Source of the DNA: Atopobiaceae bacterium | GTDB taxonomy: Bacteria; Actinomycetota; Coriobacteriia; Coriobacteriales; Atopobiaceae | NCBI GenBank assembly: GCA_017545665.1 | Contig: JAFWKQ010000115.1 | Span: forward strand, 1 to 64,000 | Reading direction: 5' to 3' | DNA length: 64,000 nt | Part shown: piece after piece, positions 1-64,000 of the stretch | Layout of the letters: the number at the start of each line of letters is the position of its first letter | How positions within the stretch are numbered: position 1 is the first letter of the stretch | Made by a program: the position numbers and the translations under genes | The notes under the pieces: model-generated | The model's input: only the letters and a program-made list of their open reading frames with translations | The model's database searches: none | What the model was told of the DNA's origin: nothing

Positions 1-165
1 GACGCGGCGAAGGCGGAAATCTTTGCCCAGCTGGACGCGGTCTGCCGGGGCGACTTCTCGGAAGACGATCTTCGCACCGCGAAGGCGGGTGTGATCTCGG
101 ACCTGCGCTCCATTCCGGATTCGCAGGGGGCGCTGGAAAGCAAGCCGCGCGAGTTCGCAACGTGA
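1..165 (+). pseudogene. C-terminal fragment of an M16 (insulinase-family) peptidase, truncated
   Basis: The reading frame open at base 1 runs 54 codons to TGA at 163-165. The visible part (GDFSEDDLRTAKAGVISDLR followed by SIPDS) resembles the C-terminal, non-catalytic half of M16 zinc peptidases of the YfmF/YfmH type, where a short helix ending in D-S-x-x-x-L-E is normally followed by 60 or more further residues. Here homology stops after G-A-L-E and the frame ends nine codons later, inside the left arm of a 201-bp inverted repeat (118-318). I infer that the 3' end was lost when the repeat arose. The upstream part lies outside the window, so the gene could still make a shortened protein. Confidence 0.55.
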
Positions 166-318
166 CTTGGGCTGGCGAGGGGCGGGCGGGACGAGCTCCG
201 CGCGCGCAGTTCGCGTAGCGCTGTTTGAGCACGCGGAGCCTCTCCCGCCCGCCCCTCGCCAGCCCAAGGCGACGTAGCGCTGTTCGAGCACGGTGCTTTC
301 CAGCGTCCCCCGCGAATC
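118..318. repeat. Long nested inverted repeat upstream of rpsB
   Basis: The arms 118-141 and 295-318 match at 22 of 24 positions. The inner arms 166-191 and 243-268 are perfectly complementary over 26 bases. A third small hairpin (GCTCCGCG with CGCGGAGC) lies at the centre. The sequence TAGCGCTGTTYGAGCAC occurs twice in direct orientation, at about 216-231 and 275-290. No open frame of interest lies inside. It sits between the truncated M16 gene and the rpsB promoter. Confidence 0.85.
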
Positions 319-351
319 AGGAGCGCCGAGTCTCGAACCTCTTTGTGCAGG

Positions 352-381
352 TTGCGTGCGACGCTCGTTGTCTGCTATACT
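352..381 (+). promoter_or_regulatory. Probable sigma-70-type promoter of rpsB-tsf
   Basis: A -35-like TTGCGT (352-357) and a -10-like TATACT (376-381) are separated by 18 bases. This is the only good match upstream of rpsB, and it lies just after the inverted repeat. Confidence 0.55.
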
Positions 382-521
382 TCTGCACCGTCGTGCGTCC
401 GCACGGCAATAAGTACACACGCGTGGCGACTTTCCGTCCGTGGTGCCCGCTTAGCAGCCAAATGGCGGGTGGATGGGAAAGGATGACCCTACGCGGAGGA
501 CCAACCACAGGAGGTAAGAAC
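382..521 (+). promoter_or_regulatory. Long 5' leader of rpsB, possible autoregulatory region
   Basis: About 140 bases separate the predicted promoter from the rpsB start. Small hairpins such as GTGCGTCCGCAC (392-403) are visible. Ribosomal protein S2 leaders are autoregulated in several bacteria, but I cannot fit this one to a known leader family, so any regulatory role is inference. Confidence 0.25.
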
Positions 522-1286
522 ATGGCTGTGAAGATCAATATCCACACACTGCTTGATGCCGGGTGCCACTATGGCCACCAGACGCGTCGTTGGAACCCCA
601 AGATGCGTCCGTACATCTTTGGCGAGCGCAACGGGATCTACATCCTCGACCTCAAGCAGACCATCATCAATGGCGACCGCGCCTACACCATGCTGCGCGA
701 CACTGCCGCCAAGGGTGGCACCGTGCTTTTCGTGGGCACCAAAAAGCAGGCTCAGGAGTCCATCCAGACGCAGGCTGAGCGCTGTGGCATGCCCTACATC
801 AACCAGCGTTGGCTGGGCGGCATGCTCACCAACTTCGTAACCATGCGTTCGCGCATCGATCGCATGGAGGAGCTTGAGGCCATGGTTGAGGATGGCCGCA
901 TGTCTTCCTTCGTGAAGAAGGAGCAGGCTATGCTCACCAAGGAGCTGGAGAAGCTTCAGCGCAACCTGGGTGGCGTGCGTAACATGAAGTCTTTGCCCCA
1001 GGCCATCTTCGTGGTAGACACCAAGCGCGAGGAGATTGCCGTCAAGGAGGCAAATCGTCTGCACATCCCCGTTATTGGCTTGCTCGACACCAACTCCGAC
1101 CCCGACCTCATTGAGTACGGCATTCCCGCAAACGACGACGCCATTCGTTCCGTCGCTCTGATGTGCGAGCTCGTGGCAGACGCCGTACTTGCCGGCACGG
1201 GCAAGGAGCAGATTTCCGCCGAGGAAATGATGAGTGGCGAGACCACCCCTGCCGTGGACGTGGAGTCCGCGACGGCGGCTGAGTAA
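522..1286 (+). CDS. rpsB: 30S ribosomal protein S2
   Basis: This 254-residue protein is ribosomal protein uS2, which assembles late on the 30S subunit and is needed to recruit S1 and mRNA in many bacteria. The N-terminal family signature ([15 protein letters not shown], residues about 14-28) and the glycine-rich VGTKKQAQ and RWLGGMLTN segments are present. The length is typical, with a short acidic C-terminal tail. The start is the ATG at 522, preceded by AGGAGG; the same frame stays open upstream to 225 but has no ribosome site there. tsf follows after 50 bases, the standard rpsB-tsf operon. Confidence 0.97.
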
Positions 1287-1336
1287 GGTAGTGCTCATCC
1301 ATAAGTATTGTCATAACCAATTGAGGAGGTTCCAAT

Positions 1337-2206
1337 ATGGCTAAAGTAACCGCTGCCATGGTAAAGCAGCTTCGTGAGATGACCGATTCCCCCATGATGG
1401 AGTGCAAGAAGGCACTCGTCGAGGCCGACGGAGACATCGAGAAGGCCGTTGACGTCCTGCGCACCATGGGTCTTGCCAAAGCCGTAAAGCGCGCTGGCCG
1501 CGACACCAACGAGGGCACCATTGCCGCCTACGTGAGCGAGGACGGCAAGCGCGGCGCGTTGCTCGAGCTCACCTGCGAGACGGACTTCGTGGGCAGCAAC
1601 GCCAAGTTCCAGGGCTTTGCCGCCGAGCTCGCCAAGGTCGTCGCCGAGCTTGCACCCGCCGACGTGGACGCCCTGTTCGAGTGCGAGATGAACGGCAACA
1701 CCGTAGACGCCGAGCTCAAGGAAATGATTCACGTCATCGGCGAGAACATGAAGATCCAGCGCTTCGAGCGCGTTGAGGTGGAGCAGGGTGGCCTCGTGAG
1801 CTATATCCACCACAACGGCAAGCTTGGCGCCCTGGTGCAGTTCTCCTTCAACAATGCCGACACCATTAACAACGAGGAGTTCAAGTCCTTCGCGCACGAC
1901 GTTGCCATGCAGGTTGTTGCCTCCGCTCCTGCGGGTGCCACGCGCGACTCCGTGCCTGCCGACGTCGTTGAGCACGAGAAGGAGATCTATCGTGCGCAGG
2001 CCGCCGAGTCCGGTCGCCCCGAGAAGTTCTGGGACAACATCGTTAACGGCCGCCTTAAGAAGTTCTATGAGGAAAGCGTCCTTACCGAGCAGGACTTCAT
2101 CAAGGATCCCGACGTTACCGTTGGCCAGCTTGCCAAGAAGGTCTCTCAGAGCGTAGGCGACGAAATCGAGATCGTTGACTTTGTCCGCTTCCAGTTTGGC
2201 GAGTAA
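1337..2206 (+). CDS. tsf: Elongation factor Ts
   Basis: This 289-residue protein is EF-Ts, the nucleotide exchange factor that releases GDP from EF-Tu. The N-terminal UBA-like region (residues 1-50, with the MTDSPMMECKKAL segment) is followed by the TDFV motif at 82-85 that intrudes into EF-Tu. The dimerisation core follows. A strong ribosome site (GAGGAGG) lies 8 bases before the ATG. It is co-transcribed with rpsB and followed by a clear intrinsic terminator, which closes this operon before pyrH. Confidence 0.97.
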   Translation: MAKVTAAMVKQLREMTDSPMMECKKALVEADGDIEKAVDVLRTMGLAKAVKRAGRDTNEGTIAAYVSEDGKRGALLELTCETDFVGSNAKFQGFAAELAKVVAELAPADVDALFECEMNGNTVDAELKEMIHVIGENMKIQRFERVEVEQGGLVSYIHHNGKLGALVQFSFNNADTINNEEFKSFAHDVAMQVVASAPAGATRDSVPADVVEHEKEIYRAQAAESGRPEKFWDNIVNGRLKKFYEESVLTEQDFIKDPDVTVGQLAKKVSQSVGDEIEIVDFVRFQFGE

Positions 2207-2251
2207 GCGGCAGTAAATAGTAGCTATCGTAGAGGTTGGCTAGAAATTCGG

Positions 2252-2280
2252 GCGGGTCCTTCGGGGTCCGCTCTTTTTAT
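2252..2280 (+). terminator. Intrinsic terminator of rpsB-tsf
   Basis: GCGGGTCC (2252-2259) pairs with GGGTCCGC (2264-2271) around a TTCG tetraloop, with G-T wobbles, and is followed by CTTTTTAT. Confidence 0.85.
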
Positions 2281-2287
2281 ATTAGGG

Positions 2288-2510
2288 CGCCGTTCCCGAC
2301 CCCGCACCCGCACCGCGGCCCGCAGTCGGCGACTCACGAAGTGAGCGAGCGAAGCGAGCGCGGAGCCGCATGCGGGGTGTGGTGCGGGTGCGGGGCCGGG
2401 AACGGCGACTCACGAAGTGAGCGAGCGAAGCGAGCGCGGAGCCGCATGCGGGGTGTGGCGCGTGCCCGGGTGGCGCGAGCCGCATGCGGGACCGGCGAAG
2501 GCACGGGGGT
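2288..2510. repeat. Two copies of a tip-conserved hairpin element (family S)
   Basis: Arms 2288-2314 and 2381-2407 are complementary at 26 of 27 positions and enclose a core (about 2329-2378) containing CTCACGAAGTGAG followed by GCGAGCGAAGCGAGC. A second core copy begins at about 2406 and continues to about 2460 with a weaker right arm. The same core recurs at 11,382-11,437, 13,679-13,703, 13,743-13,778 and 36,151-36,186, each time with a different pair of complementary arms. No gene is seen in 2281-2560. Confidence 0.85.
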
Positions 2511-2560
2511 GTGAACTGTAACAAGGCGCATGGGCGGACCGTGATGGCAACCTACGATTT

Positions 2561-2590
2561 TTGTTACGTTCCTCTCTCTTCTGCTATTCT
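2561..2590 (+). promoter_or_regulatory. Probable promoter of pyrH-frr
   Basis: TTGTTA (2561-2566) and TATTCT (2585-2590) are spaced by 18 bases, 28 bases upstream of the pyrH start. Confidence 0.5.
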
Positions 2591-2618
2591 TTACGAGACG
2601 GAATAGAAGGAGGTTTGC

Positions 2619-3347
2619 GTGGAGGAGTATACGTACAAAAGAGTCCTTCTTAAGCTTTCGGGCGAGGCTCTTATGGGCGAAAAGGAGTACGGTGTTGATC
2701 CTGCCGTACCCCAGCGCATCGCGAAGAACATTCGTCCAGCTTGGGAGGCTGGAGTTCAAATAGCCATCGTCGTGGGCGGTGGCAACATTTTTAGGGGCGT
2801 ATCGGGTGCTGCTGCGGGCATGGACCGTGCCCAGGGCGACAACATGGGTATGCTTGCGACCGTCATCAATTCCATAGCGCTGCAGGATTGCTTCGAGCGC
2901 AATGGGATGGATTGTCGCGTGATGAGCGCCATCGAGATGAGGCAGGTCGCCGAGCCCTACATCCGTCGTCGGGCAATACGCCATTTGGAAAAGGGGCGCA
3001 TTGTTATTTTTGCTGCTGGCACGGGGAATCCCTACTTCACGACCGATACCGGGGCGGCACTGCGTGCGTGCGAGATAGACGCAGATGTCCTCATGAAGGC
3101 AACCAAGGTCAATGGCATCTACGACGCGGATCCCGTTACGCATCCGGATGCGGTGCGCTTCGACACCATAACCTACGCAGAGATGCTGAGTCGCGGGCTC
3201 AAGGTGATGGACGCCACGGCAACGGCGCTTTGCCAAGACAATCATATGCCTATAATGGTATTTCGTATGGAAGATGCGGGGGCCTTTGCGGGCGCTCTGC
3301 GTGGTGAGCACGTCGGTTCGACCGTCGTGGAAGGGAAGGACGAGTAA
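2619..3347 (+). CDS. pyrH: UMP kinase
   Basis: This 242-residue cytoplasmic enzyme phosphorylates UMP to UDP with ATP in pyrimidine nucleotide synthesis. It belongs to the amino-acid kinase fold rather than the NMP-kinase fold. KLSGEAL (residues 12-18), the GGGNIFRG loop and the acceptor region [13 protein letters not shown] are visible. The GTG at 2619 is chosen because AAGGAGG lies directly upstream. The pyrH-frr order, with only one base between stop and next start, is conserved widely downstream of rpsB-tsf. Confidence 0.96.
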
Positions 3348-3348
3348 T

Positions 3349-3894
3349 ATGAGCATTCATACCGACAACGCCGAAGAGCGGATGATGAAGAGCATCGACT
3401 CGCTTGAGTACAACTTCGGGCGCGTGCGCACGGGGCGTGCGAATCCGCACATCCTTGATTCCGTTAAGGTTGACTACTATGGCCAGCCCACTCCCATTAC
3501 CCAGCTTGCCGGCGTAAAGGTTCCCGAGGCCTCCATGCTGGTAATCGAACCGTGGGACAAGAGCTCTCTGAATAACATAGAGAAGGCCATACGGCAGTCC
3601 GATTTGGGCATTACCCCCTCCAACGACGGACACTCCATTCGCCTGCCGTTCCCCCAACCTACCGAGGAGCGTCGTCGTGAGCTCGTTCGCGACTGCAAGC
3701 AGTATGCGGAGGAGTGCCGCATTTCCATTCGCAACGCACGCAAGGATGCCAATCGCGCGATTGATCGTGACGAGGAGCTTTCGGAAGACCAACAGAACGT
3801 CGAGAAGAAGCGCGTGCAGAACCTCACGGACAAATACGTGAAAGAGGTTGAAGAGCGCCTTAAGGCAAAGACCGAGGAAGTAATGTCCATATAG
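3349..3894 (+). CDS. frr: Ribosome recycling factor
   Basis: This 181-residue protein is RRF, which with EF-G splits post-termination ribosomes. The length matches the family (about 185). The RTGRANPHILD segment near residues 27-37, the QLAGVKVPEASML strand and the long helical hairpin (residues 105-181, rich in Glu, Lys and Arg) are typical. The ATG at 3349 overlaps nothing and begins one base after pyrH, so translational coupling is likely. The same frame is open upstream inside pyrH, but those starts would not be used. Confidence 0.96.
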   Translation: MSIHTDNAEERMMKSIDSLEYNFGRVRTGRANPHILDSVKVDYYGQPTPITQLAGVKVPEASMLVIEPWDKSSLNNIEKAIRQSDLGITPSNDGHSIRLPFPQPTEERRRELVRDCKQYAEECRISIRNARKDANRAIDRDEELSEDQQNVEKKRVQNLTDKYVKEVEERLKAKTEEVMSI

Positions 3895-3916
3895 GCAAAG
3901 CGCACGGTGGTCGCTT

Positions 3917-3951
3917 GACCTCAACTTGGGGACGAGCCCCAAGTTGAGGTC
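3917..3951. terminator. Perfect 15-bp hairpin after frr, repeat-derived
   Basis: The arm 3917-3931 is perfectly complementary to 3937-3951, with loop ACGAG. A short pyrimidine-rich stretch (TCTTCC) follows, so it may act as a weak terminator. Its arm sequence (CTCAACTTGGGG) recurs in the hairpins at 19,062 and 38,654, so it is also one of a dispersed repeat family. Confidence 0.6.
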
Positions 3952-4005
3952 TCTTCCTAAAATAAAAGGCGTCTTTCAGAGTTCCATGCGGAAACGGAGC
4001 ATTTA

Positions 4006-4791
4006 GTGCAGTTTGACGAGCAAAAGCTGCGGGAATACTACGCAGACCCACCCGAAGACATTCGACTCGACGACATCGACCTCGCGCGCGTGCCGTGTCA
4101 CGTTACGTTGATCATGGATGGGAATGGCCGATGGGCCCAGGCGCGAGGCTTGGCCCGTCCCAAAGGGCATGTTGCCGGTGTCGATTCGTTGCGTGAGGCC
4201 GTCACTACCAGCGTTCGCTTGGGCGTGGATGTGCTAAGCGCCTATGCGTTCTCTACCGAAAACTGGCGCAGGCCGCAGAGGGAAGTCGATCTTCTTATGC
4301 ACCTGTTTGCCACCACATTGCTCAAGGAGCTTCCGCTCTTCCATCAGGAAAACGTTCAGCTGCGCTTCCTTGGCAACATCGAGGCGCTCCCGAAGCAGAC
4401 CTATAAAGTCTTCAAGGAAGGGCTGGAGCAGACCGCGGACCACGATGGGATGGTCTTTGCGCTGGCGGTGAACTATGGATCTCGGGCCGAGCTCGTTCGT
4501 GCGGCGCGCATGATTGCCAAAGAGGCGATGCAGGGGTCGCTTGACGTAGAGAAACTCGACGAAAGAGCCCTGTCCGAGCGGCTGTATACGCATGGATTGC
4601 CCGATCCGGAGCTACTCATCAGAACCTCCGGCGAGTTGAGGCTCTCGAATTACCTGCTATGGCAGCTTGCCTATACCGAAATGTACGTTACTGACGTGCT
4701 GTGGCCTGACTTTACCCGTTGGGACTATCTCAGGGCCATCCGTTCGTTCCAAGGCCGTGGGCGCCGATTTGGAGGAGTGGTCGAGTCGTGA
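4006..4791 (+). CDS. uppS: Isoprenyl transferase (undecaprenyl diphosphate synthase type)
   Basis: This 261-residue cis-prenyltransferase elongates a short allylic diphosphate with isopentenyl diphosphate to make the undecaprenyl carrier for cell-wall synthesis. The catalytic MDGNGRWA motif (Asp38) and the C-terminal RTSGELRLSNYLLWQ motif that binds diphosphate and magnesium are intact. The GTG at 4006 has GGAG upstream and gives a typical N-terminus. The stop codon overlaps the cdsA start (GTGA), indicating translational coupling. Chain length cannot be read from sequence alone. Confidence 0.93.
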   Translation: MQFDEQKLREYYADPPEDIRLDDIDLARVPCHVTLIMDGNGRWAQARGLARPKGHVAGVDSLREAVTTSVRLGVDVLSAYAFSTENWRRPQREVDLLMHLFATTLLKELPLFHQENVQLRFLGNIEALPKQTYKVFKEGLEQTADHDGMVFALAVNYGSRAELVRAARMIAKEAMQGSLDVEKLDERALSERLYTHGLPDPELLIRTSGELRLSNYLLWQLAYTEMYVTDVLWPDFTRWDYLRAIRSFQGRGRRFGGVVES

Positions 4792-5741
4792 GTTCCGAGC
4801 GTAGCGAGCATAGAGAACATGGCGAGGAGCCGGTAGGGCTCGACCGTGGCATTGAACGTCTGGAAAATCGCAGGGCCTCGAAGGAGGAGCAGCGCGACGC
4901 TGGCGAGCTCAAGGGACAGCGTGTGCGCGGATGGACGGAAAAGCTGCTCACCCGCACGCTCTCGGGCGTGGTGTACGTGGTGGTTATCATCGTTTGCCTG
5001 TTTGCCGGTCGCTATCCCACGGCAGTGCTTATGTCTGCCATGGGCTGGCTGTGCTGCTCAGAGTTCTTTCGCATATGCCGAATGGCCGGTCGGCGTCCAA
5101 ACGAGATCGTGGGTCTGGCGGCCGCATTCGCCTACCCCCTGCTTGCCGTGCTCGTGCAACGAGAGATCCTTGTGGCGGTTACCTGCGTCCTTCTTCTTTC
5201 GGTATCCATTTGGTATGTGTTCAACCCACGCGTGAGCATAGCCGACGTTGCCATCTCGGCGTTTGGTCCCATATACACCTCGCTCACGCTTGCATGCCTT
5301 GCCTTGATACGCAATTCCGACAAGGGCCTTGACGGCGCGCTTCTTGCGCTGCTGGTCATTGGCTCCATGTGGGCGGAGGACTCGGTTGCCTATATGGTTG
5401 GGTCAGCCATAGGCACGCATAAGATGGCGCCGCGCATCTCTCCCAACAAGAGTTGGGAGGGCTTTTACGGAGGCCTGGTGGGATGCTTGATCGTGTGGTG
5501 CATCGGAGCGGCTCTGCACATAGGAGGGCTCACTTGGCCGATTGCCCTTGTCTGTGGTGTTGCGGAAGGCATCTTTGCGGTGCTGGGCGACCTATTTGAG
5601 TCGCGCATAAAACGTGGCGTGGGCGTAAAGGATTCCGGCAACCTCTTGCCCGGTCACGGTGGGCTCCTAGACAGAACCGATTCGGTGCTGTTTGGCGCCA
5701 CCGTCGCCTACTTCATTCTGCTCTTTGGAGGTATTCTGTGA
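4788..5741 (+). CDS. cdsA: Phosphatidate cytidylyltransferase (CDP-diglyceride synthase)
   Basis: This 317-residue integral membrane enzyme makes CDP-diacylglycerol from phosphatidate and CTP, the branch point to all phospholipids. About 50 charged residues precede eight or so membrane segments. The family signature (KRGVGVKDSGNLLPGHGG then DRxD, about residues 275-299) is complete. The GTG at 4788 overlaps the uppS stop and has GGAGG upstream at a suitable distance. The charged N-terminal extension is longer than in many homologues. The 3' end overlaps dxr by four bases. Confidence 0.95.
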   Translation: MSSERSEHREHGEEPVGLDRGIERLENRRASKEEQRDAGELKGQRVRGWTEKLLTRTLSGVVYVVVIIVCLFAGRYPTAVLMSAMGWLCCSEFFRICRMAGRRPNEIVGLAAAFAYPLLAVLVQREILVAVTCVLLLSVSIWYVFNPRVSIADVAISAFGPIYTSLTLACLALIRNSDKGLDGALLALLVIGSMWAEDSVAYMVGSAIGTHKMAPRISPNKSWEGFYGGLVGCLIVWCIGAALHIGGLTWPIALVCGVAEGIFAVLGDLFESRIKRGVGVKDSGNLLPGHGGLLDRTDSVLFGATVAYFILLFGGIL

Positions 5742-6937
5742 ACATATTCGAAGACACCGCCGGCAAGGCGCCGCGTCGGCGACCCTTGCGCGTGGCCGTG
5801 TTGGGTTGCTCTGGCTCCATTGGGAAGCAGACGCTGGACGTATGCCGTCAACACTCAAATAAGGTGCGCGTCGTTGCGCTGTCTGTGTATGGGTCCTGCG
5901 ATTTTCTGGTTTCGGCTGCGCGCGAGTTTGGCGTGACCCATGTGGCGGTTGCCAGCGAGGCCCACGCGCACGATGCTGTTTTGGGCGAGCTCCCAGAAGG
6001 CTGCTCGCTTGGCATAGGGCCTCAGGCGGTCGCGGCATTGACGGCGCTCGAAGACGTGGACTGCGTGGTATCGGCCGTGGTTGGTGCCGCGGGCATCCAG
6101 GCCGGTTTGCTCGCGCTACAGGCGGGCAAGGTTCTTGCGTACGCCAACAAGGAGTCAATTGTCGTTGGCGGCGACTTGCTCATGCCGCTCGTGAGGCCGG
6201 GACAGCTGATCCCGGTTGATTCCGAGCACAGCGCCATCTATCAGTGCTTGGTTGGGGAGAGGCCGCAAGATCTGCGACGCATTTGGCTCACGTGCTCGGG
6301 CGGCCCCTTCTACGGACGCGCCCGTGAAGAGCTTGCGCACATCACGGCGGCAGATGCCTTGGCTCATCCCACCTGGAGCATGGGACCAAAGATCACCATC
6401 GATTCCTCTACGCTCATGAACAAGGGACTGGAGGTGCTCGAGGCCCACCATCTGTTCGACGTGGACGTGGATGCGATACGAGTGCTCGTACAGCGGCAGA
6501 GCCGCATTCACTCGATGGTGGAGTTTGTCGACGGGTCGGTAAAGGCCCAGCTCGGTCCTTCCGACATGCGCATTCCCATACAGTACGCGCTTAGCTATCC
6601 CGAGCGTTGGGAGGCTCCGTGCGAGCCTTTGGACTGGTGCGCGGAGCCGCCGCTTACCTTGGGCGAGGCGGATGAGGAGGTATTTGGCTGCCTGGCCCTC
6701 GCTCGCGAGGCAGGCCGTACGGGCGGAACGTTGCCCTGTGCCATGAACGCGGCCAACGAGGTTGCGAATGCCGCCTTTCGCGAAGGGTCATGTGGATTTT
6801 TGGATATTGAGCGCACCGTGCGAGCCGTGATGGATAAAACGAAGGTAGAGCGGGTAGAGTCTTTAGAACAACTTGAGGACTGCGATGCGTGGGCGCGTGC
6901 TTGCGCACGTACCGTGCTACGGGAGGTTCGTCCATGA
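5738..6937 (+). CDS. dxr: 1-deoxy-D-xylulose 5-phosphate reductoisomerase
   Basis: This 399-residue cytoplasmic enzyme converts DXP to 2-C-methyl-D-erythritol 4-phosphate with NADPH and a divalent metal, the committed MEP-pathway step. The NADPH loop GCSGSIGKQT (residues 23-32), the NKES segment, the metal-binding DSEHSAIYQ and the STLMNKGLE stretch are all present. The GTG start overlaps the cdsA stop (GTGA) and the stop overlaps the rseP start (ATGA), so this run is translated in a coupled manner. It shares the MEP pathway with ispG (8,317) and ispH (37,813). Confidence 0.96.
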   Translation: MNIFEDTAGKAPRRRPLRVAVLGCSGSIGKQTLDVCRQHSNKVRVVALSVYGSCDFLVSAAREFGVTHVAVASEAHAHDAVLGELPEGCSLGIGPQAVAALTALEDVDCVVSAVVGAAGIQAGLLALQAGKVLAYANKESIVVGGDLLMPLVRPGQLIPVDSEHSAIYQCLVGERPQDLRRIWLTCSGGPFYGRAREELAHITAADALAHPTWSMGPKITIDSSTLMNKGLEVLEAHHLFDVDVDAIRVLVQRQSRIHSMVEFVDGSVKAQLGPSDMRIPIQYALSYPERWEAPCEPLDWCAEPPLTLGEADEEVFGCLALAREAGRTGGTLPCAMNAANEVANAAFREGSCGFLDIERTVRAVMDKTKVERVESLEQLEDCDAWARACARTVLREVRP

Positions 6938-8316
6938 ACATGTTCATAGGAACGCTCTCTGCCATCTTTTGGGGAGTGCTCGTTCTGTCCCTGCTCGTGT
7001 TTGTGCATGAGGGCGGACACTATCTTGCCGCACGTGCCTTTGGGGTGCGCGTAACGGAATTCTTCCTTGGCCTGCCTTGCAGGCTCAAACTCTCGCACAA
7101 GAGCAAATCGCATGGCACCGAAGTGGGCGTTACCCCGTTTCTGCTGGGTGGCTATAACCGCATCTGCGGCATGGAGGGCGAGCACGACGATCTTATGGCC
7201 CCCGCCTTTGCCATCGTGCAACGTGAGGGCATAGTGGAGGCCGAGGCCTTGGCTGCCGAGCTCGACGTGGATGTGGATCGCGCCTATACGCTGCTCCTGG
7301 GTCTGTGCGACCTTGCGGCAATCAAGCCCTACTATGACCCCGAGCGTGGGGAGCATCCCAACCAGCGTGATTATCCGGCGTCCTTCTCCACCATTGCCCG
7401 CGACGCAAACATGCTTACCGAGTACGACGACGGCCATGACTTTTCGCTTCCCGGCTTTACCGATGAAGGCGAGCCTCGGCCATTGTCCGACGCACAGGGG
7501 CAACTCAAAAGCGAGCTCTCGCACACCTACAAGGGCGTGAGCGTTCCCAAGCGGTTGGTAATGCTCATGGCAGGCCCGTTCGTTAACTTGCTGTTGGCGT
7601 TCGTGCTCGTGACGGGCGTATATGCGACCACCGAGTTTTCCTACTACGTAAACCAAAACGTGCTCGGCGAGGTGACGCAGGGCTCGCTGGCGCAAGATGC
7701 CGGCCTTCAGCCTGGCGACGTGATCGTGCGCGTGGGCGATGTGGAGGTAAAGGACTGGAACGGCCTGCACGAGGAGCTGGGGAAGAGCTGTGCCGCGGGC
7801 AAGGACTTCGACCTTGTGTACGAACGCAACGGCGTCCAGTCCACCGCGCACATAGACCTTCCCGAGGGTGAGCAGACGAGCCTCATTGGCGTCTCGCCGA
7901 AGAGCAGCACCTATCGCCTCAACCCGCTTGAGGCCATGCGGGCGGCCCTGGGTTATGGCCAGATGGTCTTGGAAAAGGTAGCGCAGCTCATCATGCCGCA
8001 GCACACCATGGAGGTGCTCAACCAGTCGAGCTCGATTGTGGGCATATCCGTCATGGCTTCCGAGGCTGCGGCTTCGGGCCTTGCAGACATGATTGCGCTC
8101 ATGGCCGCGATTTCCATGTCACTGGGCTTCATGAACCTGCTGCCCATTCCTCCGCTCGACGGCGGCAAGATTCTTATCGAGATCATACAGGTGATCATTC
8201 GTCGGCCCCTCTCGATTCGGGCGCAGAACGCGGTTAGCTATGTGGGCCTTGCGTCCTTTGCTTTCGTGTTCATTGTGGCCCTTCGCAACGACGTGTTGCG
8301 CATCTTCGCAGGATAG
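6934..8316 (+). CDS. rseP: Site-2 intramembrane metalloprotease RseP/RasP-like, with a large insertion
   Basis: This 460-residue M50B protease cleaves transmembrane substrates inside the membrane. HEGGH (residues 25-29) in the first membrane helix and the distal PLDGG motif (Asp409) form the zinc site. One PDZ domain lies at about residues 240-320. Between FLLGGYNRICGM (69-80) and the conserved RLVMLMAGP helix (207-214) there is an extra stretch of about 110 mostly hydrophilic residues, where the usual linker is 20-30. The ATG at 6934 overlaps the dxr stop and has GGGAGG upstream. Adjacent dxr and ispG give the common dxr-rseP-ispG order. Confidence 0.9.
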   Translation: MNMFIGTLSAIFWGVLVLSLLVFVHEGGHYLAARAFGVRVTEFFLGLPCRLKLSHKSKSHGTEVGVTPFLLGGYNRICGMEGEHDDLMAPAFAIVQREGIVEAEALAAELDVDVDRAYTLLLGLCDLAAIKPYYDPERGEHPNQRDYPASFSTIARDANMLTEYDDGHDFSLPGFTDEGEPRPLSDAQGQLKSELSHTYKGVSVPKRLVMLMAGPFVNLLLAFVLVTGVYATTEFSYYVNQNVLGEVTQGSLAQDAGLQPGDVIVRVGDVEVKDWNGLHEELGKSCAAGKDFDLVYERNGVQSTAHIDLPEGEQTSLIGVSPKSSTYRLNPLEAMRAALGYGQMVLEKVAQLIMPQHTMEVLNQSSSIVGISVMASEAAASGLADMIALMAAISMSLGFMNLLPIPPLDGGKILIEIIQVIIRRPLSIRAQNAVSYVGLASFAFVFIVALRNDVLRIFAG

Positions 8317-9408
8317 GTGATTCGTTTGTTGGACAGGAACGACGTGGCGGCACGTGAGCGTACGCGGCAGGTTATGGTGGGTAACGTGGCGGTGGGCGGA
8401 GGTGCGCCCGTAAGCGTGCAGTCCATGTGTACGACCAAGACATCCGACCCAATGCAGACGCTGGAACAGATCGGGCGCCTTGCGCAGGCTGGGTGCGAGA
8501 TCGTGCGCGTTGCGGTACCCAACGCCGATGCGTTGGATGGTTTTGAGCGCATTTGCGACGCGTCCCCGCTGCCGGTCGTTGCCGACATCCACTTTGACCA
8601 TGAGCTGGCCATCGCGTCGGCGCGTCGTGGTGCCGCCGGCTTACGTGTGAACCCTGGAAACATCGGGTCGTTTGAGCGCGTGGATGCCGTAATAGACGCC
8701 GCTGGGGAATGTGACATACCCATCCGCATTGGCGTCAATGCGGGTTCCCTTGACAAGGACGTGGACGCACGAACGGACCTTACCCTTCCGCAAAAGCTCG
8801 TGGAGAGCTGTGCCGCCTTCGTGGCACACTTTGAGGAGCGCGGCTTTGCAAACATCGTTCTTTCCGCCAAGGCGCATTCGGTTCCAGTTACCGTTCAGAC
8901 GTATAGGATGCTCTCGGAAGGTCTGCCAGAATACCCGCTTCATGTGGGCGTAACCGAGGCGGGCACGCTCAGACAAGGGACCGTGAAGAATTGCGTTGCC
9001 GTGGGTACGCTCTTGGAGGCAGGCATAGGCGATACCATGCGTCTCTCCCTCACGGCTGACCCCGTGGAGGAGGTCGACGTTGCATGGGAGCTTTTGTCGG
9101 CACTTGGCATGCGAAGGTTGCGCCCCGAGTTGGTGAGCTGCCCGACGTGCGGACGCACCCAAGTAAACCTCATTGGCATGGCCGAGGAGGTGGAGCGACG
9201 CCTGCGTGACGTGCGCGCTCCCATAAGCGTGGCCGTCATGGGGTGCGTGGTAAACGGCCCAGGCGAGGCTCGCGACGCAGATATTGGCATTGCCTGCGGC
9301 AAGGGGAGTGGCCTGATCTTCGTGGACGGCAAGCCCTTGCGCAAAGTTGCCGAGGCCGATTTGGTGGATGAGCTCTTTTTGGAGATCGAGCGCAGGTTTG
9401 GCGTATAG
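8317..9408 (+). CDS. ispG: 4-hydroxy-3-methylbut-2-enyl-diphosphate synthase
   Basis: This 363-residue iron-sulfur enzyme converts MEcPP to HMBPP, the penultimate MEP-pathway step. The N-terminal TIM-barrel begins with VMVGNVAVGGGAPVSVQSM. The [4Fe-4S] ligands Cys275, Cys278 and Cys310 (in CPTCG and GCVVNGPGEA) are intact. The GTG start abuts the rseP stop without a gap and without a strong ribosome site, so it probably depends on translation of rseP. No terminator is obvious after the gene. Confidence 0.95.
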   Translation: MIRLLDRNDVAARERTRQVMVGNVAVGGGAPVSVQSMCTTKTSDPMQTLEQIGRLAQAGCEIVRVAVPNADALDGFERICDASPLPVVADIHFDHELAIASARRGAAGLRVNPGNIGSFERVDAVIDAAGECDIPIRIGVNAGSLDKDVDARTDLTLPQKLVESCAAFVAHFEERGFANIVLSAKAHSVPVTVQTYRMLSEGLPEYPLHVGVTEAGTLRQGTVKNCVAVGTLLEAGIGDTMRLSLTADPVEEVDVAWELLSALGMRRLRPELVSCPTCGRTQVNLIGMAEEVERRLRDVRAPISVAVMGCVVNGPGEARDADIGIACGKGSGLIFVDGKPLRKVAEADLVDELFLEIERRFGV

Positions 9409-9575
9409 TGGCGTGATTTCTTAGGCCTGTTCATTTGGCACATGAATAAACGCATTGCTTGTTTTTTGGCTTGCTTCAAACATTGTGATTATAGGGTATT
9501 TGTCGCCAAGAACGATATGCATTGTTGTCGCTTGGGTAGCCTACACTTGGATGCAGCCATCTTGCTTGGAGTGAA

Positions 9576-10649
9576 ATGAGTCTTTTTCATAGCATGCGGG
9601 ACCTTCTGCTCTATGGGGGTCTTACGCAGGAACAGTTTCATATGGTGCGCGAGGACGCGGACAAGGAGAATATCAGGAGCCTGCAGGTATATGCCCCCAT
9701 CGGAAGCGTCGCATTCTGTGTGCTCTTGCTGGCGAGCACCTTCATGGGCAATATTGTTGGGCAGAATACGTTCATATACATGGGAGCATGTATTGCCATG
9801 GGAATCCTTGCCCTCGTTTCGCATGCCTGCGCTCGCTCGGAGCATCCCGACAGAAGTGTTGTGAGGATTCTTACGCATCTGTTCATGATCGTGCTCTATG
9901 TGTTTGCCATTTGCGTGTCGATGAGACACGTAGAGTACCCTGCCGTATCTTCCATCGTGTTCCTTTTGGTTACTCCATTGCTCTTCGTGTCGAGACCCTT
10001 GAGCGTGGCAATACAGACGGCTTTGGCGACTGCGGCCGTGTGCATAGCTTCCGTTGCGCTCAAGGATCCCGTTATCGCGGGCGATGACGTGTGGAATGCC
10101 ATAACGTTTGGTGGGGTGGGATTACTTGCGAACGTGTTTGTTACGCGCACGAAGTTCAGATCGCTGTATCAGGCGAACGAGATTGCCTACTTGAGCGAGA
10201 CGGACGTCCTTACGGGACTCAAGAACCGCAATTGCTATGAGTCCCGGCTCGAAGACTATCCGCGTGGCGATGCGCGCGTGCTTGTGTGCGCTTACGCCGA
10301 TGCCGATGGATTGCACGAGCTTAACAATACCAAGGGCCACGATGCGGGTGACGCGCTTGTGTGTGCCATTGCAAACGAGATGCAGAAGCTCTTTGGCGTG
10401 GAGCACACCTTTCGCATTGGTGGCGACGAGTTCGTTGGCTTTGTTCCGGATGGTGACGCGGACGATGTTCGCAGTCTCCTGAGTGACATGCGTGAGCGTC
10501 TGCTGGCTGCTGGACATCGGGTGTCGTGTGGTGCGGCGTCGGTTGAGGCTCGTACGGCCGACATGCGATTGTTGGTACGAAATGCCGAGAAAGAGATGTA
10601 TAGCCAAAAGTTCGCTGCCGGAGCTGGCAGACCGCGCGAGGAAGTTTGA
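9576..10649 (+). CDS. Membrane-bound diguanylate cyclase (GGDEF)
   Basis: This 357-residue protein has five or six membrane helices (about residues 35-190) followed by a GGDEF domain. The substrate-binding DVLTGLKNRNCYE start and an intact GGDEF (about 282-286) predict synthesis of cyclic di-GMP from GTP at the membrane. An inhibitory RxxD site before the GGDEF is not apparent. The ATG at 9576 has GGAG upstream. It is a single-gene unit separated from ispG by 167 bases, and an IS200-type element lies just after it without disrupting it. The input signal of the membrane sensor is unknown. Confidence 0.85.
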   Translation: MSLFHSMRDLLLYGGLTQEQFHMVREDADKENIRSLQVYAPIGSVAFCVLLLASTFMGNIVGQNTFIYMGACIAMGILALVSHACARSEHPDRSVVRILTHLFMIVLYVFAICVSMRHVEYPAVSSIVFLLVTPLLFVSRPLSVAIQTALATAAVCIASVALKDPVIAGDDVWNAITFGGVGLLANVFVTRTKFRSLYQANEIAYLSETDVLTGLKNRNCYESRLEDYPRGDARVLVCAYADADGLHELNNTKGHDAGDALVCAIANEMQKLFGVEHTFRIGGDEFVGFVPDGDADDVRSLLSDMRERLLAAGHRVSCGAASVEARTADMRLLVRNAEKEMYSQKFAAGAGRPREEV

Positions 10650-10665
10650 CGCCCAGGGCCGCCCG

Positions 10666-11347
10666 TTAGTCCAGTGAGAAACCCACAGGCTATGCCTGTG
10701 GTGCTAACAACGGTTTTACCCTTAACGAGCCCTTTGTAACAGATTGACCTCGCTACTAGCATATAGGACGCGGCTGGCGGGCTGCGCGTTGCAGGAGCGA
10801 GGTCAACATGGACAAGCATAGCTTATCGCACACGAGCTGGGAGTGCGTATACCACATCGTATGGATACCGAAATACCGCAGGAAGGTCCTGTACGGGGAG
10901 ACCAGGAGGGAGGTGGGAGAGATACTGCGGATGCTTGTGGACCACATGGACGGCGTGGAGATAGTGGAGGGCACGGCCTGTGTGGACCACATACACATCT
11001 GCCTGAGGATAGCGCCCAAGCACAGCGTGAGCCACGTTGTGGGCAGGCTTAAGGGCAAGAGCGCGATAGTGCTACACGAGAGGCACCCCGAGTGGCGCAA
11101 GCTGACCGGCAGGGACCGCACCCTGTGGGCGCGCGGGTACTACGTCAGTACCGTCGGGCTTAACGAGTCGATAATCCGCAGGTACATACAGCGCCAAGAG
11201 GACGGCAGCAAGATAGAGTAAGGCAAAGCCGCCCCCGTGGGGGGCCAGACGGCAACATCCACCCGCTGGCCGCGGCTACGCCGCATGTGTACTAAGCCGC
11301 TATGCGGCGTTAATAAACCCCCCGGCTATGCCGGGGGATGTTTAGTC
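10666..11347 (+). mobile_element. IS200-type insertion sequence (single tnpA, hairpin ends)
   Basis: A tnpA gene is flanked by subterminal hairpins: CCACAGGC/GCCTGTGG (10,683-10,701) on the left, and GCCGC/GCGGC (11,296-11,308) and CCCCCGGC/GCCGGGGG (11,319-11,337) on the right. All share a TAT loop within GCTATGC. TTAGTC occurs at 10,666-10,671 and 11,342-11,347 and may mark the outer limits, but the true cleavage sites are not certain. IS200/IS605 elements move as single-stranded circles and leave no target duplication. No tnpB is present. The element seems intact. Confidence 0.8.
10808..11221 (+). CDS. tnpA: IS200/IS605 family transposase TnpA (Y1 HUH)
   Basis: This 137-residue protein is a single-domain HUH tyrosine transposase. 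The HIHICL segment (about residues 61-66) gives the histidine pair, and the catalytic tyrosine lies in the C-terminal YYVSTVGLNE region. The length is typical and no frameshift is present, so activity is plausible. It acts on the single-stranded hairpins at each end of the element. The same enzyme superfamily includes the RAYT proteins that spread REP sequences, but nothing here ties this copy to the hairpin families in the window. Confidence 0.93.
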   Translation: MDKHSLSHTSWECVYHIVWIPKYRRKVLYGETRREVGEILRMLVDHMDGVEIVEGTACVDHIHICLRIAPKHSVSHVVGRLKGKSAIVLHERHPEWRKLTGRDRTLWARGYYVSTVGLNESIIRRYIQRQEDGSKIE

Positions 11348-11356
11348 ACGGTGGAC

Positions 11357-11462
11357 GGCCATGCCCCACGCCTGCGTCTGCGCGCATGCGACTCCGCGCT
11401 CGCTTTGCTCGCTCACTTCGTGAGTCGCCGCTTGCGGGCAGACGCAGGCGTGGGGCATGGCC
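11357..11462. repeat. Family S hairpin with perfect 25-bp arms
   Basis: Arms 11,357-11,381 and 11,438-11,462 are perfectly complementary. The core between them (11,382-11,437) is the reverse complement of the family S core, containing GCTCACTTCGTGAGTCGCC. The arm sequence has no resemblance to the arms at 2,288 or 36,131. It lies between the IS200 element and proS; nothing else is seen in 11,463-11,571. Confidence 0.85.
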
Positions 11463-11571
11463 GCCCATCTCTTTCGGAATCGGCGATTCTTGGGAATGGG
11501 TGAGGCCTTGAAGATGTTCCATCTGCTAGGATAGACGGGCAATCACGTCGTACAGTAGGAAGGATCGACGC

Positions 11572-13287
11572 GTGAAGACCTTTGCAAAGATGAGCACTAC
11601 ATATGCTCCAACCCTTAAGGAGGATCCCGCGGAGGCAGAGCTCGCAAGCCACAGGCTCTTGCTGCGTGCGGGCATGATCCGCAAGACTGCCGCAGGTTTG
11701 TATAGCTACCTGCCGCTCGCTTGGCGCTCCTTGCTCAAGATAGAGTCCGTCATTCGCGAGGAGATGGAGGCGATTGGGGCGCAAGAGATGCTCGTTCCCA
11801 TGGTGACGCCCGGTGAGCTGTGGCACGATTCTGGCCGTTGGGAAAAGTATGGCCCTGAGCTCATGCGTATGGAAGACCGGCACGGTCGTGAGTTTTGCCT
11901 TGGGCCCACACACGAGGAGACGTTCACCGATCTTGTACGCAATGAGCTTCGCAGCTACAAGCAACTGCCGGTAACGCTCTATCAGATCCAAGACAAATTC
12001 CGCGACGAGATGCGACCCCGCTTTGGCCTCATGCGTGGCAGAGAGTTCATTATGAAGGACGCCTACTCCTTCGATGCGGATGTCGAGGGCATGCAACGGA
12101 GCTATGAGGAGCAAAAGGATGCCTATGCGCGCATTTGCGAGCGTTGTGGTTTGCAGGCGCTTCCCGTGGTAGCCGATTCCGGCCAGATAGGTGGTGACAC
12201 GAGCGTTGAGTACATGGCCATTGCCGATGCCGGCGAGGCCGAGCTCGTGTGGTGCGACTGCGGCTTTGCCGCCGACACCGAGGCCGCGACGGCGGTCGTT
12301 ACGGTGGAGGAGGGCCAGAGCGGCGATTTGGAGAAGGTCCTCACGCCAAACTGCTCGACCATTGCCGATCTTGCCGATTTCCTGCATGTGTGCCAGGCGG
12401 GGACGCGCAAGGCACTGGCGTTGGTCACAGGCGACGGCAAGCCGGCCGTCGTGTTTGTACCCGGTGATCACGAGATGAACGACGTAAAGGCGGAGCATGC
12501 CTTTGGCGCATATCATCTTATGACTGACGAGGAGATTGAGTACTACGGCTTGGTAAAGGGCTTTATTGGGCCCGTGGGTCTGCCCGATAACGTTGCCGCC
12601 TATGCCGACAAGAGCCTGCGCACGAGCGAATGGTGGGTCGTCGGTGCCAACGAGCAGGACAACCACTACGTGCACGCACATCCCGGGCGCGACTTCCAGA
12701 TTGCCGACGACCGCTGGGTCGACGTTGTTACCGCGCAGGAGGACGACGGTTGCCCAAGGTGTGGCAAGTCCTTGCATGGCGCGCGTGGAATCGAGGTTTC
12801 GCAGGTATTCCAGCTGGGTACCAAGTACTCTGAGGCCATGGGAGCGACCTTTATGGACGAGGATGGCAAGGAGAGGCCATTCCAGATGGGTTGCTATGGC
12901 ATAGGCGTAAGCCGTACGCTGCAAGCGGTGGTGGAGCAGCATCACGACGAGCACGGTATTGTGTGGCCTGTGTGTGTGGCTCCTTACGAGGTTGAGGTTA
13001 TTCCACTCGATGCCAAGGGTGAGGTGTTCGAGGTTGCCGAGCGCATAGCGACGGCATCCGTGGAGGCCGGCCTTGAGGTGGTGTTGGACGATCGTAAGGA
13101 GCGCGCGGGGGTTAAGTTTGCCGATGCCGACCTTATGGGCTATCCCTACCAGGTAATCCTAGGCAAGCGTGGCGTGAAGAATGGCGTTGCCGAGGTAAAG
13201 GATCGTGCCACGGGGGAGCGCCAGGAGATTGCGCTCGATGAAGTGGCCTCATGGCTCGCAGATAAGGTTCTGCCGCTGCGTGCGTAA
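11572..13287 (+). CDS. proS: Prolyl-tRNA synthetase (bacterial type)
   Basis: This 571-residue class II synthetase charges tRNA-Pro. Motif 1 (around residues 60-80), motif 2 (FRDEMRPRFGLMRGREF) and the C-terminal anticodon-binding domain (from about 465) are present. The region between motifs 2 and 3 (about 225-400) is the INS editing domain that hydrolyses Ala-tRNA-Pro, marking this as the bacterial rather than archaeal type. The GTG at 11,572 has AGGAAGGA upstream. No T-box leader is visible in the preceding 100 bases. Confidence 0.96.
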   Translation: MKTFAKMSTTYAPTLKEDPAEAELASHRLLLRAGMIRKTAAGLYSYLPLAWRSLLKIESVIREEMEAIGAQEMLVPMVTPGELWHDSGRWEKYGPELMRMEDRHGREFCLGPTHEETFTDLVRNELRSYKQLPVTLYQIQDKFRDEMRPRFGLMRGREFIMKDAYSFDADVEGMQRSYEEQKDAYARICERCGLQALPVVADSGQIGGDTSVEYMAIADAGEAELVWCDCGFAADTEAATAVVTVEEGQSGDLEKVLTPNCSTIADLADFLHVCQAGTRKALALVTGDGKPAVVFVPGDHEMNDVKAEHAFGAYHLMTDEEIEYYGLVKGFIGPVGLPDNVAAYADKSLRTSEWWVVGANEQDNHYVHAHPGRDFQIADDRWVDVVTAQEDDGCPRCGKSLHGARGIEVSQVFQLGTKYSEAMGATFMDEDGKERPFQMGCYGIGVSRTLQAVVEQHHDEHGIVWPVCVAPYEVEVIPLDAKGEVFEVAERIATASVEAGLEVVLDDRKERAGVKFADADLMGYPYQVILGKRGVKNGVAEVKDRATGERQEIALDEVASWLADKVLPLRA

Positions 13288-13305
13288 GGGAATTTATTGA
13301 AATTT

Positions 13306-13381
13306 GGGGAGCGTTCCCTGGGTTTTGGCTCGATATGACGTGCTGTGCCGTCGCGTTGACCCAAGCATTGGAATGCTCCCC
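13306..13381. repeat. Imperfect hairpin after proS
   Basis: GGGGAGCGTTCC (13,306-13,317) pairs with GGAATGCTCCCC (13,370-13,381), with one mismatch. It lacks a U-tract and may serve as a weak terminator of proS. The GGGGA...TCCCC pattern links it loosely to the other dispersed hairpins. Confidence 0.55.
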
Positions 13382-13421
13382 ATATTCGTGAGATAGAAAT
13401 TCAGAAACCTGTATATTTAGT

Positions 13422-13574
13422 GGGAAATGAATGCGAGTAAAAGCCTTGAAACCAGCGGTTTTACGTTTTTGAACCGATTCATTTCCCGTTAGCTAAAATA
13501 TGCAATGGGAAATGAACTTACATGTTTTTCGGGAATCCTGCGGTTTTGCACTTTTGAACCGATTCATTTCCCAT
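13422..13574. repeat. Two related inverted-repeat units (family U)
   Basis: Unit A (13,422-13,487) and unit B (13,505-13,574) each start with GGGAAATGAA and end with CGATTCATTTCCC. Between the arms they share GCGGTTTT and TTTGAACCGATTC but differ elsewhere. They are AT-rich compared with the flanks and lie in direct tandem, 18 bases apart. No coding potential is seen. Confidence 0.75.
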
Positions 13575-13640
13575 TAGGAAATAACAATATGGGATAACGA
13601 TCGTAACGAGCGGTGAATGGCAGCCCCAATCCTGAAGGAC

Positions 13641-13820
13641 CGTTCGAATCCCCGCACCCGTGGCCGGCGCGCAAGCGGCGTCTCACGAAGTGAGCGAGCG
13701 AATCGTGTGTAGAGTTGCACCCGTGGCCGGCGCGCAAGTGGCGTCTCACGAAGTGAGCGAGCGAAGCGAGCGTGGAGCCGCATGTGCGCCGGCCACGAGC
13801 GCAGGGACACGAACGATTCG
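13641..13820. repeat. Family S hairpin with an internal direct duplication
   Basis: The segment CACCCGTGGCCGGCGCGC through GTGAGCGAGCGAA occurs at about 13,656-13,703 and again at about 13,719-13,766, differing at few bases. The outer right arm (13,784-13,820) is complementary to the left arm, through CGCCGGCCACG and ATTCGAAC. Only the second copy carries the full core. The arms differ from those of the other family S copies. Confidence 0.75.
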
Positions 13821-13876
13821 AACAGCCCGAACGGACCCGAAGCGGAGGAACGGAGGAAACTTTTTAAAAATAACGG

Positions 13877-13905
13877 TTGACCTTCGAGTCGGAATGCCCT
13901 ATATT
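13877..13905 (+). promoter_or_regulatory. Promoter of the tRNA-Ala / CAT-tRNA unit
   Basis: TTGACC (13,877-13,882) and TATATT (13,900-13,905) are spaced by 17 bases and lie 20 bases before the first tRNA. This is close to the consensus. Confidence 0.7.
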
Positions 13906-13924
13906 ATTCCTCGCACCAAGCAAT

Positions 13925-14000
13925 GGGGAATTAGCTCAGCTGGGAGAGCGCATGACTGGCAGTCATGAGGTCAGGGGTTCGATCCCCCTATTCTCCACCA
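13925..14000 (+). tRNA. tRNA-Ala (anticodon GGC)
   Basis: A 76-base cloverleaf with encoded CCA. The acceptor GGGGAAT pairs with ATTCTCC and contains the G3-U70 pair that identifies alanine tRNAs. The anticodon stem CATGA/TCATG encloses CTGGCAG, giving GGC. The T-arm is GGGGTTCGATCCCC-like. Confidence 0.95.
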
Positions 14001-14041
14001 CAAATCCTGGGCGGCGGCATTAGTCGCTGCCTTATTTTTAA

Positions 14042-14117
14042 GGGCCTGTGGCGCAACGGTTAGCGCAGGGGACTCATAATCCCTGGGTTGGGGGTTCGAA
14101 TCCCTCCGGGCCCACCA
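14042..14117 (+). tRNA. tRNA with CAT anticodon (elongator Met or Ile2)
   Basis: A 76-base cloverleaf with encoded CCA. The acceptor GGGCCTG pairs with CGGGCCC. The anticodon stem GGGGA/TCCCT encloses CTCATAA, giving CAT. Elongator tRNA-Met and the lysidine-modified tRNA-Ile2 share this loop and cannot be separated by eye. It lacks initiator features because its first pair is a Watson-Crick G-C. Confidence 0.9.
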
Positions 14118-14126
14118 TATTCTACG

Positions 14127-14159
14127 CGAGGCCAAGCAATGTGCTTGGTCTCGTTTTTT
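14127..14159 (+). terminator. Intrinsic terminator of the tRNA unit
   Basis: CGAGGCCAAGCA (14,127-14,138) pairs with TGCTTGGTCTCG (14,142-14,153), with one G-T wobble, followed by TTTTTT. Confidence 0.9.
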
Positions 14160-14254
14160 CAAAGTGCTATTCTACGGCAATAAGCAATTGGTAATATCAT
14201 TTCAAAGCAAGCCGATAACGAGGGCGTACGTATCCACCGAACTAAGGGGTACCG

Positions 14255-15059
14255 TTGAACGTGTGCAAACCTCGTGTTCTCAAAGCGATCATTTTGCTAT
14301 TGCTTGGTGTTGCGCTCACAACTGTGGTCGTACCAACCGCAGCATTTGCCCAAAAGTATTCGGAAGAGACTTCGTGTGCGAACGTATTTAGAGCTGCGCA
14401 GGACCAGAGCGTGTTCGCGCTCTCGGTGGAAACAGAGAAGACCAACACTCGCGTGGGCCGGCTACCATCGCATGAACCTGGATGACACTTGCCTTATGAA
14501 GAAGGGGCAGCGATTCTCGGTGGTGGCACAGCTTACGACCAACGAAAACGGCGCCATTATGTATCATGTTCCGGTCCATCGCGACGTAAACGAGTCGGCC
14601 ATCAAGAAGTACGGTAAGGCCGTTACCTCATATGTGACGGGCGTGGTTAACGAGGGCGAAAGCTATGTAAAAAGAGGCAATGAGTGGAAGGACTGGTCGG
14701 AGGCCATAGCGGAGGGAAAAGCGGCTGGTGCCAAACTCGAGGCGGAGGGTGTAAAAGACCTGAATGCGCCAGTCGGCAAGCAAGATGGTGCGCTAAACCC
14801 GTATTATGATTATGACAACGTTTCGCTCAAAGCCTTTGCCGATGCCGCGACTGAGGAATCTGTGGCAGCGGGAAAAGCAGAGGGGAAGGCGCAAGCAAGG
14901 CAAGAACAGACGACGTCGGTGTCGCAGGCAAAGACCCCAAAGGTCGGAGATGTGTCTGTACCCAGCGAACTGTCCGTAGGGGCGTTTGCAACAGGGATCG
15001 TGTTGCTTGGCGTTGCGTATAGCAAGTTGGACGGAGGGCGTATCAACCACCCACGGTAA
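14255..15059 (+). pseudogene. Secreted protein of unknown function, split by a one-base frameshift
   Basis: A frame starting at TTG 14,255 (or GTG 14,261), with AAGGGG upstream, encodes a signal peptide (hydrophobic residues about 10-32 ending in AAFAQ) and runs into a stop near 14,485. The frame one base over continues from about 14,456 (GYHRMNLDDTC) to 15,059 and ends with a hydrophobic helix and a short basic tail. Removing one G from the GGG run at about 14,454-14,456 joins the two into one protein of about 268 residues with a signal peptide, a polar ectodomain and a C-terminal anchor. I recognise no domain. Sequencing error, phase variation or decay are all possible. Confidence 0.6.
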
Positions 15060-15130
15060 GCAAAAGGGGTGTGCGCCCCGCAAGTATCGAAGGCGCGCGA
15101 ATCGCCACGCGTATGGATTGGAGTTACGAT

Positions 15131-17218
15131 ATGCGAACAATGGATAGCTTTCCCACCCACGAGTTGGATGGGATCAAATACAGGTGTGGCCATGTGAGTC
15201 CCTTTGGAGCAACGCTGATTAGCAACGACGCCGTGAACTTCTCGGTGTTCTCCAAGAATGCGACGGCGTGTGAGCTTTTGCTCTACCATCAGGGCGAGGA
15301 AGAGCCGTATGCCATATTGCCGTTCCCAGAGGACTTTCGCGTTGGAAACGTGTTTTCCATGATTGTGTATGGCATAAACTACGAGGAAGTGGAGTATGGC
15401 TATAGGTTCGACGGTCCCTTTGACCCCAAGGAGGGGCATTGGTTCGACAAGAGCAAAGTCCTTCTCGACCCCTACGCCAAGCTCGTTGCGGGACGTGAGA
15501 CGTGGGGTCAGCGGCCTAACAACGAAAGCTCATTCGTTCATCGCGGCAAGATAATCCCGGAGGACTACGATTGGGAGGGCGACAAGCCCTTGGAGATCCC
15601 CCTGAACGACCTCGTAATATACGAGGCGCATGTGCGGAGCTTTACCATGGGGGCGGGCGATGACGTAAAGCGCAAGGGAACCTATGCGGGGCTGATCGAC
15701 AAGATTCCGTATCTCAAGGACCTTGGCGTGAATTGCGTGGAATTGTTGCCCATTTTCGAGTTTGACGAATTCGAGAACAGCCGTGTAGTGGGAGATCAGC
15801 GCCTGTACAACTACTGGGGATACTCCACCGTCGGCTTCTTCGCGCCCAAGTCGGGCTATGCCGCGACGGGCTCCATCGGACTCGTTTCCGAGGAGCTCAA
15901 GAACATGGTCAAGCGATTCCACAGGAATGGAATCGAGGTCATGCTCGACGTGGTGTTCAACCACACAGCGGAGGGCAACGAGATGGGGCCCTACATCTCG
16001 TTTAGGGGCATAGACAACAAGACGTACTATCTGCTCACGCCAGATGGCCACTACTATAACTTCAGTGGCTGCGGTAACACCATGAACTGCAACAACGCCG
16101 TGGTGCGCAACTACATCCTGGACTGCCTGCGCTACTGGGTGAGCGTCTACCACATAGACGGTTTCCGTTTCGATCTTGCCTCCATCCTGTCCAGAGACTC
16201 TGCGGGTGCCCCCATGAGCAGCCCTCCGCTGCTCGAGGCCCTGGCGCAAGACCCCGTGCTCGGCAAGACCAAGCTCATAGCGGAGGCCTGGGACGCGGGC
16301 GGCCTGTATCAGGTGGGCAGCTTCCCCGCTTGGGGCAGATGGGCCGAGTGGAACGGCAAGTATCGCGACTGCCTGAGGCGATTCATCAAGAGCGAGGCGG
16401 AATGTGGTCCGGAGATGCTGCAGAGGATTCAGGGCTCTCCCGATCTCTACTCAAACCGCAGCGCCGAGGCAAGCATCAACTTCATCACATGCCACGACGG
16501 CTTTACCCTCTACGACATGGTCTCGTACAACGACAAGCACAACGAGGCAAACGGCGAGGCCAACTGCGACGGTGCCAACGACAACAACAGCTGGAACTGT
16601 GGCGCCGAGGGCGTTGTGGAAGACGAGGAAATCAACGCGCTGCGCAAGAGGCAGGTAAAGAACGCCGCCGCCTTGCTCTTGTTGAGCCGTGGCGTGCCCA
16701 TGATCTTGTCGGGTGACGAGTTCTGCAACTCGCAGGGAGGCAACAACAACGCGTACTGTCAGGACAACGAAATCTCATGGCTTGACTGGTCCGGCTTGAA
16801 GAAGAACGAATCCGTGCACGAGTTCTTTAAGGCGATGATCGCCCTCCGCAAGGAACACCCCGTTATGCGCACGAAGCACTTCTATACCGGCCCGAACTCC
16901 AGCGGATATCCCGAGCTTTCCTTCCACGGCCAAGAGGCTTGGATACTCGATGCCATGCAACCCTTCAACACCTTCGGCTTTATGTATGCCGAGACGGTGG
17001 CAGACCATGGTGCCAGCCAAGACTGCTTCGTGTATTGTGGCGTGAACACGCATTGGGAGCAGCAGACGTTGGAGCTCCCCACCATTCCGAGCGGGATGAG
17101 CTGGCATAAGTATGCCTATACGGCAGAGGATGCCGTAGGCGAAAACAGCGAGGTCGTTGGGAGCTTTACGCTCATGCCCAGAAGCCTTGTGGTGTTGGTG
17201 GGACGGCAAGGGGCGTAA
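15131..17218 (+). CDS. Glycogen debranching enzyme / isoamylase-type (GH13)
   Basis: This 695-residue enzyme hydrolyses alpha-1,6 branches of glycogen or related glucans. An N-terminal CBM48-type beta-sandwich (about 15-110) is followed by the catalytic barrel. The three GH13 acids are visible: Asp348 in GFRFDLAS, Glu385 in LIAEAWD and Asp456 in TCHDGF. DVVFNHT is conserved region I. The length and layout match GlgX/TreX. The ATG at 15,131 has GGAG 8 bases upstream; earlier in-frame starts (15,071, 15,113) lack a well-placed site. No other glycogen genes are nearby, so its exact substrate is not certain. Confidence 0.88.
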   Translation: MRTMDSFPTHELDGIKYRCGHVSPFGATLISNDAVNFSVFSKNATACELLLYHQGEEEPYAILPFPEDFRVGNVFSMIVYGINYEEVEYGYRFDGPFDPKEGHWFDKSKVLLDPYAKLVAGRETWGQRPNNESSFVHRGKIIPEDYDWEGDKPLEIPLNDLVIYEAHVRSFTMGAGDDVKRKGTYAGLIDKIPYLKDLGVNCVELLPIFEFDEFENSRVVGDQRLYNYWGYSTVGFFAPKSGYAATGSIGLVSEELKNMVKRFHRNGIEVMLDVVFNHTAEGNEMGPYISFRGIDNKTYYLLTPDGHYYNFSGCGNTMNCNNAVVRNYILDCLRYWVSVYHIDGFRFDLASILSRDSAGAPMSSPPLLEALAQDPVLGKTKLIAEAWDAGGLYQVGSFPAWGRWAEWNGKYRDCLRRFIKSEAECGPEMLQRIQGSPDLYSNRSAEASINFITCHDGFTLYDMVSYNDKHNEANGEANCDGANDNNSWNCGAEGVVEDEEINALRKRQVKNAAALLLLSRGVPMILSGDEFCNSQGGNNNAYCQDNEISWLDWSGLKKNESVHEFFKAMIALRKEHPVMRTKHFYTGPNSSGYPELSFHGQEAWILDAMQPFNTFGFMYAETVADHGASQDCFVYCGVNTHWEQQTLELPTIPSGMSWHKYAYTAEDAVGENSEVVGSFTLMPRSLVVLVGRQGA

Positions 17219-17305
17219 ACGCGTTTTCGAACTGTGTGGTTAGTGGTGCTATGCTAGGAGCTGTGTTGGGTTAGGCAAACTACTAGAATACGAGGCGAGG
17301 TTGCT

Positions 17306-17695
17306 ATGTCTGCGGAAGCCAAACGTGTGAAGATACTCACTCTAATTGAGCTCTTTTTGGGAGTTGCGCTAGTGGCGCTTGGCATTGTGTTGCTGGTTAC
17401 GGGTGCGAAGAACGCCTCTTCCTACGTCCTTTGCGGCGAAGGGGTGGTCTCTTTGGTATTTGGTGCGCGCGGTGCCCTGATTGCCAACGTGCCCGCTCGC
17501 ATAGGCAAGTTGGTTGCGTTTGGACTGGTGGTCCTTTTGCTTCAGTTGGCCTGTGTGGCTGCGGTTGTGTATTTTACGGGACCAAGCGAGGTGCCTCAGC
17601 AACCCCTGCCTGTTTGCGCGTCGGTTGTGCCTGCGGTCTTTACGCTGATTGCCGTCATACTTGCACGTGGCATGGCAAAACGAGCGGAACGCTAG
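17306..17695 (+). CDS. Small four-helix membrane protein of unknown function
   Basis: This 129-residue protein has four predicted membrane helices (about residues 10-30, 38-58, 66-90 and 103-122) with short loops and a basic C-terminus. No catalytic motif is visible. The ATG is preceded by CGAGG at a suitable distance. It ends one base before the M18 aminopeptidase gene, so the two are probably co-transcribed. I recognise no family. Confidence 0.75.
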   Translation: MSAEAKRVKILTLIELFLGVALVALGIVLLVTGAKNASSYVLCGEGVVSLVFGARGALIANVPARIGKLVAFGLVVLLLQLACVAAVVYFTGPSEVPQQPLPVCASVVPAVFTLIAVILARGMAKRAER

Positions 17696-17696
17696 C

Positions 17697-19052
17697 ATGA
17701 GTCCGGATAGCCCCTATCCCGAAGAAGAGAGGGACCTTGAGCTGGCGCAGTCCCTCTGCGATTTCTTGCAAGAGTGCCCAAGTCCCTACCATACGGCAAG
17801 GGCCTTGGGCTTACGGCTTGAGGCCGCCGGGTTTAGCCGACTGGTGGAGGGCGAACCGTGGTTCATACGGCCGGGAGGGCGGTATTACGTAACCAGAAAC
17901 GGGTCGAGCATCGTTGCCTTCGTGGTGGGTGATGGCGGGGAGAGGCCATACTTCTCTATTGCCGCGTCACATAGCGACTCTCCGACTTTTAAGGTTAAGA
18001 CCGTTCCCGAACTCGCAGGCCCTGGCGACTACGTTCGCCTTAATGTGGAGGGGTACGGCGGCATAATCGAGCGTTCGTGGCTCGATCGGCCGCTGTCACT
18101 CGCGGGGCGCGTAATGGTTGAGAGGGACGGAGAGGCGCGTTGCATGCTATTTGCGCCCGATGAGGACCTTTTGCTCATACCCAGCGTCGCCATCCACCAA
18201 GACCGAAACGTCAACAACGACGGATCCCTTAACCGACAGGTTGACCTCTGTCCTCTCTTTCTTGCCGATGGCAGGTCCAAGGGCAGTTTTGTGGGTATGC
18301 TGGCAAAGAGGCTGGGCGTATCGGATGCCCAAGTGCTCTCGCATGACCTCGTCCTCGTTAACAGGCAGCGCCCTACGGTTTGGGGGAACGCGGAGGAATT
18401 CGTCTCGGGCCCGCGCCTGGACGATTTGCAGTGTGCCTTTGCCTCGCTCGAGGCTTTGCTGCGGGCGCGCGATTCGCAATCTACCAAGGTGCTTGCTTGC
18501 TTTGACAACGAGGAGGTTGGTTCTGGATCCATGCAGGGCGCGCTCTCCACGTTTTTGCCCTCGGTCCTGGAGCGTCTGTGCGAGTCTTTGGGAATGGGGC
18601 GAAGCGAGTATGTGCGAGCAATTTACAACTCGTTCCTCGTGAGCTGTGACAACGCACACGCAGTACACCCCAACCATCCCGAACTGTATGACGACGGTAA
18701 CCGGGCATGGCTCAATCGTGGCGTCGTTATAAAAGAGTCGGCCTCCCAGCGCTATACCACCAACGCCGTGACACGCGCGTTCTTTACGATGATCTGCCGT
18801 CGCGCGGGCGTGCCAACGCAAACGTTCGCCAATCGCAGCGATCAGCCTGGTGGCTCTACGCTCGGGAATCTTCTCATGCGTCAGCTGAGCATGCGTTCGG
18901 TGGACGTGGGTTTGCCCCAGCTCGCCATGCACTCCTCCTACGAGACGGCGGGCGTGTGCGATACCGCTTATATGGTGCGTGCCCTGCGCGAGTTCTACTC
19001 GTCGGATTACTCGTTCGATGCGGACGAGTCCTTCGAAATCGTCAATGGATAG
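17697..19052 (+). CDS. M18 family aminopeptidase (aspartyl aminopeptidase type)
   Basis: This 451-residue cytoplasmic metallo-aminopeptidase removes N-terminal residues, typically acidic ones, using two zinc ions. The motif HSDSP (His92, Asp94), the DNEEVGSGS segment (from Asp270), CDNAHAVHPNHPE and the C-terminal MHSSYETAG histidine are intact. These correspond to the metal and catalytic residues of the PepB/DNPEP fold. The ATG at 17,697 lies one base past the preceding stop. It converges with pfk, with a 20-bp hairpin between them. Confidence 0.93.
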   Translation: MSPDSPYPEEERDLELAQSLCDFLQECPSPYHTARALGLRLEAAGFSRLVEGEPWFIRPGGRYYVTRNGSSIVAFVVGDGGERPYFSIAASHSDSPTFKVKTVPELAGPGDYVRLNVEGYGGIIERSWLDRPLSLAGRVMVERDGEARCMLFAPDEDLLLIPSVAIHQDRNVNNDGSLNRQVDLCPLFLADGRSKGSFVGMLAKRLGVSDAQVLSHDLVLVNRQRPTVWGNAEEFVSGPRLDDLQCAFASLEALLRARDSQSTKVLACFDNEEVGSGSMQGALSTFLPSVLERLCESLGMGRSEYVRAIYNSFLVSCDNAHAVHPNHPELYDDGNRAWLNRGVVIKESASQRYTTNAVTRAFFTMICRRAGVPTQTFANRSDQPGGSTLGNLLMRQLSMRSVDVGLPQLAMHSSYETAGVCDTAYMVRALREFYSSDYSFDADESFEIVNG

Positions 19053-19061
19053 ACCAAAATA

Positions 19062-19113
19062 GGGATAGGCCCCAAGTTGAGATTTCGCAAAACCTCAATT
19101 TGGGGCCTATCCC
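19062..19113. terminator. 20-bp hairpin between convergent genes, repeat-derived
   Basis: Arms 19,062-19,081 and 19,094-19,113 pair with a single G-T wobble. The tip ATTTCGCAAAAC resembles the tip of the hairpin at 56,616. There is no U-tract on either strand, but its position between the convergent M18 and pfk genes suggests a bidirectional terminator. It belongs to the GGCCCCAAG-containing dispersed family. Confidence 0.6.
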
Positions 19114-19137
19114 GATCTTGGGCCTAAAGGCGGTATG

Positions 19138-20211
19138 TTAGTCGCCGAAGTTGATGCCCAAAAGCTTTGCCTGCTTGACGAGCTGACTGTTGGGGTCGAC
19201 GGTCTTCAGACGACCGGCTACGATGTTTAGCGGAACGCGAACAATGTCGCGGTTCTTGTCGGCAACCATGAATCCCCACTCGCCCCTAAGAATGCCGCTG
19301 GCTGCCTCCACACCTACCTGCGTGGCAAACACGCGGTCTGCAGCGCAGGGTGCGCCACCGCGCTGCGTGTGACCGGGAACCGCCACGCGAATCTCGCGAC
19401 CGGTGCGCTCGCCAATCTCGTTGGCAATCTCGTAGGCAACGGAATGACCGCGAGCGGCGACCTTCTTCTGGTACTTCTTCTTGGGAAGCTTCGCGTCCTT
19501 TGCGGAAATGGCGCCTTCGGCGGCAACGATAATGGAGAAGCGGCTGCCGGTGCCGTCTCGGTGATCGATGGTCTCGATGACCTTGTTTATGTCGTAGGGA
19601 ATCTCGGGAATCAGAATTACGTCAGCGCCACCAGCGATGCCAGCGTAGAGGGGGATCCAGCCCACCTTGTGACCCATGATCTCTATGACAAACACACGGC
19701 CGTGAGAACTTGCGGTGGTGTGGATGTCGTCTATGCACTTGGTTGCAATCTCGATGGCAGAGTCAAAGCCAAAGGTGTAGTCGGTGCCCCAGGTATCGTT
19801 GTCGATGGTCTTGGGAAGTGCGATGACGTTGAGACCCTCCTCCGAAAGACGGTTGGCCGTCTTGGTGGAGCCGTTTCCGCCGCCAACGACAAGGCCGTCG
19901 AGCTGCAGCTCCTTGTAGGTCTGCTTCATGGACGCAACCTTATTCAGGCCTTCGGGCGTGGGCTCGTCCAAGTACTTGAAGGGCGTACGGCTCGTGCCGA
20001 GCATGGTGCCGCCCTGCGTAAGAATGCCCTTGAAGTCAAGAGGGGAGAGCTTGCGGTAGTTCCCGTAGATCATGCCGCGATAGCCATCCAGAAATCCGTA
20101 TATTTCCACGGGCCCCTTCTTTTGGGCATAGAGCGTCTTTGCCACTCCGCGCAGCGCCGCGTTGAGCGCTTGGCAGTCGCCACCGCTCGTGAGCATACCA
20201 ATTCTGAGCAT
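19138..20211 (-). CDS. 6-phosphofructokinase, mixed-signature type (ATP or PPi donor unresolved)
   Basis: This 357-residue enzyme phosphorylates fructose 6-phosphate, the key glycolytic step. GIMLTSGGDCQALNAA-like start, PKTIDND and the MGHKVGW substrate loop are typical. Two positions decide the phosphoryl donor in the family. The segment GGGNGS (Asn113, Gly114) keeps the glycine of ATP enzymes but replaces the usual Asp of GGDGS with Asn, while Lys134 in PKTIDND is the residue found in PPi-dependent enzymes. I therefore do not assign pfkA or pfp. The ATG at 20,211 follows GAGGAG. It is divergent from the GGDEF-EAL gene. Confidence 0.9.
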   Translation of the reverse strand: MLRIGMLTSGGDCQALNAALRGVAKTLYAQKKGPVEIYGFLDGYRGMIYGNYRKLSPLDFKGILTQGGTMLGTSRTPFKYLDEPTPEGLNKVASMKQTYKELQLDGLVVGGGNGSTKTANRLSEEGLNVIALPKTIDNDTWGTDYTFGFDSAIEIATKCIDDIHTTASSHGRVFVIEIMGHKVGWIPLYAGIAGGADVILIPEIPYDINKVIETIDHRDGTGSRFSIIVAAEGAISAKDAKLPKKKYQKKVAARGHSVAYEIANEIGERTGREIRVAVPGHTQRGGAPCAADRVFATQVGVEAASGILRGEWGFMVADKNRDIVRVPLNIVAGRLKTVDPNSQLVKQAKLLGINFGD

Positions 20212-20385
20212 ATGAGCTCCTCTCGTACATACAATAAGAACAGACCATTGGATTCTCGCACAAGCGATTCGGCGTATAAAGTCGAATGCATCAATTGTTA
20301 CATATGACTTTTGTGGAGTGCGATTGGCGTGCAAGTAGCAACGTCTGCCGAGCAAAAAATACCGAAAAAGCGAAGCGCTGTCATC

Positions 20386-20409
20386 TTACTTGATTAAGTA
20401 AACTACAAT
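20386..20409 (+). promoter_or_regulatory. Palindrome overlapping the probable promoter of the GGDEF-EAL gene
   Basis: TTACTTGATTAAGTAA (20,386-20,401) is a near-perfect 16-bp palindrome directly before a -10-like TACAAT (20,404-20,409), 34 bases upstream of the start. Its placement in the core promoter suggests an operator; the binding protein is unknown. Confidence 0.4.
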
Positions 20410-20442
20410 GGCGCGGTAAAATGATGATGATTCGAGGAAGGC

Positions 20443-22851
20443 ATGTTTGAGCACATCGTAGTACCCGAGCTTGCAAACTCCAACACATCCGTACTGGTGG
20501 AAGCGTTTCGTGAGGCTATGTCTGCGTCAAGTCCTGCCGCAGGTACGCAGGCGCTCATGGCGTCACTTGGCCAACTCTTCAAGGCGAAGCGCGCCTATAT
20601 TTACGAGCTCCCACCAGAGGGCACTGAGTTCGTGTGCACCTGCGAGTGGTGTGCTCCGGGTGTGGAGCCAATGGCAGACGTGACTCACGGCCTTACCATG
20701 AACATGGCGTCTCGCTGGTTTAGCGACGGTGAGGAGCGCTCGCTGCTTGCCATACGCGACTTGGAGCAGTTCGCAAAGGTAAGTCCAGAATACGCTGCGC
20801 TCTTCTTACCACGCGCCATGAAGACTCAGATACTGGGCAAGCTCATGCGCGGCAACCGACCCATGGGCACCTTGGGATTCGACGATTCCGATCCGCAGAT
20901 GTTCGATATGATCTGCGAGCTCATGTACCCCATTTGCGCGTTTGCCACCTCCACCGTAAACACACGCAACCTTTTGGGTCGCATGCGCTCGGTGGGTGTG
21001 GTTGACAAGCTCACGGGTGCCGGTACGCGTATGGCCTTCTACCAAAATGCCGAGCGTCTTCCCGCCGACATTCCCGTTGGCATGGCATATCTGGACATTG
21101 CGGGACTCCAGGGCATAAACGACGTGCGTGGCCATGCGGCAGGAGACGAGCTTCTTGTTGCAATACGCCAGATACTCATTTCCGAATTCCATGACGACCA
21201 GGTCTTTCGCATGGGTGGCGACGAGTTCCTGGTGGTGGTCTCGGGGACGGAGGAGCAGCCGTTTTGGGATGCGATGGCGCGAATCAAGATGCGCCTTTCC
21301 GACCTTTCCACCTACGTGGCCGTAGGCATTGGCTGGCAGAACAAGCTTGGCAACGAATACGATGCGTTGGTGCGCCATGTATGGCTTGAGTGCACTAACG
21401 CCAAACGCGAGTGGGAGCGGCGGGGCGGAAAACGCCTCGGATCCGATTCGGACGATCTGGATTTCGTACGCGTTGGCAAGAGCGGTGTAGCCATGGGCGA
21501 TGGCATGGGCCATCTGGATTTGCCGTGCTATCGCAACGACGAGTTCTTCCGAAGGGCAAACATATGGTCCAACCATGTTGAGACCGATCGCATTTGCATG
21601 ATTGCCTTCGACATTAACTACTTCAAACTTTACAACGACATGTTCGGGCGTGATGCTGGCGATGCCTTGCTGGAGAACTACGCTAACGGTGTGGCCAAGA
21701 TCGCCGGCCAGCGCCATGGCGTGGCTGGCTACTTGGGCGGCGACAACTTTGCCATCGTGTTGCCAGTGCATGAGGGCTCGGAGGAGCAGGCCATCCGGCA
21801 GCTTGTGGAGTTCGAGCTGGGAAAGTACGACGTCGCGGAGGGCTTTGCGCCTTCTGCCGGCATCGTGGTGACGAGCGATCTGGAAGTGGGCATGACGATT
21901 TTGTACGATCGAGCGCTCGTTGCCATGCAGGAGGTAAAGGGAAGCTACACCAACCACATAGCCTTCTACGACGAGGGTCGCTATGAGCGCGAGCGACAGA
22001 ACCAGCTGTTGCTCATTCAGGCTCAGGAGGCGCTTACGCGCAGCGAGTTTACCTTCTTCCTCCAACCCAAGGTGGACATCATCACCAACAAGGTGGTGTC
22101 GGCGGAGGCGTTGGTGCGCTGGTTCCATAACGGCGAGATCGTTCCGCCCTATAAGTTTGTGGGGCTCATGGAGCGCTCTGGCTACATATTCGCCCTAGAT
22201 CGCTACGTGTGGGAATCGGTGTGCGCGTGGCAACGCTCCCTCATCGACCGTGGCATCAGCCCCGTGCCGGTGTCGGTTAACGTAAGCCGTGTTGACTTCT
22301 ACTTCACCGATCTGGCAGATCACTTTAACGCCTTGGTCAAACGCTATGACTTGCCTCCGCGTCTGGTAGGGGTGGAGGTTACCGAGAGTGCCTATTCCAA
22401 GGATGCCGAGCTCATAACCGACGTGATTCATCGTATGCAGGAGTCCGGCTTCCTCGTGTTCATGGACGACTTTGGCAGTGGGTACTCCTCGCTCAACATG
22501 CTTCGTTCGGTGGCGGTGGACGTACTCAAGATGGACAAGGGCTTTATTGACAACGCCGACATACGCAACGGCTCAGACGCCATCATAGAGAATGTCATAA
22601 AGATGGCCCACATGATGGGTTTGCCCGTAATATCGGAGGGCGTGGAAACCGAGGAACAGCGTGACTCGCTGCGTTCCATGGACTGCGACTACGTGCAGGG
22701 TTACTACTACTACAAGCCCATGCCCAAAGAGGAGTTCGAGAAGCTCCTGCAAGATACGGGCGTCATAGAGCTGCACCATACCGACAACATGATTCTGGCG
22801 CTCAATTCCAACGTGGACCACGACGATGAAAACGCGCGTGCTGTCTCGTAG
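20443..22851 (+). CDS. Cyclic di-GMP turnover protein: GAF-like + GGDEF + degenerate GGDEF + EAL
   Basis: This 802-residue soluble protein has an N-terminal GAF-like region (about 1-180) and a first GGDEF domain with intact GGDEF (258-262). A second GGDEF-like domain follows in which the motif is GGDNF (432-436), probably non-catalytic or regulatory. The EAL domain (about 530-775) has all key residues: EAL at 555, the EVTES Glu, DDFGSGYSS, the LKMDK lysine, SEGVET and the final QGYYY. It could both make and degrade c-di-GMP. No membrane segment is seen. A start ATG follows GAGGAAGG. Confidence 0.9.
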   Translation: MFEHIVVPELANSNTSVLVEAFREAMSASSPAAGTQALMASLGQLFKAKRAYIYELPPEGTEFVCTCEWCAPGVEPMADVTHGLTMNMASRWFSDGEERSLLAIRDLEQFAKVSPEYAALFLPRAMKTQILGKLMRGNRPMGTLGFDDSDPQMFDMICELMYPICAFATSTVNTRNLLGRMRSVGVVDKLTGAGTRMAFYQNAERLPADIPVGMAYLDIAGLQGINDVRGHAAGDELLVAIRQILISEFHDDQVFRMGGDEFLVVVSGTEEQPFWDAMARIKMRLSDLSTYVAVGIGWQNKLGNEYDALVRHVWLECTNAKREWERRGGKRLGSDSDDLDFVRVGKSGVAMGDGMGHLDLPCYRNDEFFRRANIWSNHVETDRICMIAFDINYFKLYNDMFGRDAGDALLENYANGVAKIAGQRHGVAGYLGGDNFAIVLPVHEGSEEQAIRQLVEFELGKYDVAEGFAPSAGIVVTSDLEVGMTILYDRALVAMQEVKGSYTNHIAFYDEGRYERERQNQLLLIQAQEALTRSEFTFFLQPKVDIITNKVVSAEALVRWFHNGEIVPPYKFVGLMERSGYIFALDRYVWESVCAWQRSLIDRGISPVPVSVNVSRVDFYFTDLADHFNALVKRYDLPPRLVGVEVTESAYSKDAELITDVIHRMQESGFLVFMDDFGSGYSSLNMLRSVAVDVLKMDKGFIDNADIRNGSDAIIENVIKMAHMMGLPVISEGVETEEQRDSLRSMDCDYVQGYYYYKPMPKEEFEKLLQDTGVIELHHTDNMILALNSNVDHDDENARAVS

Positions 22852-22853
22852 CT

Positions 22854-22880
22854 AGGCAAAGGGGATACTCCCCATTGCTT
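22854..22880. repeat. Short GGGGA-tip hairpin between convergent genes
   Basis: AGGCAAAGGGG and CCCCATTGCTT pair with two mismatches around ATA-CT. The same unit occurs at 38,680-38,708 and 41,930-41,958, and as an inverted dimer at 60,095-60,162. It lies just after the stop of the GGDEF-EAL gene and before the 3' end of rlmKL. Confidence 0.7.
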
Positions 22881-22885
22881 AGCCA

Positions 22886-25141
22886 CTACCTTCGCTCAAG
22901 CATCGCTATGCGCGTGACATCGCGCGAGCGCTCGAAGTCGGGTGGAAGCATTTGCGTGCTCATGTCATGTGCCTGCATGCCGAGGGCTCCGATTTCGTGG
23001 ATGCGTAGCTTTACCTGAGGGTCTGGGCACACGAATACCAGCATGCCCTTAGGCGCGATCAGCTTGCTTGCCAATGAGAGCAGCCCAACGTGGTCGCGCG
23101 AGCAGTCCCATTCGCTACCTCCGGCGTCCTTAGCGCCGCGCCATTCGGGGGCCACGCAAAGGACAAGGTCGTAGGCTCGCCGTGCCGCAATCTCGTGGCC
23201 GATCCATTTTCGGGGATCGTCGCACACGGTTTTGCAAGCCTTCGCTGCTGCCCCATTCTGGCGAATGAGCGGCTGTGCCTCCTTGAGGTGGCGTGGCGAT
23301 GCGTCCACAAGGGTGCAGCCCGTCGCATTTGCCAAGGCAGCACGCACGAGAAGCGGGGCCGTGGGCGAAAAGAGGCCCGCCACGCGCTTGTGGCTTGCGT
23401 GCTGAGCCACGAACTGACGGAGCTCGCGCTGATCAAGGGGCAACGTTTGGTCGGGTCGCGAGAGGTCTATGGTAGCGACGAGCCCGTCCTCGCGCACGCG
23501 CACGTACATGCGGCTCTCCTCGCTTGATTGGGTGTGACCTGCTTCCTTGCTCTGCCAGGGGCAAACGAGCACATGATCCAAGGGAATGCCCAGAATCGCT
23601 GCCGCAAGGGAGGAGCCATCCGCCATCCTCTGCATTGCCAATTGGGAATCGATGGCGCGGGAACGGCGATGTTCCGCGATGCGCACGTAGCGAAGCTCGT
23701 TTTCCTCGCCCTTGTCAATTGACGTGTACAGGTCGAGCGAGAAGGCGTATTCGGGCAGGTCGGCATCGTAGATGCGATAGCTTTCCACACCGCTCTTTCG
23801 CGCCCATCGTGCCCTGTCACGCGCAACCTTGCGAAGGCGTGCGGCAAACTGGGCGCTGTTGGGAAGGGCGATGGGAACGCTCTGGCGCACGCCATCAAGC
23901 GAGACAAGTTCGTGAGCGCGATGCGGCTCCGTTGTGTCGTAGACGCGAATCCAGGTGGGTATGGGGCCGTTGTAGCAGGAGACGCAAGTGGACGGCAGAC
24001 GGCCGAGCGAAGAGTCTATGCCTGCGTCGGGAGTAATGACGCAAATGCGCCAGCCGTTCGGCAGTGCCTGTGCGGCCTCGGCAAGCGATGCGTAGGCCTG
24101 GTGAAGCGTGGTGGGGGAGAGCAGACGTATTCCATAGGGTGGGTTTGTGGCCATGAGCCCCGAGCCTTGCGCCCACGCACCGCGCAGGTGTTTGCCCAAG
24201 TTGCAGGCATCGTCCGCGAAGAATCGAACCCAATTGCCCACACCGGCGCGCTGGGCGTTTTGGCGTGCCAGCTCCAAAACACCTTTGTCTATGTCTGACG
24301 CGGCGATGCGTGGCGCACCTTCGGGGGAGCGAACGGCGGCATGGGCGTCCCGCAGCACCTCGTCCCAAAGGTTTTGGTTGTGCTGCGACCATCCGAGAAA
24401 GCCCCAGCGCTCGCGCAAGAGGCCGGGAGCCGTATGAGAGGCGATGAGCGCCGCCTCGATGGCCAACGTGCCTGAGCCACAAAGGGGGTCCACGAAAGCG
24501 GCGTCCTCATCCGTGAGTGCATCCCATCCGGCGAGTAGGAGCATGCCTGCCGCAAGCGTCTCCTTAAGGGGTGCGGCGCTTTGCTCCCCGTCAATCCTGT
24601 ATCCCCTGCGATGGAGTGACTCTCCCGAGAGGTTGAGGTAGAGGGTGGCCTTTTGCTCGTGCAATGCCACGTTTATGGCAACGGTTGGGTTGTGCGTGTT
24701 TACGTTCGGGCGCTGCCCGTACGTTTTGCGAAGACAATCGCAAAGCGCGTCCTTAACCTTGAGCGCGGTAAACTTGGTGTTTCTGAGGCTCTTGTTGGTG
24801 CCATGCGCCTCAACCGCAATAGTGGCGCCCATAGGGATGTGTTGCCCCCACGGGATGCGGCTGCATCCGTGGTAGAGCTCGTTTGCGTCACGTGCCTCCA
24901 CGCGGGCGATTACGAGCTGAACCCTTGTGGCGACTCTGCTCCACAAACAGGCCACGTAGGCATCGCGCTGGCTTCCGAAAAAGCTCACTCCGCCCTTGAG
25001 CGGGCGTACCCTTGCGAGGCCAAGGTCTTTGAGCTCTTGCGCACAGACTTTCTCAAAACCTGCGGCACAGCGTGCGAAAAGTTCGAGCGTCTTGCCGTTG
25101 GACGCCGCGCGCCCTTTTGCGTTGCGAGGCTTGGTGCCCAT
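22886..25141 (-). CDS. rlmL: 23S rRNA (guanine-2445-N2 / guanine-2069-N7) methyltransferase RlmKL, second half divergent
   Basis: This 751-residue protein has the fused RlmKL layout. A THUMP domain (about 40-165) is followed by a methyltransferase domain with a SAM loop (VDPLCGSGTLAIEAALIA) and the NPPYG catalytic motif, which methylates N2 of G2445. The second methyltransferase domain (about 590-751) aligns with RlmK (LFSPTAPLLVRAAL... LVDASPRHLKEA) but its SAM motif lacks the glycines of the usual YTGGFS and no clear target-base motif remains. I infer that only the first activity is secure. It is followed on the same strand by no other gene; nagZ lies 19 bases upstream of its start. Confidence 0.85.
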   Translation of the reverse strand: MGTKPRNAKGRAASNGKTLELFARCAAGFEKVCAQELKDLGLARVRPLKGGVSFFGSQRDAYVACLWSRVATRVQLVIARVEARDANELYHGCSRIPWGQHIPMGATIAVEAHGTNKSLRNTKFTALKVKDALCDCLRKTYGQRPNVNTHNPTVAINVALHEQKATLYLNLSGESLHRRGYRIDGEQSAAPLKETLAAGMLLLAGWDALTDEDAAFVDPLCGSGTLAIEAALIASHTAPGLLRERWGFLGWSQHNQNLWDEVLRDAHAAVRSPEGAPRIAASDIDKGVLELARQNAQRAGVGNWVRFFADDACNLGKHLRGAWAQGSGLMATNPPYGIRLLSPTTLHQAYASLAEAAQALPNGWRICVITPDAGIDSSLGRLPSTCVSCYNGPIPTWIRVYDTTEPHRAHELVSLDGVRQSVPIALPNSAQFAARLRKVARDRARWARKSGVESYRIYDADLPEYAFSLDLYTSIDKGEENELRYVRIAEHRRSRAIDSQLAMQRMADGSSLAAAILGIPLDHVLVCPWQSKEAGHTQSSEESRMYVRVREDGLVATIDLSRPDQTLPLDQRELRQFVAQHASHKRVAGLFSPTAPLLVRAALANATGCTLVDASPRHLKEAQPLIRQNGAAAKACKTVCDDPRKWIGHEIAARRAYDLVLCVAPEWRGAKDAGGSEWDCSRDHVGLLSLASKLIAPKGMLVFVCPDPQVKLRIHEIGALGMQAHDMSTQMLPPDFERSRDVTRIAMLERR

Positions 25142-25160
25142 AGAGTGCCACTTCCCTTTG

Positions 25161-26459
25161 CTATGCGCCTATGGCGAGCTTCGCCCCAACGATTCGGCGC
25201 AACGATTCGTCAATGCGCTCTTCGGATATGCTGCCTTGCTTTGCGGCTTCCAAGAGTCCTTGGTAGGCCTTTTTAAAATCCTTAGGCATGAGGATAAGAT
25301 CGGCGCCTGCCTGAATGGCACGCACGCCTTGCTCGTTGCTGTCGCATGCCATTGTGGCGGCTTCCATCTCCAAAGAATCCGTGATAACAATGCCTTTGTA
25401 ACCCAACTGCTCTCGGAGCATCCCTTGGATGATTGCGGGACTGAGCGAGGCGGGTAAGCCGCCCTCCACCTCCAAGCAGGACAGGTGGCCCACCATGATC
25501 ATGGGAGCGTTGGCTTCTATTGCCGCCTTAAAGGGGGCGGCGGGTCCGTCCAGGATCTGCTCGGAGGAGAGGTGCGAGTAGATGCGTTCGCTATGGGAAT
25601 CGCCTTCGGCATCGCCAATTCCCGGGAAGTGCTTGACGCAGGGTATTACGTTCGCGCGCGTGAAGGCCTCCAACTGTGCCAGTACCATGGGCGTGACCTC
25701 ATCGGTTGAGCTGCCAAAGGATCGCTTTGCCATTACGGAGCTGTCGTTCGTCACGATGTCCGCCACGGGGGCGAAGTCTACGTTGAATCCAAGCTCCTTA
25801 AGATAGGTGCCCATGGTAAAGGCGGCGTCACGTGCCTTTTCGGGGTCCTTGGTGGCGCCAATGTCCTTTGCGTCTCCGACGTTGGGCGCGTCAAAATTGC
25901 TGTTGTCAGCCACGCGCACTACCGTGCCGCCCTCCTCGTCTATGCAGGTGAACAGGGGGATGCCACAGGCATCCTTGGTGTAGTTCTTGGAGTTTCTTAG
26001 CATCTCCGTCGTCTGCTTGGGATCTTGCAGATTCTCGGCAAAGTAGCAGATGCCACCGACGGGATACTTGGTAAGTGCCTCGCGTGTGGCGTCTCCGGCT
26101 GCCACGGCAACACCGACGTCGGTTAGGGCTTCGGGCTTTACCACGAAGAGCTGTGCCACCTTTTGCTCCAAGGTGAGCTCGGATATTATGCGCTCAACAC
26201 GTGGATTGCGTCCGGCAATCTCCGCCTCTTTTGCGCGCTGGCGCTCTTCCTCTTCCTGTGCGATGCGTTGCTGCTCTGCGGATTCGTTGAGGTTGCGCCA
26301 CAGGGCAAAGCCACCGACGCTCAATAATGCAATAAGTAAGAAGACGATGATGGTCTTTGGCTTGGGTAGGCGTCCGCGCGCGGATGGCGAGCCGGGTTGG
26401 TTTGGCCCGCCGGTTCGTTTGTGTGGCTTGTTTTGCGCGGTATCGTTGTGCGTAGACAT
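25161..26459 (-). CDS. Beta-N-acetylhexosaminidase (glycoside hydrolase family 3, NagZ-like), membrane-anchored
   Basis: This 432-residue enzyme probably removes N-acetylglucosamine from cell-wall fragments. A basic N-terminus and one membrane helix (about 35-55) are followed by a Glu/Arg-rich linker, then the GH3 barrel. The conserved KHFPGIGDAEGDSH loop (with the family His general acid/base) and the nucleophile in ITDSLEMEA are present. The ATG at 26,459 has GGACGGAG upstream. The anchored form implies action outside the cell, on turned-over peptidoglycan. It may be co-transcribed with rlmKL, 19 bases downstream. Confidence 0.88.
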   Translation of the reverse strand: MSTHNDTAQNKPHKRTGGPNQPGSPSARGRLPKPKTIIVFLLIALLSVGGFALWRNLNESAEQQRIAQEEEERQRAKEAEIAGRNPRVERIISELTLEQKVAQLFVVKPEALTDVGVAVAAGDATREALTKYPVGGICYFAENLQDPKQTTEMLRNSKNYTKDACGIPLFTCIDEEGGTVVRVADNSNFDAPNVGDAKDIGATKDPEKARDAAFTMGTYLKELGFNVDFAPVADIVTNDSSVMAKRSFGSSTDEVTPMVLAQLEAFTRANVIPCVKHFPGIGDAEGDSHSERIYSHLSSEQILDGPAAPFKAAIEANAPMIMVGHLSCLEVEGGLPASLSPAIIQGMLREQLGYKGIVITDSLEMEAATMACDSNEQGVRAIQAGADLILMPKDFKKAYQGLLEAAKQGSISEERIDESLRRIVGAKLAIGA

Positions 26460-26647
26460 GTACGCTCCGTCCTTTGCTCGGAAAACTGCGCGTGGCGCTC
26501 CTCTTGTTGTGAGCGTAAGAGTATAGACTGTAACCACTAGTGTAACGCAGAGGACACAAAGAAACCCTTTACGGCACAGGTTGCATATTGTCGTGGTACA
26601 ATGCAGCCCAATGTGTACTCTTTACTGCAATCCATTAAGGAGAGGTC

Positions 26648-26950
26648 ATGGAGATTAACGTTACGCAAGACGGCAACAAGGCCACCATTGCACTTGAGGG
26701 CAAGCTCTCGGTTGCTACGAGTCCCGATTTGGAAGCTGCGATTCAGGGGCTGCCCGAGGATACGAATGAGTTTATTATTGACCTTGCGAACCTCGAGTAC
26801 ATCTCTTCCGCTGGCTTGCGCGTCTTGGTGAGCACCGAGAAGATCGCTGGTCAGCGCAATGGCAAGATGGTTCTGCAGCATCCCAACGAGGAGGTTGCCG
26901 AGGTCTTCGATATGACCGGTCTGGCAGATGTATTTACGATCGAGGCTTAG
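26648..26950 (+). CDS. STAS-domain anti-sigma factor antagonist
   Basis: This 100-residue single-domain protein is of the SpoIIAA/RsbV type, which releases a sigma factor or partner by binding an anti-sigma kinase. The STAS signature IIDLANLEYISSAGLRVL is present, with Ser54 at the position phosphorylated in homologues. An extended -10 (TGGTACAAT, ending at 26,602) lies upstream, and AAGGAGAGG precedes the ATG. No partner anti-sigma kinase is in the window; the ECF sigma gene at 58,470 is too distant and of a different class to be linked with confidence. Confidence 0.9.
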   Translation: MEINVTQDGNKATIALEGKLSVATSPDLEAAIQGLPEDTNEFIIDLANLEYISSAGLRVLVSTEKIAGQRNGKMVLQHPNEEVAEVFDMTGLADVFTIEA

Positions 26951-26986
26951 TCTAGGGCTGTTTGTAAGTATTTTGTTTTGTGACTA

Positions 26987-27016
26987 GGCGCCTGGGTTTT
27001 CCCAGGCGCCTTTTTT
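26987..27016 (+). terminator. Intrinsic terminator after the STAS gene
   Basis: GGCGCCTGGG (26,987-26,996) pairs perfectly with CCCAGGCGCC (27,001-27,010) around TTTT, followed by TTTTTT. Confidence 0.95.
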
Positions 27017-27024
27017 GTTGGGAG

Positions 27025-27351
27025 AGCGGTTCGCGATTCCGGAAAACCCTTGCTGGATTCGCGAATGGTGCGGGGCCCAGCGGATGGGTTTGCGCGAATC
27101 GGCCACACTGTGGCCAAAACCAGCAAACCTGCCCGCACCGTTCGCAATCCCGGCAAGCGGCCCGGGGCGTTTGCCGAGATCGCGAACAGTGCGGGAGCGT
27201 TTGCTGAGATCGCGAACAGTGTGGACCGATTTGCTGAGATGCGCCACAGTGTGGCCGTTCCCAGCAAGTCTCCCCGCGTGTTTGCTCGGATCGGCCACGC
27301 TGTGGCTAAAGCCAGCAAGTCCCCCGCACCGTTCGCAATCCCGGCAAACCG
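27025..27351. repeat. Tandem array of alternating hairpin half-units (family T, array 1)
   Basis: About ten degenerate half-units of about 25 bases fill this stretch. A forward half-unit starts TTTGCYGRGATYG and ends ACAGTGYGG; inverted copies read CCGCACCGTTCGCAATCC then CGGCAA. Forward and inverted copies alternate irregularly, so neighbouring pairs can form hairpins tipped by CACACTGTG. Open frames exist on both strands but encode only repetitive peptides. A second array is at 63,350-63,522. The remainder to 27,431 shows no gene. Confidence 0.85.
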
Positions 27352-27431
27352 AGCCAATAACTCCGAAAAAGCGAAAAGCGAATGCCGTCCGCTTGCCGCA
27401 AAGAAAAGTTTCTCGTAAGTGATTGTGTCTT

Positions 27432-27460
27432 TTGCAGGTATCCTAGTATCTACGTATAAG
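27432..27460 (+). promoter_or_regulatory. Promoter of the lipoprotein gene at 27,480
   Basis: TTGCAG (27,432-27,437) and TATAAG (27,455-27,460) are spaced by 17 bases. Confidence 0.6.
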
Positions 27461-27479
27461 TTTGAGTAAGGAGGGTTCT

Positions 27480-28436
27480 ATGTTTGAATTTGGCAAGCGC
27501 GCGGCATGCTTCGCTGTTGCGGGAACGCTGGCACTCGGAGGCCTTGCAGGTTGTGGAGCCCAGCAACAGGGTTCTTCTGCGGCAGCTTCTTCTTCGGCTG
27601 CGCCCGAGCCCACCACTGCCATGGAGGTCTATGAGCGTTATGAGGCCAATCCAAACCACAATAATGTTCATTCGGATTTTACCTACAATGTAGAACTCTC
27701 GTTAATGGGTCAGGCAGTCGATTTTAGCGGTACCACAACTTGCGATAAGGTTGGCGATGCTTCGCATGAAACGAATAAAATACAGGCCATGGGCCAAGAC
27801 ACGACAACCGAAGAGTACGTTGAGAAGACCGCAGACGGTAAGTTCGCTCATTACAGTTCGGCTGACGAGGATGGCAAGACCACTTGGACCAAGATTATCT
27901 CGGATGTAAGCGATCTTGATAGCCTGTTCGTCAATAAGGATATGTTCAAAGACGCAAAGCTCGAGAAGACTGATGGTGGCTATAAGATTACAGTCGCCGG
28001 TAAGGATTTCTCGGCCGCCCTCACCAGATTGGGCGTCAATAACTCGGCATCAATGATGGGTGGCGATAATGCGCTTTCCTATGCGTTCAACAATTCTGAG
28101 GCTGTGTTTACGTTCGACAAGGACTGCTTGCCCACCGATTTGAACTATGCCTATAGCGCTGATGCTGGTGCCGCAACGAGTTCAAGCAGTTCTAGCAGTG
28201 CTAGTAGCTCGAGCACCACGACTGAAGAGGCCATTTCCGTGGATGCTTCTGCGAAGGTTGACGTTAAGATGAAGTGGACTGACTACGGCAAGATTGATGC
28301 CTCTAAGGTTGCAGTACCCGAGGATGTTAAGAAGAACGCCGTCGATGGCGGAGAGATTTTGATTTCTGATTTAGCAGATGCGGCCAATGCCGCTGCCGAG
28401 GAGACCGCCGCTAGCAGCTCGAGCTCGGCCGCGTAA
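27480..28436 (+). CDS. Lipoprotein of unknown function with Ser-rich segments
   Basis: This 318-residue precursor has a lipoprotein signal peptide with lipobox LAGC (Cys25). After a short Ser/Ala linker comes a folded region (about 45-225) whose pattern (YNVELSLMGQAVDFSGT... then a KTTWTKI strand) resembles DUF6612-type or LppX-like beta-rich lipoproteins, though I cannot confirm this. A Ser/Thr stretch (about 237-250) precedes a second segment, and the C-terminus ends in Ser/Ala. The ATG at 27,480 is chosen because GGAGGG lies 5-10 bases before it. It is monocistronic. Confidence 0.75.
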   Translation: MFEFGKRAACFAVAGTLALGGLAGCGAQQQGSSAAASSSAAPEPTTAMEVYERYEANPNHNNVHSDFTYNVELSLMGQAVDFSGTTTCDKVGDASHETNKIQAMGQDTTTEEYVEKTADGKFAHYSSADEDGKTTWTKIISDVSDLDSLFVNKDMFKDAKLEKTDGGYKITVAGKDFSAALTRLGVNNSASMMGGDNALSYAFNNSEAVFTFDKDCLPTDLNYAYSADAGAATSSSSSSSASSSSTTTEEAISVDASAKVDVKMKWTDYGKIDASKVAVPEDVKKNAVDGGEILISDLADAANAAAEETAASSSSSAA

Positions 28437-28492
28437 GCGAGTAGCTGCGAGTGGACATATTTTTGCGCATGTGATGGCACGGAAAAAAGTGC

Positions 28493-28521
28493 TTGTGTGC
28501 AACGCGCGCATCTGCTAAAGT
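28493..28521 (+). promoter_or_regulatory. Promoter of tRNA-Val
   Basis: TTGTGT (28,493-28,498) and TAAAGT (28,516-28,521) are spaced by 17 bases, 12 bases before the mature tRNA. Confidence 0.55.
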
Positions 28522-28532
28522 ACTTTGCGCAA

Positions 28533-28607
28533 GGGCGATTGGCTCAGGGGTAGAGCACATCCTTCACACGGATGGGGTCGCTGGTTCGAATCCAGCATCG
28601 CCCACCA
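28533..28607 (+). tRNA. tRNA-Val (anticodon CAC)
   Basis: A 75-base cloverleaf with encoded CCA. The acceptor GGGCGAT pairs with ATCGCCC. The anticodon stem CATCC/GGATG encloses TTCACAC, giving CAC. The T-arm CTGGTTCGAATCCAG is canonical. Confidence 0.95.
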
Positions 28608-28616
28608 GAAATAACA

Positions 28617-28651
28617 GCAGGCCAGACGGTGTGTCTGGCCTGCTTTTTTTG
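28617..28651 (+). terminator. Intrinsic terminator of tRNA-Val
   Basis: GCAGGCCAGAC (28,617-28,627) pairs perfectly with GTCTGGCCTGC (28,633-28,643), followed by seven T. The next 290 bases are AT-rich leader to the lipoprotein gene and show no other gene. Confidence 0.95.
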
Positions 28652-28944
28652 TTAGGGTTTTTCGTACAGTTGTGGGTTATGTATCGTTGAGAGAAATTCT
28701 GATGATTTGCGAGGGGCATGTGGCGGGGTATGAGTAATGCCTGAATGCTTCAGAATGCGTAAGTATTGATGTGGCATTTGCGCATGTGTTTAAGTGATTT
28801 TTCTGACGCCGTCTACCTAGTGAAATCGTACCACTCACGTCACTTAAAGGTAATCCATAGCCATTCAGTTGTATGAAAGATACATTATACATGTTGAATT
28901 ATTGTGCTCTTGTGGTGAGTATGTTTAAGGGAGAGGGGAATCGA

Positions 28945-29997
28945 ATGCTAGAGAAGTCCATGAGAATCGCCGTAACGATTACGCTCGTACTGTCTCTTTG
29001 CGCTTGCGGTGCGAGCGGGGGGAGCCAGCCTACCTCTAGCGCACAATCAGCGTCCGAAGTAACTCAATCGAAGGTAGAGGCTGCCGAGACGAAGGACGAA
29101 AAGAAGAGCGATTCTAAGGTCGATAAAATTGATCTCTCCCTCGAACGAGGAAGCATACGGTTCAATCGGGTTGAGCGGGCGAACGATGATCTCACGGAAG
29201 CTGAGAATAGCCTTGTGTTTGTCTTCGACTACACTGGTGCAAGTGATGATCCTATCGCACCGCTTTCAACTTTCATCATCAGCTTTTATCAGAATGGTGT
29301 TGAGCTGACAGATAGGCCTGCGTACTCCTCCAAGGGCGGTGAGCAGTACGAGTTGGTAAAGGCAGCGCTTGGCGGAGTGATGAAGGGTGGCACTTCGACG
29401 TTCGGCCAGTTGATTACGCCCAAGGACAACAGTCCGATTACTGTTGTGGTGAAAGGCAACGCTACGCTGGAGAAAGACCAACAGATGATGGAGGTTGCCA
29501 TCGATAGCGTTGGAGGTGGCGAAGCCTCGTCTAATACCGCAGGAGCAAAAGACAAGGACGCGGAAAAACCAGCTCCACAGCCATTCAAAGTAGGCGATAC
29601 CGCGTCGAACGAACAATTTAACGTTACCCTAACAGATGCAAGGGTTGACTCAATGTTATCGTCGGACGAGTCATCAACATATTGGGAGGCTGATAACGGC
29701 TCTGCATTCGTTATACTTGAGTTTGATGTCACAGCACTTACTTCCGACCAGCTTCCGGTGGATGGTAAGGCACTTGCGAATCTAGTGGCGAACTACAACG
29801 GAGATATCTATAAGAATTGGAAGTTCCAATATGTGGAGGGACAGCTATGGCTTTATTTCCACAATACATACCTTGACGCGAATATACCCTGCCACGTCTA
29901 TGCATGGACAAATGTCCCTGTCGAAGCGATTAACGGCGGGAACCTGTCTGTGAGCTTAGATGTTGCGGGAGGCCCTCGTACCATTACTATTCGATGA
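28945..29997 (+). CDS. Lipoprotein with a DUF5067-like domain
   Basis: This 350-residue precursor has a lipoprotein signal peptide with lipobox LCAC (Cys21) and a Ser/Lys/Glu-rich linker to about residue 60. The first folded region (about 65-185) has the pattern LVFVFDYTGASDDPIAPLST, typical of DUF5067, an Ig-like fold of unknown function. A second beta-rich region follows an Ala/Lys/Pro-rich spacer (about 190-210). The ATG at 28,945 has GAGAGGGG upstream. A weak TTCAGT/TATACA pair lies at 28,864-28,891. The gene is AT-richer than its neighbours, which may mean transfer. Confidence 0.75.
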   Translation: MLEKSMRIAVTITLVLSLCACGASGGSQPTSSAQSASEVTQSKVEAAETKDEKKSDSKVDKIDLSLERGSIRFNRVERANDDLTEAENSLVFVFDYTGASDDPIAPLSTFIISFYQNGVELTDRPAYSSKGGEQYELVKAALGGVMKGGTSTFGQLITPKDNSPITVVVKGNATLEKDQQMMEVAIDSVGGGEASSNTAGAKDKDAEKPAPQPFKVGDTASNEQFNVTLTDARVDSMLSSDESSTYWEADNGSAFVILEFDVTALTSDQLPVDGKALANLVANYNGDIYKNWKFQYVEGQLWLYFHNTYLDANIPCHVYAWTNVPVEAINGGNLSVSLDVAGGPRTITIR

Positions 29998-30585
29998 GAT
30001 TATTGAGAAGTTTTCATTTAGATTCGCTGCCTTTGTTAGGGCCTTACATAAGGCATGAGTTGAGAATATAGTTATTATAGAGTTACTATGATCTTGGAAT
30101 TGCGCTTACGCTTGAGAGGCGTGGGCGCAATTAATTTTAATATTGGGAATGGGCGAGTCAATTGGTCGAAAGTTACGAACGGGCACGGTGCCAGGCAGTT
30201 TTTCCAAGAGTTATAAAGATGCTTGTTGCAAGTTGTAATGCTAAGAATTGACAGGGACGAATCCTTGATCCGAGGGGAACAAGTTATATATAGGTATAAT
30301 AGGTGAGCTGCGTAAAACGCCGAAGGTCCTTAACTGAACGGTAGATGTGAATGGATAACAATTATTCCAAGCCATAAAAGGCACCTGTTCCAGACCATCG
30401 GTATAGTGTTCCAGGTATCGATGCCCGTTACGAATACTAGTACCCTCTCCAGAGGATCAAGACCCTGCATAAGGGGACTGTCCCTTATGTACGGTTTGCC
30501 ATGGACTGCGCCTTTGTTGTGGTGGCTCCAAAAACGGCCATGAGGCTTGGTACAATATCACGGATTGTTCTATGGAGGTATGCCT
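29998..30585. other. Gene-poor, AT-rich intergenic region
   Basis: No convincing open frame is found on either strand across about 590 bases. A perfect -10-like TATAAT lies at 30,295-30,300 without a well-spaced -35. A short palindrome (CATAAGGG with CCCTTATG, 30,468-30,489) carries the GGGGACTGTCCC tip of the dispersed hairpin family. An extended -10 (TGGTACAAT, ending at 30,555) may drive the ABC-F gene. I see no riboswitch or intron signature that I can name. Confidence 0.5.
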
Positions 30586-32589
30586 GTGATTGCCTTGGCC
30601 GACAAAATCGAGAAGTCCTTTGGCGGACGTCTGCTGTATAGCGGTGCCACACTGCAGCTCAACGCCGGTGAGCGATGGGCGCTCGTGGGCCCTAACGGCG
30701 CGGGCAAGACCACCCTGCTCAAAATCATCATGGGGCTGGAGTCCGCAGACGAGGGAGCCATAGCGTTTGCCAAGGACACCTCGCTTGGCTACCTGGAACA
30801 GGAAACGAAGATCGACGGCGAAAAGTCCGCCTTGCAGGAAGTACTGGACTCCGCAACGCTGATACGCGACTTGGAACGCGAGATCGAGGAGCTCGAGCAC
30901 GCCATCTCTGCATCGGAAGAGGGGGTCGAGCAGGAGCGTCTGCTCGATCGCTACGGCGCGGCACAGGATCGGTTCGAGCGTCTGGGCGGCTACGAGCTCA
31001 ACGCTCGCGCCCGGGCCATCCTCGGCGGACTGGGATTTCCCATTGAGGATTTCGACAAGCCCGCGCGTGAGTTCTCGGGCGGTTGGCAAATGCGCATCGC
31101 CCTTTCCAAGCTGCTGCTTCGCCATCCCGACCTGCTGCTCTTAGACGAGCCCACCAACCACTTGGACTTGGAGAGCGTGCAGTGGCTCGAGCAGTTCCTG
31201 GCGTCCTACGACGGGGCGGTGCTGCTCGTGAGCCACGACCGCACCTTCATGGACGCCTGCGTGAGCCACGTCGCCTCGCTGGAGAATAAGCGGCTCTACA
31301 CCTATACCGGCAACTACTCCAGCTACCTCAAGCAACGCGAGGACAATTTGGAGCAGCTGCGCGCCAAGCGCGCCGCGCAGGAGCGCGACATTGCGCACAT
31401 GGAGACCTTCATCGAGCGCTTTAGGTACAAGCCCACGAAGGCCAAGCAGGTGCAGGAGCGCGTAAAGCGCGTGGAGAAGATCCGCGAGGAGCTGGTGGTG
31501 CTTCCCGAGTCCCACCAGACGGTTCACTTTTCGTTTCCCGATCCCCCGCGAACCGGTGACAAGGTCGTGGAATTGAGCGGTGTCTCGAAGCACTTTGGCT
31601 CGAACCACGTGTACGACGGCGTGGACCTCACGCTCTATCGCGGCGACCACGTGACGCTCGTGGGACCAAACGGTGCGGGCAAGTCCACGCTCATGAAGCT
31701 CATCGGCGGGACGTTTAGCCCCGATGGCGGCACCATAGAGCTCGGCAAAAACGTGACGCATGCCTACTATGCCCAGCACCAGCTGGAGAGCCTCAACCCG
31801 GCCAACACCGTCATTGGCGAGATGGACGAGGCGGCTCCGGGATGGACGAGCTCGGAGGAGCGTCGACTGCTCGGCGCGTTCCTGTTTCACGGCGACGACG
31901 TGCTCAAGCGCGTGTCGGTTTTGTCGGGAGGGGAGCGTGCGCGTCTGGCACTTGCGAAGATGCTCGTCGCCCCCGATCCGCTGTTGCTCCTCGACGAGCC
32001 CACCAACCACTTGGACATCGACTCCGTGGACGTGCTCGAGCGCGCGCTCAAGGAGTTCCCGGGTACCATCGTGCTCATAAGCCACGACGAGCATCTGGTG
32101 CGCGCCATATCCAACAAGGTCATCGACGTGCGCGACCACATGGCAACGGTTTACGACGGCGATTACGAGTACTACAAGTTCAAGCGCGCAGAGCTTGAGT
32201 CGGAGCTGGCCCAAGATTCGCCTCAAGGCCAAGCGAGTGCGAAAAAGACGGCCGGCGGGCCAAAGGCGGTCGCCTTGCCCGAACCGAAAAAGCCAGCGGG
32301 GCGCAACGTGAAGACGCGCGAACAGCGTCGAGCGGAGGCCGAGGCGCGCCAGGCGCAGAGCAGGGCCCTCGCGTCTACCAAACGTCGTTTGGCTGAGGTC
32401 GAGGCGGCGCTTGGTCCTGCGCAAAAGCGCTATGCCGAGCTTATGGAGCTCATGGCGTCCGAGGAGCTCTACAACGACACGAACGCCTTTGACAAGGCCA
32501 TGAAGGAATACACGGCACTTTCCAAGAAGATTCCCTCGCTCGAGGAGGAATGGCTCGAGCTCACCGAAAAGATGGAGGCTGGTGCATAA
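30586..32589 (+). CDS. ABC-F family ATPase (ribosome-associated type)
   Basis: This 667-residue soluble protein has two ABC domains and no membrane part. Each has a Walker A (GPNGAGKTT, GPNGAGKST), a signature (FSGGW, LSGGE) and DEPTNHLD. A linker of about 70 residues joins them, and the C-terminus (about 560-667) is a charged Lys/Ala/Arg-rich segment followed by a coiled coil, as in Uup/YheS. Such proteins act on the ribosome E-site or give antibiotic resistance; the subclass is not clear. I choose the GTG at 30,586, 7 bases after GGAGG; the ATG at 30,580 lies too close to that site. Confidence 0.88.
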   Translation: MIALADKIEKSFGGRLLYSGATLQLNAGERWALVGPNGAGKTTLLKIIMGLESADEGAIAFAKDTSLGYLEQETKIDGEKSALQEVLDSATLIRDLEREIEELEHAISASEEGVEQERLLDRYGAAQDRFERLGGYELNARARAILGGLGFPIEDFDKPAREFSGGWQMRIALSKLLLRHPDLLLLDEPTNHLDLESVQWLEQFLASYDGAVLLVSHDRTFMDACVSHVASLENKRLYTYTGNYSSYLKQREDNLEQLRAKRAAQERDIAHMETFIERFRYKPTKAKQVQERVKRVEKIREELVVLPESHQTVHFSFPDPPRTGDKVVELSGVSKHFGSNHVYDGVDLTLYRGDHVTLVGPNGAGKSTLMKLIGGTFSPDGGTIELGKNVTHAYYAQHQLESLNPANTVIGEMDEAAPGWTSSEERRLLGAFLFHGDDVLKRVSVLSGGERARLALAKMLVAPDPLLLLDEPTNHLDIDSVDVLERALKEFPGTIVLISHDEHLVRAISNKVIDVRDHMATVYDGDYEYYKFKRAELESELAQDSPQGQASAKKTAGGPKAVALPEPKKPAGRNVKTREQRRAEAEARQAQSRALASTKRRLAEVEAALGPAQKRYAELMELMASEELYNDTNAFDKAMKEYTALSKKIPSLEEEWLELTEKMEAGA

Positions 32590-33080
32590 TGGCCAAGCAC
32601 TTCAAGGAAGAACCCGTCCAAAGCACGGCGGTAATGAGGAAGCAGCGCGAGGCGGCGCCGCCACGCGTGAACGTCGAGCACACCCAAAGCTCCTTGCCCT
32701 ATGGCCAGGTAGCCTCGTATCGCTCTGCCATCGCCGACGCGGCGCCAACGGGCGAATACTTCATGGGAGACGTTCCCGCCCGTGGGGGAGCGCGCGCGGT
32801 GGGTCGTGGGTTCTTGCTCCTGTTTGCGTGGATCGTCCGCCTGTGCGCCATTGCCACCGTGCTGCTGGTACTGCTCAACTCGCTGGGGTTCCTGCCTTTG
32901 CGACCCACCATTACGGTAGCCACCGACTTCGTGACCGCCTACTTGCCCTGGCGCACCCTTGGCCTGCTCGAGGTGGACACCCCCTTTGGCGGCACGTTCA
33001 GGGGCGATCTTGCGCTCATTGCGGTGCTGCTCTTTGTGGTGGACTGGCTGCTGTGCAAGGCTCGCGCGGCATTGAGGTAG
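32589..33080 (+). CDS. Small membrane protein of unknown function
   Basis: This 163-residue protein has a polar N-terminal half (about 1-72), then membrane helices at about 75-100 and 130-155 with a possible amphipathic segment between. The ATG shares a base with the stop of the ABC-F gene (TAATG), so translation is coupled. It sits directly before the M50 protease. I recognise no family. Confidence 0.7.
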   Translation: MAKHFKEEPVQSTAVMRKQREAAPPRVNVEHTQSSLPYGQVASYRSAIADAAPTGEYFMGDVPARGGARAVGRGFLLLFAWIVRLCAIATVLLVLLNSLGFLPLRPTITVATDFVTAYLPWRTLGLLEVDTPFGGTFRGDLALIAVLLFVVDWLLCKARAALR

Positions 33081-33089
33081 GGAATCGCT

Positions 33090-33770
33090 ATGCTAGGCCT
33101 CTCCATCTCCGACCTTCCCTTCATCATTATGTCCGTGGCAATCGTTTTGGTTGCCACGGTGCTTCACGAGGTGGCGCACGCCGCCGCGGCAAACGCCCTG
33201 GGCGATCCCACGGCCAAGGAGCGTGGCAGGCTAACGCTCAACCCCATGGCTCATCTGCATCCCGTTGGCTCCATAGTCCTGCCGCTTCTTATGGCCATTG
33301 CGGGGGGTCCCATTTTCGCGTTCGCCAATCCCGTGCCCTACAACCCCAACCGCCTGCGCAACCCCATACGCGACGAGGTGCTGGTGGCGCTTGCCGGACC
33401 GGCGTGCAACCTTGTCCAGGCACTTGTTGGTGCTGGAATATTCCGGTTGCTCTATGCGGCTTTGCCCCAAGCGGGTGGCAACGCGGACCTCATGGTTTTC
33501 GTTTTGCAGATTCTCTCTAGATACGTGTACCTCAACCTCATGCTCATGTTCTTCAACCTCATCCCGTTGCCGCCACTGGATGGCTCAGCCGTCATCAGCC
33601 CGTTTTTGCGCGGCAAGGCGCGCGATTGGTATTATGAGGTGCAACGCTATGCCCTGCCGGTGTTGCTGGGCATTATGTATCTCGTTCCCATGGTACTGCA
33701 CATAAATCCCGTGGGAATATACCTCGACTACACCGCGGGCAACCTTGCCCCCGTTCTCCTGGGAATCTAG
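33090..33770 (+). CDS. Site-2 protease family protein (M50, YwhC/Rip3-like)
   Basis: This 226-residue membrane protein is a compact M50 metalloprotease. HEVAH (residues 26-30) and the distal PLPPLDG (Asp164) form the zinc site. Four to six membrane segments are predicted, and no PDZ or CBS domain is attached, unlike RseP at 6,934. Its place directly before scpA is common in Gram-positive genomes, though the substrate is unknown. It ends one base before scpA. Confidence 0.9.
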   Translation: MLGLSISDLPFIIMSVAIVLVATVLHEVAHAAAANALGDPTAKERGRLTLNPMAHLHPVGSIVLPLLMAIAGGPIFAFANPVPYNPNRLRNPIRDEVLVALAGPACNLVQALVGAGIFRLLYAALPQAGGNADLMVFVLQILSRYVYLNLMLMFFNLIPLPPLDGSAVISPFLRGKARDWYYEVQRYALPVLLGIMYLVPMVLHINPVGIYLDYTAGNLAPVLLGI

Positions 33771-33771
33771 C

Positions 33772-34584
33772 ATGTCGTACCGAGTAAGGACACAGGCCTT
33801 TAGCGGCCCCTTTGACCTCTTGCTAACCTTGGTGAGCCGACAAAAGCTCGCCATCGGATCCATCTCCATTGCCGAGGTTGCCGACCAGTACCTTAGCGAG
33901 GTGCAGCGCATGGGGGAGATGGACCTCGACGTGGCAAGCGACTTCATCCTCGTGGCCTCGACCCTCTTGGACATGAAGGCGGCCTCTTTGGTGCCATCTG
34001 AGCCTGTGCGTCGACCGCTGGAGGATCTGGAGGAGGACGACCTGGCAAACCTGAGCCCCGACGAGGCACGCGAGGTCTTGGTGGCAAGGCTGATCGCATA
34101 CAAGCAATTTCGTAACGCGGGTGCTGCGCTGGGAAGTCGCATGGAGGCGGAATCGCTCATGGTGCCGCGCACGGCAGGGCCCGATCCGGAATTCGTGGGA
34201 CTCATGCCCGACTTCCTGGAAGGCATAACGCTCAGAAGCCTGGGGGTCATATGCGCCGACCTTACCGCGCGTCGCGAGAGCTTTCTCTTGGACGCGGAGC
34301 ACGTGGCGCCACGTCGCATGCCCATCGTGCTTACGGTGGCGGCCGTGGATCGCATAACGCGCACGCGTGGCGTCGTGACGTTTACGGAGCTTTTGGATGG
34401 CGATGACTCTCCGGAAGCCATTGTCTCCACGTTCTTGGCCATGCTGGAGCTCTTTAAGCGCGGTTCCATTACGGTTACCCAGTCGCAGATATTTGGTGAG
34501 ATAGACATCGTGCGCGTGGAGGGTGCGCCAGCCTTCGAGCTGGATGAGGAGGCCCTCACGAGTGCAGGTGAGGAGGAGTACTGA
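33772..34584 (+). CDS. scpA: Segregation and condensation protein A
   Basis: This 270-residue kleisin binds SMC and ScpB to form the bacterial condensin complex that organises and separates chromosomes. The N-terminal FSGPFDLLLTLVSRQKL segment that contacts SMC is intact (about 8-24), as are the DMKAASLVP helix and the C-terminal winged helix. The ATG at 33,772 follows the M50 stop by one base. The stop overlaps the scpB start (TGATG). Codon use matches its neighbours. Confidence 0.95.
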   Translation: MSYRVRTQAFSGPFDLLLTLVSRQKLAIGSISIAEVADQYLSEVQRMGEMDLDVASDFILVASTLLDMKAASLVPSEPVRRPLEDLEEDDLANLSPDEAREVLVARLIAYKQFRNAGAALGSRMEAESLMVPRTAGPDPEFVGLMPDFLEGITLRSLGVICADLTARRESFLLDAEHVAPRRMPIVLTVAAVDRITRTRGVVTFTELLDGDDSPEAIVSTFLAMLELFKRGSITVTQSQIFGEIDIVRVEGAPAFELDEEALTSAGEEEY

Positions 34585-35348
34585 TGCGAGACGTAACCCC
34601 TTTGGACCAAGGCTCGCTCATGGGCGTGTTGGAGTCGTTGCTGCTGGTGTCTGCGGACGCAGTGCCGGCGCGCGACCTTGCGCAGGCGGCGGGTGTAGAA
34701 GAGGAACAGGCAACCGAGGCGCTTGAGGCCCTCTCTGCAAACTACGCGGACGCGAACCGAGGCATCCAGCTCCGCGAGGTGGCGGGAGGCTGGCGCCTAT
34801 TTACGCATCCGGCCTATCACGACCAGGTGGAGGCCTTCGTGCTCTCGTGGGACAAGCGCCGGCTGTCGCAGGCGGCATTGGAAACCCTTGCCGTCATCGC
34901 ATACCATCAGCCGGTGTCGCGAGAGGGAGTGCGTGCTGTTCGCGGCGTCAACTCCGACGGCGTCATTGCGTCGTTGCGTCAGAAGGGTCTGGTACGCGAG
35001 GTTGGCAAGGACGCGCGTCAGGCGGCGCTGTTTGGCACGACGGTTAAGTTTCTTGAGTCCTTTGGCCTTCGTTCGGTTGGGGACCTGCCGCCACTGGAGG
35101 AGTTTGCGCCCGACGAGGAGTCCAGGCGCTTCATTCAGGAGCGGCTTTCCGGGCGCAGCATGGAGGTCTCGTTGGAGGAGGCAAGCGAGGACTTGGACGA
35201 GGAGCAGGAACTCTTGGACAGCGTGAGCGAGGACGACGCGGGGGAGACTGGCACGAGCGAGCCCGGCTTGGGCGAATCCAATGCGGACGAGTCCGTCGCG
35301 GAAGAGCCTGGTGCTTCACTCGGGGAAGAGGGTACCGAAGATGAGTGA
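34584..35348 (+). CDS. scpB: Segregation and condensation protein B
   Basis: This 254-residue protein forms the dimeric partner of ScpA in the SMC complex. Two winged-helix domains (about 10-90 and 95-175) include the ALETLAVIAYHQPVSREGV signature. The C-terminal 70 residues are highly acidic (Glu/Asp/Ser-rich) and probably disordered, longer than in many homologues. It overlaps scpA at its start and rluB by eight bases at its end. Confidence 0.95.
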   Translation: MRDVTPLDQGSLMGVLESLLLVSADAVPARDLAQAAGVEEEQATEALEALSANYADANRGIQLREVAGGWRLFTHPAYHDQVEAFVLSWDKRRLSQAALETLAVIAYHQPVSREGVRAVRGVNSDGVIASLRQKGLVREVGKDARQAALFGTTVKFLESFGLRSVGDLPPLEEFAPDEESRRFIQERLSGRSMEVSLEEASEDLDEEQELLDSVSEDDAGETGTSEPGLGESNADESVAEEPGASLGEEGTEDE

Positions 35349-36096
35349 GGGCGAGCGCGTGGTTCCCATGCGCTTGCAGCGGTTCCTGGCGCGCGCGGGC
35401 GTTGCGAGCAGGCGTGGCTCCGAGAAGCTCATGACGGCAGGTCGGGTGTGCGTGAACGGCGAGGTGGTAACCCAGTTGGGCAGCAAGGTAGACCCTGCCT
35501 GCGACGTCGTTACGGTGGACGGGCGCGAGGTGCAGCTTGCCGAGCACGCCACCTACCTGATCCTCAACAAACCCAGTGGCTACCTTACCACCATGAGCGA
35601 CCCGTACGGCAGGCCTTGCGTCGCGAGTCTCGTTCCCACCCAAACGTATCCCGGGCTTTTTCCGGTAGGCCGTCTGGATGCCGACACGACGGGTATCCTG
35701 CTGTTCACTACCAACGGTGACGCCTCTCAGCAGATGCTTCATCCCTCCAAGCATGTGTCCAAGCACTATGTGGCGACAGTGGAGGGTACGCCCACCGAGC
35801 GTGAGCTGGACCTGCTGCGCAAGGGCATTGTACTGGACGACGGTCCCACGCAGCCTGCCGAAGTGGAGATCATGGATGCCGCGAGGGGCCGGGAAAGAAC
35901 CACGACGCTTGGCATCACGATCCAAGAGGGGCGCAAGCATCAGGTTAAGCGCATGTGCGAGGCCATTGGCCACAAGGTGGTTCGACTTCATCGTGACTCG
36001 TTTGGTCCCTTGCGGCTCACCGATTGTGCCGAGGGCACGTGGCGCCTGCTCACCTCCGACGAGGTGGCCAAGGTCGAGGCGCTTGTCTCTTCGTGA
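35341..36096 (+). CDS. rluB: rRNA pseudouridine synthase (RsuA/RluB family)
   Basis: This 251-residue enzyme isomerises uridine in rRNA, most likely 23S U2605. An S4 RNA-binding domain (about 11-58) precedes the catalytic domain. The catalytic Asp113 lies in GRLDADTTGILL, and the KHQVKRMCEAIGH motif is intact. The ATG at 35,341 lies inside the end of scpB, the usual coupled scpA-scpB-rluB arrangement. RsuA-like specificity cannot be excluded by eye. Confidence 0.92.
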   Translation: MSEGERVVPMRLQRFLARAGVASRRGSEKLMTAGRVCVNGEVVTQLGSKVDPACDVVTVDGREVQLAEHATYLILNKPSGYLTTMSDPYGRPCVASLVPTQTYPGLFPVGRLDADTTGILLFTTNGDASQQMLHPSKHVSKHYVATVEGTPTERELDLLRKGIVLDDGPTQPAEVEIMDAARGRERTTTLGITIQEGRKHQVKRMCEAIGHKVVRLHRDSFGPLRLTDCAEGTWRLLTSDEVAKVEALVSS

Positions 36097-36118
36097 ACTG
36101 GGGGATGCTCCCCTGAGT
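36097..36118. repeat. Short GGGGATGCTCCCC-tip palindrome after rluB
   Basis: ACTGGGGGATGCTCCCCTGAGT has a 5-bp GC stem around ATGC. It is one of the dispersed GGGGA/TCCCC tips and is followed directly by a family S hairpin. Confidence 0.5.
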
Positions 36119-36130
36119 CTTCTTCGTGCT

Positions 36131-36206
36131 ATCGCCCTACCCGCATGCGGCGACTCACGAAGTGAGCGAGCGCAGCGAGCGCGGAGCCGTATGCGGGCAG
36201 GGCGAT
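36131..36206. repeat. Family S hairpin between rluB and cmk
   Basis: Arms 36,131-36,150 and 36,187-36,206 are complementary at 18 of 20 positions, with the two exceptions forming wobble pairs in RNA. The core (36,151-36,186) carries CTCACGAAGTGAG and the GCGAGCG repeats. The arms are unrelated to those of other copies. Confidence 0.85.
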
Positions 36207-36349
36207 GGCACATAGGCACGTAGGCGCGAACGGTCAGTGTCTCTTCTGGTAAAAGCCTGTAGATTCGCAGATGATAAGGGCACGGCGGTGCATGAGGGCT
36301 ATGTTTGGGCCAAAATCGTGCACGTACGTCACGAAATAGGAGGTACGAC

Positions 36350-37810
36350 GTGAAGGTAGCCATAGACGGTCCGGCGGGTTCCGGAAAGTCCACCATAGCC
36401 CATGAGCTTGCCAAAAGGTGCGGGCTCGTTTTGCTAGACACCGGGGCGATGTATCGCTCCGTAACCCTTGCTTGCCACGAGCGCAAGATAGACGTAACGG
36501 ACGACGAGGCCGTTGCAAAGGTGGCGCAGGAGATTTCGATTTCGTTCGGCACGGCAGACGACGGCACGCAAACGGTGGCGCTCGACGGTCGCGACGTGAC
36601 GGCAGAGATTCGGACGCCCGCCATCGACGCGGACGTTTCGGCGGTGTCGGCAGTGCCGGCGGTGCGTGAGGCCATGGTTGCCCAGCAGCGCGAGCTTGGC
36701 AATGCCGGCGACGTGGTGGCTGAGGGTCGCGACATCGGAACGGTGGTGTTTCCCGATGCCGAGGTAAAGGTGTTTCTTACCGCCAATCCCGAGGCGCGAG
36801 CGCATCGCCGCGCCCTTCAACGTGACATTGTTGATCCCAAGCAGGAGGAGGCGATACTTGCCGACCTCAAGCGGCGCGACAAGGCCGATTCCACGCGCGA
36901 CGTCGCCCCGCTTTGCGCGGCCGAGGATGCGGTGCACATCGATTCCTCGACCATGACCATAGAGGAGGAGGTCGCGCAGATATCTGCCCTCATAGACGAG
37001 GCTCGGGCTGCGGCAGATGCGCCTGCGGAGGACAACGCGCCCGCGGTGGCCACGGAGGCTTCCGGCAAGCCAAAGAAGGCTGCGAAGAGCGAAGACAAGC
37101 CCGCCGACCCAAACGAGAAGTTCTACGAGGGTGCGGTGCGTGAGTACGGCTTGGGGAGCCGCGCCCTACTTGCGGCATCCATTGGTCTGTGCGGGTTGTT
37201 GAGCAAGACGCTGTGGCACTGGAAGTTCGAGAACGGTCGGACGCTGTGGGACGCCGAGGGCGGCCAGATGGTGATCATGAACCATGTTTCTATGATCGAT
37301 CCGGTCATTATAGTGGCAAGCGACTGGGCGCACGGTCGCCGCATGCGCGTTCTATACAAGAGCGAATTCGACAAGTATAAGATTGTAAACTGGTTCTTTG
37401 CTCGCATCGGTGCGATTCCGGTAAAGCGTGGTACGGCAGACATAAAAGCCGTGCGCCGTGCTCAGCGTGCGTTGCAGCGAGGCGAGGACGTGCTTGTGTT
37501 CCCTGAGGGAACGCGCATCTACTCCGACGACCAAGAGGTCGAGATTCATGGCGGCTTCGCGCTTATTGCCCAGCTTGCCAAGGCACCGGTTATTCCCGTG
37601 GCCATCGTGGGCGCGCGAGACGGAGCTCCCGGTGGAAACAAGCCGTTGCGTCCGGGCTTCATATGGATGCGCGCGGGCGATCCCATCACCTTTGACGAGT
37701 TGGGCGTGAAGGGTCGCAAGAAGCAGGCGAGCGCCATGGAGAAGGTGGCGATGGAGCGCGTATATGCCCTGCGTGACGCCCTTCGCAAAGAGCATCCGGG
37801 AAAGATGTAG
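36350..37810 (+). CDS. Cytidylate kinase fused to 1-acylglycerol-3-phosphate acyltransferase
   Basis: This 486-residue protein joins two enzymes. Residues 1-220 are cytidylate kinase (Cmk), with P-loop GPAGSGKST near the start, LLDTGAMYR and EGRDIGTVVFP, which phosphorylates CMP and dCMP. Residues 222-254 form an Ala/Glu/Lys-rich linker. Residues 255-486 are a PlsC-type acyltransferase with the NHVSMID catalytic motif (His312) and FPEGTR (about 384-389), making phosphatidate from lysophosphatidate. No frameshift or internal stop separates them. The GTG at 36,350 follows TAGGAGG. cmk at this locus is common; the fusion couples CTP supply to lipid synthesis. Confidence 0.92.
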   Translation: MKVAIDGPAGSGKSTIAHELAKRCGLVLLDTGAMYRSVTLACHERKIDVTDDEAVAKVAQEISISFGTADDGTQTVALDGRDVTAEIRTPAIDADVSAVSAVPAVREAMVAQQRELGNAGDVVAEGRDIGTVVFPDAEVKVFLTANPEARAHRRALQRDIVDPKQEEAILADLKRRDKADSTRDVAPLCAAEDAVHIDSSTMTIEEEVAQISALIDEARAAADAPAEDNAPAVATEASGKPKKAAKSEDKPADPNEKFYEGAVREYGLGSRALLAASIGLCGLLSKTLWHWKFENGRTLWDAEGGQMVIMNHVSMIDPVIIVASDWAHGRRMRVLYKSEFDKYKIVNWFFARIGAIPVKRGTADIKAVRRAQRALQRGEDVLVFPEGTRIYSDDQEVEIHGGFALIAQLAKAPVIPVAIVGARDGAPGGNKPLRPGFIWMRAGDPITFDELGVKGRKKQASAMEKVAMERVYALRDALRKEHPGKM

Positions 37811-37812
37811 TC

Positions 37813-38655
37813 ATGGCGCGCATTGTGGTTGCGCAGGAGGCCGGAGCCTGCTTTGGTGTGGAGCGTGCGCTTGGGATGGTACGCAACGCGGCACGGGAGG
37901 CAACTGCTCCCGTGCACACGCTCGGTCCTCTCATCCACAATCCCCGCGTGGTGGCTCAGCTCGCTGCCGATGGGGTTGGCGTGGTGGAGGATTCCTCGGA
38001 AGTGCCTGCGGGTGACGTCCTATTCATGCGAACTCACGGCGTGGCGCCACACGTGGAGGAGCGTGCGCGCGAGCTTGGACTGCAGGTGATTGATGCCACG
38101 TGTCCCTTCGTGAAGAAGGTGCATGTGGCAGCCGAGCGACTGGAGCGCGAGGGTTACCAGGTAATCGTGGTGGGGGAGGCCGGGCATCCCGAGGTCGAGG
38201 GCACCGTGGGCCATGCTCCTGGCGCTCTGGTGGTTGGCTGTGTTGCCGATTTGGATGGCGTGAACATCGCACGCCGTGTGGGACTGGTGGTGCAAACGAC
38301 GCTCGCGCAGGACACCCTGCGCGAGGTGGTGGCGGCGCTCATTGGGCGTTGCGACGAATTGCGCGTAATGGATACCATCTGCGATGCCACGAGCAAGCGC
38401 CAGGAAGCAGCGGCAGAGCTCGCGCGGCGCGCGGACGTTATGGTGGTCATAGGCGGTCGCAATTCCGCGAACACCACGCATCTTGCACAGATTTGCGCGG
38501 CCGCATGCAAGAGAACCCACCACATTGAGCTGCCCGAGGAGCTGGATGCCACGTGGTTCGAGGGAGCGGAGCTCGTGGGCATCACTGCCGGTGCATCCAC
38601 TCCCGCCGAGCAGATCGACGAGGTCCGTGTGCGCATTGAGCGGTTGTTGCCCTAA
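37813..38655 (+). CDS. ispH: 4-hydroxy-3-methylbut-2-enyl diphosphate reductase
   Basis: This 280-residue iron-sulfur enzyme makes IPP and DMAPP from HMBPP, the last MEP-pathway step. Cluster ligands Cys13 (GACFGV), Cys97 (DATCPFV) and Cys190 (TICDATSKRQ) are intact, as is the SANTTHL active-site loop (the common form is SSNS/SANT). It starts two bases after the cmk-plsC fusion. Together with dxr and ispG, it shows that the host uses the MEP pathway. Confidence 0.95.
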   Translation: MARIVVAQEAGACFGVERALGMVRNAAREATAPVHTLGPLIHNPRVVAQLAADGVGVVEDSSEVPAGDVLFMRTHGVAPHVEERARELGLQVIDATCPFVKKVHVAAERLEREGYQVIVVGEAGHPEVEGTVGHAPGALVVGCVADLDGVNIARRVGLVVQTTLAQDTLREVVAALIGRCDELRVMDTICDATSKRQEAAAELARRADVMVVIGGRNSANTTHLAQICAAACKRTHHIELPEELDATWFEGAELVGITAGASTPAEQIDEVRVRIERLLP

Positions 38656-38730
38656 CTTGGGGCCTGTGCCTAATAACATCAGACAATGGGGAGTATCCCC
38701 TTTGCCTGTACCCTTTGCCTGTCGCCTGCC
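38654..38730. repeat. Composite of dispersed hairpin units after ispH
   Basis: CTAACTTGGGGCCTGTGCC is a half of the CCCCAAGTT family and is followed by the unit CAGACAATGGGGAGTATCCCCTTTGCCTG (38,680-38,708; written here only as a location of two arms around AGTAT). A further partial CTTTGCCTG copy follows. No gene is seen up to 38,855. Confidence 0.65.
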
Positions 38731-38855
38731 TAGCCAAAAGTTACGTTCATCCTTTTCTATTTCATATTTTACGTCTCGGGCAAATGCGTTTACAAAGCCT
38801 GGCATAGGATGCTGAAAGTCAGTTTAGGTGTAGTAGCCTGAAGGAAGGATGAAAG

Positions 38856-39065
38856 ATGAAAAAGAAGGTATTGGCGTTCTTCATGGCACTCGCGATGTCG
38901 TTCGCGTTTGTCGCTCCCGCCTATGCTGCCGGACTCAACTCAAACGAACAAAACCTGCTAAAAGAGTTCAAAGCAGAGATGGATAAGTGGCCCTTGGACG
39001 ACGATCACAAGAATCAGTACTACGGCGAGGCGGAGAGCGCCCTTAACTGGAAAGGCTACAAATAG
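38856..39065 (+). CDS. Small secreted protein of unknown function
   Basis: This 69-residue protein begins with a clear Sec signal peptide (basic start, hydrophobic core to about residue 22, cleavage after AYA-A). The mature part is about 45 residues, hydrophilic, without cysteines, and ends in a basic Tyr-Lys. GGAAGGATGAAAG precedes the ATG. No family is recognised. It is AT-richer than the ispH side and lies beside the accessory patch. Confidence 0.65.
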   Translation: MKKKVLAFFMALAMSFAFVAPAYAAGLNSNEQNLLKEFKAEMDKWPLDDDHKNQYYGEAESALNWKGYK

Positions 39066-39115
39066 ATGGGACAGTTTGAAGAGGGACTGAGGAACAGGAG
39101 AAAGGAAGTCCCGGA

Positions 39116-39280
39116 ATGGCAGACCCCAGGCACCCAAGGAAGTTCAGCGAGGAGTCCGAGCGGCAGATCGTCCAGCTCTATGCCAACGGCAAGTCGGCCG
39201 GCGGCATAGGTCGTAAAGTTGGTGTAAGCGAAAGTCCTGCGCGAGCAACACCGTTTGAACGGGTTGTGGCCACCGCCTAG
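39116..39280 (+). pseudogene. Truncated IS3-family orfA (transposase helix-turn-helix) remnant
   Basis: An ATG preceded by AGGAGAAAGGAAG opens a frame whose start (RKFSEESERQIVQLYANGKS then GGIGRKVGVS) resembles the N-terminal helix-turn-helix of IS3-type OrfA proteins. After about 40 residues homology ends and the frame stops at 39,278-39,280, inside the repeat that starts at 39,218. The rest of orfA and all of orfB are missing. Confidence 0.6.
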
Positions 39281-39312
39281 AATCTGAAATCACCACAAAG
39301 TCAGGTTCTAGA
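39218..39312 (+). repeat. Partial copy of a 142-bp terminal-inverted-repeat element
   Basis: It begins GTTGGTGTAAGCGAAAGTCC and includes GCCTAGAATCTGA (39,275-39,287), matching the element at 41,598 closely for about 75 bases. It keeps a degraded inner palindrome (TCAGGTTCTAG, 39,301-39,311) but lacks the right terminus. Confidence 0.75.
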
Positions 39313-39331
39313 GAAAGGCAGTGACCGCAGC

Positions 39332-39547
39332 ATGGACAACAGCATAGAAGATGCGAGGGCGGCCGACGTCGCCGTGGAGCTGGCAACGGCGCCGCGCTTC
39401 GAGGACGACACCGTCAACTTGCAGGAGCTCATCCGCCACCTCTCCGATGACTTGTCGTGCCTGTCTATAAGCCCCGCTCGTAGCAAGCTCTCCCGTGCCG
39501 CCCGTGCTGATGCTCCTTTGTTGTCCTGGGAGAGCCTTCTGAAATAA
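39332..39547 (+). CDS. Short open frame of unknown function
   Basis: This 71-residue frame starts at an ATG with only a weak purine stretch upstream. It is rich in Ala, Asp and Leu, has no membrane helix or signal peptide, and resembles nothing I know. It lies between transposon remnants and may be a fragment of a larger gene. The following 286 bases (39,548-39,833) hold a possible -10 (TACACTT, about 39,796) and no gene. Confidence 0.25.
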   Translation: MDNSIEDARAADVAVELATAPRFEDDTVNLQELIRHLSDDLSCLSISPARSKLSRAARADAPLLSWESLLK

Positions 39548-39833
39548 CTCCTCCGTTCTTGTCGGTGACTGCCGACGCCGGCCTCGTAAGTGCTGGCGCC
39601 CACCCGAGCATTGTCGCAGCTACGTGCGCAAAACGCACACTTCGGCGTTGAACATGCTCAACATACCCATGGCATATGACACAAGTAGGACGAGCGGGCT
39701 GCATATCGCGCGTCGGCATACTGCGTAGGGTGGACGCAGGGTACGGCTCCCCGGCTCATGGCTCGGCGGCGAGCCGCGGCATGCGGGGTGCGTGCTACAC
39801 TTGGTGCAAGGAGCGCAGGAAAAGAGGGAGAGA

Positions 39834-41528
39834 ATGGCACGCACGATCAGCATAGGGGCGCAGGGGTTCGAGGACCTGCGAACGAACGGGTACTTCTACG
39901 TGGACAAGACCGGCTTCGTGCGGGACTGGTGGCGCTCCGGGGACGTGGTCACCCTCATATGCCGCCCCCGGCGCTTCGGCAAGACGCTCAACCTGGACAC
40001 GGTTCGCTGCTTCCTGTCCACCGAGCTCGCCGGCCGCGGTGGGGAGCTGTTCGGCGGTCTGGAGGTCTGGGCCGACCCCGGCATGCGGGAACTCCAGGGC
40101 ACCGTGCCGGTGGTGTCGCTCAGCTTCGCGCGCGTGAAGGGCACCACCTACGCCGAGACGCTCGCGGGCCTGAGGCGCGTGATCCGCGTGGCGGTGGAGG
40201 CCCACGGCTACCTGCGGGAGTCGGACGCCCTCACCGACGGCGACCGCGCCTTCCTCGACCGCGTGTCGGACGACATGCCCGCCGAGGTGGCGGTCGACGC
40301 GATCAACCAGCTCTGCGCCATGCTGCGCCGCCACCACGGCACGGCCCCGGTCGTGCTGCTCGACGAGTACGACGCGCCGATGGAGGTCGCCTGGACCCGC
40401 GGCTACTGGGACGAGGCCTCCGCCTTCATGCGCCAGCTCATGAACGCCACCTTCAAGACCAACCCCGCGATGGGGCGCGGCCTTATCACCGGCGTGACGC
40501 GCGTGAGCCGCGAGTCGATCTTCTCGGACCTCAACAACCTGGTGGTCGTGACGACGTCGATCCCGCTCTACCAGGAGTGCTTCGGCTTCACCCAGGCCGA
40601 GGTGGACGCGGCGCTCGACGAGTACGGCCTGGCCGACAGGCGCGACGACGTGCGCCGCTGGTACGACGGGTTCGTGTTCGACGGACACGCGCACATCTAC
40701 AACCCCTGGTCGCTCACCCAGTTCCTGCAGTTCGGCGAGTTCCGGGCCTACTGGGCCAACACGAGCGGCAACGGTCTGGTGAGCGAGGTCGTGCGCCGCG
40801 GCGACCGGCGCCTCAAGGCCGACTTCGAGGTGCTGCTCTCGGGCGGCGAGGTGGAGAAGGTCATCGACGAGCAGGTTGTGTTCTCCGAGCTCGCCACGGT
40901 GCCCAACGCCGTGTGGGCGCTGCTGCTGGCAGCCGGCTACGTCACGAGCCCGGGGTCGGTGCCGAAGTTCGTGGAGACCACGCCGCGCCCCCTGCGGCTC
41001 ACCAACAAGGAGGTGCGCCTCGCCTTCGACCGCATGGTGCAGGGCTGGTTCGACGAGGCAGCGTCTGACTACGGGGAGTTCGCCGACGCCCTGCTCGCCG
41101 GCGACGCCGAGGCGATGGGAGACTACCTCTCCGAGGTGGCGCTCGCCTGCGCGTCGTCGTTCGACTCCGCGACGCGGCCCTCCGAGCGCTCCGAACCAGA
41201 GCGTTTCTACCACGGCCTGGTGCTGGGGCTGCTCGTGTCCCTGCGGGGCCGCTACTCGGTGGAGTCCAACCGCGAGAGCGGTTACGGCCGCTACGACGTG
41301 GCGCTCGTGCCCACGGACGGCGCTCAAGGCGCCGACCCCGCCGTCGTCATCGAGTTCAAGGTGTTCGACCCGTGCCGCGAGGAGACCCTGGCCGACACCG
41401 TCGCCCGCGCCCGCGCCCAGATCGAGGAGCGCGCCTACGCCGCGGGCCTCGCCGTACGCGGCATCGCGCCGGAGCGCATCCGCACCTACGGCATCGCCTT
41501 CCGCGGCAAGGAGGTCCTCGTCGGCTGA
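39834..41528 (+). CDS. AAA-ATPase-like protein with C-terminal PD-(D/E)XK nuclease-like domain
   Basis: This 564-residue protein matches the AAA-ATPase_like (PF09820) plus PDDEXK_9 (PF08011) architecture. The N-terminus has the typical YFYVDKT start, a Walker A-like RPRRFGKTL (Lys50) and Walker B LLDEYD (Asp177, Glu178). The C-terminal nuclease-like core has Asp488 (GRYDV) and EFK (507-509). The family is often multi-copy in gut anaerobes and its role is unknown; nuclease activity is not proven. The gene is much more GC-rich at third positions than its neighbours and is bracketed by related repeats, so acquisition is likely. The ATG at 39,834 follows AGGGAGA. Confidence 0.85.
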   Translation: MARTISIGAQGFEDLRTNGYFYVDKTGFVRDWWRSGDVVTLICRPRRFGKTLNLDTVRCFLSTELAGRGGELFGGLEVWADPGMRELQGTVPVVSLSFARVKGTTYAETLAGLRRVIRVAVEAHGYLRESDALTDGDRAFLDRVSDDMPAEVAVDAINQLCAMLRRHHGTAPVVLLDEYDAPMEVAWTRGYWDEASAFMRQLMNATFKTNPAMGRGLITGVTRVSRESIFSDLNNLVVVTTSIPLYQECFGFTQAEVDAALDEYGLADRRDDVRRWYDGFVFDGHAHIYNPWSLTQFLQFGEFRAYWANTSGNGLVSEVVRRGDRRLKADFEVLLSGGEVEKVIDEQVVFSELATVPNAVWALLLAAGYVTSPGSVPKFVETTPRPLRLTNKEVRLAFDRMVQGWFDEAASDYGEFADALLAGDAEAMGDYLSEVALACASSFDSATRPSERSEPERFYHGLVLGLLVSLRGRYSVESNRESGYGRYDVALVPTDGAQGADPAVVIEFKVFDPCREETLADTVARARAQIEERAYAAGLAVRGIAPERIRTYGIAFRGKEVLVG

Positions 41529-41597
41529 CGCCGGTGGGGCACTCTTCCAAGAAAGGTGCCCCATTGGCTCGCTCACGAGCCAGCTCGTGTCGCAAAA

Positions 41598-41739
41598 GTT
41601 GGTGTAAGCGAAAGTCCTGCGCAGGCACCGCCGTTTTAAAGGGGTGCGGCCACCGCCTAGAATCTGACTTGTCGCGATTTCAGATTCTAGGCAATGGCCG
41701 TTTCTCCTACCTAGGGGCCAGTCCCGGGCTTACACCAAC
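41598..41739. mobile_element. 142-bp MITE-like element with 12-bp terminal inverted repeats
   Basis: The termini GTTGGTGTAAGC (41,598-41,609) and GCTTACACCAAC (41,728-41,739) are perfect inverted repeats. An inner perfect palindrome GCCTAGAATCTGA/TCAGATTCTAGGC lies at 41,655-41,692. It has no coding capacity. The left 75 bases match 39,218-39,312. Which transposase could move it is unknown; the neighbouring IS3-type remnant is one candidate. Confidence 0.7.
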
Positions 41740-41749
41740 ATTCCCGACG

Positions 41750-41914
41750 CGATCGCTAACTGCTGCCTTTAACCGAATTGGATACGGCAGCATAAGGAAC
41801 GTATTGGAGTTTTATTTGGCGGGTGTCGTAGGTATTGCTGAAAGCAACACCGGCATCACCGACGAAGAGATCGTTGATTTGCTTTGCCTGAGTGTGGGCC
41901 ATACTGCGAGTTGA
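41750..41914 (+). pseudogene. Possible C-terminal remnant of a TetR-type regulator
   Basis: The stretch ending at TGA 41,912-41,914 reads FNRIGYGSIRNVLEFYLAG and then VVGI with a Glu/Asp-rich helix, a pattern like TetR C-terminal domains. The DNA-binding half is absent; immediately upstream is the MITE-like element. It may be a decayed gene cut by the insertion. The similarity is weak and based on residue pattern only. Confidence 0.3.
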
Positions 41915-41928
41915 TATTCACAATAGCA

Positions 41929-43851
41929 TCAGACAATGGGGAGTATTCCCTTTGCCTGGTCCTTGCCGTATGTGCGCACGAACTCGTCCATGGGAAGGGG
42001 TCGCGAGAACAGGTACCCTTGCAGGAGGTCGGCCCCAATGCCGCGGAGGTCCTCGGCCATCTCCTCAGTTTCGATGCCCTCTGCCGTTATGGTGTAGCCA
42101 ATGTCCTTGAGTCCGCGCACAACCACGGGAATCAGGTTTCCCTTACCGCTGCTGTAGCTGCGCACGAGCGACATGTCCAACTTAATGTTGGCAAATGGAT
42201 AGTCCGAAAGGCGAACGAGGTTGGAATAGCCCGTTCCATAGTCGTCGAGAGAAAACTTAAAGCCCATGTTTTGCAGCTGAACGATTTGGTCCTTTACGAG
42301 GTCGTAGTCGATGATGCTCTGCTCGGTAACCTCAAGATGAATCACGTCTGGCGATACGCTATATTGCTCCAGGACGCTCCCAAATCGCTCGGCGATGTCG
42401 TGTTGGACGCACTGAAGAGGCGAGAGGTTGATGTTGATCCACTGCAATCCGAGCTCTTCAATATCGTGTGTGGCAATAAATGCGCAGACCTTGCTGAACA
42501 CCTGTGCGCCTAGCTCATCGATAAGCCCGACGTGCTCGGCAATGGGAATGAACAGCGTCGGCGAAACAACGCAACCGTGCTCGTCGCGTATGCGCGCCAA
42601 CGCCTCGGCCCCAACCAGCTTGCGGGAGTCGCTCTGCACTATTGGCTGCAGAAAGACCTCGACCTCGTTGCGTTCGAGCACGCCCTCGAGCGTTCTGAGC
42701 GTCGCAACCTGCTCATACACCTCACTGATGCTGAGGGTGTCCTTGCTCGAGTCGGACGCCATCGATATGTCGCGCTCAGCGCTCTCGAGCGAAAGCGTGA
42801 GGGTGTTGATGATTTTGTCTGCCGTGCTGAGACCCGAGCTTTCGTCGATGTTCACAAAGAGCACGCTGAGGTTGAGCGCGCTCTCCCCGGTTTCCCAGGG
42901 CTGTTGGAAGCGTTGGCGGATCTGAACGTGAACGTCCTCCCAGTCCACGTTGTCGTCTCCTGTCATTGCAAACTGACCGGATCCCATATAGAAGAGGACG
43001 TTTTTGGGAAAGGTATGCGTAATCCAGCTGCTGATGTCACCAACGGTATTGTCGATGCGTTCGCCACCAACAATGACTCGCTCTTGTTGGTAGTTCTTTA
43101 TAACCATGCCCATGAGGTGCATGCCGCCCTCCTCAAGGGCCTCGGAAAGCACGAGCCTGAGTCCGCGCTTGTTGTATGCGATTCGTCGCTGGTCGATAAA
43201 CAGATGGGGGTTCATAAACCCAAAGAAGATGATGGTAATGGCTATGGTGCAAAAGGTGTCCATTACCAGCACCTTGGGAAAGAGGAGCCGCATGCCATAT
43301 CCTGCCAGCAGCGCGGCGTTATAGGCAATAGCCACGTTTCGCTCGTAGGGGCGCAAGCCTTGGCCGCGGATTATGAGAGCGAGGATCGAAAGGCCAACGT
43401 AGAGGAACGAGCACACATAAAGCATGTTGTAGAGTGGCCCGCTGTGATACCCCGCGTCGTCGATGCTAAAGATCGCGCCCGTAAAAACGCTCGTCACACA
43501 AAGTGCCTGCGCCAGCCAAAAGGGAATGGAGAGGATGGCCTCAAGGCCACGTCGAGCCCCAGAGGCCACGTGCACCACCCGTAGGCAGAAGCGATAGAAG
43601 CAGTACGACCTGGCGAAGTAGAACATGAAGTAGAGACAGTTGGCCACATACAAAGCGATCTGGCTCACGCTTTGGTAGTTTTGGCATGCCAATGTGGAGA
43701 CGATGTCTGTAACCATGACGCACAGCTCGATTACCAGGAGAGCCTAGAAGGTCCTGTTTGCGCGTATAGGCAAATGAGGCTCGCTAAAGTAGAAGCCCAG
43801 TATGGTTAGCAGCAAAAGCGCACAGGGTGTCTGAAAGCTAAAATCCCACAT
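41929..43851 (-). pseudogene. Membrane EAL phosphodiesterase gene interrupted by an in-frame TAG
   Basis: From ATG 43,851, preceded by GGAGGGGG, the frame encodes 35 residues ending in RANRTF, then TAG (43,746-43,744). The same frame then continues without a break for 604 codons to 41,929. The downstream part has about six more membrane helices, a GGDEF-like domain degraded to GSGQF, and an EAL domain with all catalytic residues (EAL at 371 counting from Met 43,716, EVTEQ, DDYGTGYSN, IKLDM, AEGIETEE). The first internal ATG (43,716) has no ribosome site. Intact, it would hydrolyse c-di-GMP at the membrane. A TTG-to-TAG change is the simplest origin. Confidence 0.75.
41930..41958. repeat. GGGGA-tip hairpin unit overlapping the 3' end of the EAL gene
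   Basis: This is the same unit as at 38,680-38,708, differing at one base in the tip. It encodes the last residues (AKGILPIV) and stop of the EAL protein on the minus strand, so the repeat has become coding sequence. Confidence 0.75.
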
Positions 43852-44009
43852 AATCCCCCTCCTTTCCGCAAATATAATCATAGCATGATACTCGTGCGCA
43901 GAGGCAGGCTGCACTTTTATCTGCTCCATATGTGCGTATGGAGTACTTCTCGGTGAGCGTGCTAAAATCTGGGGCTGAACGTTTGTTTTTGTCGACGAAA
44001 GGTGGCCAT

Positions 44010-45329
44010 ATGGCCAAACCGATAGTAGCTGTGGTGGGACGGCCCAATGTGGGCAAGTCCACCTTGGTAAACCGTCTTGCGGAGCGACGGGAGGCCATCG
44101 TGCACGAGTCGCGAGGCGTCACGCGCGACCGCTCATATCACGAGACGGACTGGAACGGCCGTGAGTTCGTTCTGGTTGACACGGGCGGCATCGAGTCCAT
44201 CCACTCCAAGGACACCTTTGCTCCGCGCATCCGCGAGCAGGCCCTCATTGCCTGCGAGGAGGCGGACGCCATCGTGTTTGTGGTGGACGGAACGGTGGGG
44301 CTCACCGACGAGGACGAGGAGGTTGCCCGAGTCGTGCGGCGCTCGAAGAAGCCTGCCTTCCTCGTGGTGAACAAGATCGACGATCCCAGCCAGGAGCTGG
44401 CGACCTGGGACTTCTACTCGCTGGGAGTGGGGGAGCCACGCCCGATCTCCGCTGGTCACGGTCACGGTACGGGAGACCTCCTGGACGAGGTGGTGGCCGC
44501 GCTACCGCCCGAGCACGAGGGGGAGGACGCGCTTTACGAGGACGCCCTCAACGTGGCCATCATAGGCCGCCCGAACGTGGGCAAGTCCTCGCTCACCAAC
44601 AAGCTCGTGGGCAGCGACCGCTCCATCGTAAGCGATGTGGCCGGCACGACGCGCGACGCCGTGGACGTGGTGGTTTTGCGCAACGACAAGCGCTATCGCC
44701 TGGTGGACACGGCGGGCATGCGCAAGAAGTCTCAGGTCCACGAGGACGTGGAGTACTACAGCATGGTGCGCGGTCTTATGGCCATGGACAAGGCCGACGT
44801 GTGCCTGCTTGTAATTGACTCGTCGGTTGGCGTTACCGAGCAGGACCAAAAGCTTGCCGGCATGGCCATCGAGCGCGGGTGCGCATTGGTGATCTGCCTC
44901 AACAAGTGGGACCTCGTTACCACCGACCAGGCACGCGAGGACGTGGAGGCATCCCTGGCGCGGCGCATGCCGTTTGCCACCTGGGCGCCCCACATACGCA
45001 TTTCCGCACTTACGGGCCGTAGCTGCCTTCGTGTGCTCGACCACGCGAGCGTGGCCGCCGCAAACAGGGCGAGTCGCGTGCAGACCTCCAAGCTCAATGC
45101 GCTGCTTGAGGAGATTCGGGCGTCGGGTCATACGGTTACGCAGCGCAATCGCCGCCTCAAGCTCAACTATGCCACGCAGGCCAACACCTGCCCTCCCACG
45201 TTTACGTTCTTCTGCAATGCGCCAGATCTTGTTGACGACAACTTCCAGAGGTTCTTGGAGAATCGTCTTCGAGAGCGCCTGGAGCTTGCGGGAACTCCCA
45301 TACGTCTGAAGTTTCGTCGAAAGGACTAG
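44010..45329 (+). CDS. der: GTPase Der (ribosome assembly)
   Basis: This 439-residue protein has two tandem GTPase domains and a C-terminal KH-like domain, and is needed for 50S maturation. Both P-loops (GRPNVGKST near residue 8 and GRPNVGKSS at 186) and both DTxG motifs (VDTGGIES, VDTAGMRKKS) are intact, as are NKID and NKWD. The ATG at 44,010 follows GAAAGG; the frame is open upstream but lacks a better site. It starts a der-plsY-gpsA unit with 1-2 base gaps. Confidence 0.96.
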   Translation: MAKPIVAVVGRPNVGKSTLVNRLAERREAIVHESRGVTRDRSYHETDWNGREFVLVDTGGIESIHSKDTFAPRIREQALIACEEADAIVFVVDGTVGLTDEDEEVARVVRRSKKPAFLVVNKIDDPSQELATWDFYSLGVGEPRPISAGHGHGTGDLLDEVVAALPPEHEGEDALYEDALNVAIIGRPNVGKSSLTNKLVGSDRSIVSDVAGTTRDAVDVVVLRNDKRYRLVDTAGMRKKSQVHEDVEYYSMVRGLMAMDKADVCLLVIDSSVGVTEQDQKLAGMAIERGCALVICLNKWDLVTTDQAREDVEASLARRMPFATWAPHIRISALTGRSCLRVLDHASVAAANRASRVQTSKLNALLEEIRASGHTVTQRNRRLKLNYATQANTCPPTFTFFCNAPDLVDDNFQRFLENRLRERLELAGTPIRLKFRRKD

Positions 45330-45331
45330 AG

Positions 45332-46000
45332 ATGGATCCATTGGTCCTCCCAACCGCCATAGCGGCCATCATTTCGTTTCTTATTTGCGGCATACCGTTT
45401 GGGCTGCTCATCGCATCGGCCATGAACGGCGTGGACGTGCGCAAGACAGGTTCGGGCAACATTGGTATGACCAACGTCGCGCGTTCCGCCGGCGGCAAGG
45501 CCGCCGCCCTCACCTTCATATTGGATGTGGGCAAAGGCGCGGTGTGCGTGCTCGTTTCCAAGCTCGTCATTGCCAACCTGTGCCTTGCGGGCGACATGGA
45601 CATGCTCGCGCACAACACGGCGTTTGGCTGGGTTGGCACGGTTGTGTACGCCGCCTGCGTCTTTGGGCACATATTCAGCCCGTATTTGCACTTCCACGGT
45701 GGCAAGGGAATATCGGTGGGGTTGGGCGGAGGCCTCGCCGTGTACTGGCCCTTGGGCCTCAGCATGCTGGGCGTGTTCCTGGTGCTCACGATTCCCACGC
45801 GCTACGTGTCGCTGGGCTCCATTGCCGCCGCCGCAAGCCTACCGATCTTCGGCGTCGTGTATGGCGTGCAGTTCGCGGCGCTCATACCGCTGGTGCTCAT
45901 AGCGGTGGTGGTCATTTGGTCGCATCGCGAGAATATCGGGCGCCTCATGCGGGGAGAAGAGCGGCGCTTCTCGGTGGGCAAAGACAAAGGCGGGAAGTAA
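45332..46000 (+). CDS. plsY: Glycerol-3-phosphate acyltransferase PlsY
   Basis: This 222-residue membrane enzyme transfers an acyl group from acyl-phosphate to glycerol 3-phosphate, the first step of phospholipid synthesis. The three conserved motifs are visible: GIPFGLLIA, KTGSGNIGMTN and HIFSPYLHFHGGKG. Seven or so membrane segments are predicted. It lies between der and gpsA, which supplies its substrate. PlsX, which makes acyl-phosphate, is not in the window. Confidence 0.95.
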   Translation: MDPLVLPTAIAAIISFLICGIPFGLLIASAMNGVDVRKTGSGNIGMTNVARSAGGKAAALTFILDVGKGAVCVLVSKLVIANLCLAGDMDMLAHNTAFGWVGTVVYAACVFGHIFSPYLHFHGGKGISVGLGGGLAVYWPLGLSMLGVFLVLTIPTRYVSLGSIAAAASLPIFGVVYGVQFAALIPLVLIAVVVIWSHRENIGRLMRGEERRFSVGKDKGGK

Positions 46001-46001
46001 C

Positions 46002-47039
46002 GTGGGTACAGAAGAGCGCTCCTTGGTTGCCAAGCGCGTCTGCGTGATTGGCTCCGGCTCGTGGGGAACGGCCGTAACCTCGCTTGTTGCGCCGCGTTGC
46101 GAGCGCATCGCGCTATGGTGCCATGAGGAGAATGTGGCCAAGGGCATAAACGAGACCGGCCATAACCCCGGGCAGCTGCCTGATTTCAAGATTTCTTCCA
46201 AGGTGTGGGCCACGACCTCGCTTTCCGACGCCGTGCGCGATGCTGAGGCCATATTGTTGGTGGTTCCCTCTGCCTTCTTGCGCAACACCTGCGCGCAGCT
46301 GGCACCATTTGTTGCGCCAGACGTGCCGGTTCTCGTCCTTACCAAGGGCGTGGAGCGAGGCACGGGCTGCCTTATGGCCGATGTGGCGGCGCAGGAGCTT
46401 GGGGTGCCTGAGCGCATAGCAGTGCTCAGCGGACCCAACCATGCCGAGGAGATAAGCCAGGGAACCATATCGGCCGCGGTGGTGGCGGCGCCTCAGGCAG
46501 GCGTGGCGCGCTTTTTCCAGCGGCTTCTGGTGTGCCCTGCCTTTAGGGTGTACGTTACCGATGACGTTGCAGGCGTGGAGGTGTGTGCCGCCGAGAAGAA
46601 CGTCATTGCCATTGCCTGCGGCATTGCCGTGGCGCTGGGAGCGGGCGACAACACGCTTGCGGCGCTTATGACGCGTGGCCTTGCCGAGATAAGTCGCATC
46701 GCCACGGCGATTGGCGCGGACCCGCTTACCTGCATGGGCTTGGCGGGCATGGGCGACCTGGTTGTTACCTGCACCTCTCGGCACTCTCGCAACCGAACCT
46801 TTGGCGAGGCGTTTGTGGGAGGGGAGTCGCTTGCCGACTACCAACGTCGTACCGGCATGGTGGTGGAAGGCGCCGAGGCGGCGGCGAGCATATTGGAGCT
46901 GGCACGGGCACATGACGTGCAGGTGCCCATTACGCAGGCCGTGCACGATCTGCTGTATTCCAACATGCCCCTGAGCCAGGCCATCGACGCGCTCTTGGGT
47001 CGCAGTCCCAACCAGGAGTTTTACGGCGTCGACCGCTAG
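46002..47039 (+). CDS. gpsA: Glycerol-3-phosphate dehydrogenase [NAD(P)+]
   Basis: This 345-residue cytoplasmic enzyme reduces dihydroxyacetone phosphate to glycerol 3-phosphate for lipid synthesis. The nucleotide-binding GSGSWGTAV loop, the SGPNHAEEI motif (commonly SGPSFAxE) and the catalytic Lys in AAEKNVIAIA are present. GTG 46,002 starts one base after plsY. The product feeds PlsY directly. A perfect hairpin follows at 47,042 and closes the unit. Confidence 0.94.
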   Translation: MGTEERSLVAKRVCVIGSGSWGTAVTSLVAPRCERIALWCHEENVAKGINETGHNPGQLPDFKISSKVWATTSLSDAVRDAEAILLVVPSAFLRNTCAQLAPFVAPDVPVLVLTKGVERGTGCLMADVAAQELGVPERIAVLSGPNHAEEISQGTISAAVVAAPQAGVARFFQRLLVCPAFRVYVTDDVAGVEVCAAEKNVIAIACGIAVALGAGDNTLAALMTRGLAEISRIATAIGADPLTCMGLAGMGDLVVTCTSRHSRNRTFGEAFVGGESLADYQRRTGMVVEGAEAAASILELARAHDVQVPITQAVHDLLYSNMPLSQAIDALLGRSPNQEFYGVDR

Positions 47040-47041
47040 GT

Positions 47042-47070
47042 GGGACAAAGGGGACAGTCCCCTTTGTCCC
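47042..47070. repeat. Perfect hairpin with GGGGACAGTCCCC tip after gpsA
   Basis: GGGACAAAGGGGA pairs with TCCCCTTTGTCCC around CAG. There is no U-tract. It belongs to the dispersed GGGGAC-tip family. Confidence 0.8.
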
Positions 47071-47139
47071 GCTTTTGGGGAATGGACAAAACCAAATGAT
47101 AGAATCGTTGCAAGAATCGCATACGAACGGGAGCAACAC

Positions 47140-47820
47140 ATGGCAACTAAGGTTCGAATAGCGCCCTCGATCTTGTCTGCAGACTTCCTCCATTTGGGGG
47201 ACGAGCTCGAAAGCGTGAGCAATGCCGACTACATCCACTACGACGTCATGGACGGCGACTACGTGCCCAACATATCGTTTGGCCCCGGCATTTTGCGTGC
47301 GGTGAAGCGTGGAACGGATTTGCCCGTTGACGTGCATATGATGGTGAGCAATCCCGACGAGACATTTCGTGACTATCTGGACGCCGGGGCAGACATCCTC
47401 ACCTTCCACCTGGAGACGGCCAAGCACGCCCATCGCATGGTGGACGAGATTCACAAGCAGGGCAGGCTTGCGTCGGTGGCGATAAACCCCGGCACGGCCG
47501 TCTGGGCCCTCGATGCCATCATTGACTGCTTGGATATGGTGCTCATCATGTCGGTGAACCCAGGCTTTTCGGGTCAGAAGTTCATTGAACATACCTACAC
47601 ACAGCTGAGAAAGCTCACCGAACTCTGCAAAAGCCATTCCGTTCGACCGCTCGTGGAAGTAGACGGAGGCGTGTCTGCGGCCAATGCCGCGCAGGTGGTG
47701 GCGACGGGTGCCGACGTGCTGGTGGGCGGAAGCGCCGTCTTCGATGCGGACGACCATGCAAAGGCCGTTGACGACATGCGCCAAGCGGGCATGCGGGGCT
47801 TGGAGATGAGAGGCCAGTGA
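47140..47820 (+). CDS. rpe: Ribulose-phosphate 3-epimerase
   Basis: This 226-residue TIM-barrel enzyme interconverts ribulose 5-phosphate and xylulose 5-phosphate in the pentose phosphate pathway. APSILSADF, the metal-binding HYDVMDG and DVHMMV segments, SVNPGFSGQKF and VDGGV are all present. A weak TTGGGG/TAGAAT pair lies at 47,075-47,104. The stop overlaps the desulfurase start (GTGA), so the two are coupled. Confidence 0.95.
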   Translation: MATKVRIAPSILSADFLHLGDELESVSNADYIHYDVMDGDYVPNISFGPGILRAVKRGTDLPVDVHMMVSNPDETFRDYLDAGADILTFHLETAKHAHRMVDEIHKQGRLASVAINPGTAVWALDAIIDCLDMVLIMSVNPGFSGQKFIEHTYTQLRKLTELCKSHSVRPLVEVDGGVSAANAAQVVATGADVLVGGSAVFDADDHAKAVDDMRQAGMRGLEMRGQ

Positions 47821-48995
47821 CAACGTTCAGGAGGGCTCGCGTGTATTTGGACTACGCGGCTTCGGCTCCCATGCGCCCAGAGGCAATAGAGGCCGAGCAC
47901 GCCTATGAGCTAGCACCCTATGCGGGAGCAAACCCCAACTCGCTGCATTCGGCCGGACGGGAGGCGGCCCGTGCCCTAGACGGGGCTCGACGAGATTTGG
48001 CGCGCCTTCTGGGAGGTCGCTTTAGGCCTGCCGACATTGTGTTTACCTCGGGTGGCACCGAGAACAACAACCTTGCGATTGTGGGCATGGCGCAGGGAGC
48101 GCGCGCCAAGGATCGAAAGAGGAAGCGCGTGCTTTTGTCGGCCATCGAACACGATTCGGGCCTGGACGTGGCACCGCACCTTCGTGACTTGGGCTTTGAG
48201 GTGGAACTGCTCCAACCATCGCGCCAAGGGGTGGTGGTGCCTGAGGTGTTGGAAGAGTCGCTTGGGAGCGACGTTGCCTTGGTGTCGGTGATGGCCGCAA
48301 ACAACGAGACGGGTGTCTTGCAGCCGATTGCAGAACTCTCCCAATTGGCCAAATCGTCGGGAGCGTCGTTCTACACCGATGCCGCCCAGGGCTTTGGCAA
48401 GGTGCCGCTTGACGTGAGCCATTGTGATGCGGTGGGGATCGTGGGCCACAAGATCGGTGCTCCGGTTGGCACTGGGGCGTTGGCCATACGTGGTGGCGTG
48501 CCGATGCGTCCCCAGACCTTTGGCGGCGGACAAGAGCGCGGCATTCGCCCTGGCACCCAAGACGTTCGTGGCGCCCTGGCCCTGTGCGCAGCTGCCAAGG
48601 CGAGCTATGCGAACCTCGCGCAAAAAAGAGCAGCGGTGGCGGCTCGGGCGGAGCGGCTGTACCGGTGCATCTGTGCGGAGGACACGCATATTTTGCCAAC
48701 CACCACTACGAGCGTGGGGGAGGACCGTCTGCCGGGCATGGTAAGCGTGCTGGTTCCCGGTGCGGATTCGGAGTCGCTCGTTCTGCGGTTGGATGCGATG
48801 GGCTTCGAGGTGAGCGCCGCATCGGCATGTGCGAGCGGCTCTTTGGACGCAAGCCACGTTCTTACGGCGATGGGGATTCCGCGCGACCAAGCGTTGGGCT
48901 CCCTGCGCGTGTCGTTTGACGAGCGCGTTTCTGAGCACGACCTTGACGCCTTTGCGGATGCGCTGCTTGCCGTTGTTTCCGACCTTACGGCATGA
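47817..48995 (+). CDS. Cysteine desulfurase (IscS/NifS family)
   Basis: This 392-residue PLP enzyme takes sulfur from cysteine for iron-sulfur clusters or tRNA thiolation. The PLP lysine Lys212 (GHKIGAP) and the catalytic Cys338 in ASACASGS are intact. TSGGTENNNLA and the GTQDV segment are typical of class I enzymes. No IscU, IscR or mnmA lies beside it, so the acceptor is unclear. It could supply the iron-sulfur MEP enzymes in this window, but that is inference. Confidence 0.93.
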   Translation: MTTFRRARVYLDYAASAPMRPEAIEAEHAYELAPYAGANPNSLHSAGREAARALDGARRDLARLLGGRFRPADIVFTSGGTENNNLAIVGMAQGARAKDRKRKRVLLSAIEHDSGLDVAPHLRDLGFEVELLQPSRQGVVVPEVLEESLGSDVALVSVMAANNETGVLQPIAELSQLAKSSGASFYTDAAQGFGKVPLDVSHCDAVGIVGHKIGAPVGTGALAIRGGVPMRPQTFGGGQERGIRPGTQDVRGALALCAAAKASYANLAQKRAAVAARAERLYRCICAEDTHILPTTTTSVGEDRLPGMVSVLVPGADSESLVLRLDAMGFEVSAASACASGSLDASHVLTAMGIPRDQALGSLRVSFDERVSEHDLDAFADALLAVVSDLTA

Positions 48996-49216
48996 GCAAG
49001 GGTCGGCAACGCCTGAACCCGTGGCCCAATCTAGCAATAATTACTGCAATAGATATAAATTAAATATCACCTTACTATATTGTATAAAAACGATTAGAAT
49101 ATCTTACGCGGAAAGAGAGGCAAGGAACCCTCTCTCCGCAGCAGACTCAAGATAGTATTACATCTGAGCTGCCTGTCCGCTATATCGTGACGACTGTAAA
49201 CAGAAAGAGGACTCCT

Positions 49217-51580
49217 ATGGGAACCGCAAGTATCTACGATGTGATGACTTCCAGGCGGGAGGTAAATGCGAACCAAAGGGCTTGGAAGTACATTCGGGAC
49301 CTGAACGAAGTGACGGCTGGCGATCTGAACAAGACGGCCATCATCGACGGTAACAAAGAATACACCTATGGCCAAATGTTTAGAGAATGGGAGCGCCACG
49401 CCTCGGTCTTTTCCGCTCTGGGCATGACGGAGAAGGAGCATGCTCGGGTTGGCATCCTGGGCTCTCCCAGCGCTGAGACCATCTTCGCGTTTTACGGCCT
49501 CAATATGGTGGGCGCAGAGATTTCGTTGGTGTCGTCGTGGACGGCGTTCAATTTCACTCGCGTCAAAGACTCCATCGTCATGGAGAAGCTGACGGATATT
49601 ATCCTCACCGACGATTTGGTTCAGCAGGATCTCGTTCGGGAGCTCTTGCTTAACCGGAAGGAGCTGGGGCTTCGTCATGTGATTATCCTGCATGTGCCCA
49701 TTGCAGGCCCCGCCACCATCCCCATGCTGACGGCGGCTCAGGAGGCCAAATACGCTCTCGTGAAGACGCTCTATCATCCTATCTGCATGGAGACCCTGCT
49801 GGCGGCATATGGCAACCATCCGGTCCATTACGCTTCCCAGGAGCTCAGCCAAACCGCATTCATCCTTCATACCTCCGGCACCACGAGCGGAGTGGGAACG
49901 CCCGTGCCTCTGTCGGACAGCGCGTTGAACGAGGCAGTGGCGAGGTTCTTGATGGTGAAGGATCTCTCGCTGCCCGAGCATCTGGTGACCTCCATGATAG
50001 TGGATCTTAGCAACTCCTACGGCATCATCACCCAGGTTCATTTGCCCTTCGCCGTGGGCGGGACGGTGGCCGTCGTGCCGTTTGGCATGCTGAATCCTTG
50101 GTTCTACAAGGCCGTCTCGGCCTATCGCATCTCGTTCCTGTTTACCATCAACTCCATGTTCGAGCGTTGGATGAGACTGCCCGAGGACACGGTATTCGAC
50201 TTCTCCAGCCTGAAGTTCGTGGCCCTTGGTGGCGCGGCGGTATCGGCGGCGGAAAAGAGGCGCTACCACGAATTCATCGAGGCCCACGGTGGCAAGGACG
50301 TGACGATCCTGAACGGCTACGGCCTGTCGGAGCTTGGCGCCGCCTGCTGTCTGTCCTCGCCGGATCTGGATGACGAAGCCATCGGCTATCCGATGCCGGG
50401 GATTGACGTCCGGCTCTGCGATGACGAGACCGGCAGCTTCTTCTCCCCCGAGGGCGAGACCAGCGAAGGCGTGCTCTACTTGAGCAGCAAGTCAATGGCC
50501 ACGCCGACGCTGGACGGCGAGGAAGTCATCAAAGTGCAGATGATCGACCAAAAGCCCTATGTATGCACCAACGATTTTGTACGTGTGGATGAGGACGGAA
50601 AGATCACCTATCTGGGCCGTGCCAACCGCTTCTTCCTGCGTGAAGAGGGAAGGAAATACGAATCCGGAAGGGTGGAGGCGGAGTTCTCCCGCCTGGCATC
50701 CATCGAGAACTGCGGTATCGTGCCTGTATACCACAAGCAGAGTCATGAAAGCGTCCCCATGCTGTGCGTCAAGACCTTGGACGATGCGGGCGACCCCAAG
50801 GACGTCATCGTCCAGGCGCTTAAGCAGGTGTTCATCGACGATAAGACCCTGCCGGAGGAATACGTTCCCCTTCAAGTGATGCTGGCGGAGAAGCTTCCCC
50901 TGAACGCCAACGGGAAGGTCGACTTGTTCCAGCTCAACAGGGGCATGGTCGATGGCGAAAAGTACTCGGTGGAGCCCGTTTACGAAAACGACCAGCTGAC
51001 CGATTTCGAGCTGGCCCCCGTCGAGGAAGGACCTTCGGATATCGTCCAGATGGCTATTGACGAGATATCCGACGGCATGAGAGAGAGCATGTCCACAAAC
51101 AAGTTTATGGAAATACTGAGGAAGGAATCCCCGTCCATGAGCGACATCAGCGAAGCGTTGGTTGGGAATCTGGATTCCATGAACCAGATGTACCAGCAGT
51201 CAATGAGAAATACGTTCAGTATGATGGGTCAGACATTCCCCTGGTTCAGCCAGTTCACGCCTCCTCAGACGCCCGAAATGGTCAGCATAAGGGAAATGAT
51301 GTCCGATGCCGAGGCAGTGATGCCCGACATGCAAACAATAGCGCAGGACATGCAGGAGATGATGGCGAACGCTCCGTCCATGATGAGGGGCATGGCACAG
51401 GCCATGCTGCCGATGTTCCACCAGCAGCACGTCCAGATGCTGTCCAACATGGGCAAGATGAATCAGATTGCGTTCGATGCGACGAAGCGCCTCCACGAGC
51501 AGAACGGCGAGATTGTCAAGGAGTGGTTCGCCATGGCCATGAAGATGACCGGCGCAGAGCCCAATGGGGCGAAGGAGTAG
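49217..51580 (+). CDS. AMP-binding (acyl-CoA synthetase-like) enzyme with a Met-rich helical tail
   Basis: This 787-residue protein starts as an ANL-superfamily adenylating enzyme (about 25-590). The P-loop is unusual (TSGTTSGVGTPVPLS; the common form is TSGTTGxPKG and lacks no lysine), while YGLSE (A5 motif) and LPLNANGKVD with the C-domain catalytic lysine are conserved. Residues about 620-787 form an extra region very rich in Met, Gln and Phe, predicted helical, ending in a segment reminiscent of phasins. No acyl-carrier domain is seen. The upstream 220 bases are AT-rich. The substrate is unknown. The ATG at 49,217 follows AGAGGA. Confidence 0.8.
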   Translation: MGTASIYDVMTSRREVNANQRAWKYIRDLNEVTAGDLNKTAIIDGNKEYTYGQMFREWERHASVFSALGMTEKEHARVGILGSPSAETIFAFYGLNMVGAEISLVSSWTAFNFTRVKDSIVMEKLTDIILTDDLVQQDLVRELLLNRKELGLRHVIILHVPIAGPATIPMLTAAQEAKYALVKTLYHPICMETLLAAYGNHPVHYASQELSQTAFILHTSGTTSGVGTPVPLSDSALNEAVARFLMVKDLSLPEHLVTSMIVDLSNSYGIITQVHLPFAVGGTVAVVPFGMLNPWFYKAVSAYRISFLFTINSMFERWMRLPEDTVFDFSSLKFVALGGAAVSAAEKRRYHEFIEAHGGKDVTILNGYGLSELGAACCLSSPDLDDEAIGYPMPGIDVRLCDDETGSFFSPEGETSEGVLYLSSKSMATPTLDGEEVIKVQMIDQKPYVCTNDFVRVDEDGKITYLGRANRFFLREEGRKYESGRVEAEFSRLASIENCGIVPVYHKQSHESVPMLCVKTLDDAGDPKDVIVQALKQVFIDDKTLPEEYVPLQVMLAEKLPLNANGKVDLFQLNRGMVDGEKYSVEPVYENDQLTDFELAPVEEGPSDIVQMAIDEISDGMRESMSTNKFMEILRKESPSMSDISEALVGNLDSMNQMYQQSMRNTFSMMGQTFPWFSQFTPPQTPEMVSIREMMSDAEAVMPDMQTIAQDMQEMMANAPSMMRGMAQAMLPMFHQQHVQMLSNMGKMNQIAFDATKRLHEQNGEIVKEWFAMAMKMTGAEPNGAKE

Positions 51581-51648
51581 AAGGCCAAACTCAACGAGAC
51601 TGAGGCAGCAGGACAATCGTCAATCAACCTGACTTTCCTCACCGTATA

Positions 51649-51686
51649 CGGGGGCGCGAAGCTACTGGAGTTTTTTCGCGCCCCCG
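51649..51686. terminator. Perfect 12-bp hairpin after the AMP-binding gene
   Basis: CGGGGGCGCGAA (51,649-51,660) pairs perfectly with TTCGCGCCCCCG (51,675-51,686). The T-run lies in the loop rather than after the stem on the plus strand, so it may not be a standard intrinsic terminator. Confidence 0.5.
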
Positions 51687-51746
51687 CTCTTCCAGAGCGA
51701 CGCTAACGTGTAACATATAAGAGCAAACTGCCGCCTGGAGGTAGCC

Positions 51747-52475
51747 ATGAAAGAGACAGAAGCGCTGGTGCGCATGCAAGAGATCGACCTCGCGCTTATG
51801 CGTGACAAACGCATGTTGGCCAACATGCCGCAAGCAAAAAAACTGCAGGCCGTGAGTGCTGCGCGCAAGAAGGTGGCCAGTGAACTCACCAAGATCGTGG
51901 GGCTTCGCAAGGATGCCCAGATGGATTTGGACGAGAACGAGGCCACGCACTTGGACCTTGAGGAAGAGGCGACGGCCATTCGCCAGAGGTATGAGTCGGA
52001 GACCTTAGGATACCGTGAGATCTCGGACCTGGAGGCGCAGCTCACCACCATTGCAAAGCGCATAGAGAAGCTCGAGTTCAAGCACAAGGACCTGGCGGCA
52101 CGGCTGCAGAAGGTGCAAAAGGCGGAACGAAACGCGCTTACCGTTGACGAGCAGCTCAAATCCGAGGGTGTTGCACAGCTGCGTTCGCTCAAGGAGCAGT
52201 CCGCCGATATTGAGCGCGATATGGCCGCACTCACTGCCGAGCGCGCGCAAGTGCGCGGTGAGGTGTCCGACAGGGTGCTGGAACGCTACGATAAGGCGAT
52301 GGTACGCTTTGGCGGCATGGCGGTGGAGACGTTGCGGGGCAATCAGCCCTCCATTTGCAGGGTAACGGTCCCCCCGAGCTCATTTGCCGACATACGCAAG
52401 GGTCCCAGCATTTCGGAATGCCCGTATTGCCATCGAATACTCGTTACAGACGGCATGTTCGACCTCGATGAGTAG
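51747..52475 (+). CDS. Coiled-coil protein with C-terminal zinc ribbon
   Basis: This 242-residue protein is a long coiled coil (about 1-185) followed by a zinc-ribbon-like end. Cys204, Cys225 and Cys228 (in ECPYC) are visible, with His229 as a possible fourth ligand, and the VTVPPSSFADIRKG stretch is typical of the family (C4-type zinc ribbon, related to chlamydial CT398). In other bacteria such proteins sit near coaBC or nif3-type genes; function is poorly known, with links to type III secretion or RNA in some. GGAGG precedes the ATG. Its end overlaps coaBC by eight bases. Confidence 0.85.
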   Translation: MKETEALVRMQEIDLALMRDKRMLANMPQAKKLQAVSAARKKVASELTKIVGLRKDAQMDLDENEATHLDLEEEATAIRQRYESETLGYREISDLEAQLTTIAKRIEKLEFKHKDLAARLQKVQKAERNALTVDEQLKSEGVAQLRSLKEQSADIERDMAALTAERAQVRGEVSDRVLERYDKAMVRFGGMAVETLRGNQPSICRVTVPPSSFADIRKGPSISECPYCHRILVTDGMFDLDE

Positions 52476-53718
52476 GGGGCGTCACTTGTCTTCGAGCTTG
52501 CATGGGCCAAAGGTGCTCCTATGCGTGAATGGCGGCATTGCGGCATACAAGGCCATAGAGGTGTTGCGACTGCTGCAGACGGCAGGTTGTGAGGTAAGGG
52601 TGGCGAGCACCGAAGACGGCTTGCGCTTTGTGGGTGCCGCCACGTGGGAAGGTCTTACGCATAGGGACGTCGCCTCGTCGCTGTATGGGTGGGCAGAGTC
52701 GGCCATTCCCCACATCATGCTCTCGGAATGGGCGGATGTCGTGCTCGTGTGTCCGGCCACTGCGAATACTATGGCAAAGATGGCGGTAGGCATTGCTGAT
52801 GACCTTGTCTCTACGACCCTTCTGGCGGTGCCTCGTACCACGCCCGTGGTGGTTGCCCCCGCAATGAACGTGAACATGTGGCAGGCGGTGCCGACCCAAG
52901 CCAACCTAAAGACGCTGCGCGAGCGTGGCATATCCATTGTGATGCCAGTGGAGGGTCGGCTTGCCTGCGATGCCGTGGGAGAAGGAAAGCTTGCGTCGGT
53001 GGATCAGATCGCCCGTGCGGTCCTCGACGCGGCGGACTCCCGCACGTCGAGCAAGTCGATGGCCAGCCTCAAGGTGGTGGTGACGGCAGGTCCCACGCAC
53101 GAGGCCATAGATCCCGTGCGATACATAGCAAACGCCTCCAGCGGCAAGATGGGCTATGCCATTGCTGCCGAAGCCGCGCGAAGAGGCGCTTGCGTTACCC
53201 TTGTTTCGGGCCCCACCGCGCTCGATTCGCCCGAGGGAGTCGAACGAGTGGATGTGGTCTCGGCGGCTCAGATGCACGAGGCCACCTTACGCGCCTTCGA
53301 TGATGCGGACGTCGCAATTTGCGCAGCGGCAGTGGCAGACTACACTCCCGCCCATCCCGCAGACCACAAGCTAAAGAAGGCACACGAGCACCTTGACGTT
53401 ATCGAGCTCGTGGAGACGGCAGACATTCTCGCCGAACTCGGTCGCCGCAAATCGCGGGACGGTCGGACACGTGTGGTGGTGGGCTTTGCTGCCGAGACGG
53501 ACGACCTGGTGGCGAACGCGCAGGCCAAGCTTGTGCGCAAGGGATGCGACCTTGTGGCTGCCAACGACGTGACGCGGGAGGACTCGGGCTTTGGCAGCGC
53601 GACCAACCGCGTGACGCTCGTATCTGAGTCGGGCATACGGGAGCTGCCCACGCTCACCAAGGAAGAGGTGGCGGCGTATCTGCTCGACGAGGCGGAACGT
53701 CTGCTTAGGCGCAGCTAG
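52468..53718 (+). CDS. coaBC: Bifunctional phosphopantothenoylcysteine decarboxylase / phosphopantothenate-cysteine ligase
   Basis: This 416-residue enzyme performs two steps of coenzyme A synthesis. The N-terminal flavin-dependent CoaC domain (about 12-185) has GGIAAYKA, PAMNVNMW and catalytic Cys167 in RLACDAVGEG. The CoaB domain (about 195-416) has TAGPTHEAIDPVR, NASSGKMGYAIA and the AVADY and AANDV motifs. The ATG at 52,468 overlaps the zinc-ribbon gene, and the longer frame upstream is not used. The fused arrangement is the usual bacterial one. Confidence 0.95.
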   Translation: MSRGRHLSSSLHGPKVLLCVNGGIAAYKAIEVLRLLQTAGCEVRVASTEDGLRFVGAATWEGLTHRDVASSLYGWAESAIPHIMLSEWADVVLVCPATANTMAKMAVGIADDLVSTTLLAVPRTTPVVVAPAMNVNMWQAVPTQANLKTLRERGISIVMPVEGRLACDAVGEGKLASVDQIARAVLDAADSRTSSKSMASLKVVVTAGPTHEAIDPVRYIANASSGKMGYAIAAEAARRGACVTLVSGPTALDSPEGVERVDVVSAAQMHEATLRAFDDADVAICAAAVADYTPAHPADHKLKKAHEHLDVIELVETADILAELGRRKSRDGRTRVVVGFAAETDDLVANAQAKLVRKGCDLVAANDVTREDSGFGSATNRVTLVSESGIRELPTLTKEEVAAYLLDEAERLLRRS

Positions 53719-53757
53719 GGTCAAAGGTCTTGAGCCATTCCCATGAAGGAGAATAGT

Positions 53758-54603
53758 ATGGAAATTGTCGTCGGCTGCCACCTTTCCGCGGCACAGGGGT
53801 TCGCCTCGATGGGTCGAACCGCAAGCGAGATAGGTGCGAACACCTTTGCCTTCTTTACGCGCAATCCCCGTGGTGGCAACGTAAAGGCGCTTGACGAAGG
53901 GGACGTCAACGAGCTGAGGGCGCATTTGGCACAAGAGGGCTTTGGAAAGCTCGTGGCGCATGCTCCCTATACGCTCAACCTGTGTTCTGCCAAGCCCGGG
54001 GTCATTGAGTTTGCGCGACGTGCGATGGCGGAGGACTTGAGGCGCCTTGAGTCCCTTCCGGGCAACTACTACAACTTCCATCCGGGAAGCCATGTTGGGC
54101 AGGGTGCCGACGCCGGCGTCAGTCTTATTTGCGAAGGTTTGGACGAGGTGTTGGACGAAGGTCCCCACACCACCGTTCTGTTGGAGACGATGGCGGGCAA
54201 AGGCTCGGAGGTCGGACGAAGCTTTGAGGAGCTGGCCCGTATAATGGAAGGCTGCAAGAGGGGGGAAGCGCTGGGCGTCTGCTTGGACACGTGTCATGTG
54301 TGGGATGGCGGATACGACATCCGTGAAAACCTGGATGGCGTGCTGGACGAGTTCGACCGTGTCATTGGTCTTGAGCGCCTAAAGGCACTTCACCTTAACG
54401 ATTCGAAGAATCCCCGTGGCTCGCACAAGGATCGTCACGAGAAGATCGGACAAGGGGAGCTGGGCAAAAAGACGTTTGCGGCGGTGGTCCAGAACCCACG
54501 CCTAAGAGGGCTTCCCATGGTGTTGGAGACGCCTAACGAGCTGGATGGATACGCGGAGGAAATCAGGCTCTTGCGCGCGCTTGCCGCGCGGGAGGAGGAA
54601 TAG
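53758..54603 (+). CDS. nfo: Endonuclease IV (AP endonuclease)
   Basis: This 281-residue zinc-dependent enzyme cleaves DNA at abasic sites during base-excision repair. The TIM-barrel metal-binding signatures are present: FHPGSHVG, LLETMAGKG, CLDTCHVWDGGYD and HLNDSKNPRGSHKDRHEKIG. The ATG at 53,758 has AAGGAG 7 bases upstream; an earlier in-frame ATG (53,743) has no site. It abuts the following ABC-F gene without any gap. Confidence 0.95.
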   Translation: MEIVVGCHLSAAQGFASMGRTASEIGANTFAFFTRNPRGGNVKALDEGDVNELRAHLAQEGFGKLVAHAPYTLNLCSAKPGVIEFARRAMAEDLRRLESLPGNYYNFHPGSHVGQGADAGVSLICEGLDEVLDEGPHTTVLLETMAGKGSEVGRSFEELARIMEGCKRGEALGVCLDTCHVWDGGYDIRENLDGVLDEFDRVIGLERLKALHLNDSKNPRGSHKDRHEKIGQGELGKKTFAAVVQNPRLRGLPMVLETPNELDGYAEEIRLLRALAAREEE

Positions 54604-56430
54604 ATGGGAATACTCATAGGTGCGGACCGCCTTGGCCACGAATGGCCTGGCAAGCGCGTGCTCACCAGCCAGACGATGGGCGTGTATGAAGGTGACCGCA
54701 TTGGTATCGTTGGCCAGAACGGCGACGGAAAGTCAACGCTTCTCTCGCTGCTTGGCAAGGAGATGGAGCCCGAAGAGGGGACGATAACCTATCGTGGTGG
54801 CATTGCGGTTGGCATGCTCGGCCAGTCAGACAGGCTTGACAACGACGATACGCTGGGACATGCCATCGTGGGCGATATGCCTACCTATGAGTGGGCATCG
54901 AACGCCCGCGTAAGGCAAATACTGGAAGAGCTGGTGGGCGACTTGGATTGGGAGAGTCGCGTGGGCGATCTCTCGGGCGGGCAACGGAGGCGTGCCGACC
55001 TCGCGCGGCTCCTAGTGGGCACGTGGGACGTGCTCCTAATGGACGAGCCCACCAACCACCTGGATCTCCATGCCATACGCTGGCTTGCCAAGCACCTGCG
55101 CGATCGTTGGACAGGTGGCGAGGGCGCGTTGTTGGTGGTAACGCACGACCGTTGGTTCTTGGATGAGGTGTGCACCTCCATGTGGGAAGTCCACGACGGG
55201 AAGGTGGAGCCCTTTGAAGGTGGCTATTCAGCCTACATCCAACAACGCGTCGAACGCGATCGGCAGGCCGCTGTGGCGGAGGAGCGGCGGCAGAACATGC
55301 TGCGCAAGGAGCTCAACTGGCTTGCACATGGAGCAAAGGCTCGCACAAGCAAGCCAAAGTTCCGCATAGATGCGGCGTTGGCGCTCATAGAAAACGACCC
55401 ACCCCTTCGAAACCCCGTCGAGTTGCATCGCATGGCGATGAGCCGACTGGGAAAGCAAGTCGTGGAGCTTAACGAGGTCGAGGTACGCTACCAAGATGAG
55501 TCTGGGACGCCCGGAAGACCCGTGCTCGATGGCATAACGTGGATCATAGGGCCAGGGGACCGCGTGGGCATACTCGGTGAGAATGGCGCAGGCAAGTCCA
55601 CGCTGCTGCGCGTTCTGGGCGGTTTGCAGCGCCCTACGCGCGGACGGGTGAAGATCGGAAAGACGGTGCGATTTGGATGGCTCGGTCAGCGATTGGAACG
55701 TCTTGGCGAGCATGACGACTGGCGCGTGCAGGAGTTGCTTGGCACGTTTAAGCGTTCATATGTGGTGGAAGGAAAGGCACAAAGCCCTGAGCAGATGGCG
55801 GAGCGTCTGGGTCTCGCGCGCAAGGAGCTCATGAGCTACGTACGTGACCTGTCGGGCGGACAGCGTAGGCGGCTTGCGATCCTTTGCGTGCTCATGGAGG
55901 AGCCGAACGTTCTGATTCTGGACGAGCCCGGCAACGACCTGGACACCGACATGCTCGCCGTCGTGGAGGACCTGCTTGACACATGGCCAGGCACGCTGGT
56001 AATGGTGAGCCATGACCGAGCGTTGCTGGAGCGCGTAACCGACGACCAGTATTCGCTCATAGACGGGAGGCTCGCGCACTGTCCTGGCGGCGTGGATGAG
56101 TATCTGGAGCGGCTCGACGCGAGGCTGAGCGAGCAGCGAAAGAGCGTGCGACCAGTTCCTGGCGAGGCGGCAGAGCCATGTGAGCGAAAGCCGAGAGGCC
56201 TCTCCAATGCCGAGCGTCGTGAGTTGAAGAAGCGCTTTGACGCGGTGGAGCGGCGCATCGCCAAGGTATCGGGTGAGCCTGATCGCTTGCGGGACGAGCT
56301 GGAGGCCGTTGACCCCACCGACTACGAAGCACTCGTTGCCAAGCAACGCGAAATCGAGGAGGCACAGGACGAACTCGACGAGCTCGAGACGCAGTGGCTG
56401 GAACTGAGCGAGCGACTTGGCATAGCGTAG
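54604..56430 (+). CDS. ABC-F family ATPase (Uup-like)
   Basis: This 608-residue soluble protein has two ABC domains: Walker A GQNGDGKST (with Asp in place of the usual Ala) and GENGAGKST, LSGGQRRR twice, DEPTNHLD in the first and DEPGNDLD in the second. The second differs from the usual TNHLD, as in the Uup branch. A C-terminal coiled coil (about 530-608) matches Uup, which binds branched DNA and ribosomes. It lies directly after nfo (GGAGGAATAG overlap with the ribosome site), hinting at co-transcription with a DNA-repair gene. Confidence 0.88.
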   Translation: MGILIGADRLGHEWPGKRVLTSQTMGVYEGDRIGIVGQNGDGKSTLLSLLGKEMEPEEGTITYRGGIAVGMLGQSDRLDNDDTLGHAIVGDMPTYEWASNARVRQILEELVGDLDWESRVGDLSGGQRRRADLARLLVGTWDVLLMDEPTNHLDLHAIRWLAKHLRDRWTGGEGALLVVTHDRWFLDEVCTSMWEVHDGKVEPFEGGYSAYIQQRVERDRQAAVAEERRQNMLRKELNWLAHGAKARTSKPKFRIDAALALIENDPPLRNPVELHRMAMSRLGKQVVELNEVEVRYQDESGTPGRPVLDGITWIIGPGDRVGILGENGAGKSTLLRVLGGLQRPTRGRVKIGKTVRFGWLGQRLERLGEHDDWRVQELLGTFKRSYVVEGKAQSPEQMAERLGLARKELMSYVRDLSGGQRRRLAILCVLMEEPNVLILDEPGNDLDTDMLAVVEDLLDTWPGTLVMVSHDRALLERVTDDQYSLIDGRLAHCPGGVDEYLERLDARLSEQRKSVRPVPGEAAEPCERKPRGLSNAERRELKKRFDAVERRIAKVSGEPDRLRDELEAVDPTDYEALVAKQREIEEAQDELDELETQWLELSERLGIA

Positions 56431-56558
56431 AAAATCTCCTTGATGACTCTTGCAACGGTTCCGTTGCGCTGTTGTTGTGGTTTCGTGGTTATTATTGCTT
56501 CTTATGACAGAACGAAGTGAGAACGATTTAAATTGACACTAGTTCCATCCCTTCCTTA

Positions 56559-56597
56559 AGCGCAGACCGATGATTTCATCGGCCTGCGCTTTTTTTC
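56559..56597 (+). terminator. Intrinsic terminator downstream of the ABC-F gene
   Basis: AGCGCAGACCGATGA (56,559-56,573) pairs with TCATCGGCCTGCGCT (56,576-56,590) with one mismatch, followed by a run of T. It lies 129 bases after the ABC-F stop, and a smaller hairpin GCAACGG/CCGTTGC (56,452-56,467) comes between. Confidence 0.85.
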
Positions 56598-56615
56598 TGG
56601 TGCACCTAAGGTGAA

Positions 56616-56685
56616 CCCCGGACAGGGGGCAGGCCCCAAGCTAGGGTTCGCGAAACCTAGCTTGGGGCCTGCCCCCTGTCCGGGG
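56616..56685. repeat. Perfect 30-bp hairpin (GGCCCCAAG family)
   Basis: The arms 56,616-56,645 and 56,656-56,685 are perfectly complementary, with loop GTTCGCGAAA. The inner part (GGCCCCAAGCTAGG, tip TTCGCGAAA) resembles the hairpin at 19,062; the outer part (CCCCGGACAGGGGGCA) is unique. Confidence 0.85.
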
Positions 56686-56726
56686 TCCCCTGGTAAGTAC
56701 GCCGCGGCACGCCAGGTGAGAGAAGC

Positions 56727-56912
56727 CTACATCAAGCGGTTCTCCACCGATTTGTACGGGTCGCTGTTCTCGATTTTCTTAACCAGTTTGCGAATCACGA
56801 TTATAGGCACAACGAGCAGAACGATGGTGCCCACGCCTCCGACAATCTTCTTTATGTCGTTTGCGAGGGTGTCCTCTTCCTGCACCTGCTCTTCTGCAAT
56901 CATCTTTGCCAT
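56727..56912 (-). CDS. Small membrane protein of unknown function
   Basis: This 61-residue protein has an acidic N-terminus (about 1-20), one membrane helix (about 27-46), and a charged C-terminus. A strong ribosome site (AAGGAGAAAGG) precedes the ATG at 56,912, which supports it as real despite its size. No family is recognised. It lies 56 bases downstream of, and on the same strand as, the larger membrane protein. Confidence 0.65.
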   Translation of the reverse strand: MAKMIAEEQVQEEDTLANDIKKIVGGVGTIVLLVVPIIVIRKLVKKIENSDPYKSVENRLM

Positions 56913-56968
56913 AATGCGCCTTTCTCCTTTGGGGTGTGCATCATTCTAACATGGCCGATGGCTCCGTA

Positions 56969-58087
56969 CTATGCGGGCACAATAAAGTGCAGTGCCGCCT
57001 CAAAGACATATATAGAGAGCAGGCCGAAGAACGCAACGTCGAGCACGCCTCGCGGTATTCTGCGAAGGCCAAGGTCCATAAGCGGGTATACAACCCATAC
57101 GATCAGGGTTGCCGCTATGGTATAGACCATCGAGTTCTGAAGACACACCTGGCCCATGAAGTTGAAGGGCATGTCCCTGTAGTCCCATAGCTCGTAATTC
57201 TGGTTTGCCACCATGCCAGTCCCAAAGTCGATCGAGGTGCAAATGAGGCCATTGATGGCGAACGAGCAGGCTAGTGCCGGGAGAGTTCGACCCTCAAAGT
57301 GCTCCACCAGCTTTTCCTTTACGGGATGCAGGAGCACCACCACCATGGCAAGGGCTATGCCCTCTGCCGAGAAGGGGAAGAGCCATTGGTCCCACAGCAT
57401 GGCATTGGTGGGATCGTAGCCTCCCATAAACACCCCCGCGATGATGAGCCTGCAAAACAGTATTTCGGCCCAGTGGCCCAAAAAGGAGAACACGATGAAG
57501 TAGATGGCAAGATCGCGCCAATACGGCCAGGTGCGGATCCGCTCGCGTAGAGGTCGATCCCAGCTGTGGCCATCTCCTTCTGGCTTGCCGGTTATGTCCA
57601 CGCAGAGCACTTCGCGAGGATGGCGGGCCAGCGCGAGGTAGGTAACGGTAACGATAGCCCCCACGTATTCCACCGTAACGAAGGCGGCGCTCGCAAAGGG
57701 TCCGAGCAGCGCAAACACCGGGGCGTTGGCGTGCATGGCAAACATGTCTATGAGCGAAAGAACGGTGCAGACGCTCGTTGAGACGATGCAAAAGGGAATG
57801 GTCCAACTGGCGCGCCGTTGCAGCATATATACTGCCTGCGCCGACGTGCATAGCTGTATGCAGGCTCGCAGCATGGAAAGGTCATACACAAACCCCAGGT
57901 CTCCCTTGGGGTTTATGAGCGCGGCATAGCCAAATCCAACGAGCATCACGACCACGTAGTAGATTTGGATTATGCGGAGCTGTGGGCCTAACGGCTTTCG
58001 CCCGGCAGTCGAAGCCGGGCGGCCAGATCCTCTTTTCGTTTTTCGCCCGACGCTTATGGTCGGGCGACTGGATACTCTAATCTGCAC
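56969..58087 (-). CDS. Integral membrane protein with a PF06541 (CmpB / ABC-transporter type IV) domain
   Basis: This 372-residue protein has about nine membrane segments. The half from about 195 onward (YFIVFSFLGHWAEILFC then ELWDYRDMPFNFMGQVCL) matches the PF06541 pattern of putative ABC-type permeases; no ATPase partner is nearby. The first 38 residues are basic and come from DNA with two tandem hairpins (58,001-58,021 and 58,045-58,067), so the true start could be further downstream. I take the GTG at 58,087, which immediately follows the stop of the 67-residue gene and has only GGCGAG as a ribosome site. Confidence 0.7.
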   Translation of the reverse strand: MQIRVSSRPTISVGRKTKRGSGRPASTAGRKPLGPQLRIIQIYYVVVMLVGFGYAALINPKGDLGFVYDLSMLRACIQLCTSAQAVYMLQRRASWTIPFCIVSTSVCTVLSLIDMFAMHANAPVFALLGPFASAAFVTVEYVGAIVTVTYLALARHPREVLCVDITGKPEGDGHSWDRPLRERIRTWPYWRDLAIYFIVFSFLGHWAEILFCRLIIAGVFMGGYDPTNAMLWDQWLFPFSAEGIALAMVVVLLHPVKEKLVEHFEGRTLPALACSFAINGLICTSIDFGTGMVANQNYELWDYRDMPFNFMGQVCLQNSMVYTIAATLIVWVVYPLMDLGLRRIPRGVLDVAFFGLLSIYVFEAALHFIVPA

Positions 58088-58089
58088 GG

Positions 58090-58293
58090 TTACTCGCCAT
58101 GTAAATCGTTCTTGGGTGCAACAATGGTGCCGGCGGCTGCGAGAATGTCCAGCTCATCGGTGTTGAGCTCGCGGTACTCGGTGGGCTGCTCCATACGCTC
58201 GAGCTCCTCTGCGAGCATATTGAAGGTCTGCAGGCGCCTCTTGCTCAGATGGGAAAAGTCGTAACGAAGCGCGGAAGAATCGAAGTTTGTCAT
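58090..58293 (-). CDS. Small acidic protein of unknown function
   Basis: This 67-residue protein is hydrophilic, with two predicted helices (about 15-38 and 44-54), no cysteines and no membrane segment. A clear ribosome site (GAGAGGAAC) precedes the ATG. It is transcribed with the PF06541 membrane gene and diverges from the ECF sigma gene; a small anti-sigma or regulatory role is possible but not shown by the sequence. Confidence 0.65.
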   Translation of the reverse strand: MTNFDSSALRYDFSHLSKRRLQTFNMLAEELERMEQPTEYRELNTDELDILAAAGTIVAPKNDLHGE

Positions 58294-58384
58294 GGTAGTT
58301 CCTCTCTCTAAAATCTCATGTCACACAGTACTACGTTAGTGGCGAGAAAGTGTCCCAAAAAATTTTCGCTAACAATAATACTGT

Positions 58385-58404
58385 GCAAACTATAATTGGT
58401 TTGC
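58385..58404. promoter_or_regulatory. Inverted repeat around a -10 box in the divergent promoter region
   Basis: GCAAAC (58,385-58,390) and GTTTGC (58,399-58,404) flank TATAATTG; TATAAT (58,391-58,396) is a consensus -10 reading toward the sigma gene. The symmetry suggests an operator. Confidence 0.45.
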
Positions 58405-58469
58405 CAGATGCGATATGGAGTCGCATGGCTACCACGGTATCACCGTATTAGTATAGAAAGAGGGTGCGC

Positions 58470-58982
58470 ATGCGTTTTAAGGCAAAAGGCGGACGCCTTA
58501 CTCGCGACGACCTTGACGGTCTGTTTAACGAGTATTATCCGCGAATATTCAACTATCTGTACTATCGCACACTCGACAGGGCGCTTTCCGATGACCTCGT
58601 GGGCACAGTCATGCTCAATGTCGTACGCAAATACGAGACCTTCGATCTCGAACGCGGCAACTTGGACGCCTGGATCTTCCGGATCGCGCGCAATACGCTC
58701 TTTAGCCATTTTAGGAAGAGCAAGATCGAGGTAGACCTGGATGCGGTCCCGCAAATGACGCTTTCATATGAGGACGAGGATGCGCTTGACGACAAGGGCG
58801 AGATGGTGCGGGGCCTGCTCGAAGTGCTCACCGACGACGAACGCGAGTTGGTGTATCTAAAGTATTGGGAGGAGCTCTCCAACAAGGAGATCGCGGAGCG
58901 CCTGGGGCTCAATCCCTCCACCGTTTCCACGAATCTGTGGCGCGCGAACAACAAGATGAGAAAAGCGATGCCCAACGACTAG
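58470..58982 (+). CDS. RNA polymerase ECF-type sigma factor
   Basis: This 170-residue sigma-70 family protein has region 2 (about 15-85, with YYPRIFNYLYYRT and the WIFRIARN segment) and region 4 (about 110-165, ending in the helix-turn-helix NKEIAERLGLNPSTVSTNLWRA), and lacks regions 1 and 3. It would direct RNA polymerase to a small regulon. No anti-sigma factor follows; the next gene encodes a VanY-type lipoprotein, a possible target. The ATG at 58,470 is chosen over GTG 58,464 because AAGAGGG is better spaced. Confidence 0.88.
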   Translation: MRFKAKGGRLTRDDLDGLFNEYYPRIFNYLYYRTLDRALSDDLVGTVMLNVVRKYETFDLERGNLDAWIFRIARNTLFSHFRKSKIEVDLDAVPQMTLSYEDEDALDDKGEMVRGLLEVLTDDERELVYLKYWEELSNKEIAERLGLNPSTVSTNLWRANNKMRKAMPND

Positions 58983-59043
58983 CCTGCTGTGCTAGAGTCC
59001 TAGGGTCTTGGGACGAGTAGTAACGCAACGAGGAGGATTCCAA

Positions 59044-60006
59044 ATGAAAAACGCTACTCTACGCAACCGATATGCCGCTGCCGTTACGGCTCTATGCCTG
59101 GCGGCGCCTCTTGCCTTGTTTGGCTGCGGCGGTGCCCCCGCGAGCTCGCAGAGCGACTCTTCGCAGAGTACGGAGCAGTCCGGTAGCTCGCAGGGCGCAG
59201 ATGCCGGCCAGAACGCCTCAAGCTCGTCTGATTCGGGCGTAAAGACCGCCATGAGCGAGGACGGAAGGCTAGACCTCCTGACTCTCGTAAACAAGGAGTA
59301 CGCGCTGCCCGACGGTTGGGAGGAAAAGCTCGACCTCGTGAAGGTAGACAACTCCAAGGGCGAGACCGTGCAGATTGACAAGATCGCCGCCAAGGCATTC
59401 GAGGAGCTACAGGAGGACCTTCGAAAGAACGAGGGGATTACCATAGAGCTCAACTCGGGATACCGCAGCGTCGAGGAGCAAAAGAGGATCTGGGACCAGT
59501 TCATGCAGGAGTACGGCGAGGACTATGTTCGCGAATTCGTGGCAAAGCCTGGCCATTCCGAGCATCACACGGGCATCGCGCTTGATGCGTTCCTCATCGA
59601 GAACGGGATTCCCATCCTTACGAACGAAGAGATCTTCGCACACGAGAGTACGTGGAAGATCATTCATTCCTATTTGCCCAAGCACGGCTTTATCCTTCGC
59701 TACCTAAACGGCCAGGAGGACATTACCGGCTACACCTACGAGCCGTGGCACTACCGCTATGTGGGCGAGCAGGCCGCGAAGGAAATCATGGACAAGGGCA
59801 TAACCCTCGAAGAGTACCTAGACAAGAAGCCCAGCACCTCTATGGCTGCGTCCGCAAACTCGGGCAGCACGTCATCGAGCAGCTCCAGCAGCGACAGCTC
59901 GGGCTACGGCAGCACGAGCACAAGTGGATCTGACTCGCAGTACGGTAGTTCGGGCTCCACCTCAGAGTCCAGCACTTCAACCAGCAGCTCTGCCACAAGC
60001 TACTAG
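59044..60006 (+). CDS. VanY-type D-Ala-D-Ala carboxypeptidase lipoprotein
   Basis: This 320-residue precursor has a lipobox (LFGC, Cys28) and a Ser/Gln-rich linker. The catalytic domain (about 120-255) has the zinc motif SEHHTGIALD (His174, Asp181) and EPWHYRY (His236), as in VanY/DacB peptidases, which remove the terminal D-Ala of peptidoglycan stems. A long Ser/Gly/Thr-rich tail (about 270-320) follows. GAGGAGG precedes the ATG at 59,044. It is 61 bases after the sigma gene on the same strand. Vancomycin resistance is not implied. Confidence 0.85.
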   Translation: MKNATLRNRYAAAVTALCLAAPLALFGCGGAPASSQSDSSQSTEQSGSSQGADAGQNASSSSDSGVKTAMSEDGRLDLLTLVNKEYALPDGWEEKLDLVKVDNSKGETVQIDKIAAKAFEELQEDLRKNEGITIELNSGYRSVEEQKRIWDQFMQEYGEDYVREFVAKPGHSEHHTGIALDAFLIENGIPILTNEEIFAHESTWKIIHSYLPKHGFILRYLNGQEDITGYTYEPWHYRYVGEQAAKEIMDKGITLEEYLDKKPSTSMAASANSGSTSSSSSSSDSSGYGSTSTSGSDSQYGSSGSTSESSTSTSSSATSY

Positions 60007-60094
60007 GTCTGCGCTTCGTCTTTTGCCGCCCATTGGCGGATTGGTTGCGCACTGCCGCTCGCTATGCAGTATCTTTTTATGAGAACTGCATGCA

Positions 60095-60162
60095 CGGCAG
60101 GCAAAGGGGAGTGTCCCCAATGCCTGGAATCAGGCATTGGGGACACTCCCCTTTGCCTGCCG
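60095..60162. repeat. Perfect 32-bp hairpin, inverted dimer of the GGGGA-tip unit
   Basis: Arms 60,095-60,126 and 60,131-60,162 are perfectly complementary, with loop GAAT. Each arm alone (AGGCAAAGGGGA then CCCCAATGCCTG) is one copy of the unit found singly at 22,854, 38,680 and 41,930. Confidence 0.85.
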
Positions 60163-60207
60163 CGATTTGAGCAAGTTTGGGGCATGGCGAGGCGTCGGGG
60201 GGAGCCT

Positions 60208-61656
60208 ATGGAAGCTACATATGATGTTGTGGTTATTGGTGCGGGCGTATCGGGTTGCGCGGTTGCCCGAGAGCTCTCGCGCTACAACGCGCGCATATGC
60301 GTCGTAGAGCGCGAAGAGGATGTGTGCTGCGGCACGTCCAAGGCCAACTCTGCCATTGTGCACGCAGGGTTTGATGCCCAGACGGGCACGCTCATGGCGA
60401 AGCTCAATGTGGAGGGCAACGAGCTTATGTGGCAGCTCGCCGAAGACCTTGACTTTAAGGTGAGGCGTTGTGGCTCCCTGGTTGTTTGCACCGACGAGAA
60501 GAGTCGGCATGGCCTGGACGAGCTCCTTGCACGTGGCGAGGCAAATGGTGTCCCAGACCTTAGGATAATCGAGCGGGACGAGCTCAAGGAGATGGAGCCA
60601 AACATCTCGGACACAGCCGTTTGCGCCCTGTGGGCACCGAGTGCCGGCATTGTGGACGTCTTTGGGCTCAACATCGCCTTGGCCGAGAATGCCGCGCAAA
60701 ACGGCGTTGAGTTTGTCTTCAACGCCGAGGTGATTGAGGTCGCGCGGCAGGCAGATGGCACGTGGCTGGTTAAAACCGACGTTTGCGACCTGCGTGCGCG
60801 CTGCGTGGTGAACGCTGCCGGCGTGTACTCGGACGCAATCCATAACATGGTTTCAGACGAAAAGATCCAGATAATCCCTCGCAAGGGTGAGTACATGTTG
60901 CTCGATACCACGGCGGGATCGCACGTGAGCCATACCATCTTCATGCTGCCCACCAAAATGGGGAAGGGCATTTTGGTGAGCCCGACGGTACACGGTAACC
61001 TGCTGGTTGGACCGACTGCGAGCGACGTGGAGGATCGGGAGGGAACCGATACGACGGCGGAGGGTTTGGCTGAGGTGGCGAGCAAGTGCGCGCTTACGGT
61101 GAAGGACGTTCCGTTGCGCGAAGTCATAACGAGCTTTGCTGGCCTGCGTGCACATCAGCCTGGCCACGAGTTCATTATTGGTGAGGTGGCGGGTGCCCCA
61201 GGCTTCGTGGACTGTGCGGCAATAGAGTCGCCGGGCCTTACCTCGTGCCCGGCAATTGGTCGCATGGTGGCGGATATAGTAAGGTCGCTCCTAGGCCTTG
61301 TCAACAAGCCCGATGGGAGCTGGGTGGCAAAGCGCAAGGGGTTCGTGACCTTGGAGGGGGAACCTCTTGAAGTGTGGGCGAGTTTGGCCAAGCAAGACAA
61401 GGCATACGGAAACGTCGTCTGCCGCTGTCGTCACGTTACCGAGGCGCAGATCGTGGATGCCATCCATAGGCCTTTGGGAGCTCGGTCGCTTGATGGCGTC
61501 AAGCGTCGCGTAACGGCGGGCATGGGGCGCTGCCAAGGCGGGTTCTGCTCGCCCAAGGTCATGGAGATTCTCGAACGAGAGTTGGGCATGGCGCCTGAGG
61601 ACGTAACGAAGGCAGGCTCCGGTTCGGAGCTCCTGGTACAAGAGGGGGGTGAGTAG
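60208..61656 (+). CDS. FAD-dependent oxidoreductase, GlpA-like, with BFD [2Fe-2S] domain
   Basis: This 482-residue protein has an FAD-binding Rossmann start (VVVIGAGVSGCAVARELS) and a DAO-type fold resembling anaerobic glycerol-3-phosphate dehydrogenase GlpA. The C-terminal BFD-like domain has CRCxxV (Cys405, Cys407) and GRCQGGFC (Cys442, Cys447), ligands for a [2Fe-2S] cluster. It is the first gene of a tight three-gene unit with an FAD/NAD oxidoreductase and a DUF1667 protein, an arrangement seen in anaerobes. Glycerol 3-phosphate is the likely substrate, but other 2-hydroxy acids are possible. Confidence 0.85.
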   Translation: MEATYDVVVIGAGVSGCAVARELSRYNARICVVEREEDVCCGTSKANSAIVHAGFDAQTGTLMAKLNVEGNELMWQLAEDLDFKVRRCGSLVVCTDEKSRHGLDELLARGEANGVPDLRIIERDELKEMEPNISDTAVCALWAPSAGIVDVFGLNIALAENAAQNGVEFVFNAEVIEVARQADGTWLVKTDVCDLRARCVVNAAGVYSDAIHNMVSDEKIQIIPRKGEYMLLDTTAGSHVSHTIFMLPTKMGKGILVSPTVHGNLLVGPTASDVEDREGTDTTAEGLAEVASKCALTVKDVPLREVITSFAGLRAHQPGHEFIIGEVAGAPGFVDCAAIESPGLTSCPAIGRMVADIVRSLLGLVNKPDGSWVAKRKGFVTLEGEPLEVWASLAKQDKAYGNVVCRCRHVTEAQIVDAIHRPLGARSLDGVKRRVTAGMGRCQGGFCSPKVMEILERELGMAPEDVTKAGSGSELLVQEGGE

Positions 61657-61657
61657 C

Positions 61658-62935
61658 GTGGAGAGGCGCGACATCGTTATAGTTGGTGGCGGTCCCGCTG
61701 GGCTCGCGGCTGCCATCTCGGCATACGAGCAGGGTACGACCAACATTTGCGTGCTTGAGCGCGATGTGCAGCTGGGCGGCATCCTAAACCAATGCATCCA
61801 CAACGGATTTGGCCTGCACACCTTCAAGGAGGAGCTCACCGGTCCCGAGTATGCGCTGCGCTACATCAAGCGCGCGAAGGAACTGGGCATAGAGTGTCGC
61901 ATGGGTACCATGGTGCTCGACGTGTCGGCAGATCGCGTGGTTACCGCCGTAAACGAGCGCCAGGGCGTCTTTAGCATTCAGGCGGGTGCCGTCGTGCTTG
62001 CCATGGGATGTCGCGAGCGTCCGCGCGGCGCCCTCAACATTCCGGGATTCAGGCCTGCGGGCGTCTATACCGCCGGAACGGCGCAACGCCTGGTCAACAT
62101 CGAGGGACAGATGCCTGGCCGTGAGGTGGTCATTCTTGGTTCGGGAGACATCGGCCTCATAATGGCACGCCGCATGACGCTCGAGGGGGCGCATGTGGCC
62201 TGCGTCGCCGAGCTCATGCCCTATTCGGGCGGTCTCAAGCGAAACATAGTCCAGTGTTTGGACGACTACGGGATTCCTCTGCTCTTGAGTCACACGGTTA
62301 CGCGTGTGGAGGGCAAGCGTCGCGTGGAGGCCGTGTGGGTGGCACAGGTGGATGAGTCGCTGCGACCCATCTCGGGAACCGAGCGGCGCTATGCTTGTGA
62401 CACGCTGCTTCTCTCGGTTGGCCTGCTTCCCGAAAACGAGCTTTCCAGAGGCGCCGGCGTGGAGCTCTCGCCGATTACGCGCGGGCCCGTAGTGGACGAG
62501 CATCTGCAAACGAGTGTGCCTGGCGTGTTTGCCTGCGGAAATGTGCTGCACGTGCACGACTTGGTGGACTATGTGAGTCAAGAGGCAGCCGCAGCCGGCG
62601 TCTCCGCCGCTCGCTATGCCCAAGGGTCAAGGCAAACGCGCGAGGCAGACAAGAGCGCCGCTCGCATACCGGTGCTTGCGCAGGATGGCGTGCGCTATAC
62701 CGTGCCCTCCTCGATTTCGCCCGACCTCATGGACGACAAGCTCACCGTGCGTTTTCGTGTTGACAATGTATACAAAGACCGCTTCGTGTGTGTGTATTTG
62801 GGAGAGGATCGCATCTCGCATCGCAGGAAGCGCGTCCTGGCACCTGGTGAGATGGAGGAAGTCGTGCTCAAGAAGACGGACCTCACGTCGCGTCCCAACA
62901 TCGATCGCATTGTTGTAAAGCTCGAGGAGGAGTAG
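61658..62935 (+). CDS. FAD/NAD(P)-dependent oxidoreductase (pyridine nucleotide-disulfide type)
   Basis: This 425-residue protein has two dinucleotide-binding domains: VIVGGGPAGLAAA at the start and VVILGSGDIGLI at about residue 165. LGGILNQCIHNGFGL is typical of the GlpB-type/NoxA-like partner in such trios. It lacks a redox CxxC disulfide of the thioredoxin reductase kind. It likely passes electrons between the GlpA-like subunit and NAD(P). The GTG at 61,658 is chosen because the GGGGGG run lies about 10 bases before; an alternative GTG at 61,649 overlaps the previous stop. Confidence 0.85.
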   Translation: MERRDIVIVGGGPAGLAAAISAYEQGTTNICVLERDVQLGGILNQCIHNGFGLHTFKEELTGPEYALRYIKRAKELGIECRMGTMVLDVSADRVVTAVNERQGVFSIQAGAVVLAMGCRERPRGALNIPGFRPAGVYTAGTAQRLVNIEGQMPGREVVILGSGDIGLIMARRMTLEGAHVACVAELMPYSGGLKRNIVQCLDDYGIPLLLSHTVTRVEGKRRVEAVWVAQVDESLRPISGTERRYACDTLLLSVGLLPENELSRGAGVELSPITRGPVVDEHLQTSVPGVFACGNVLHVHDLVDYVSQEAAAAGVSAARYAQGSRQTREADKSAARIPVLAQDGVRYTVPSSISPDLMDDKLTVRFRVDNVYKDRFVCVYLGEDRISHRRKRVLAPGEMEEVVLKKTDLTSRPNIDRIVVKLEEE

Positions 62936-62937
62936 CC

Positions 62938-63303
62938 ATGGCAGAGGAGAGACGCGAGCTAACCTGCATCAATTGCCCGCTTGGATGTCTACTCACCGTT
63001 ACGATCTCCGACGGCGAAGTGATTTCGGTGGAAGGCAATACGTGCAAGCGCGGCGAGGTGTACGGTCGCAAAGAGGTAACGAATCCCACGCGCATTGTAA
63101 CCACAACCGTGCCGGTGGACGGTAGTGCCACCGAGCGCATGGTATCGGTGAAGACAGCATCCGACATACCCAAGCCGCTCATATTTGACGTGATGGCCGC
63201 ACTTTCGGGCGTGCGCGCGAAAGCCCCCGTTGCCGTAGGCGATGTGGTGCTGGCTAACGTGTGCAACACGGGCGTGGACATCGTGGCCACAAAAGAGGCG
63301 TAG
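62938..63303 (+). CDS. DUF1667 domain protein (probable Fe-S)
   Basis: This 121-residue protein has the DUF1667 pattern, with Cys10, Cys13, Cys17 (CINCPLGC) and Cys36, fitting a zinc or iron-sulfur site. The rest is beta-rich with no other known motif. It begins two bases after the oxidoreductase stop and completes a trio found together in many anaerobic Gram-positives. Its role is probably as a small electron-transfer subunit. Confidence 0.88.
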   Translation: MAEERRELTCINCPLGCLLTVTISDGEVISVEGNTCKRGEVYGRKEVTNPTRIVTTTVPVDGSATERMVSVKTASDIPKPLIFDVMAALSGVRAKAPVAVGDVVLANVCNTGVDIVATKEA

Positions 63304-63314
63304 CATACAAGGAA

Positions 63315-63353
63315 AACCCTAGCTTGGGACCTGTTCCCAACTAAGGCTGGGTT
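63315..63353. repeat. Imperfect hairpin of the CTAGCTTGGG family after DUF1667
   Basis: AACCC (63,315-63,319) pairs with GGGTT (63,349-63,353) and TTGGGA with TCCCAA around CCTGT. The CTAGCTTGGG arm also occurs in the 56,616 hairpin. It leads directly into repeat array 2. Confidence 0.6.
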
Positions 63354-63522
63354 TGCTGAGAATCGCCACCGTGAGGGTGCGTTTGCCGGGATTGCCCACA
63401 CTGTGGCTAATTCCGGCAAATCGTGCCGCACCGTTCGCAAAGCCAGCAAACGTTTGCCGAGATTGCCCACACTGTGGCTGATCCCGGCAAGCCCCGCCGC
63501 ACCGTTCGCAATTCCCGCAAAC
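63350..63522. repeat. Tandem array of alternating hairpin half-units (family T, array 2)
   Basis: Five to six half-units of the type seen at 27,025-27,351: forward TTTGCCGRGATTG then CACACTGTGG, and inverted GCCGCACCGTTCGCAA. Two full hairpins (from about 63,379 and about 63,449) are well preserved. The stretch 63,523-63,563 holds nothing recognisable. Confidence 0.85.
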
Positions 63523-63563
63523 TAGATGCGAGCTTTTGCCGCTGCGCTTTGCGGCAAGGTTGT

Positions 63564-63593
63564 TTGCAGCTTTATGCGGCGCTCCTGTATTAT
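63564..63593 (+). promoter_or_regulatory. Probable promoter of the last gene
   Basis: TTGCAG (63,564-63,569) and TATTAT (63,588-63,593) are spaced by 18 bases, 22 bases before the start. Confidence 0.55.
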
Positions 63594-63614
63594 GTCTCGA
63601 TAGAGGAGGGCTAT

Positions 63615-64000
63615 ATGATAAAAGACGCACATGGCAACAACCCGACCAAGGGACTATGGCTTCGGTTCCTTGTGCTTATCCCCGTAGTCATTGCAATGAT
63701 TATAATATCCCAAGCGTACATTAGATCGAAGTGCGCCACCTACGATGCGTGGACGCCCGTGTATATGGAAGGCGACTACAGCAATCTGAGCCTTGAGGAC
63801 GTGAAGTGCGAGCATGCGGGTGTGGTGGAACCCGTGAGCGTGCAACGCGGTGCAAACGGCGCGGCATGCGTGACGTTTAAGGCATTGTCGGACGGCGAGA
63901 CGATGGTGAGCTTTGGCAATGTGCAAAAGGGTCCGAAAGACGAGGTCTGGTGGGATTTCCGCGTGACGCAAGGTGCCATAATCGAGGGCGGGGTCAATTT
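63615..64000 (+). CDS. Membrane-anchored protein of unknown function (partial)
   Basis: The first 128 residues of a gene that runs off the window. A short polar start, one membrane helix (about 15-36) and an extracellular part rich in beta-type sequence (residues about 40-128) are visible. GAGGAGGG lies 5 bases before the ATG. No stop is reached and no domain is recognised, so full length and function cannot be stated. Confidence 0.7.
   Translation, partial: MIKDAHGNNPTKGLWLRFLVLIPVVIAMIIISQAYIRSKCATYDAWTPVYMEGDYSNLSLEDVKCEHAGVVEPVSVQRGANGAACVTFKALSDGETMVSFGNVQKGPKDEVWWDFRVTQGAIIEGGVN

Follow-up and report, generated by a model that had tools for sequence, protein, structure and literature searches.

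The locus analysed here raises two questions: whether a GC-rich gene lying between two similar repeats was carried there by them, and what its protein might do. It is located in a stretch of 64,000 nucleotides (the window) from an Atopobiaceae genome, designated G000. A preliminary description, made from the letters alone, had recognised an AAA-ATPase/PDDEXK gene with direct repeats of about 75 bases on each side and had read the segment as a mobilised cargo.

An intact DUF1703-family gene

39834..41528, + strand: intact DUF1703-family gene, 564 aa, AAA-ATPase_like (PF09820) and PDDEXK_9 (PF08011), assigned by Pfam matches above cut-off and by motifs

Both Pfam matches exceeded the curated cut-offs, PF09820 with 123.5 bits over residues 7-230 and PF08011 with 56.2 bits over residues 455-562, which bears out the first assignment of the gene. 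The order of the two domains, PF09820 and then PF08011, is that of the DUF1703 family, and the protein carries the motifs given for the family in the part of PMC1913061 that was available: Walker A RPRRFGK(T/S), here RPRRFGKT at residues 44-51; Walker B DEYD, at residues 177-180; and the D...ExK pattern of PD-(D/E)XK nucleases, with D488 and E507-F-K509 as the predicted nuclease residues. The catalytic residues are present in the window copy and conserved across an alignment of 25 sequences. The window gene belongs to a known and ordinary family, DUF1703. No useful match to its protein was obtained in PHROGs (best E 0.4), NCBIfam (E 0.07) or, by sequence, the PDB (E 0.17). Relatives were present in 29 of 50,697 phage records and 57 of 72,556 plasmid records, all below 60% identity, and at seven loci of viral contigs, at 24-49% identity. 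One copy in another genome of the genus (L034, G010:C57) has an in-frame deletion of the whole Walker A segment with the rest intact, and is possibly an ATPase-less variant of the family.

The third-position GC of the gene is indeed far above that of its neighbours, at 0.958, whereas the 11 further genes of the window that were measured range from 0.692 to 0.791. Among 34 family copies the value spans 0.57-0.97. Since it often exceeds 0.9 in these copies, with core genes in the same genomes at 0.61-0.89, high GC3 is in part characteristic of the clade, and we dropped it as proof of a distant donor.

The repeats as remains of IS256-family elements

39210..39447, + strand: left repeat, what remains of the 5' end of a decayed IS256-family element, with truncated inverted repeat, leader and the first ~41 transposase codons from 39332, by DNA alignment
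41583..41754, no strand assigned: right repeat, a 172-bp palindromic MITE in which the left end of an IS256-family element occurs twice, by alignment to sister-genome ISs

The direct repeats at 39215-39287 and 41595-41667 are 73 nt long and 89% identical (E 4.6e-21 in a whole-genome search), much as first reported. A search of 16 genus genomes, the own genome included, returned 28 matches, which fall at 17 separate places in eight of the 16, two of these places being in the window and 15 elsewhere. Full-length relatives in sister genomes contain a 400-aa frame matching PF00872 (Transposase_mut, 2.3e-97), and the two window repeats originate from ends of IS256-family insertion sequences of this kind. 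The left element is 84% identical over 241 bp of DNA alignment to the IS at G014:C125, with the 5' end of the transposase gene at 39332-39447. In the right element, the left half is 90% identical to the left end of the same IS, and the right half, inverted, is likewise 90% identical to the left end of the IS at G004:C183; the right ends of intact sister-genome ISs differ in sequence from the ends of this element. Because both halves match left ends, the second one inverted, 41583-41754 is a palindromic two-left-end MITE, in which the inverted repeats of the parent IS are present and the transposase is absent. Thus, of the pair first called related MITE-like repeats, the right one is a MITE, although of 172 bp and itself palindromic and not the 142-bp element described, whereas the left one is incomplete and extends into the 5' portion of a transposase gene of the IS256 family.

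Unlike the sister-genome insertion sequences, the window copies have no functional transposase, and G000 contains one partial PF00872 match, outside the window. Insertion of IS256 elements duplicates 8-9 bp of the target; no target duplication was found at the MITE, which is bordered by CACGAGCCA on its 5' side and GCTAACTGC on its 3' side. By these alignments, the two repeats are separate derivatives of one IS256 family, so that they resemble brackets but are not the ends of one transposon.

The remnants of other genes said to touch the repeats were not upheld. The supposed IS3-type transposase remnant is a 33-aa frame (39116-39214) with only sub-threshold matches to unrelated Pfam families and no relative in the loci compared, and the possible TetR remnant (41756-41914) matched no Pfam family at E<=5.

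A 2.0-kb block shared by two species

39755..41754, + strand: recently transferred block comprising the gene, 79 bp upstream, a terminator-like hairpin and the MITE, by comparison with G006:C39
41529..41582, + strand: spacer with the terminator-like hairpin, from the stop codon to the MITE, read from the sequence

A stretch of contig C39 of the sister genome G006 (L013/L157) was 97.7% identical over 2001 bp to window 39755-41755, with sharp edges and unrelated flanks. The MITE terminus GATC ends at 41754, and the match at base 41755, past this terminus, is taken to be chance agreement. The aligned parts of two core genes of G000 and G006 are 81.5% (der) and 72.3% (ispH) identical in DNA. In both genomes the block ends on its right precisely at the terminus of the MITE. 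The right repeat is a self-contained MITE within the block, whereas the left repeat, its tip lost, lies outside. No recognised element end was found at the left edge, and a search of the 16 genus genomes with 39448-39754 gave nothing related at E<=0.001. At the outer edges of the block there is no target duplication, and the outside bases differ in both species.

The site of the block in G006 is non-orthologous to the window site, and a check for empty sites, as the preliminary description had proposed, found the block missing reciprocally. The ispH-der interval of G006 holds one 461-aa ORF in place of the block, and G000 contig C29 holds orthologues of the right flank of the G006 site (the hom-thrC-VanZ side) followed by a different gene where the block sits. 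Because the block is 97.7% alike as against 72-82% for core genes, occupies non-orthologous sites and is absent at the reciprocal sites, it is regarded as mobile. These comparisons indicate that it moved recently between species of the genus and, since the reciprocal sites lack it, that one or both of the two species acquired it recently. Thus, the mobility in the original cargo reading is sustained, but not the role of the repeats as transposon ends. In G006:C39 (L157, ~9000-9414) the block adjoins the 3' part of a gene that is cut at the MITE tip and presumably resembles DUF2326.

Possible routes of transfer

Since the right edge coincides with the exact MITE tip in both genomes, it is suggested that an IS256-type transposase acted at the MITE at least once. 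We infer that the block was moved by ordinary DNA-fragment transfer, and that one or both of the junctions now seen would be the work of an IS256-type transposase at the outer end of the MITE, through a one-ended insertion or an adjacent deletion.

Alternatively, the gene could itself be a selfish mobile unit, copied into target DNA that its PD-(D/E)XK nuclease has cut. Cut-and-copy-in by the nuclease has been proposed for other nuclease-transposase families, and the genes in question are multi-copy, non-syntenic and single; paralogues usually resemble each other only from ~45 bp upstream of the start codon to a few bases past the stop codon. However, a promoter together with coding constraint would give the same edge pattern, the G000/G006 block exceeds those limits on both sides, and conserved termini, a target site and a duplication were not found. 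We consider this explanation improbable.

A little less probable still is a composite or MITE-mobilised cargo, in which two related IS256-type ends moved the gene with transposase supplied in trans. The right edge at the exact MITE terminus would fit, as would G010:C8, where an internally deleted IS has its near tip ~50 bp downstream of the stop codon in a relative with 60% identity. However, the left element outside the shared block, the lost tip and the edges free of target duplication are difficult to reconcile with such a vehicle, and in 13 of the 15 non-window places with IS ends no family member is near (some contigs are short, and misses are possible). The other of the two exceptions, G006:C39, is the same block as in the window. 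The check whether these ends also flank PF09820 genes elsewhere was therefore largely negative: at G014:C31 a family member lies 28 kb from the IS end, and none of the remaining places, on contigs of which some are short, has a family match at E<=1e-30. Paired MITEs as the ends of one element were rejected. The left copy is truncated and the right one a palindromic MITE of two left ends, so that the two complete and properly oriented ends of one IS that a composite transposon would have are absent.

The gene might also be a non-functional, GC-rich foreign passenger heading to decay, as remnants abound around it and two relatives in G000 (C32, C113) are broken. The frame is nevertheless open with all catalytic motifs present, and the G000/G006 gene pair differs by 20 synonymous and 10 amino-acid changes (pN 0.008, pS 0.047, pN/pS ~0.17). 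Purifying selection has acted on the gene since the G000/G006 split, and decay is quite unlikely.

The family in the genus

Family matches at E<=1e-30 were found in 14 of the 16 genus genomes and in 23 of the 100 genomes searched overall, with at most 10 per genome within the genus and 12 in one genome of another genus. G001, the nearest relative, has no family member at E<=1e-30 in a genome of 86% completeness. Seven PF09820 loci are present in G000, and the copies most closely related to the window gene include the two broken fragments. At one of these (L007, G000:C32; 183-1343 and 1458-1691), what is left of a window-clade gene is its 5' part, and next to it stands an ATP-binding gene that we take to resemble AAA_14-DUF4143.

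For comparison of flanks, 34 copies were fetched, 27 of them in the window clade. Both flanks were common to three pairs, G008/G009 twice and G010/G014 once, which belong to two outer clades. Among the 27 copies of the window clade none shares both flanks with another, and one pair (G005/G015) has a common upstream flank only; in addition, the partial copy L053, which is not among the 34, has its upstream flank in common with the window-clade copy at G009:C149. Copies of one genome are scattered in the 34-copy tree, in which 15 of 31 inner branches reach the support threshold. By these comparisons the family is multi-copy and mostly non-syntenic in the genus. Other DUF1703-like genes recur as neighbours at six loci in five genomes; every other neighbouring family is found at no more than a pair of loci, and several such pairs are the syntenic ones. 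The lack of a recurring neighbour family favours a protein acting alone. Several contigs of G014 and G010 (L050, L051, L054, L055) stop within the conserved 5' region of a family member, as though the assembly had been interrupted by nearly identical copies or by variants between strains.

The ispH-der interval

38856..39065, + strand: small putative secreted-protein gene, cut off at codon 64, by comparison with G001

The window interval between ispH and der (38652-43998) is wholly remodelled compared with other genus genomes. The interval was read for six genomes, of which G006, G013, G010, G005 and G011 have one ORF of 461-572 aa, a gene we assume to be PDZ-like, and G014 has an interval of similar length with the frame listed on the other strand. 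In none of the six was there a match to the window's EAL gene, to its small gene or to the block. In G012, ispH and der lie 5.2 kb apart on one contig, which has no family match at E<=1e-30. The small gene is 98% identical to its G001 counterpart over 64 residues and then diverges; the G001 copy is full length and is followed by a gene that is presumably sortase-like. A second pair of direct repeats, 38672-38708 and 41922-41958, is 37 nt long and 95% identical with a palindromic core, whose pattern has nine copies in the genome versus none in a reversed control. Its right copy supplies the final codons of the EAL-domain gene (41929-43716). These repeats resemble REP-like elements.

Two variable segments

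Over the 27 copies, mean pairwise identity was 0.36-0.52 at residues 101-160 and 0.53-0.60 at residues 401-440, compared with 0.66-0.98 at other residues. Among 22 full-length copies, pN/pS was 0.70 and 0.50 in these two segments versus 0.25-0.34 elsewhere, with pS flat at 0.51-0.56 across the gene and near saturation. The raised pN/pS may reflect diversifying selection or, since it stays below 1, relaxed constraint. The identity patterns of segments 100-165 and 401-445 correlated only weakly with each other and with most other segments. With 21 copies, the near-duplicate G006 copy having been dropped, none of 500 column shuffles reached such low correlation for seven of the 10 segment pairs, the exceptions being N-mid (33/500), N-C (19/500) and V2-C (43/500). 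These patterns indicate that the two hypervariable segments are mosaic in the 27-copy clade, with separate histories.

Multi-copy expansion and paralogue recombination, the latter in Cardinium, have already been reported for the DUF1703 family in the portions available of PMC1913061 and PMC6387759. The present case differs in that the expansion is in a rumen Atopobiaceae-like genus, the variation is concentrated in two segments and a recent transfer between species is documented. New here are the hypervariable, mosaic segments and the STAND/NLR-like model.

Predicted fold and proposed function

An AlphaFold2 model of the window protein was obtained with pLDDT 89 and pTM 0.86. The best VIA-align matches were the archaeal ATPases PABY2304 (2qen, Z 15.4) and Sso1545 (2fna, Z 15.2), with rmsd 4.3 Å over 307 and 304 residues and 12% identity. 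CED-4 and plant NLRs came next (Z 12-13), and CED-4, plant NLRs, TnsC and ORC all fall within Z 10-13. The comparison tests residues 1-467 well, and only these, the archaeal alignments covering 3-400. The archaeal STAND-like ATPases are thus the best structural match to the N-terminal ~400 residues, but at low identity and with the nuclease domain of the window protein outside the alignment; in the accessible part of PMC1913061, the N-terminus of DUF1703 was linked to the archaeal ATPase family PF01637 in 2007. With the switch ATPases CED-4, plant NLRs and Apaf-1 the window protein shares the fold of ATPase and helical modules (Z 10-13). Unlike them it is without a repeat sensor, the classic C-terminal one of STAND-type proteins being absent, and its effector would be the predicted C-terminal nuclease. 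These matches to STAND-type proteins (Z 10-15) concern a predicted model, and likeness in fold shows no function. The top Foldseek rows (ORC and a maltose-system complex) were set aside, with rmsd >16 Å. Foldseek also lists the Wolbachia CinB/CidB nucleases at E 0.006-0.07 (cf. PMC12445526, in the part available).

The best PADLOC match, in a library of described defence systems only, was Tin (E 0.017), which is not credible; that no defence model fits well counts against a role in conflict. PF09820 is tabulated among the domains in RADAR, PARIS1 and Old-tin in the available text of PMC10952713, and fragments of the family in mite Cardinium were listed among 'MITE candidates' in 2025, according to the excerpt of PMC12039267. 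Literature searched by the domains of the family, STAND nucleases and PDDEXK phage defence yielded no functional study of DUF1703 proteins, and what the preliminary description remarked about an unknown function in anaerobes applies to the family as a whole.

A conflict switch with nuclease output is suggested by the STAND-like fold, by the occurrence as a lone gene and by the mosaic pattern of the variable patches. Our best guess is that the window protein would be a single-gene sense-and-cut conflict system, working alone and probably directed against phages. The N-terminal STAND-like ATPase module would sense a trigger via its variable helical patches, and nucleotide exchange would free the C-terminal PD-(D/E)XK nuclease onto nucleic acid. 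A secreted nuclease effector on a eukaryotic or bacterial partner, by analogy with midge Cardinium, for which secretion of DUF1703 family proteins was proposed in the part of PMC6387759 available, is very unlikely here, as the N-terminus MARTISIGAQGFEDLR has by eye no evident signal peptide.

Discussion

We lean, with somewhat more confidence than doubt, towards one joint explanation: an intact DUF1703 gene, probably acting as a solo conflict switch, lies in a block with a MITE that was recently transferred, between repeats that are two IS256 derivatives. The earlier reading of the repeats as a vehicle is mistaken though understandable, and the recent transfer is well documented; the locus shows that IS debris can mimic a cargo transposon. 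A bolder reading, to which we give roughly one chance in five, is that the genus holds a freely exchanged repertoire of NLR-like ATPase-nucleases, with the patches at ~101-160 and ~401-440 as recognition surfaces swapped between copies by recombination and with whole genes passing from species to species as 2-kb units. If this were true, the whole population would share a combinatorial immune-receptor pool. The DUF1703 family, defined in 2007, is widespread in anaerobes and symbionts, and an intact, near-identical copy in two species together with a map of residue variability provides concrete material for testing the immune-receptor idea.

Follow-up and report, generated by a model that had tools for sequence, protein, structure and literature searches.

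The gene at 49217-51580 of the window (the whole stretch of 64,000 nucleotides that was analysed) poses the question of what an adenylating enzyme does with a long methionine-rich tail: to which branch of its superfamily the enzyme belongs, and whether the tail attaches it to a surface, a granule or a partner. An earlier note on this DNA had described an enzyme with such a tail following the AMP-binding fold, and both parts of that description are borne out by the open reading frame and by a tail of 182 residues with 16% Met. The gene and its start are as follows.

49217-51580, forward strand: coding sequence of an A-type adenylating enzyme with a Met-rich tail (787 aa, or 797 aa if read from the GTG at 49187)
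49204-49211, forward strand: Shine-Dalgarno-like sequence AAAGAGGA, read directly from the DNA, 5 nt before the ATG at 49217

The frame is likewise open from the alternative GTG at 49187, which lies 30 bases upstream of the ATG. The ATG is favoured because of the spacing of AAAGAGGA and because the N-termini of homologues agree with it, in keeping with the start (49217, 787 aa) adopted in the earlier note. Residues are numbered here from the GTG, and 10 is to be subtracted to obtain the numbering of that note. Upstream, a gene for a NifS-like cysteine desulfurase ends at 48995, and downstream the next gene begins at 51747. The other neighbours, judged from their translations, are presumably housekeeping genes (a Der-type GTPase, PlsY, GpsA, Rpe, Dfp, Nfo and an ABC-F protein); among these the enzyme gene stands alone, and an adjoining esterase is absent.

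Four features of the enzyme core bear on its identity.

49322-50500, forward strand: AMP-binding N-domain (PF00501), residues 46-438, Pfam E=4.9e-40
49868-49906, forward strand: P-loop HTSGTTSGVGTPV, residues 228-240, exceeding the consensus by one residue and with Thr238
50672-50917, forward strand: C-terminal ANL subdomain with the invariant Lys577 (A10 motif, NANGKVD), a sub-threshold Pfam match
50954-51019, forward strand: beta hairpin following the A10 Lys (residues 590-611), seen in every subtype aligned

By profile and by fold, the product is a member of the ANL adenylating superfamily. It scores 137.9 bits against PF00501 (cut-off 29.9), with a sub-threshold match to AMP-binding_C in Pfam (E=0.018), and an AlphaFold2 model based on 26 aligned members has the full ANL fold with a high-confidence core. 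The Gly-rich loop is retained, and YGxSE, Asp463 (A7), Arg478 (A8) and Lys577 (A10) are invariant across the 26 aligned sequences. The top folds returned by Foldseek (E ~1e-31) are luciferases, 4-coumarate-CoA ligase, and anthranilate- and benzoate-CoA ligases, nearest relatives in structure that make an acyl-CoA synthetase a plausible identity. With this acyl/aryl-CoA synthetase branch (PF00501; luciferase, 4-coumarate-CoA ligase, benzoate-CoA ligase) the protein has in common the whole fold, YGxSE, the A7 Asp, the A8 Arg and the A10 Lys, whereas it differs in its 15-20% identity, in the additional P-loop residue, in the extra beta hairpin after the A10 Lys and in the Met/Pro-rich tail. Many ANL models in NCBIfam match it, none at its curated cut-off (the best scores 91.8 bits against the 476 required), and a search of a plasmid collection returned general ANL enzymes only, at 20-25% identity, none of which covers 80% of the query.

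Activation of an amino acid by an NRPS- or DltA-like enzyme, which would load a carrier or make a peptide instead of acting as an acyl-CoA synthetase, is very unlikely. It would agree with weak similarity to A-domain and DltA models, with a beta-aminoacyl-ACP synthetase among the PDB sequence matches, and with a DLS/FDFS motif at 273-275. In our own reading of the alignment with luciferase, however, the DLS motif is displaced upstream by three residues from the expected A4 position, for which reason amino-acid specificity was no longer read from it; the top folds are luciferase, 4-coumarate-CoA ligase and aryl-CoA ligases, and Pfam recognises no carrier domain in the proteins.

The P-loop had been noted before as a departure from the consensus, and it is one on two levels. 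All aligned sequences have a loop one residue longer than the consensus, of the form H-[ST]-[ST]-G-[ST]-[TV]-x-G-x-x-K-P, and the copy in the window alone has Thr238 (codon 49898-49900), where 25 of 25 aligned homologues have Lys. Since the longer loop and the Lys are found in all 25 homologues, the departure combines a group trait with one private substitution. The standard P-loop spacing with Lys, which the product of 49217-51580 lacks, is not required for membership of the ANL superfamily as a whole. Thr238 may alter ATP binding, could lower the activity of this copy, or may be the sign of a divergent copy.

A search with the protein delimits a tight group at E < 1e-40, which is present in 6 of the 298 genomes of the class, in 3 of 119 from the family of the closest homologue (G237), in 1 of 397 from the family of Butyrivibrio, and in about half of the genomes of the genus from which the window comes. 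The set is thus rare and patchy, occurring in one Coriobacteriia-like lineage and in a few Lachnospiraceae, the named holders among the latter being Butyrivibrio sp. LC3010 and three MAGs, at least one of them from the rumen. In the tree, a quick one with SH-aLRT support only and a long-branch warning, the group is separate from other ANL enzymes of the same genomes and divides into at least five subtypes: A has 13 sequences, including that of 49217-51580, B and C have 7 each, D has 3, and the remaining, smaller ones are termed E. Lachnospiraceae sequences interleave within subtype A with those from the order of the window's source, and the sequence of a Lachnospiraceae MAG (L039) falls within the same half of the subtype as the protein under study. 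Because of this interleaving and nesting, the tree suggests that A-type genes may have been transferred between phyla. A fragment of 153 aa that resembles the N-terminal part of A-type proteins (L019 1459-1917, in G011 C48), located away from a contig end, is likely a decayed copy.

No library that was searched has a name for the group, and the literature consulted, of incomplete coverage and with few subscription papers, contains no description of it or of Met-rich or phasin tails on ANL enzymes. It is therefore apparently undescribed, and constitutes a new architecture and partner set within the ANL superfamily. The earlier proposal of a new branch of the family agrees with these results, the group being well separated from other ANL enzymes, matched by no curated model and marked by its own P-loop.

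The tail itself comprises the following.

51032-51577, forward strand: Met-rich tail, residues 616-797 (182 aa, 16% Met), predicted helical with low confidence
51383-51547, forward strand: long predicted amphipathic helix, residues 733-787, containing the best Phasin_2 match (51416-51547), below cut-off

Methionine accounts for 29 of the 182 tail residues, against 3.1% of the core (binomial p=3e-15 for a background of 2.5%). Of the enrichment in Met, Gln and Phe claimed earlier, that in Met is pronounced, Gln stands at 9%, and that in Phe is weak, at 4%. The tail, whose absence from close homologues the earlier note had named as an argument against its significance, is present in them. In the closest homologue (G237), which is 72% identical overall and comes from a different family within the order, the tail is 59% identical (dN 0.26, dS 0.64, dN/dS ~0.4) and the core 76% identical (dN 0.16, dS 0.58, dN/dS 0.28). 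These ratios indicate a translated tail on which purifying selection acts, though less strongly than on the core. Low-complexity tails can arise by drift or act as spacers. A spacer or solubility appendage of little function, with weak selection on its composition, would account for the low-complexity repeats, the low pLDDT, the faster evolution of the tail than of the core, and the existence of a short-tailed member (L056, 646 aa). We consider such an appendage quite unlikely, in view of the dN/dS of ~0.4 against G237, of predicted helices more amphipathic than composition gives, of the independent fusion or separation of the module, and of similar tails in two phyla.

AlphaFold2 draws tail helices at 619-634, 637-644, 651-683 and 733-787, and so the earlier description of the tail as helical stands as a prediction, but one of low confidence (pLDDT about 40-62, and ~61 in the longest helix, 733-787). 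The model of a B-type tail (mean pLDDT 44) was too poor for a fold search. A PDB sequence search with the tails found no resembling solved structure, and PHROGs contained nothing for the tail of 49217-51580; a weak match between a Butyrivibrio tail and a phage tail-protein family in the same resource was set aside as probably due to low complexity. The last helix of the tail has a hydrophobic moment exceeding that of shuffles of its own letters (whole-helix p=0.014), as does the C-terminal helix of other A-type tails (p=0.010, 0.004, <0.001 and 0.001; weaker in a fifth).

Against the tail alone, Phasin_2 (PF09361) gives E=0.0014 and 19.3 bits, below its gathering cut-off of 24.9. When the genome was searched in six frames, this tail came out as its best Phasin_2 match (16.3 bits versus 24.9), and the best genome-wide match in Butyrivibrio (G372) and in G007 is likewise an A-type tail. 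Matches in all three genomes begin at profile position 3-7, and the tails score 15-19 bits overall, always below cut-off; as the tails of the three genomes are mutually homologous, these matches are not independent, and at this permissive threshold control genomes also have Phasin_2 matches, likewise below the cut-off. Shuffled segments gave no match (0 of 20), a sample too small for a strict error rate. The tail is hence the most phasin-like stretch of its genome and lies outside the phasins by the family's own test. The term phasin-like, as used in the earlier note, captures the best match in three genomes but goes beyond scores that are all below cut-off and that controls produce too; as a mode of action it is suggestive. 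In common with phasins (Phasin_2; PhaF), the tails are low-complexity protein, predicted to be amphipathic and helical, with a weak profile match and, in some members, K/A/T/P-rich basic ends, while they differ in scoring below the family cut-off, in being fused to an enzyme and in occurring where no PHA pathway was found. The basic ends, rich in Lys, Ala, Thr and Pro, belong to the tails of L040, L042 and L071, and resemble the histone-like end of PhaF.

These observations bear on the strict reading, distinctly improbable in our view, of the tail as a genuine phasin domain by which an acyl-CoA synthetase would be anchored to a storage granule, of PHA type or another, or to a lipid body. The best genome-wide Phasin_2 matches do fall in tails, those of L040, L042 and L071 end basic like PhaF, and an acyl-CoA synthetase, ACS1, is reported on the PHA granule surface of Pseudomonas putida (cited in PMC5658603). 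The likeness to ACS1, drawn from that description and not from sequence, would lie in a putative acyl-CoA synthetase activity, whereas no PHA synthase was found here. Phasin_2 never reaches its cut-off, and PhaC_N, the mark of PHA synthase, is absent from G000 and from eight other family-bearing genomes, with a Caulobacter control positive. As none of the genomes searched has PhaC_N, a PHA granule is improbable, and in the strict sense it was set aside on this ground. A WS/DGAT search directed at lipid droplets gave no match, but carries no weight as its control was equally silent; nor was an enzyme of any other polymer or of droplets recognised.

Most subtypes have an abundance of Met, Pro, Phe or Gln in their tails, with M-P repeats (MPPMPPMP) in other A- and B-types and with M-N-P and Q-N-M-M-P repeats in Butyrivibrio, and the tails differ greatly from member to member in composition and in length (110-348 residues). 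Standalone MP-rich proteins that carry no enzyme adjoin C-type genes. Their homology to D-type tails (BLASTP with SEG masking, 8e-21 and 4e-15; common end ...LFGASNTDYFYED) shows that one module exists both fused and free; in two genomes the MP-rich protein is fused on as a tail. An acidic-aromatic C-terminal end (DYFYED, EYFYED, KYYED) is common to the free and fused forms.

L045 4331-5305, L049 7910-8590, L046 13090-15852, L047 5999-8893 and L080 8433-10913: free MP-rich proteins and D-type tails with the acidic-aromatic C-terminal end

Similar ends (DHDFEE, RYIEE) are found on the C- and E-type proteins of L040 and L054, and the acidic-aromatic end is a possible targeting or docking peptide. 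The tail as a whole might likewise be a docking arm that binds a specific partner, either the C-type esterase-ligase or a carrier protein, with no surface or condensate role. A module found both fused and separate, the conserved C-terminal helices and the recurrent esterase partner all speak for docking, which we nonetheless hold to be rather unlikely, since the variable length and composition of the tails are more readily understood for a surface or a scaffold than for a single fixed interface, and no carrier protein was recognised in the clusters.

Esterases recur in the company of the group. C-type enzymes possess an N-terminal Abhydrolase_3/BD-FAE esterase domain, and free HSL/BD-FAE-type esterases adjoin family genes of several subtypes in both phyla. 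These hydrolases belong to the known BD-FAE/HSL families (PF20434, PF07859), and are distinguished here by adjoining or being fused to ANL enzymes. The Butyrivibrio esterase-ligase fusion (L040 11189-14344) groups with E-like sequences, not with the other C-type fusions, and so the fusion may have arisen twice. An A-type gene, a second ANL gene, an MP-rich protein and a hydrolase share one cluster in Butyrivibrio C4, MAG L042 and G007. G000 has four family genes on four contigs, and in its genus all four genomes with a B-type gene (4/4) also have A and C, at unlinked places. The recurrence of fusions, of clusters and of B with A and C points to one functional set. The survey of homologues for the same fusion and neighbours, which the earlier note had proposed, thus found the tail to recur and added paralogues, standalone tail-like proteins and esterase partners, a wider set than that note had described.

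Other genes also occur in these neighbourhoods. Three genomes, from two phyla, have Y_phosphatase3 (PF13350) genes in the vicinity of family genes (L042 607-1407, L054 15226-16287, L048 6888-8015), and SDF dicarboxylate symporters with an N-terminal extension lie beside family genes (L054 16947-18542, L047 4119-5888). Beside A-type genes in both phyla is an amino-acid-type ABC system whose ATPase is extended at its C-terminus (L041 380-3725, L053 6841-9511). SpoIIE-type phosphatases adjoin A-type genes in two phyla (L039 8658-10424, L043 6629-7645), which suggests partner-switching regulation.

The best explanation, held tentatively and put somewhat short of an even chance, is that the protein represents subtype A of a hitherto undescribed carboxylate-activating ANL group, which forms a set with HSL/BD-FAE-type esterases and MP-rich proteins and whose tails gather the enzymes. 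It builds on the ANL fold, the retained catalytic motifs, the conserved tail, the recurrent fusions and the gene association computed here. In the mechanism that we infer, an esterase would free a carboxylic acid from an ester, and the ANL domain, coupled to it, would convert the acid to an acyl-AMP and then most likely to a CoA thioester, with CoA as acceptor. The Met/Pro/Phe/Gln-rich tails and MP-rich proteins would act through amphipathic helices to keep the enzymes in one place, be it a self-assembled cluster or a hydrophobic surface, as phasins do with proteins of PHA granules. The enzymatic half of this mechanism rests on family knowledge and the intact motifs, and the association of the partners on fusions and on the proximity of their genes; assembly or surface binding is proposed from the composition of the tails, their amphipathic helices and their weak match to phasins. 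Counted against this explanation are the Phasin_2 scores below cut-off, the low-pLDDT tails, the lack of a PHA synthase, the lone position of the gene and Thr238.

A further reading, for which we see a small but appreciable chance, is a PHA-free, phasin-like membraneless compartment exchanged between gut Actinomycetota and Bacillota, in which Met/Pro-rich tails and MP-rich scaffolds would condense or coat a hydrophobic store and co-localise esterases and carboxylate-activating enzymes, possibly under redox control by Met oxidation. Yeast Pbp1/ataxin-2 possesses a Met-rich low-complexity domain (PMC8394241). The tails resemble it in their unusual Met content, in that the region could self-associate and in that reversible Met oxidation is a possible control, whereas Pbp1/ataxin-2 is a eukaryotic, RNA-binding protein, likened to the tails by composition and with no homology to them.

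If the tails gather enzymes, as in the explanation preferred here, the set would represent a PHA-free bacterial counterpart of the enzyme layers associated with granules, or a Met-rich enzyme condensate. To our knowledge, condensates built on Met-rich sequence are otherwise known from yeast and human proteins. As the MP-rich module occurs fused and free, and with different enzymes, its role is testable by deletion or swapping. The group is an unnamed one of ANL enzymes in gut bacteria, and its substrate may bear on the handling of plant-derived esters.
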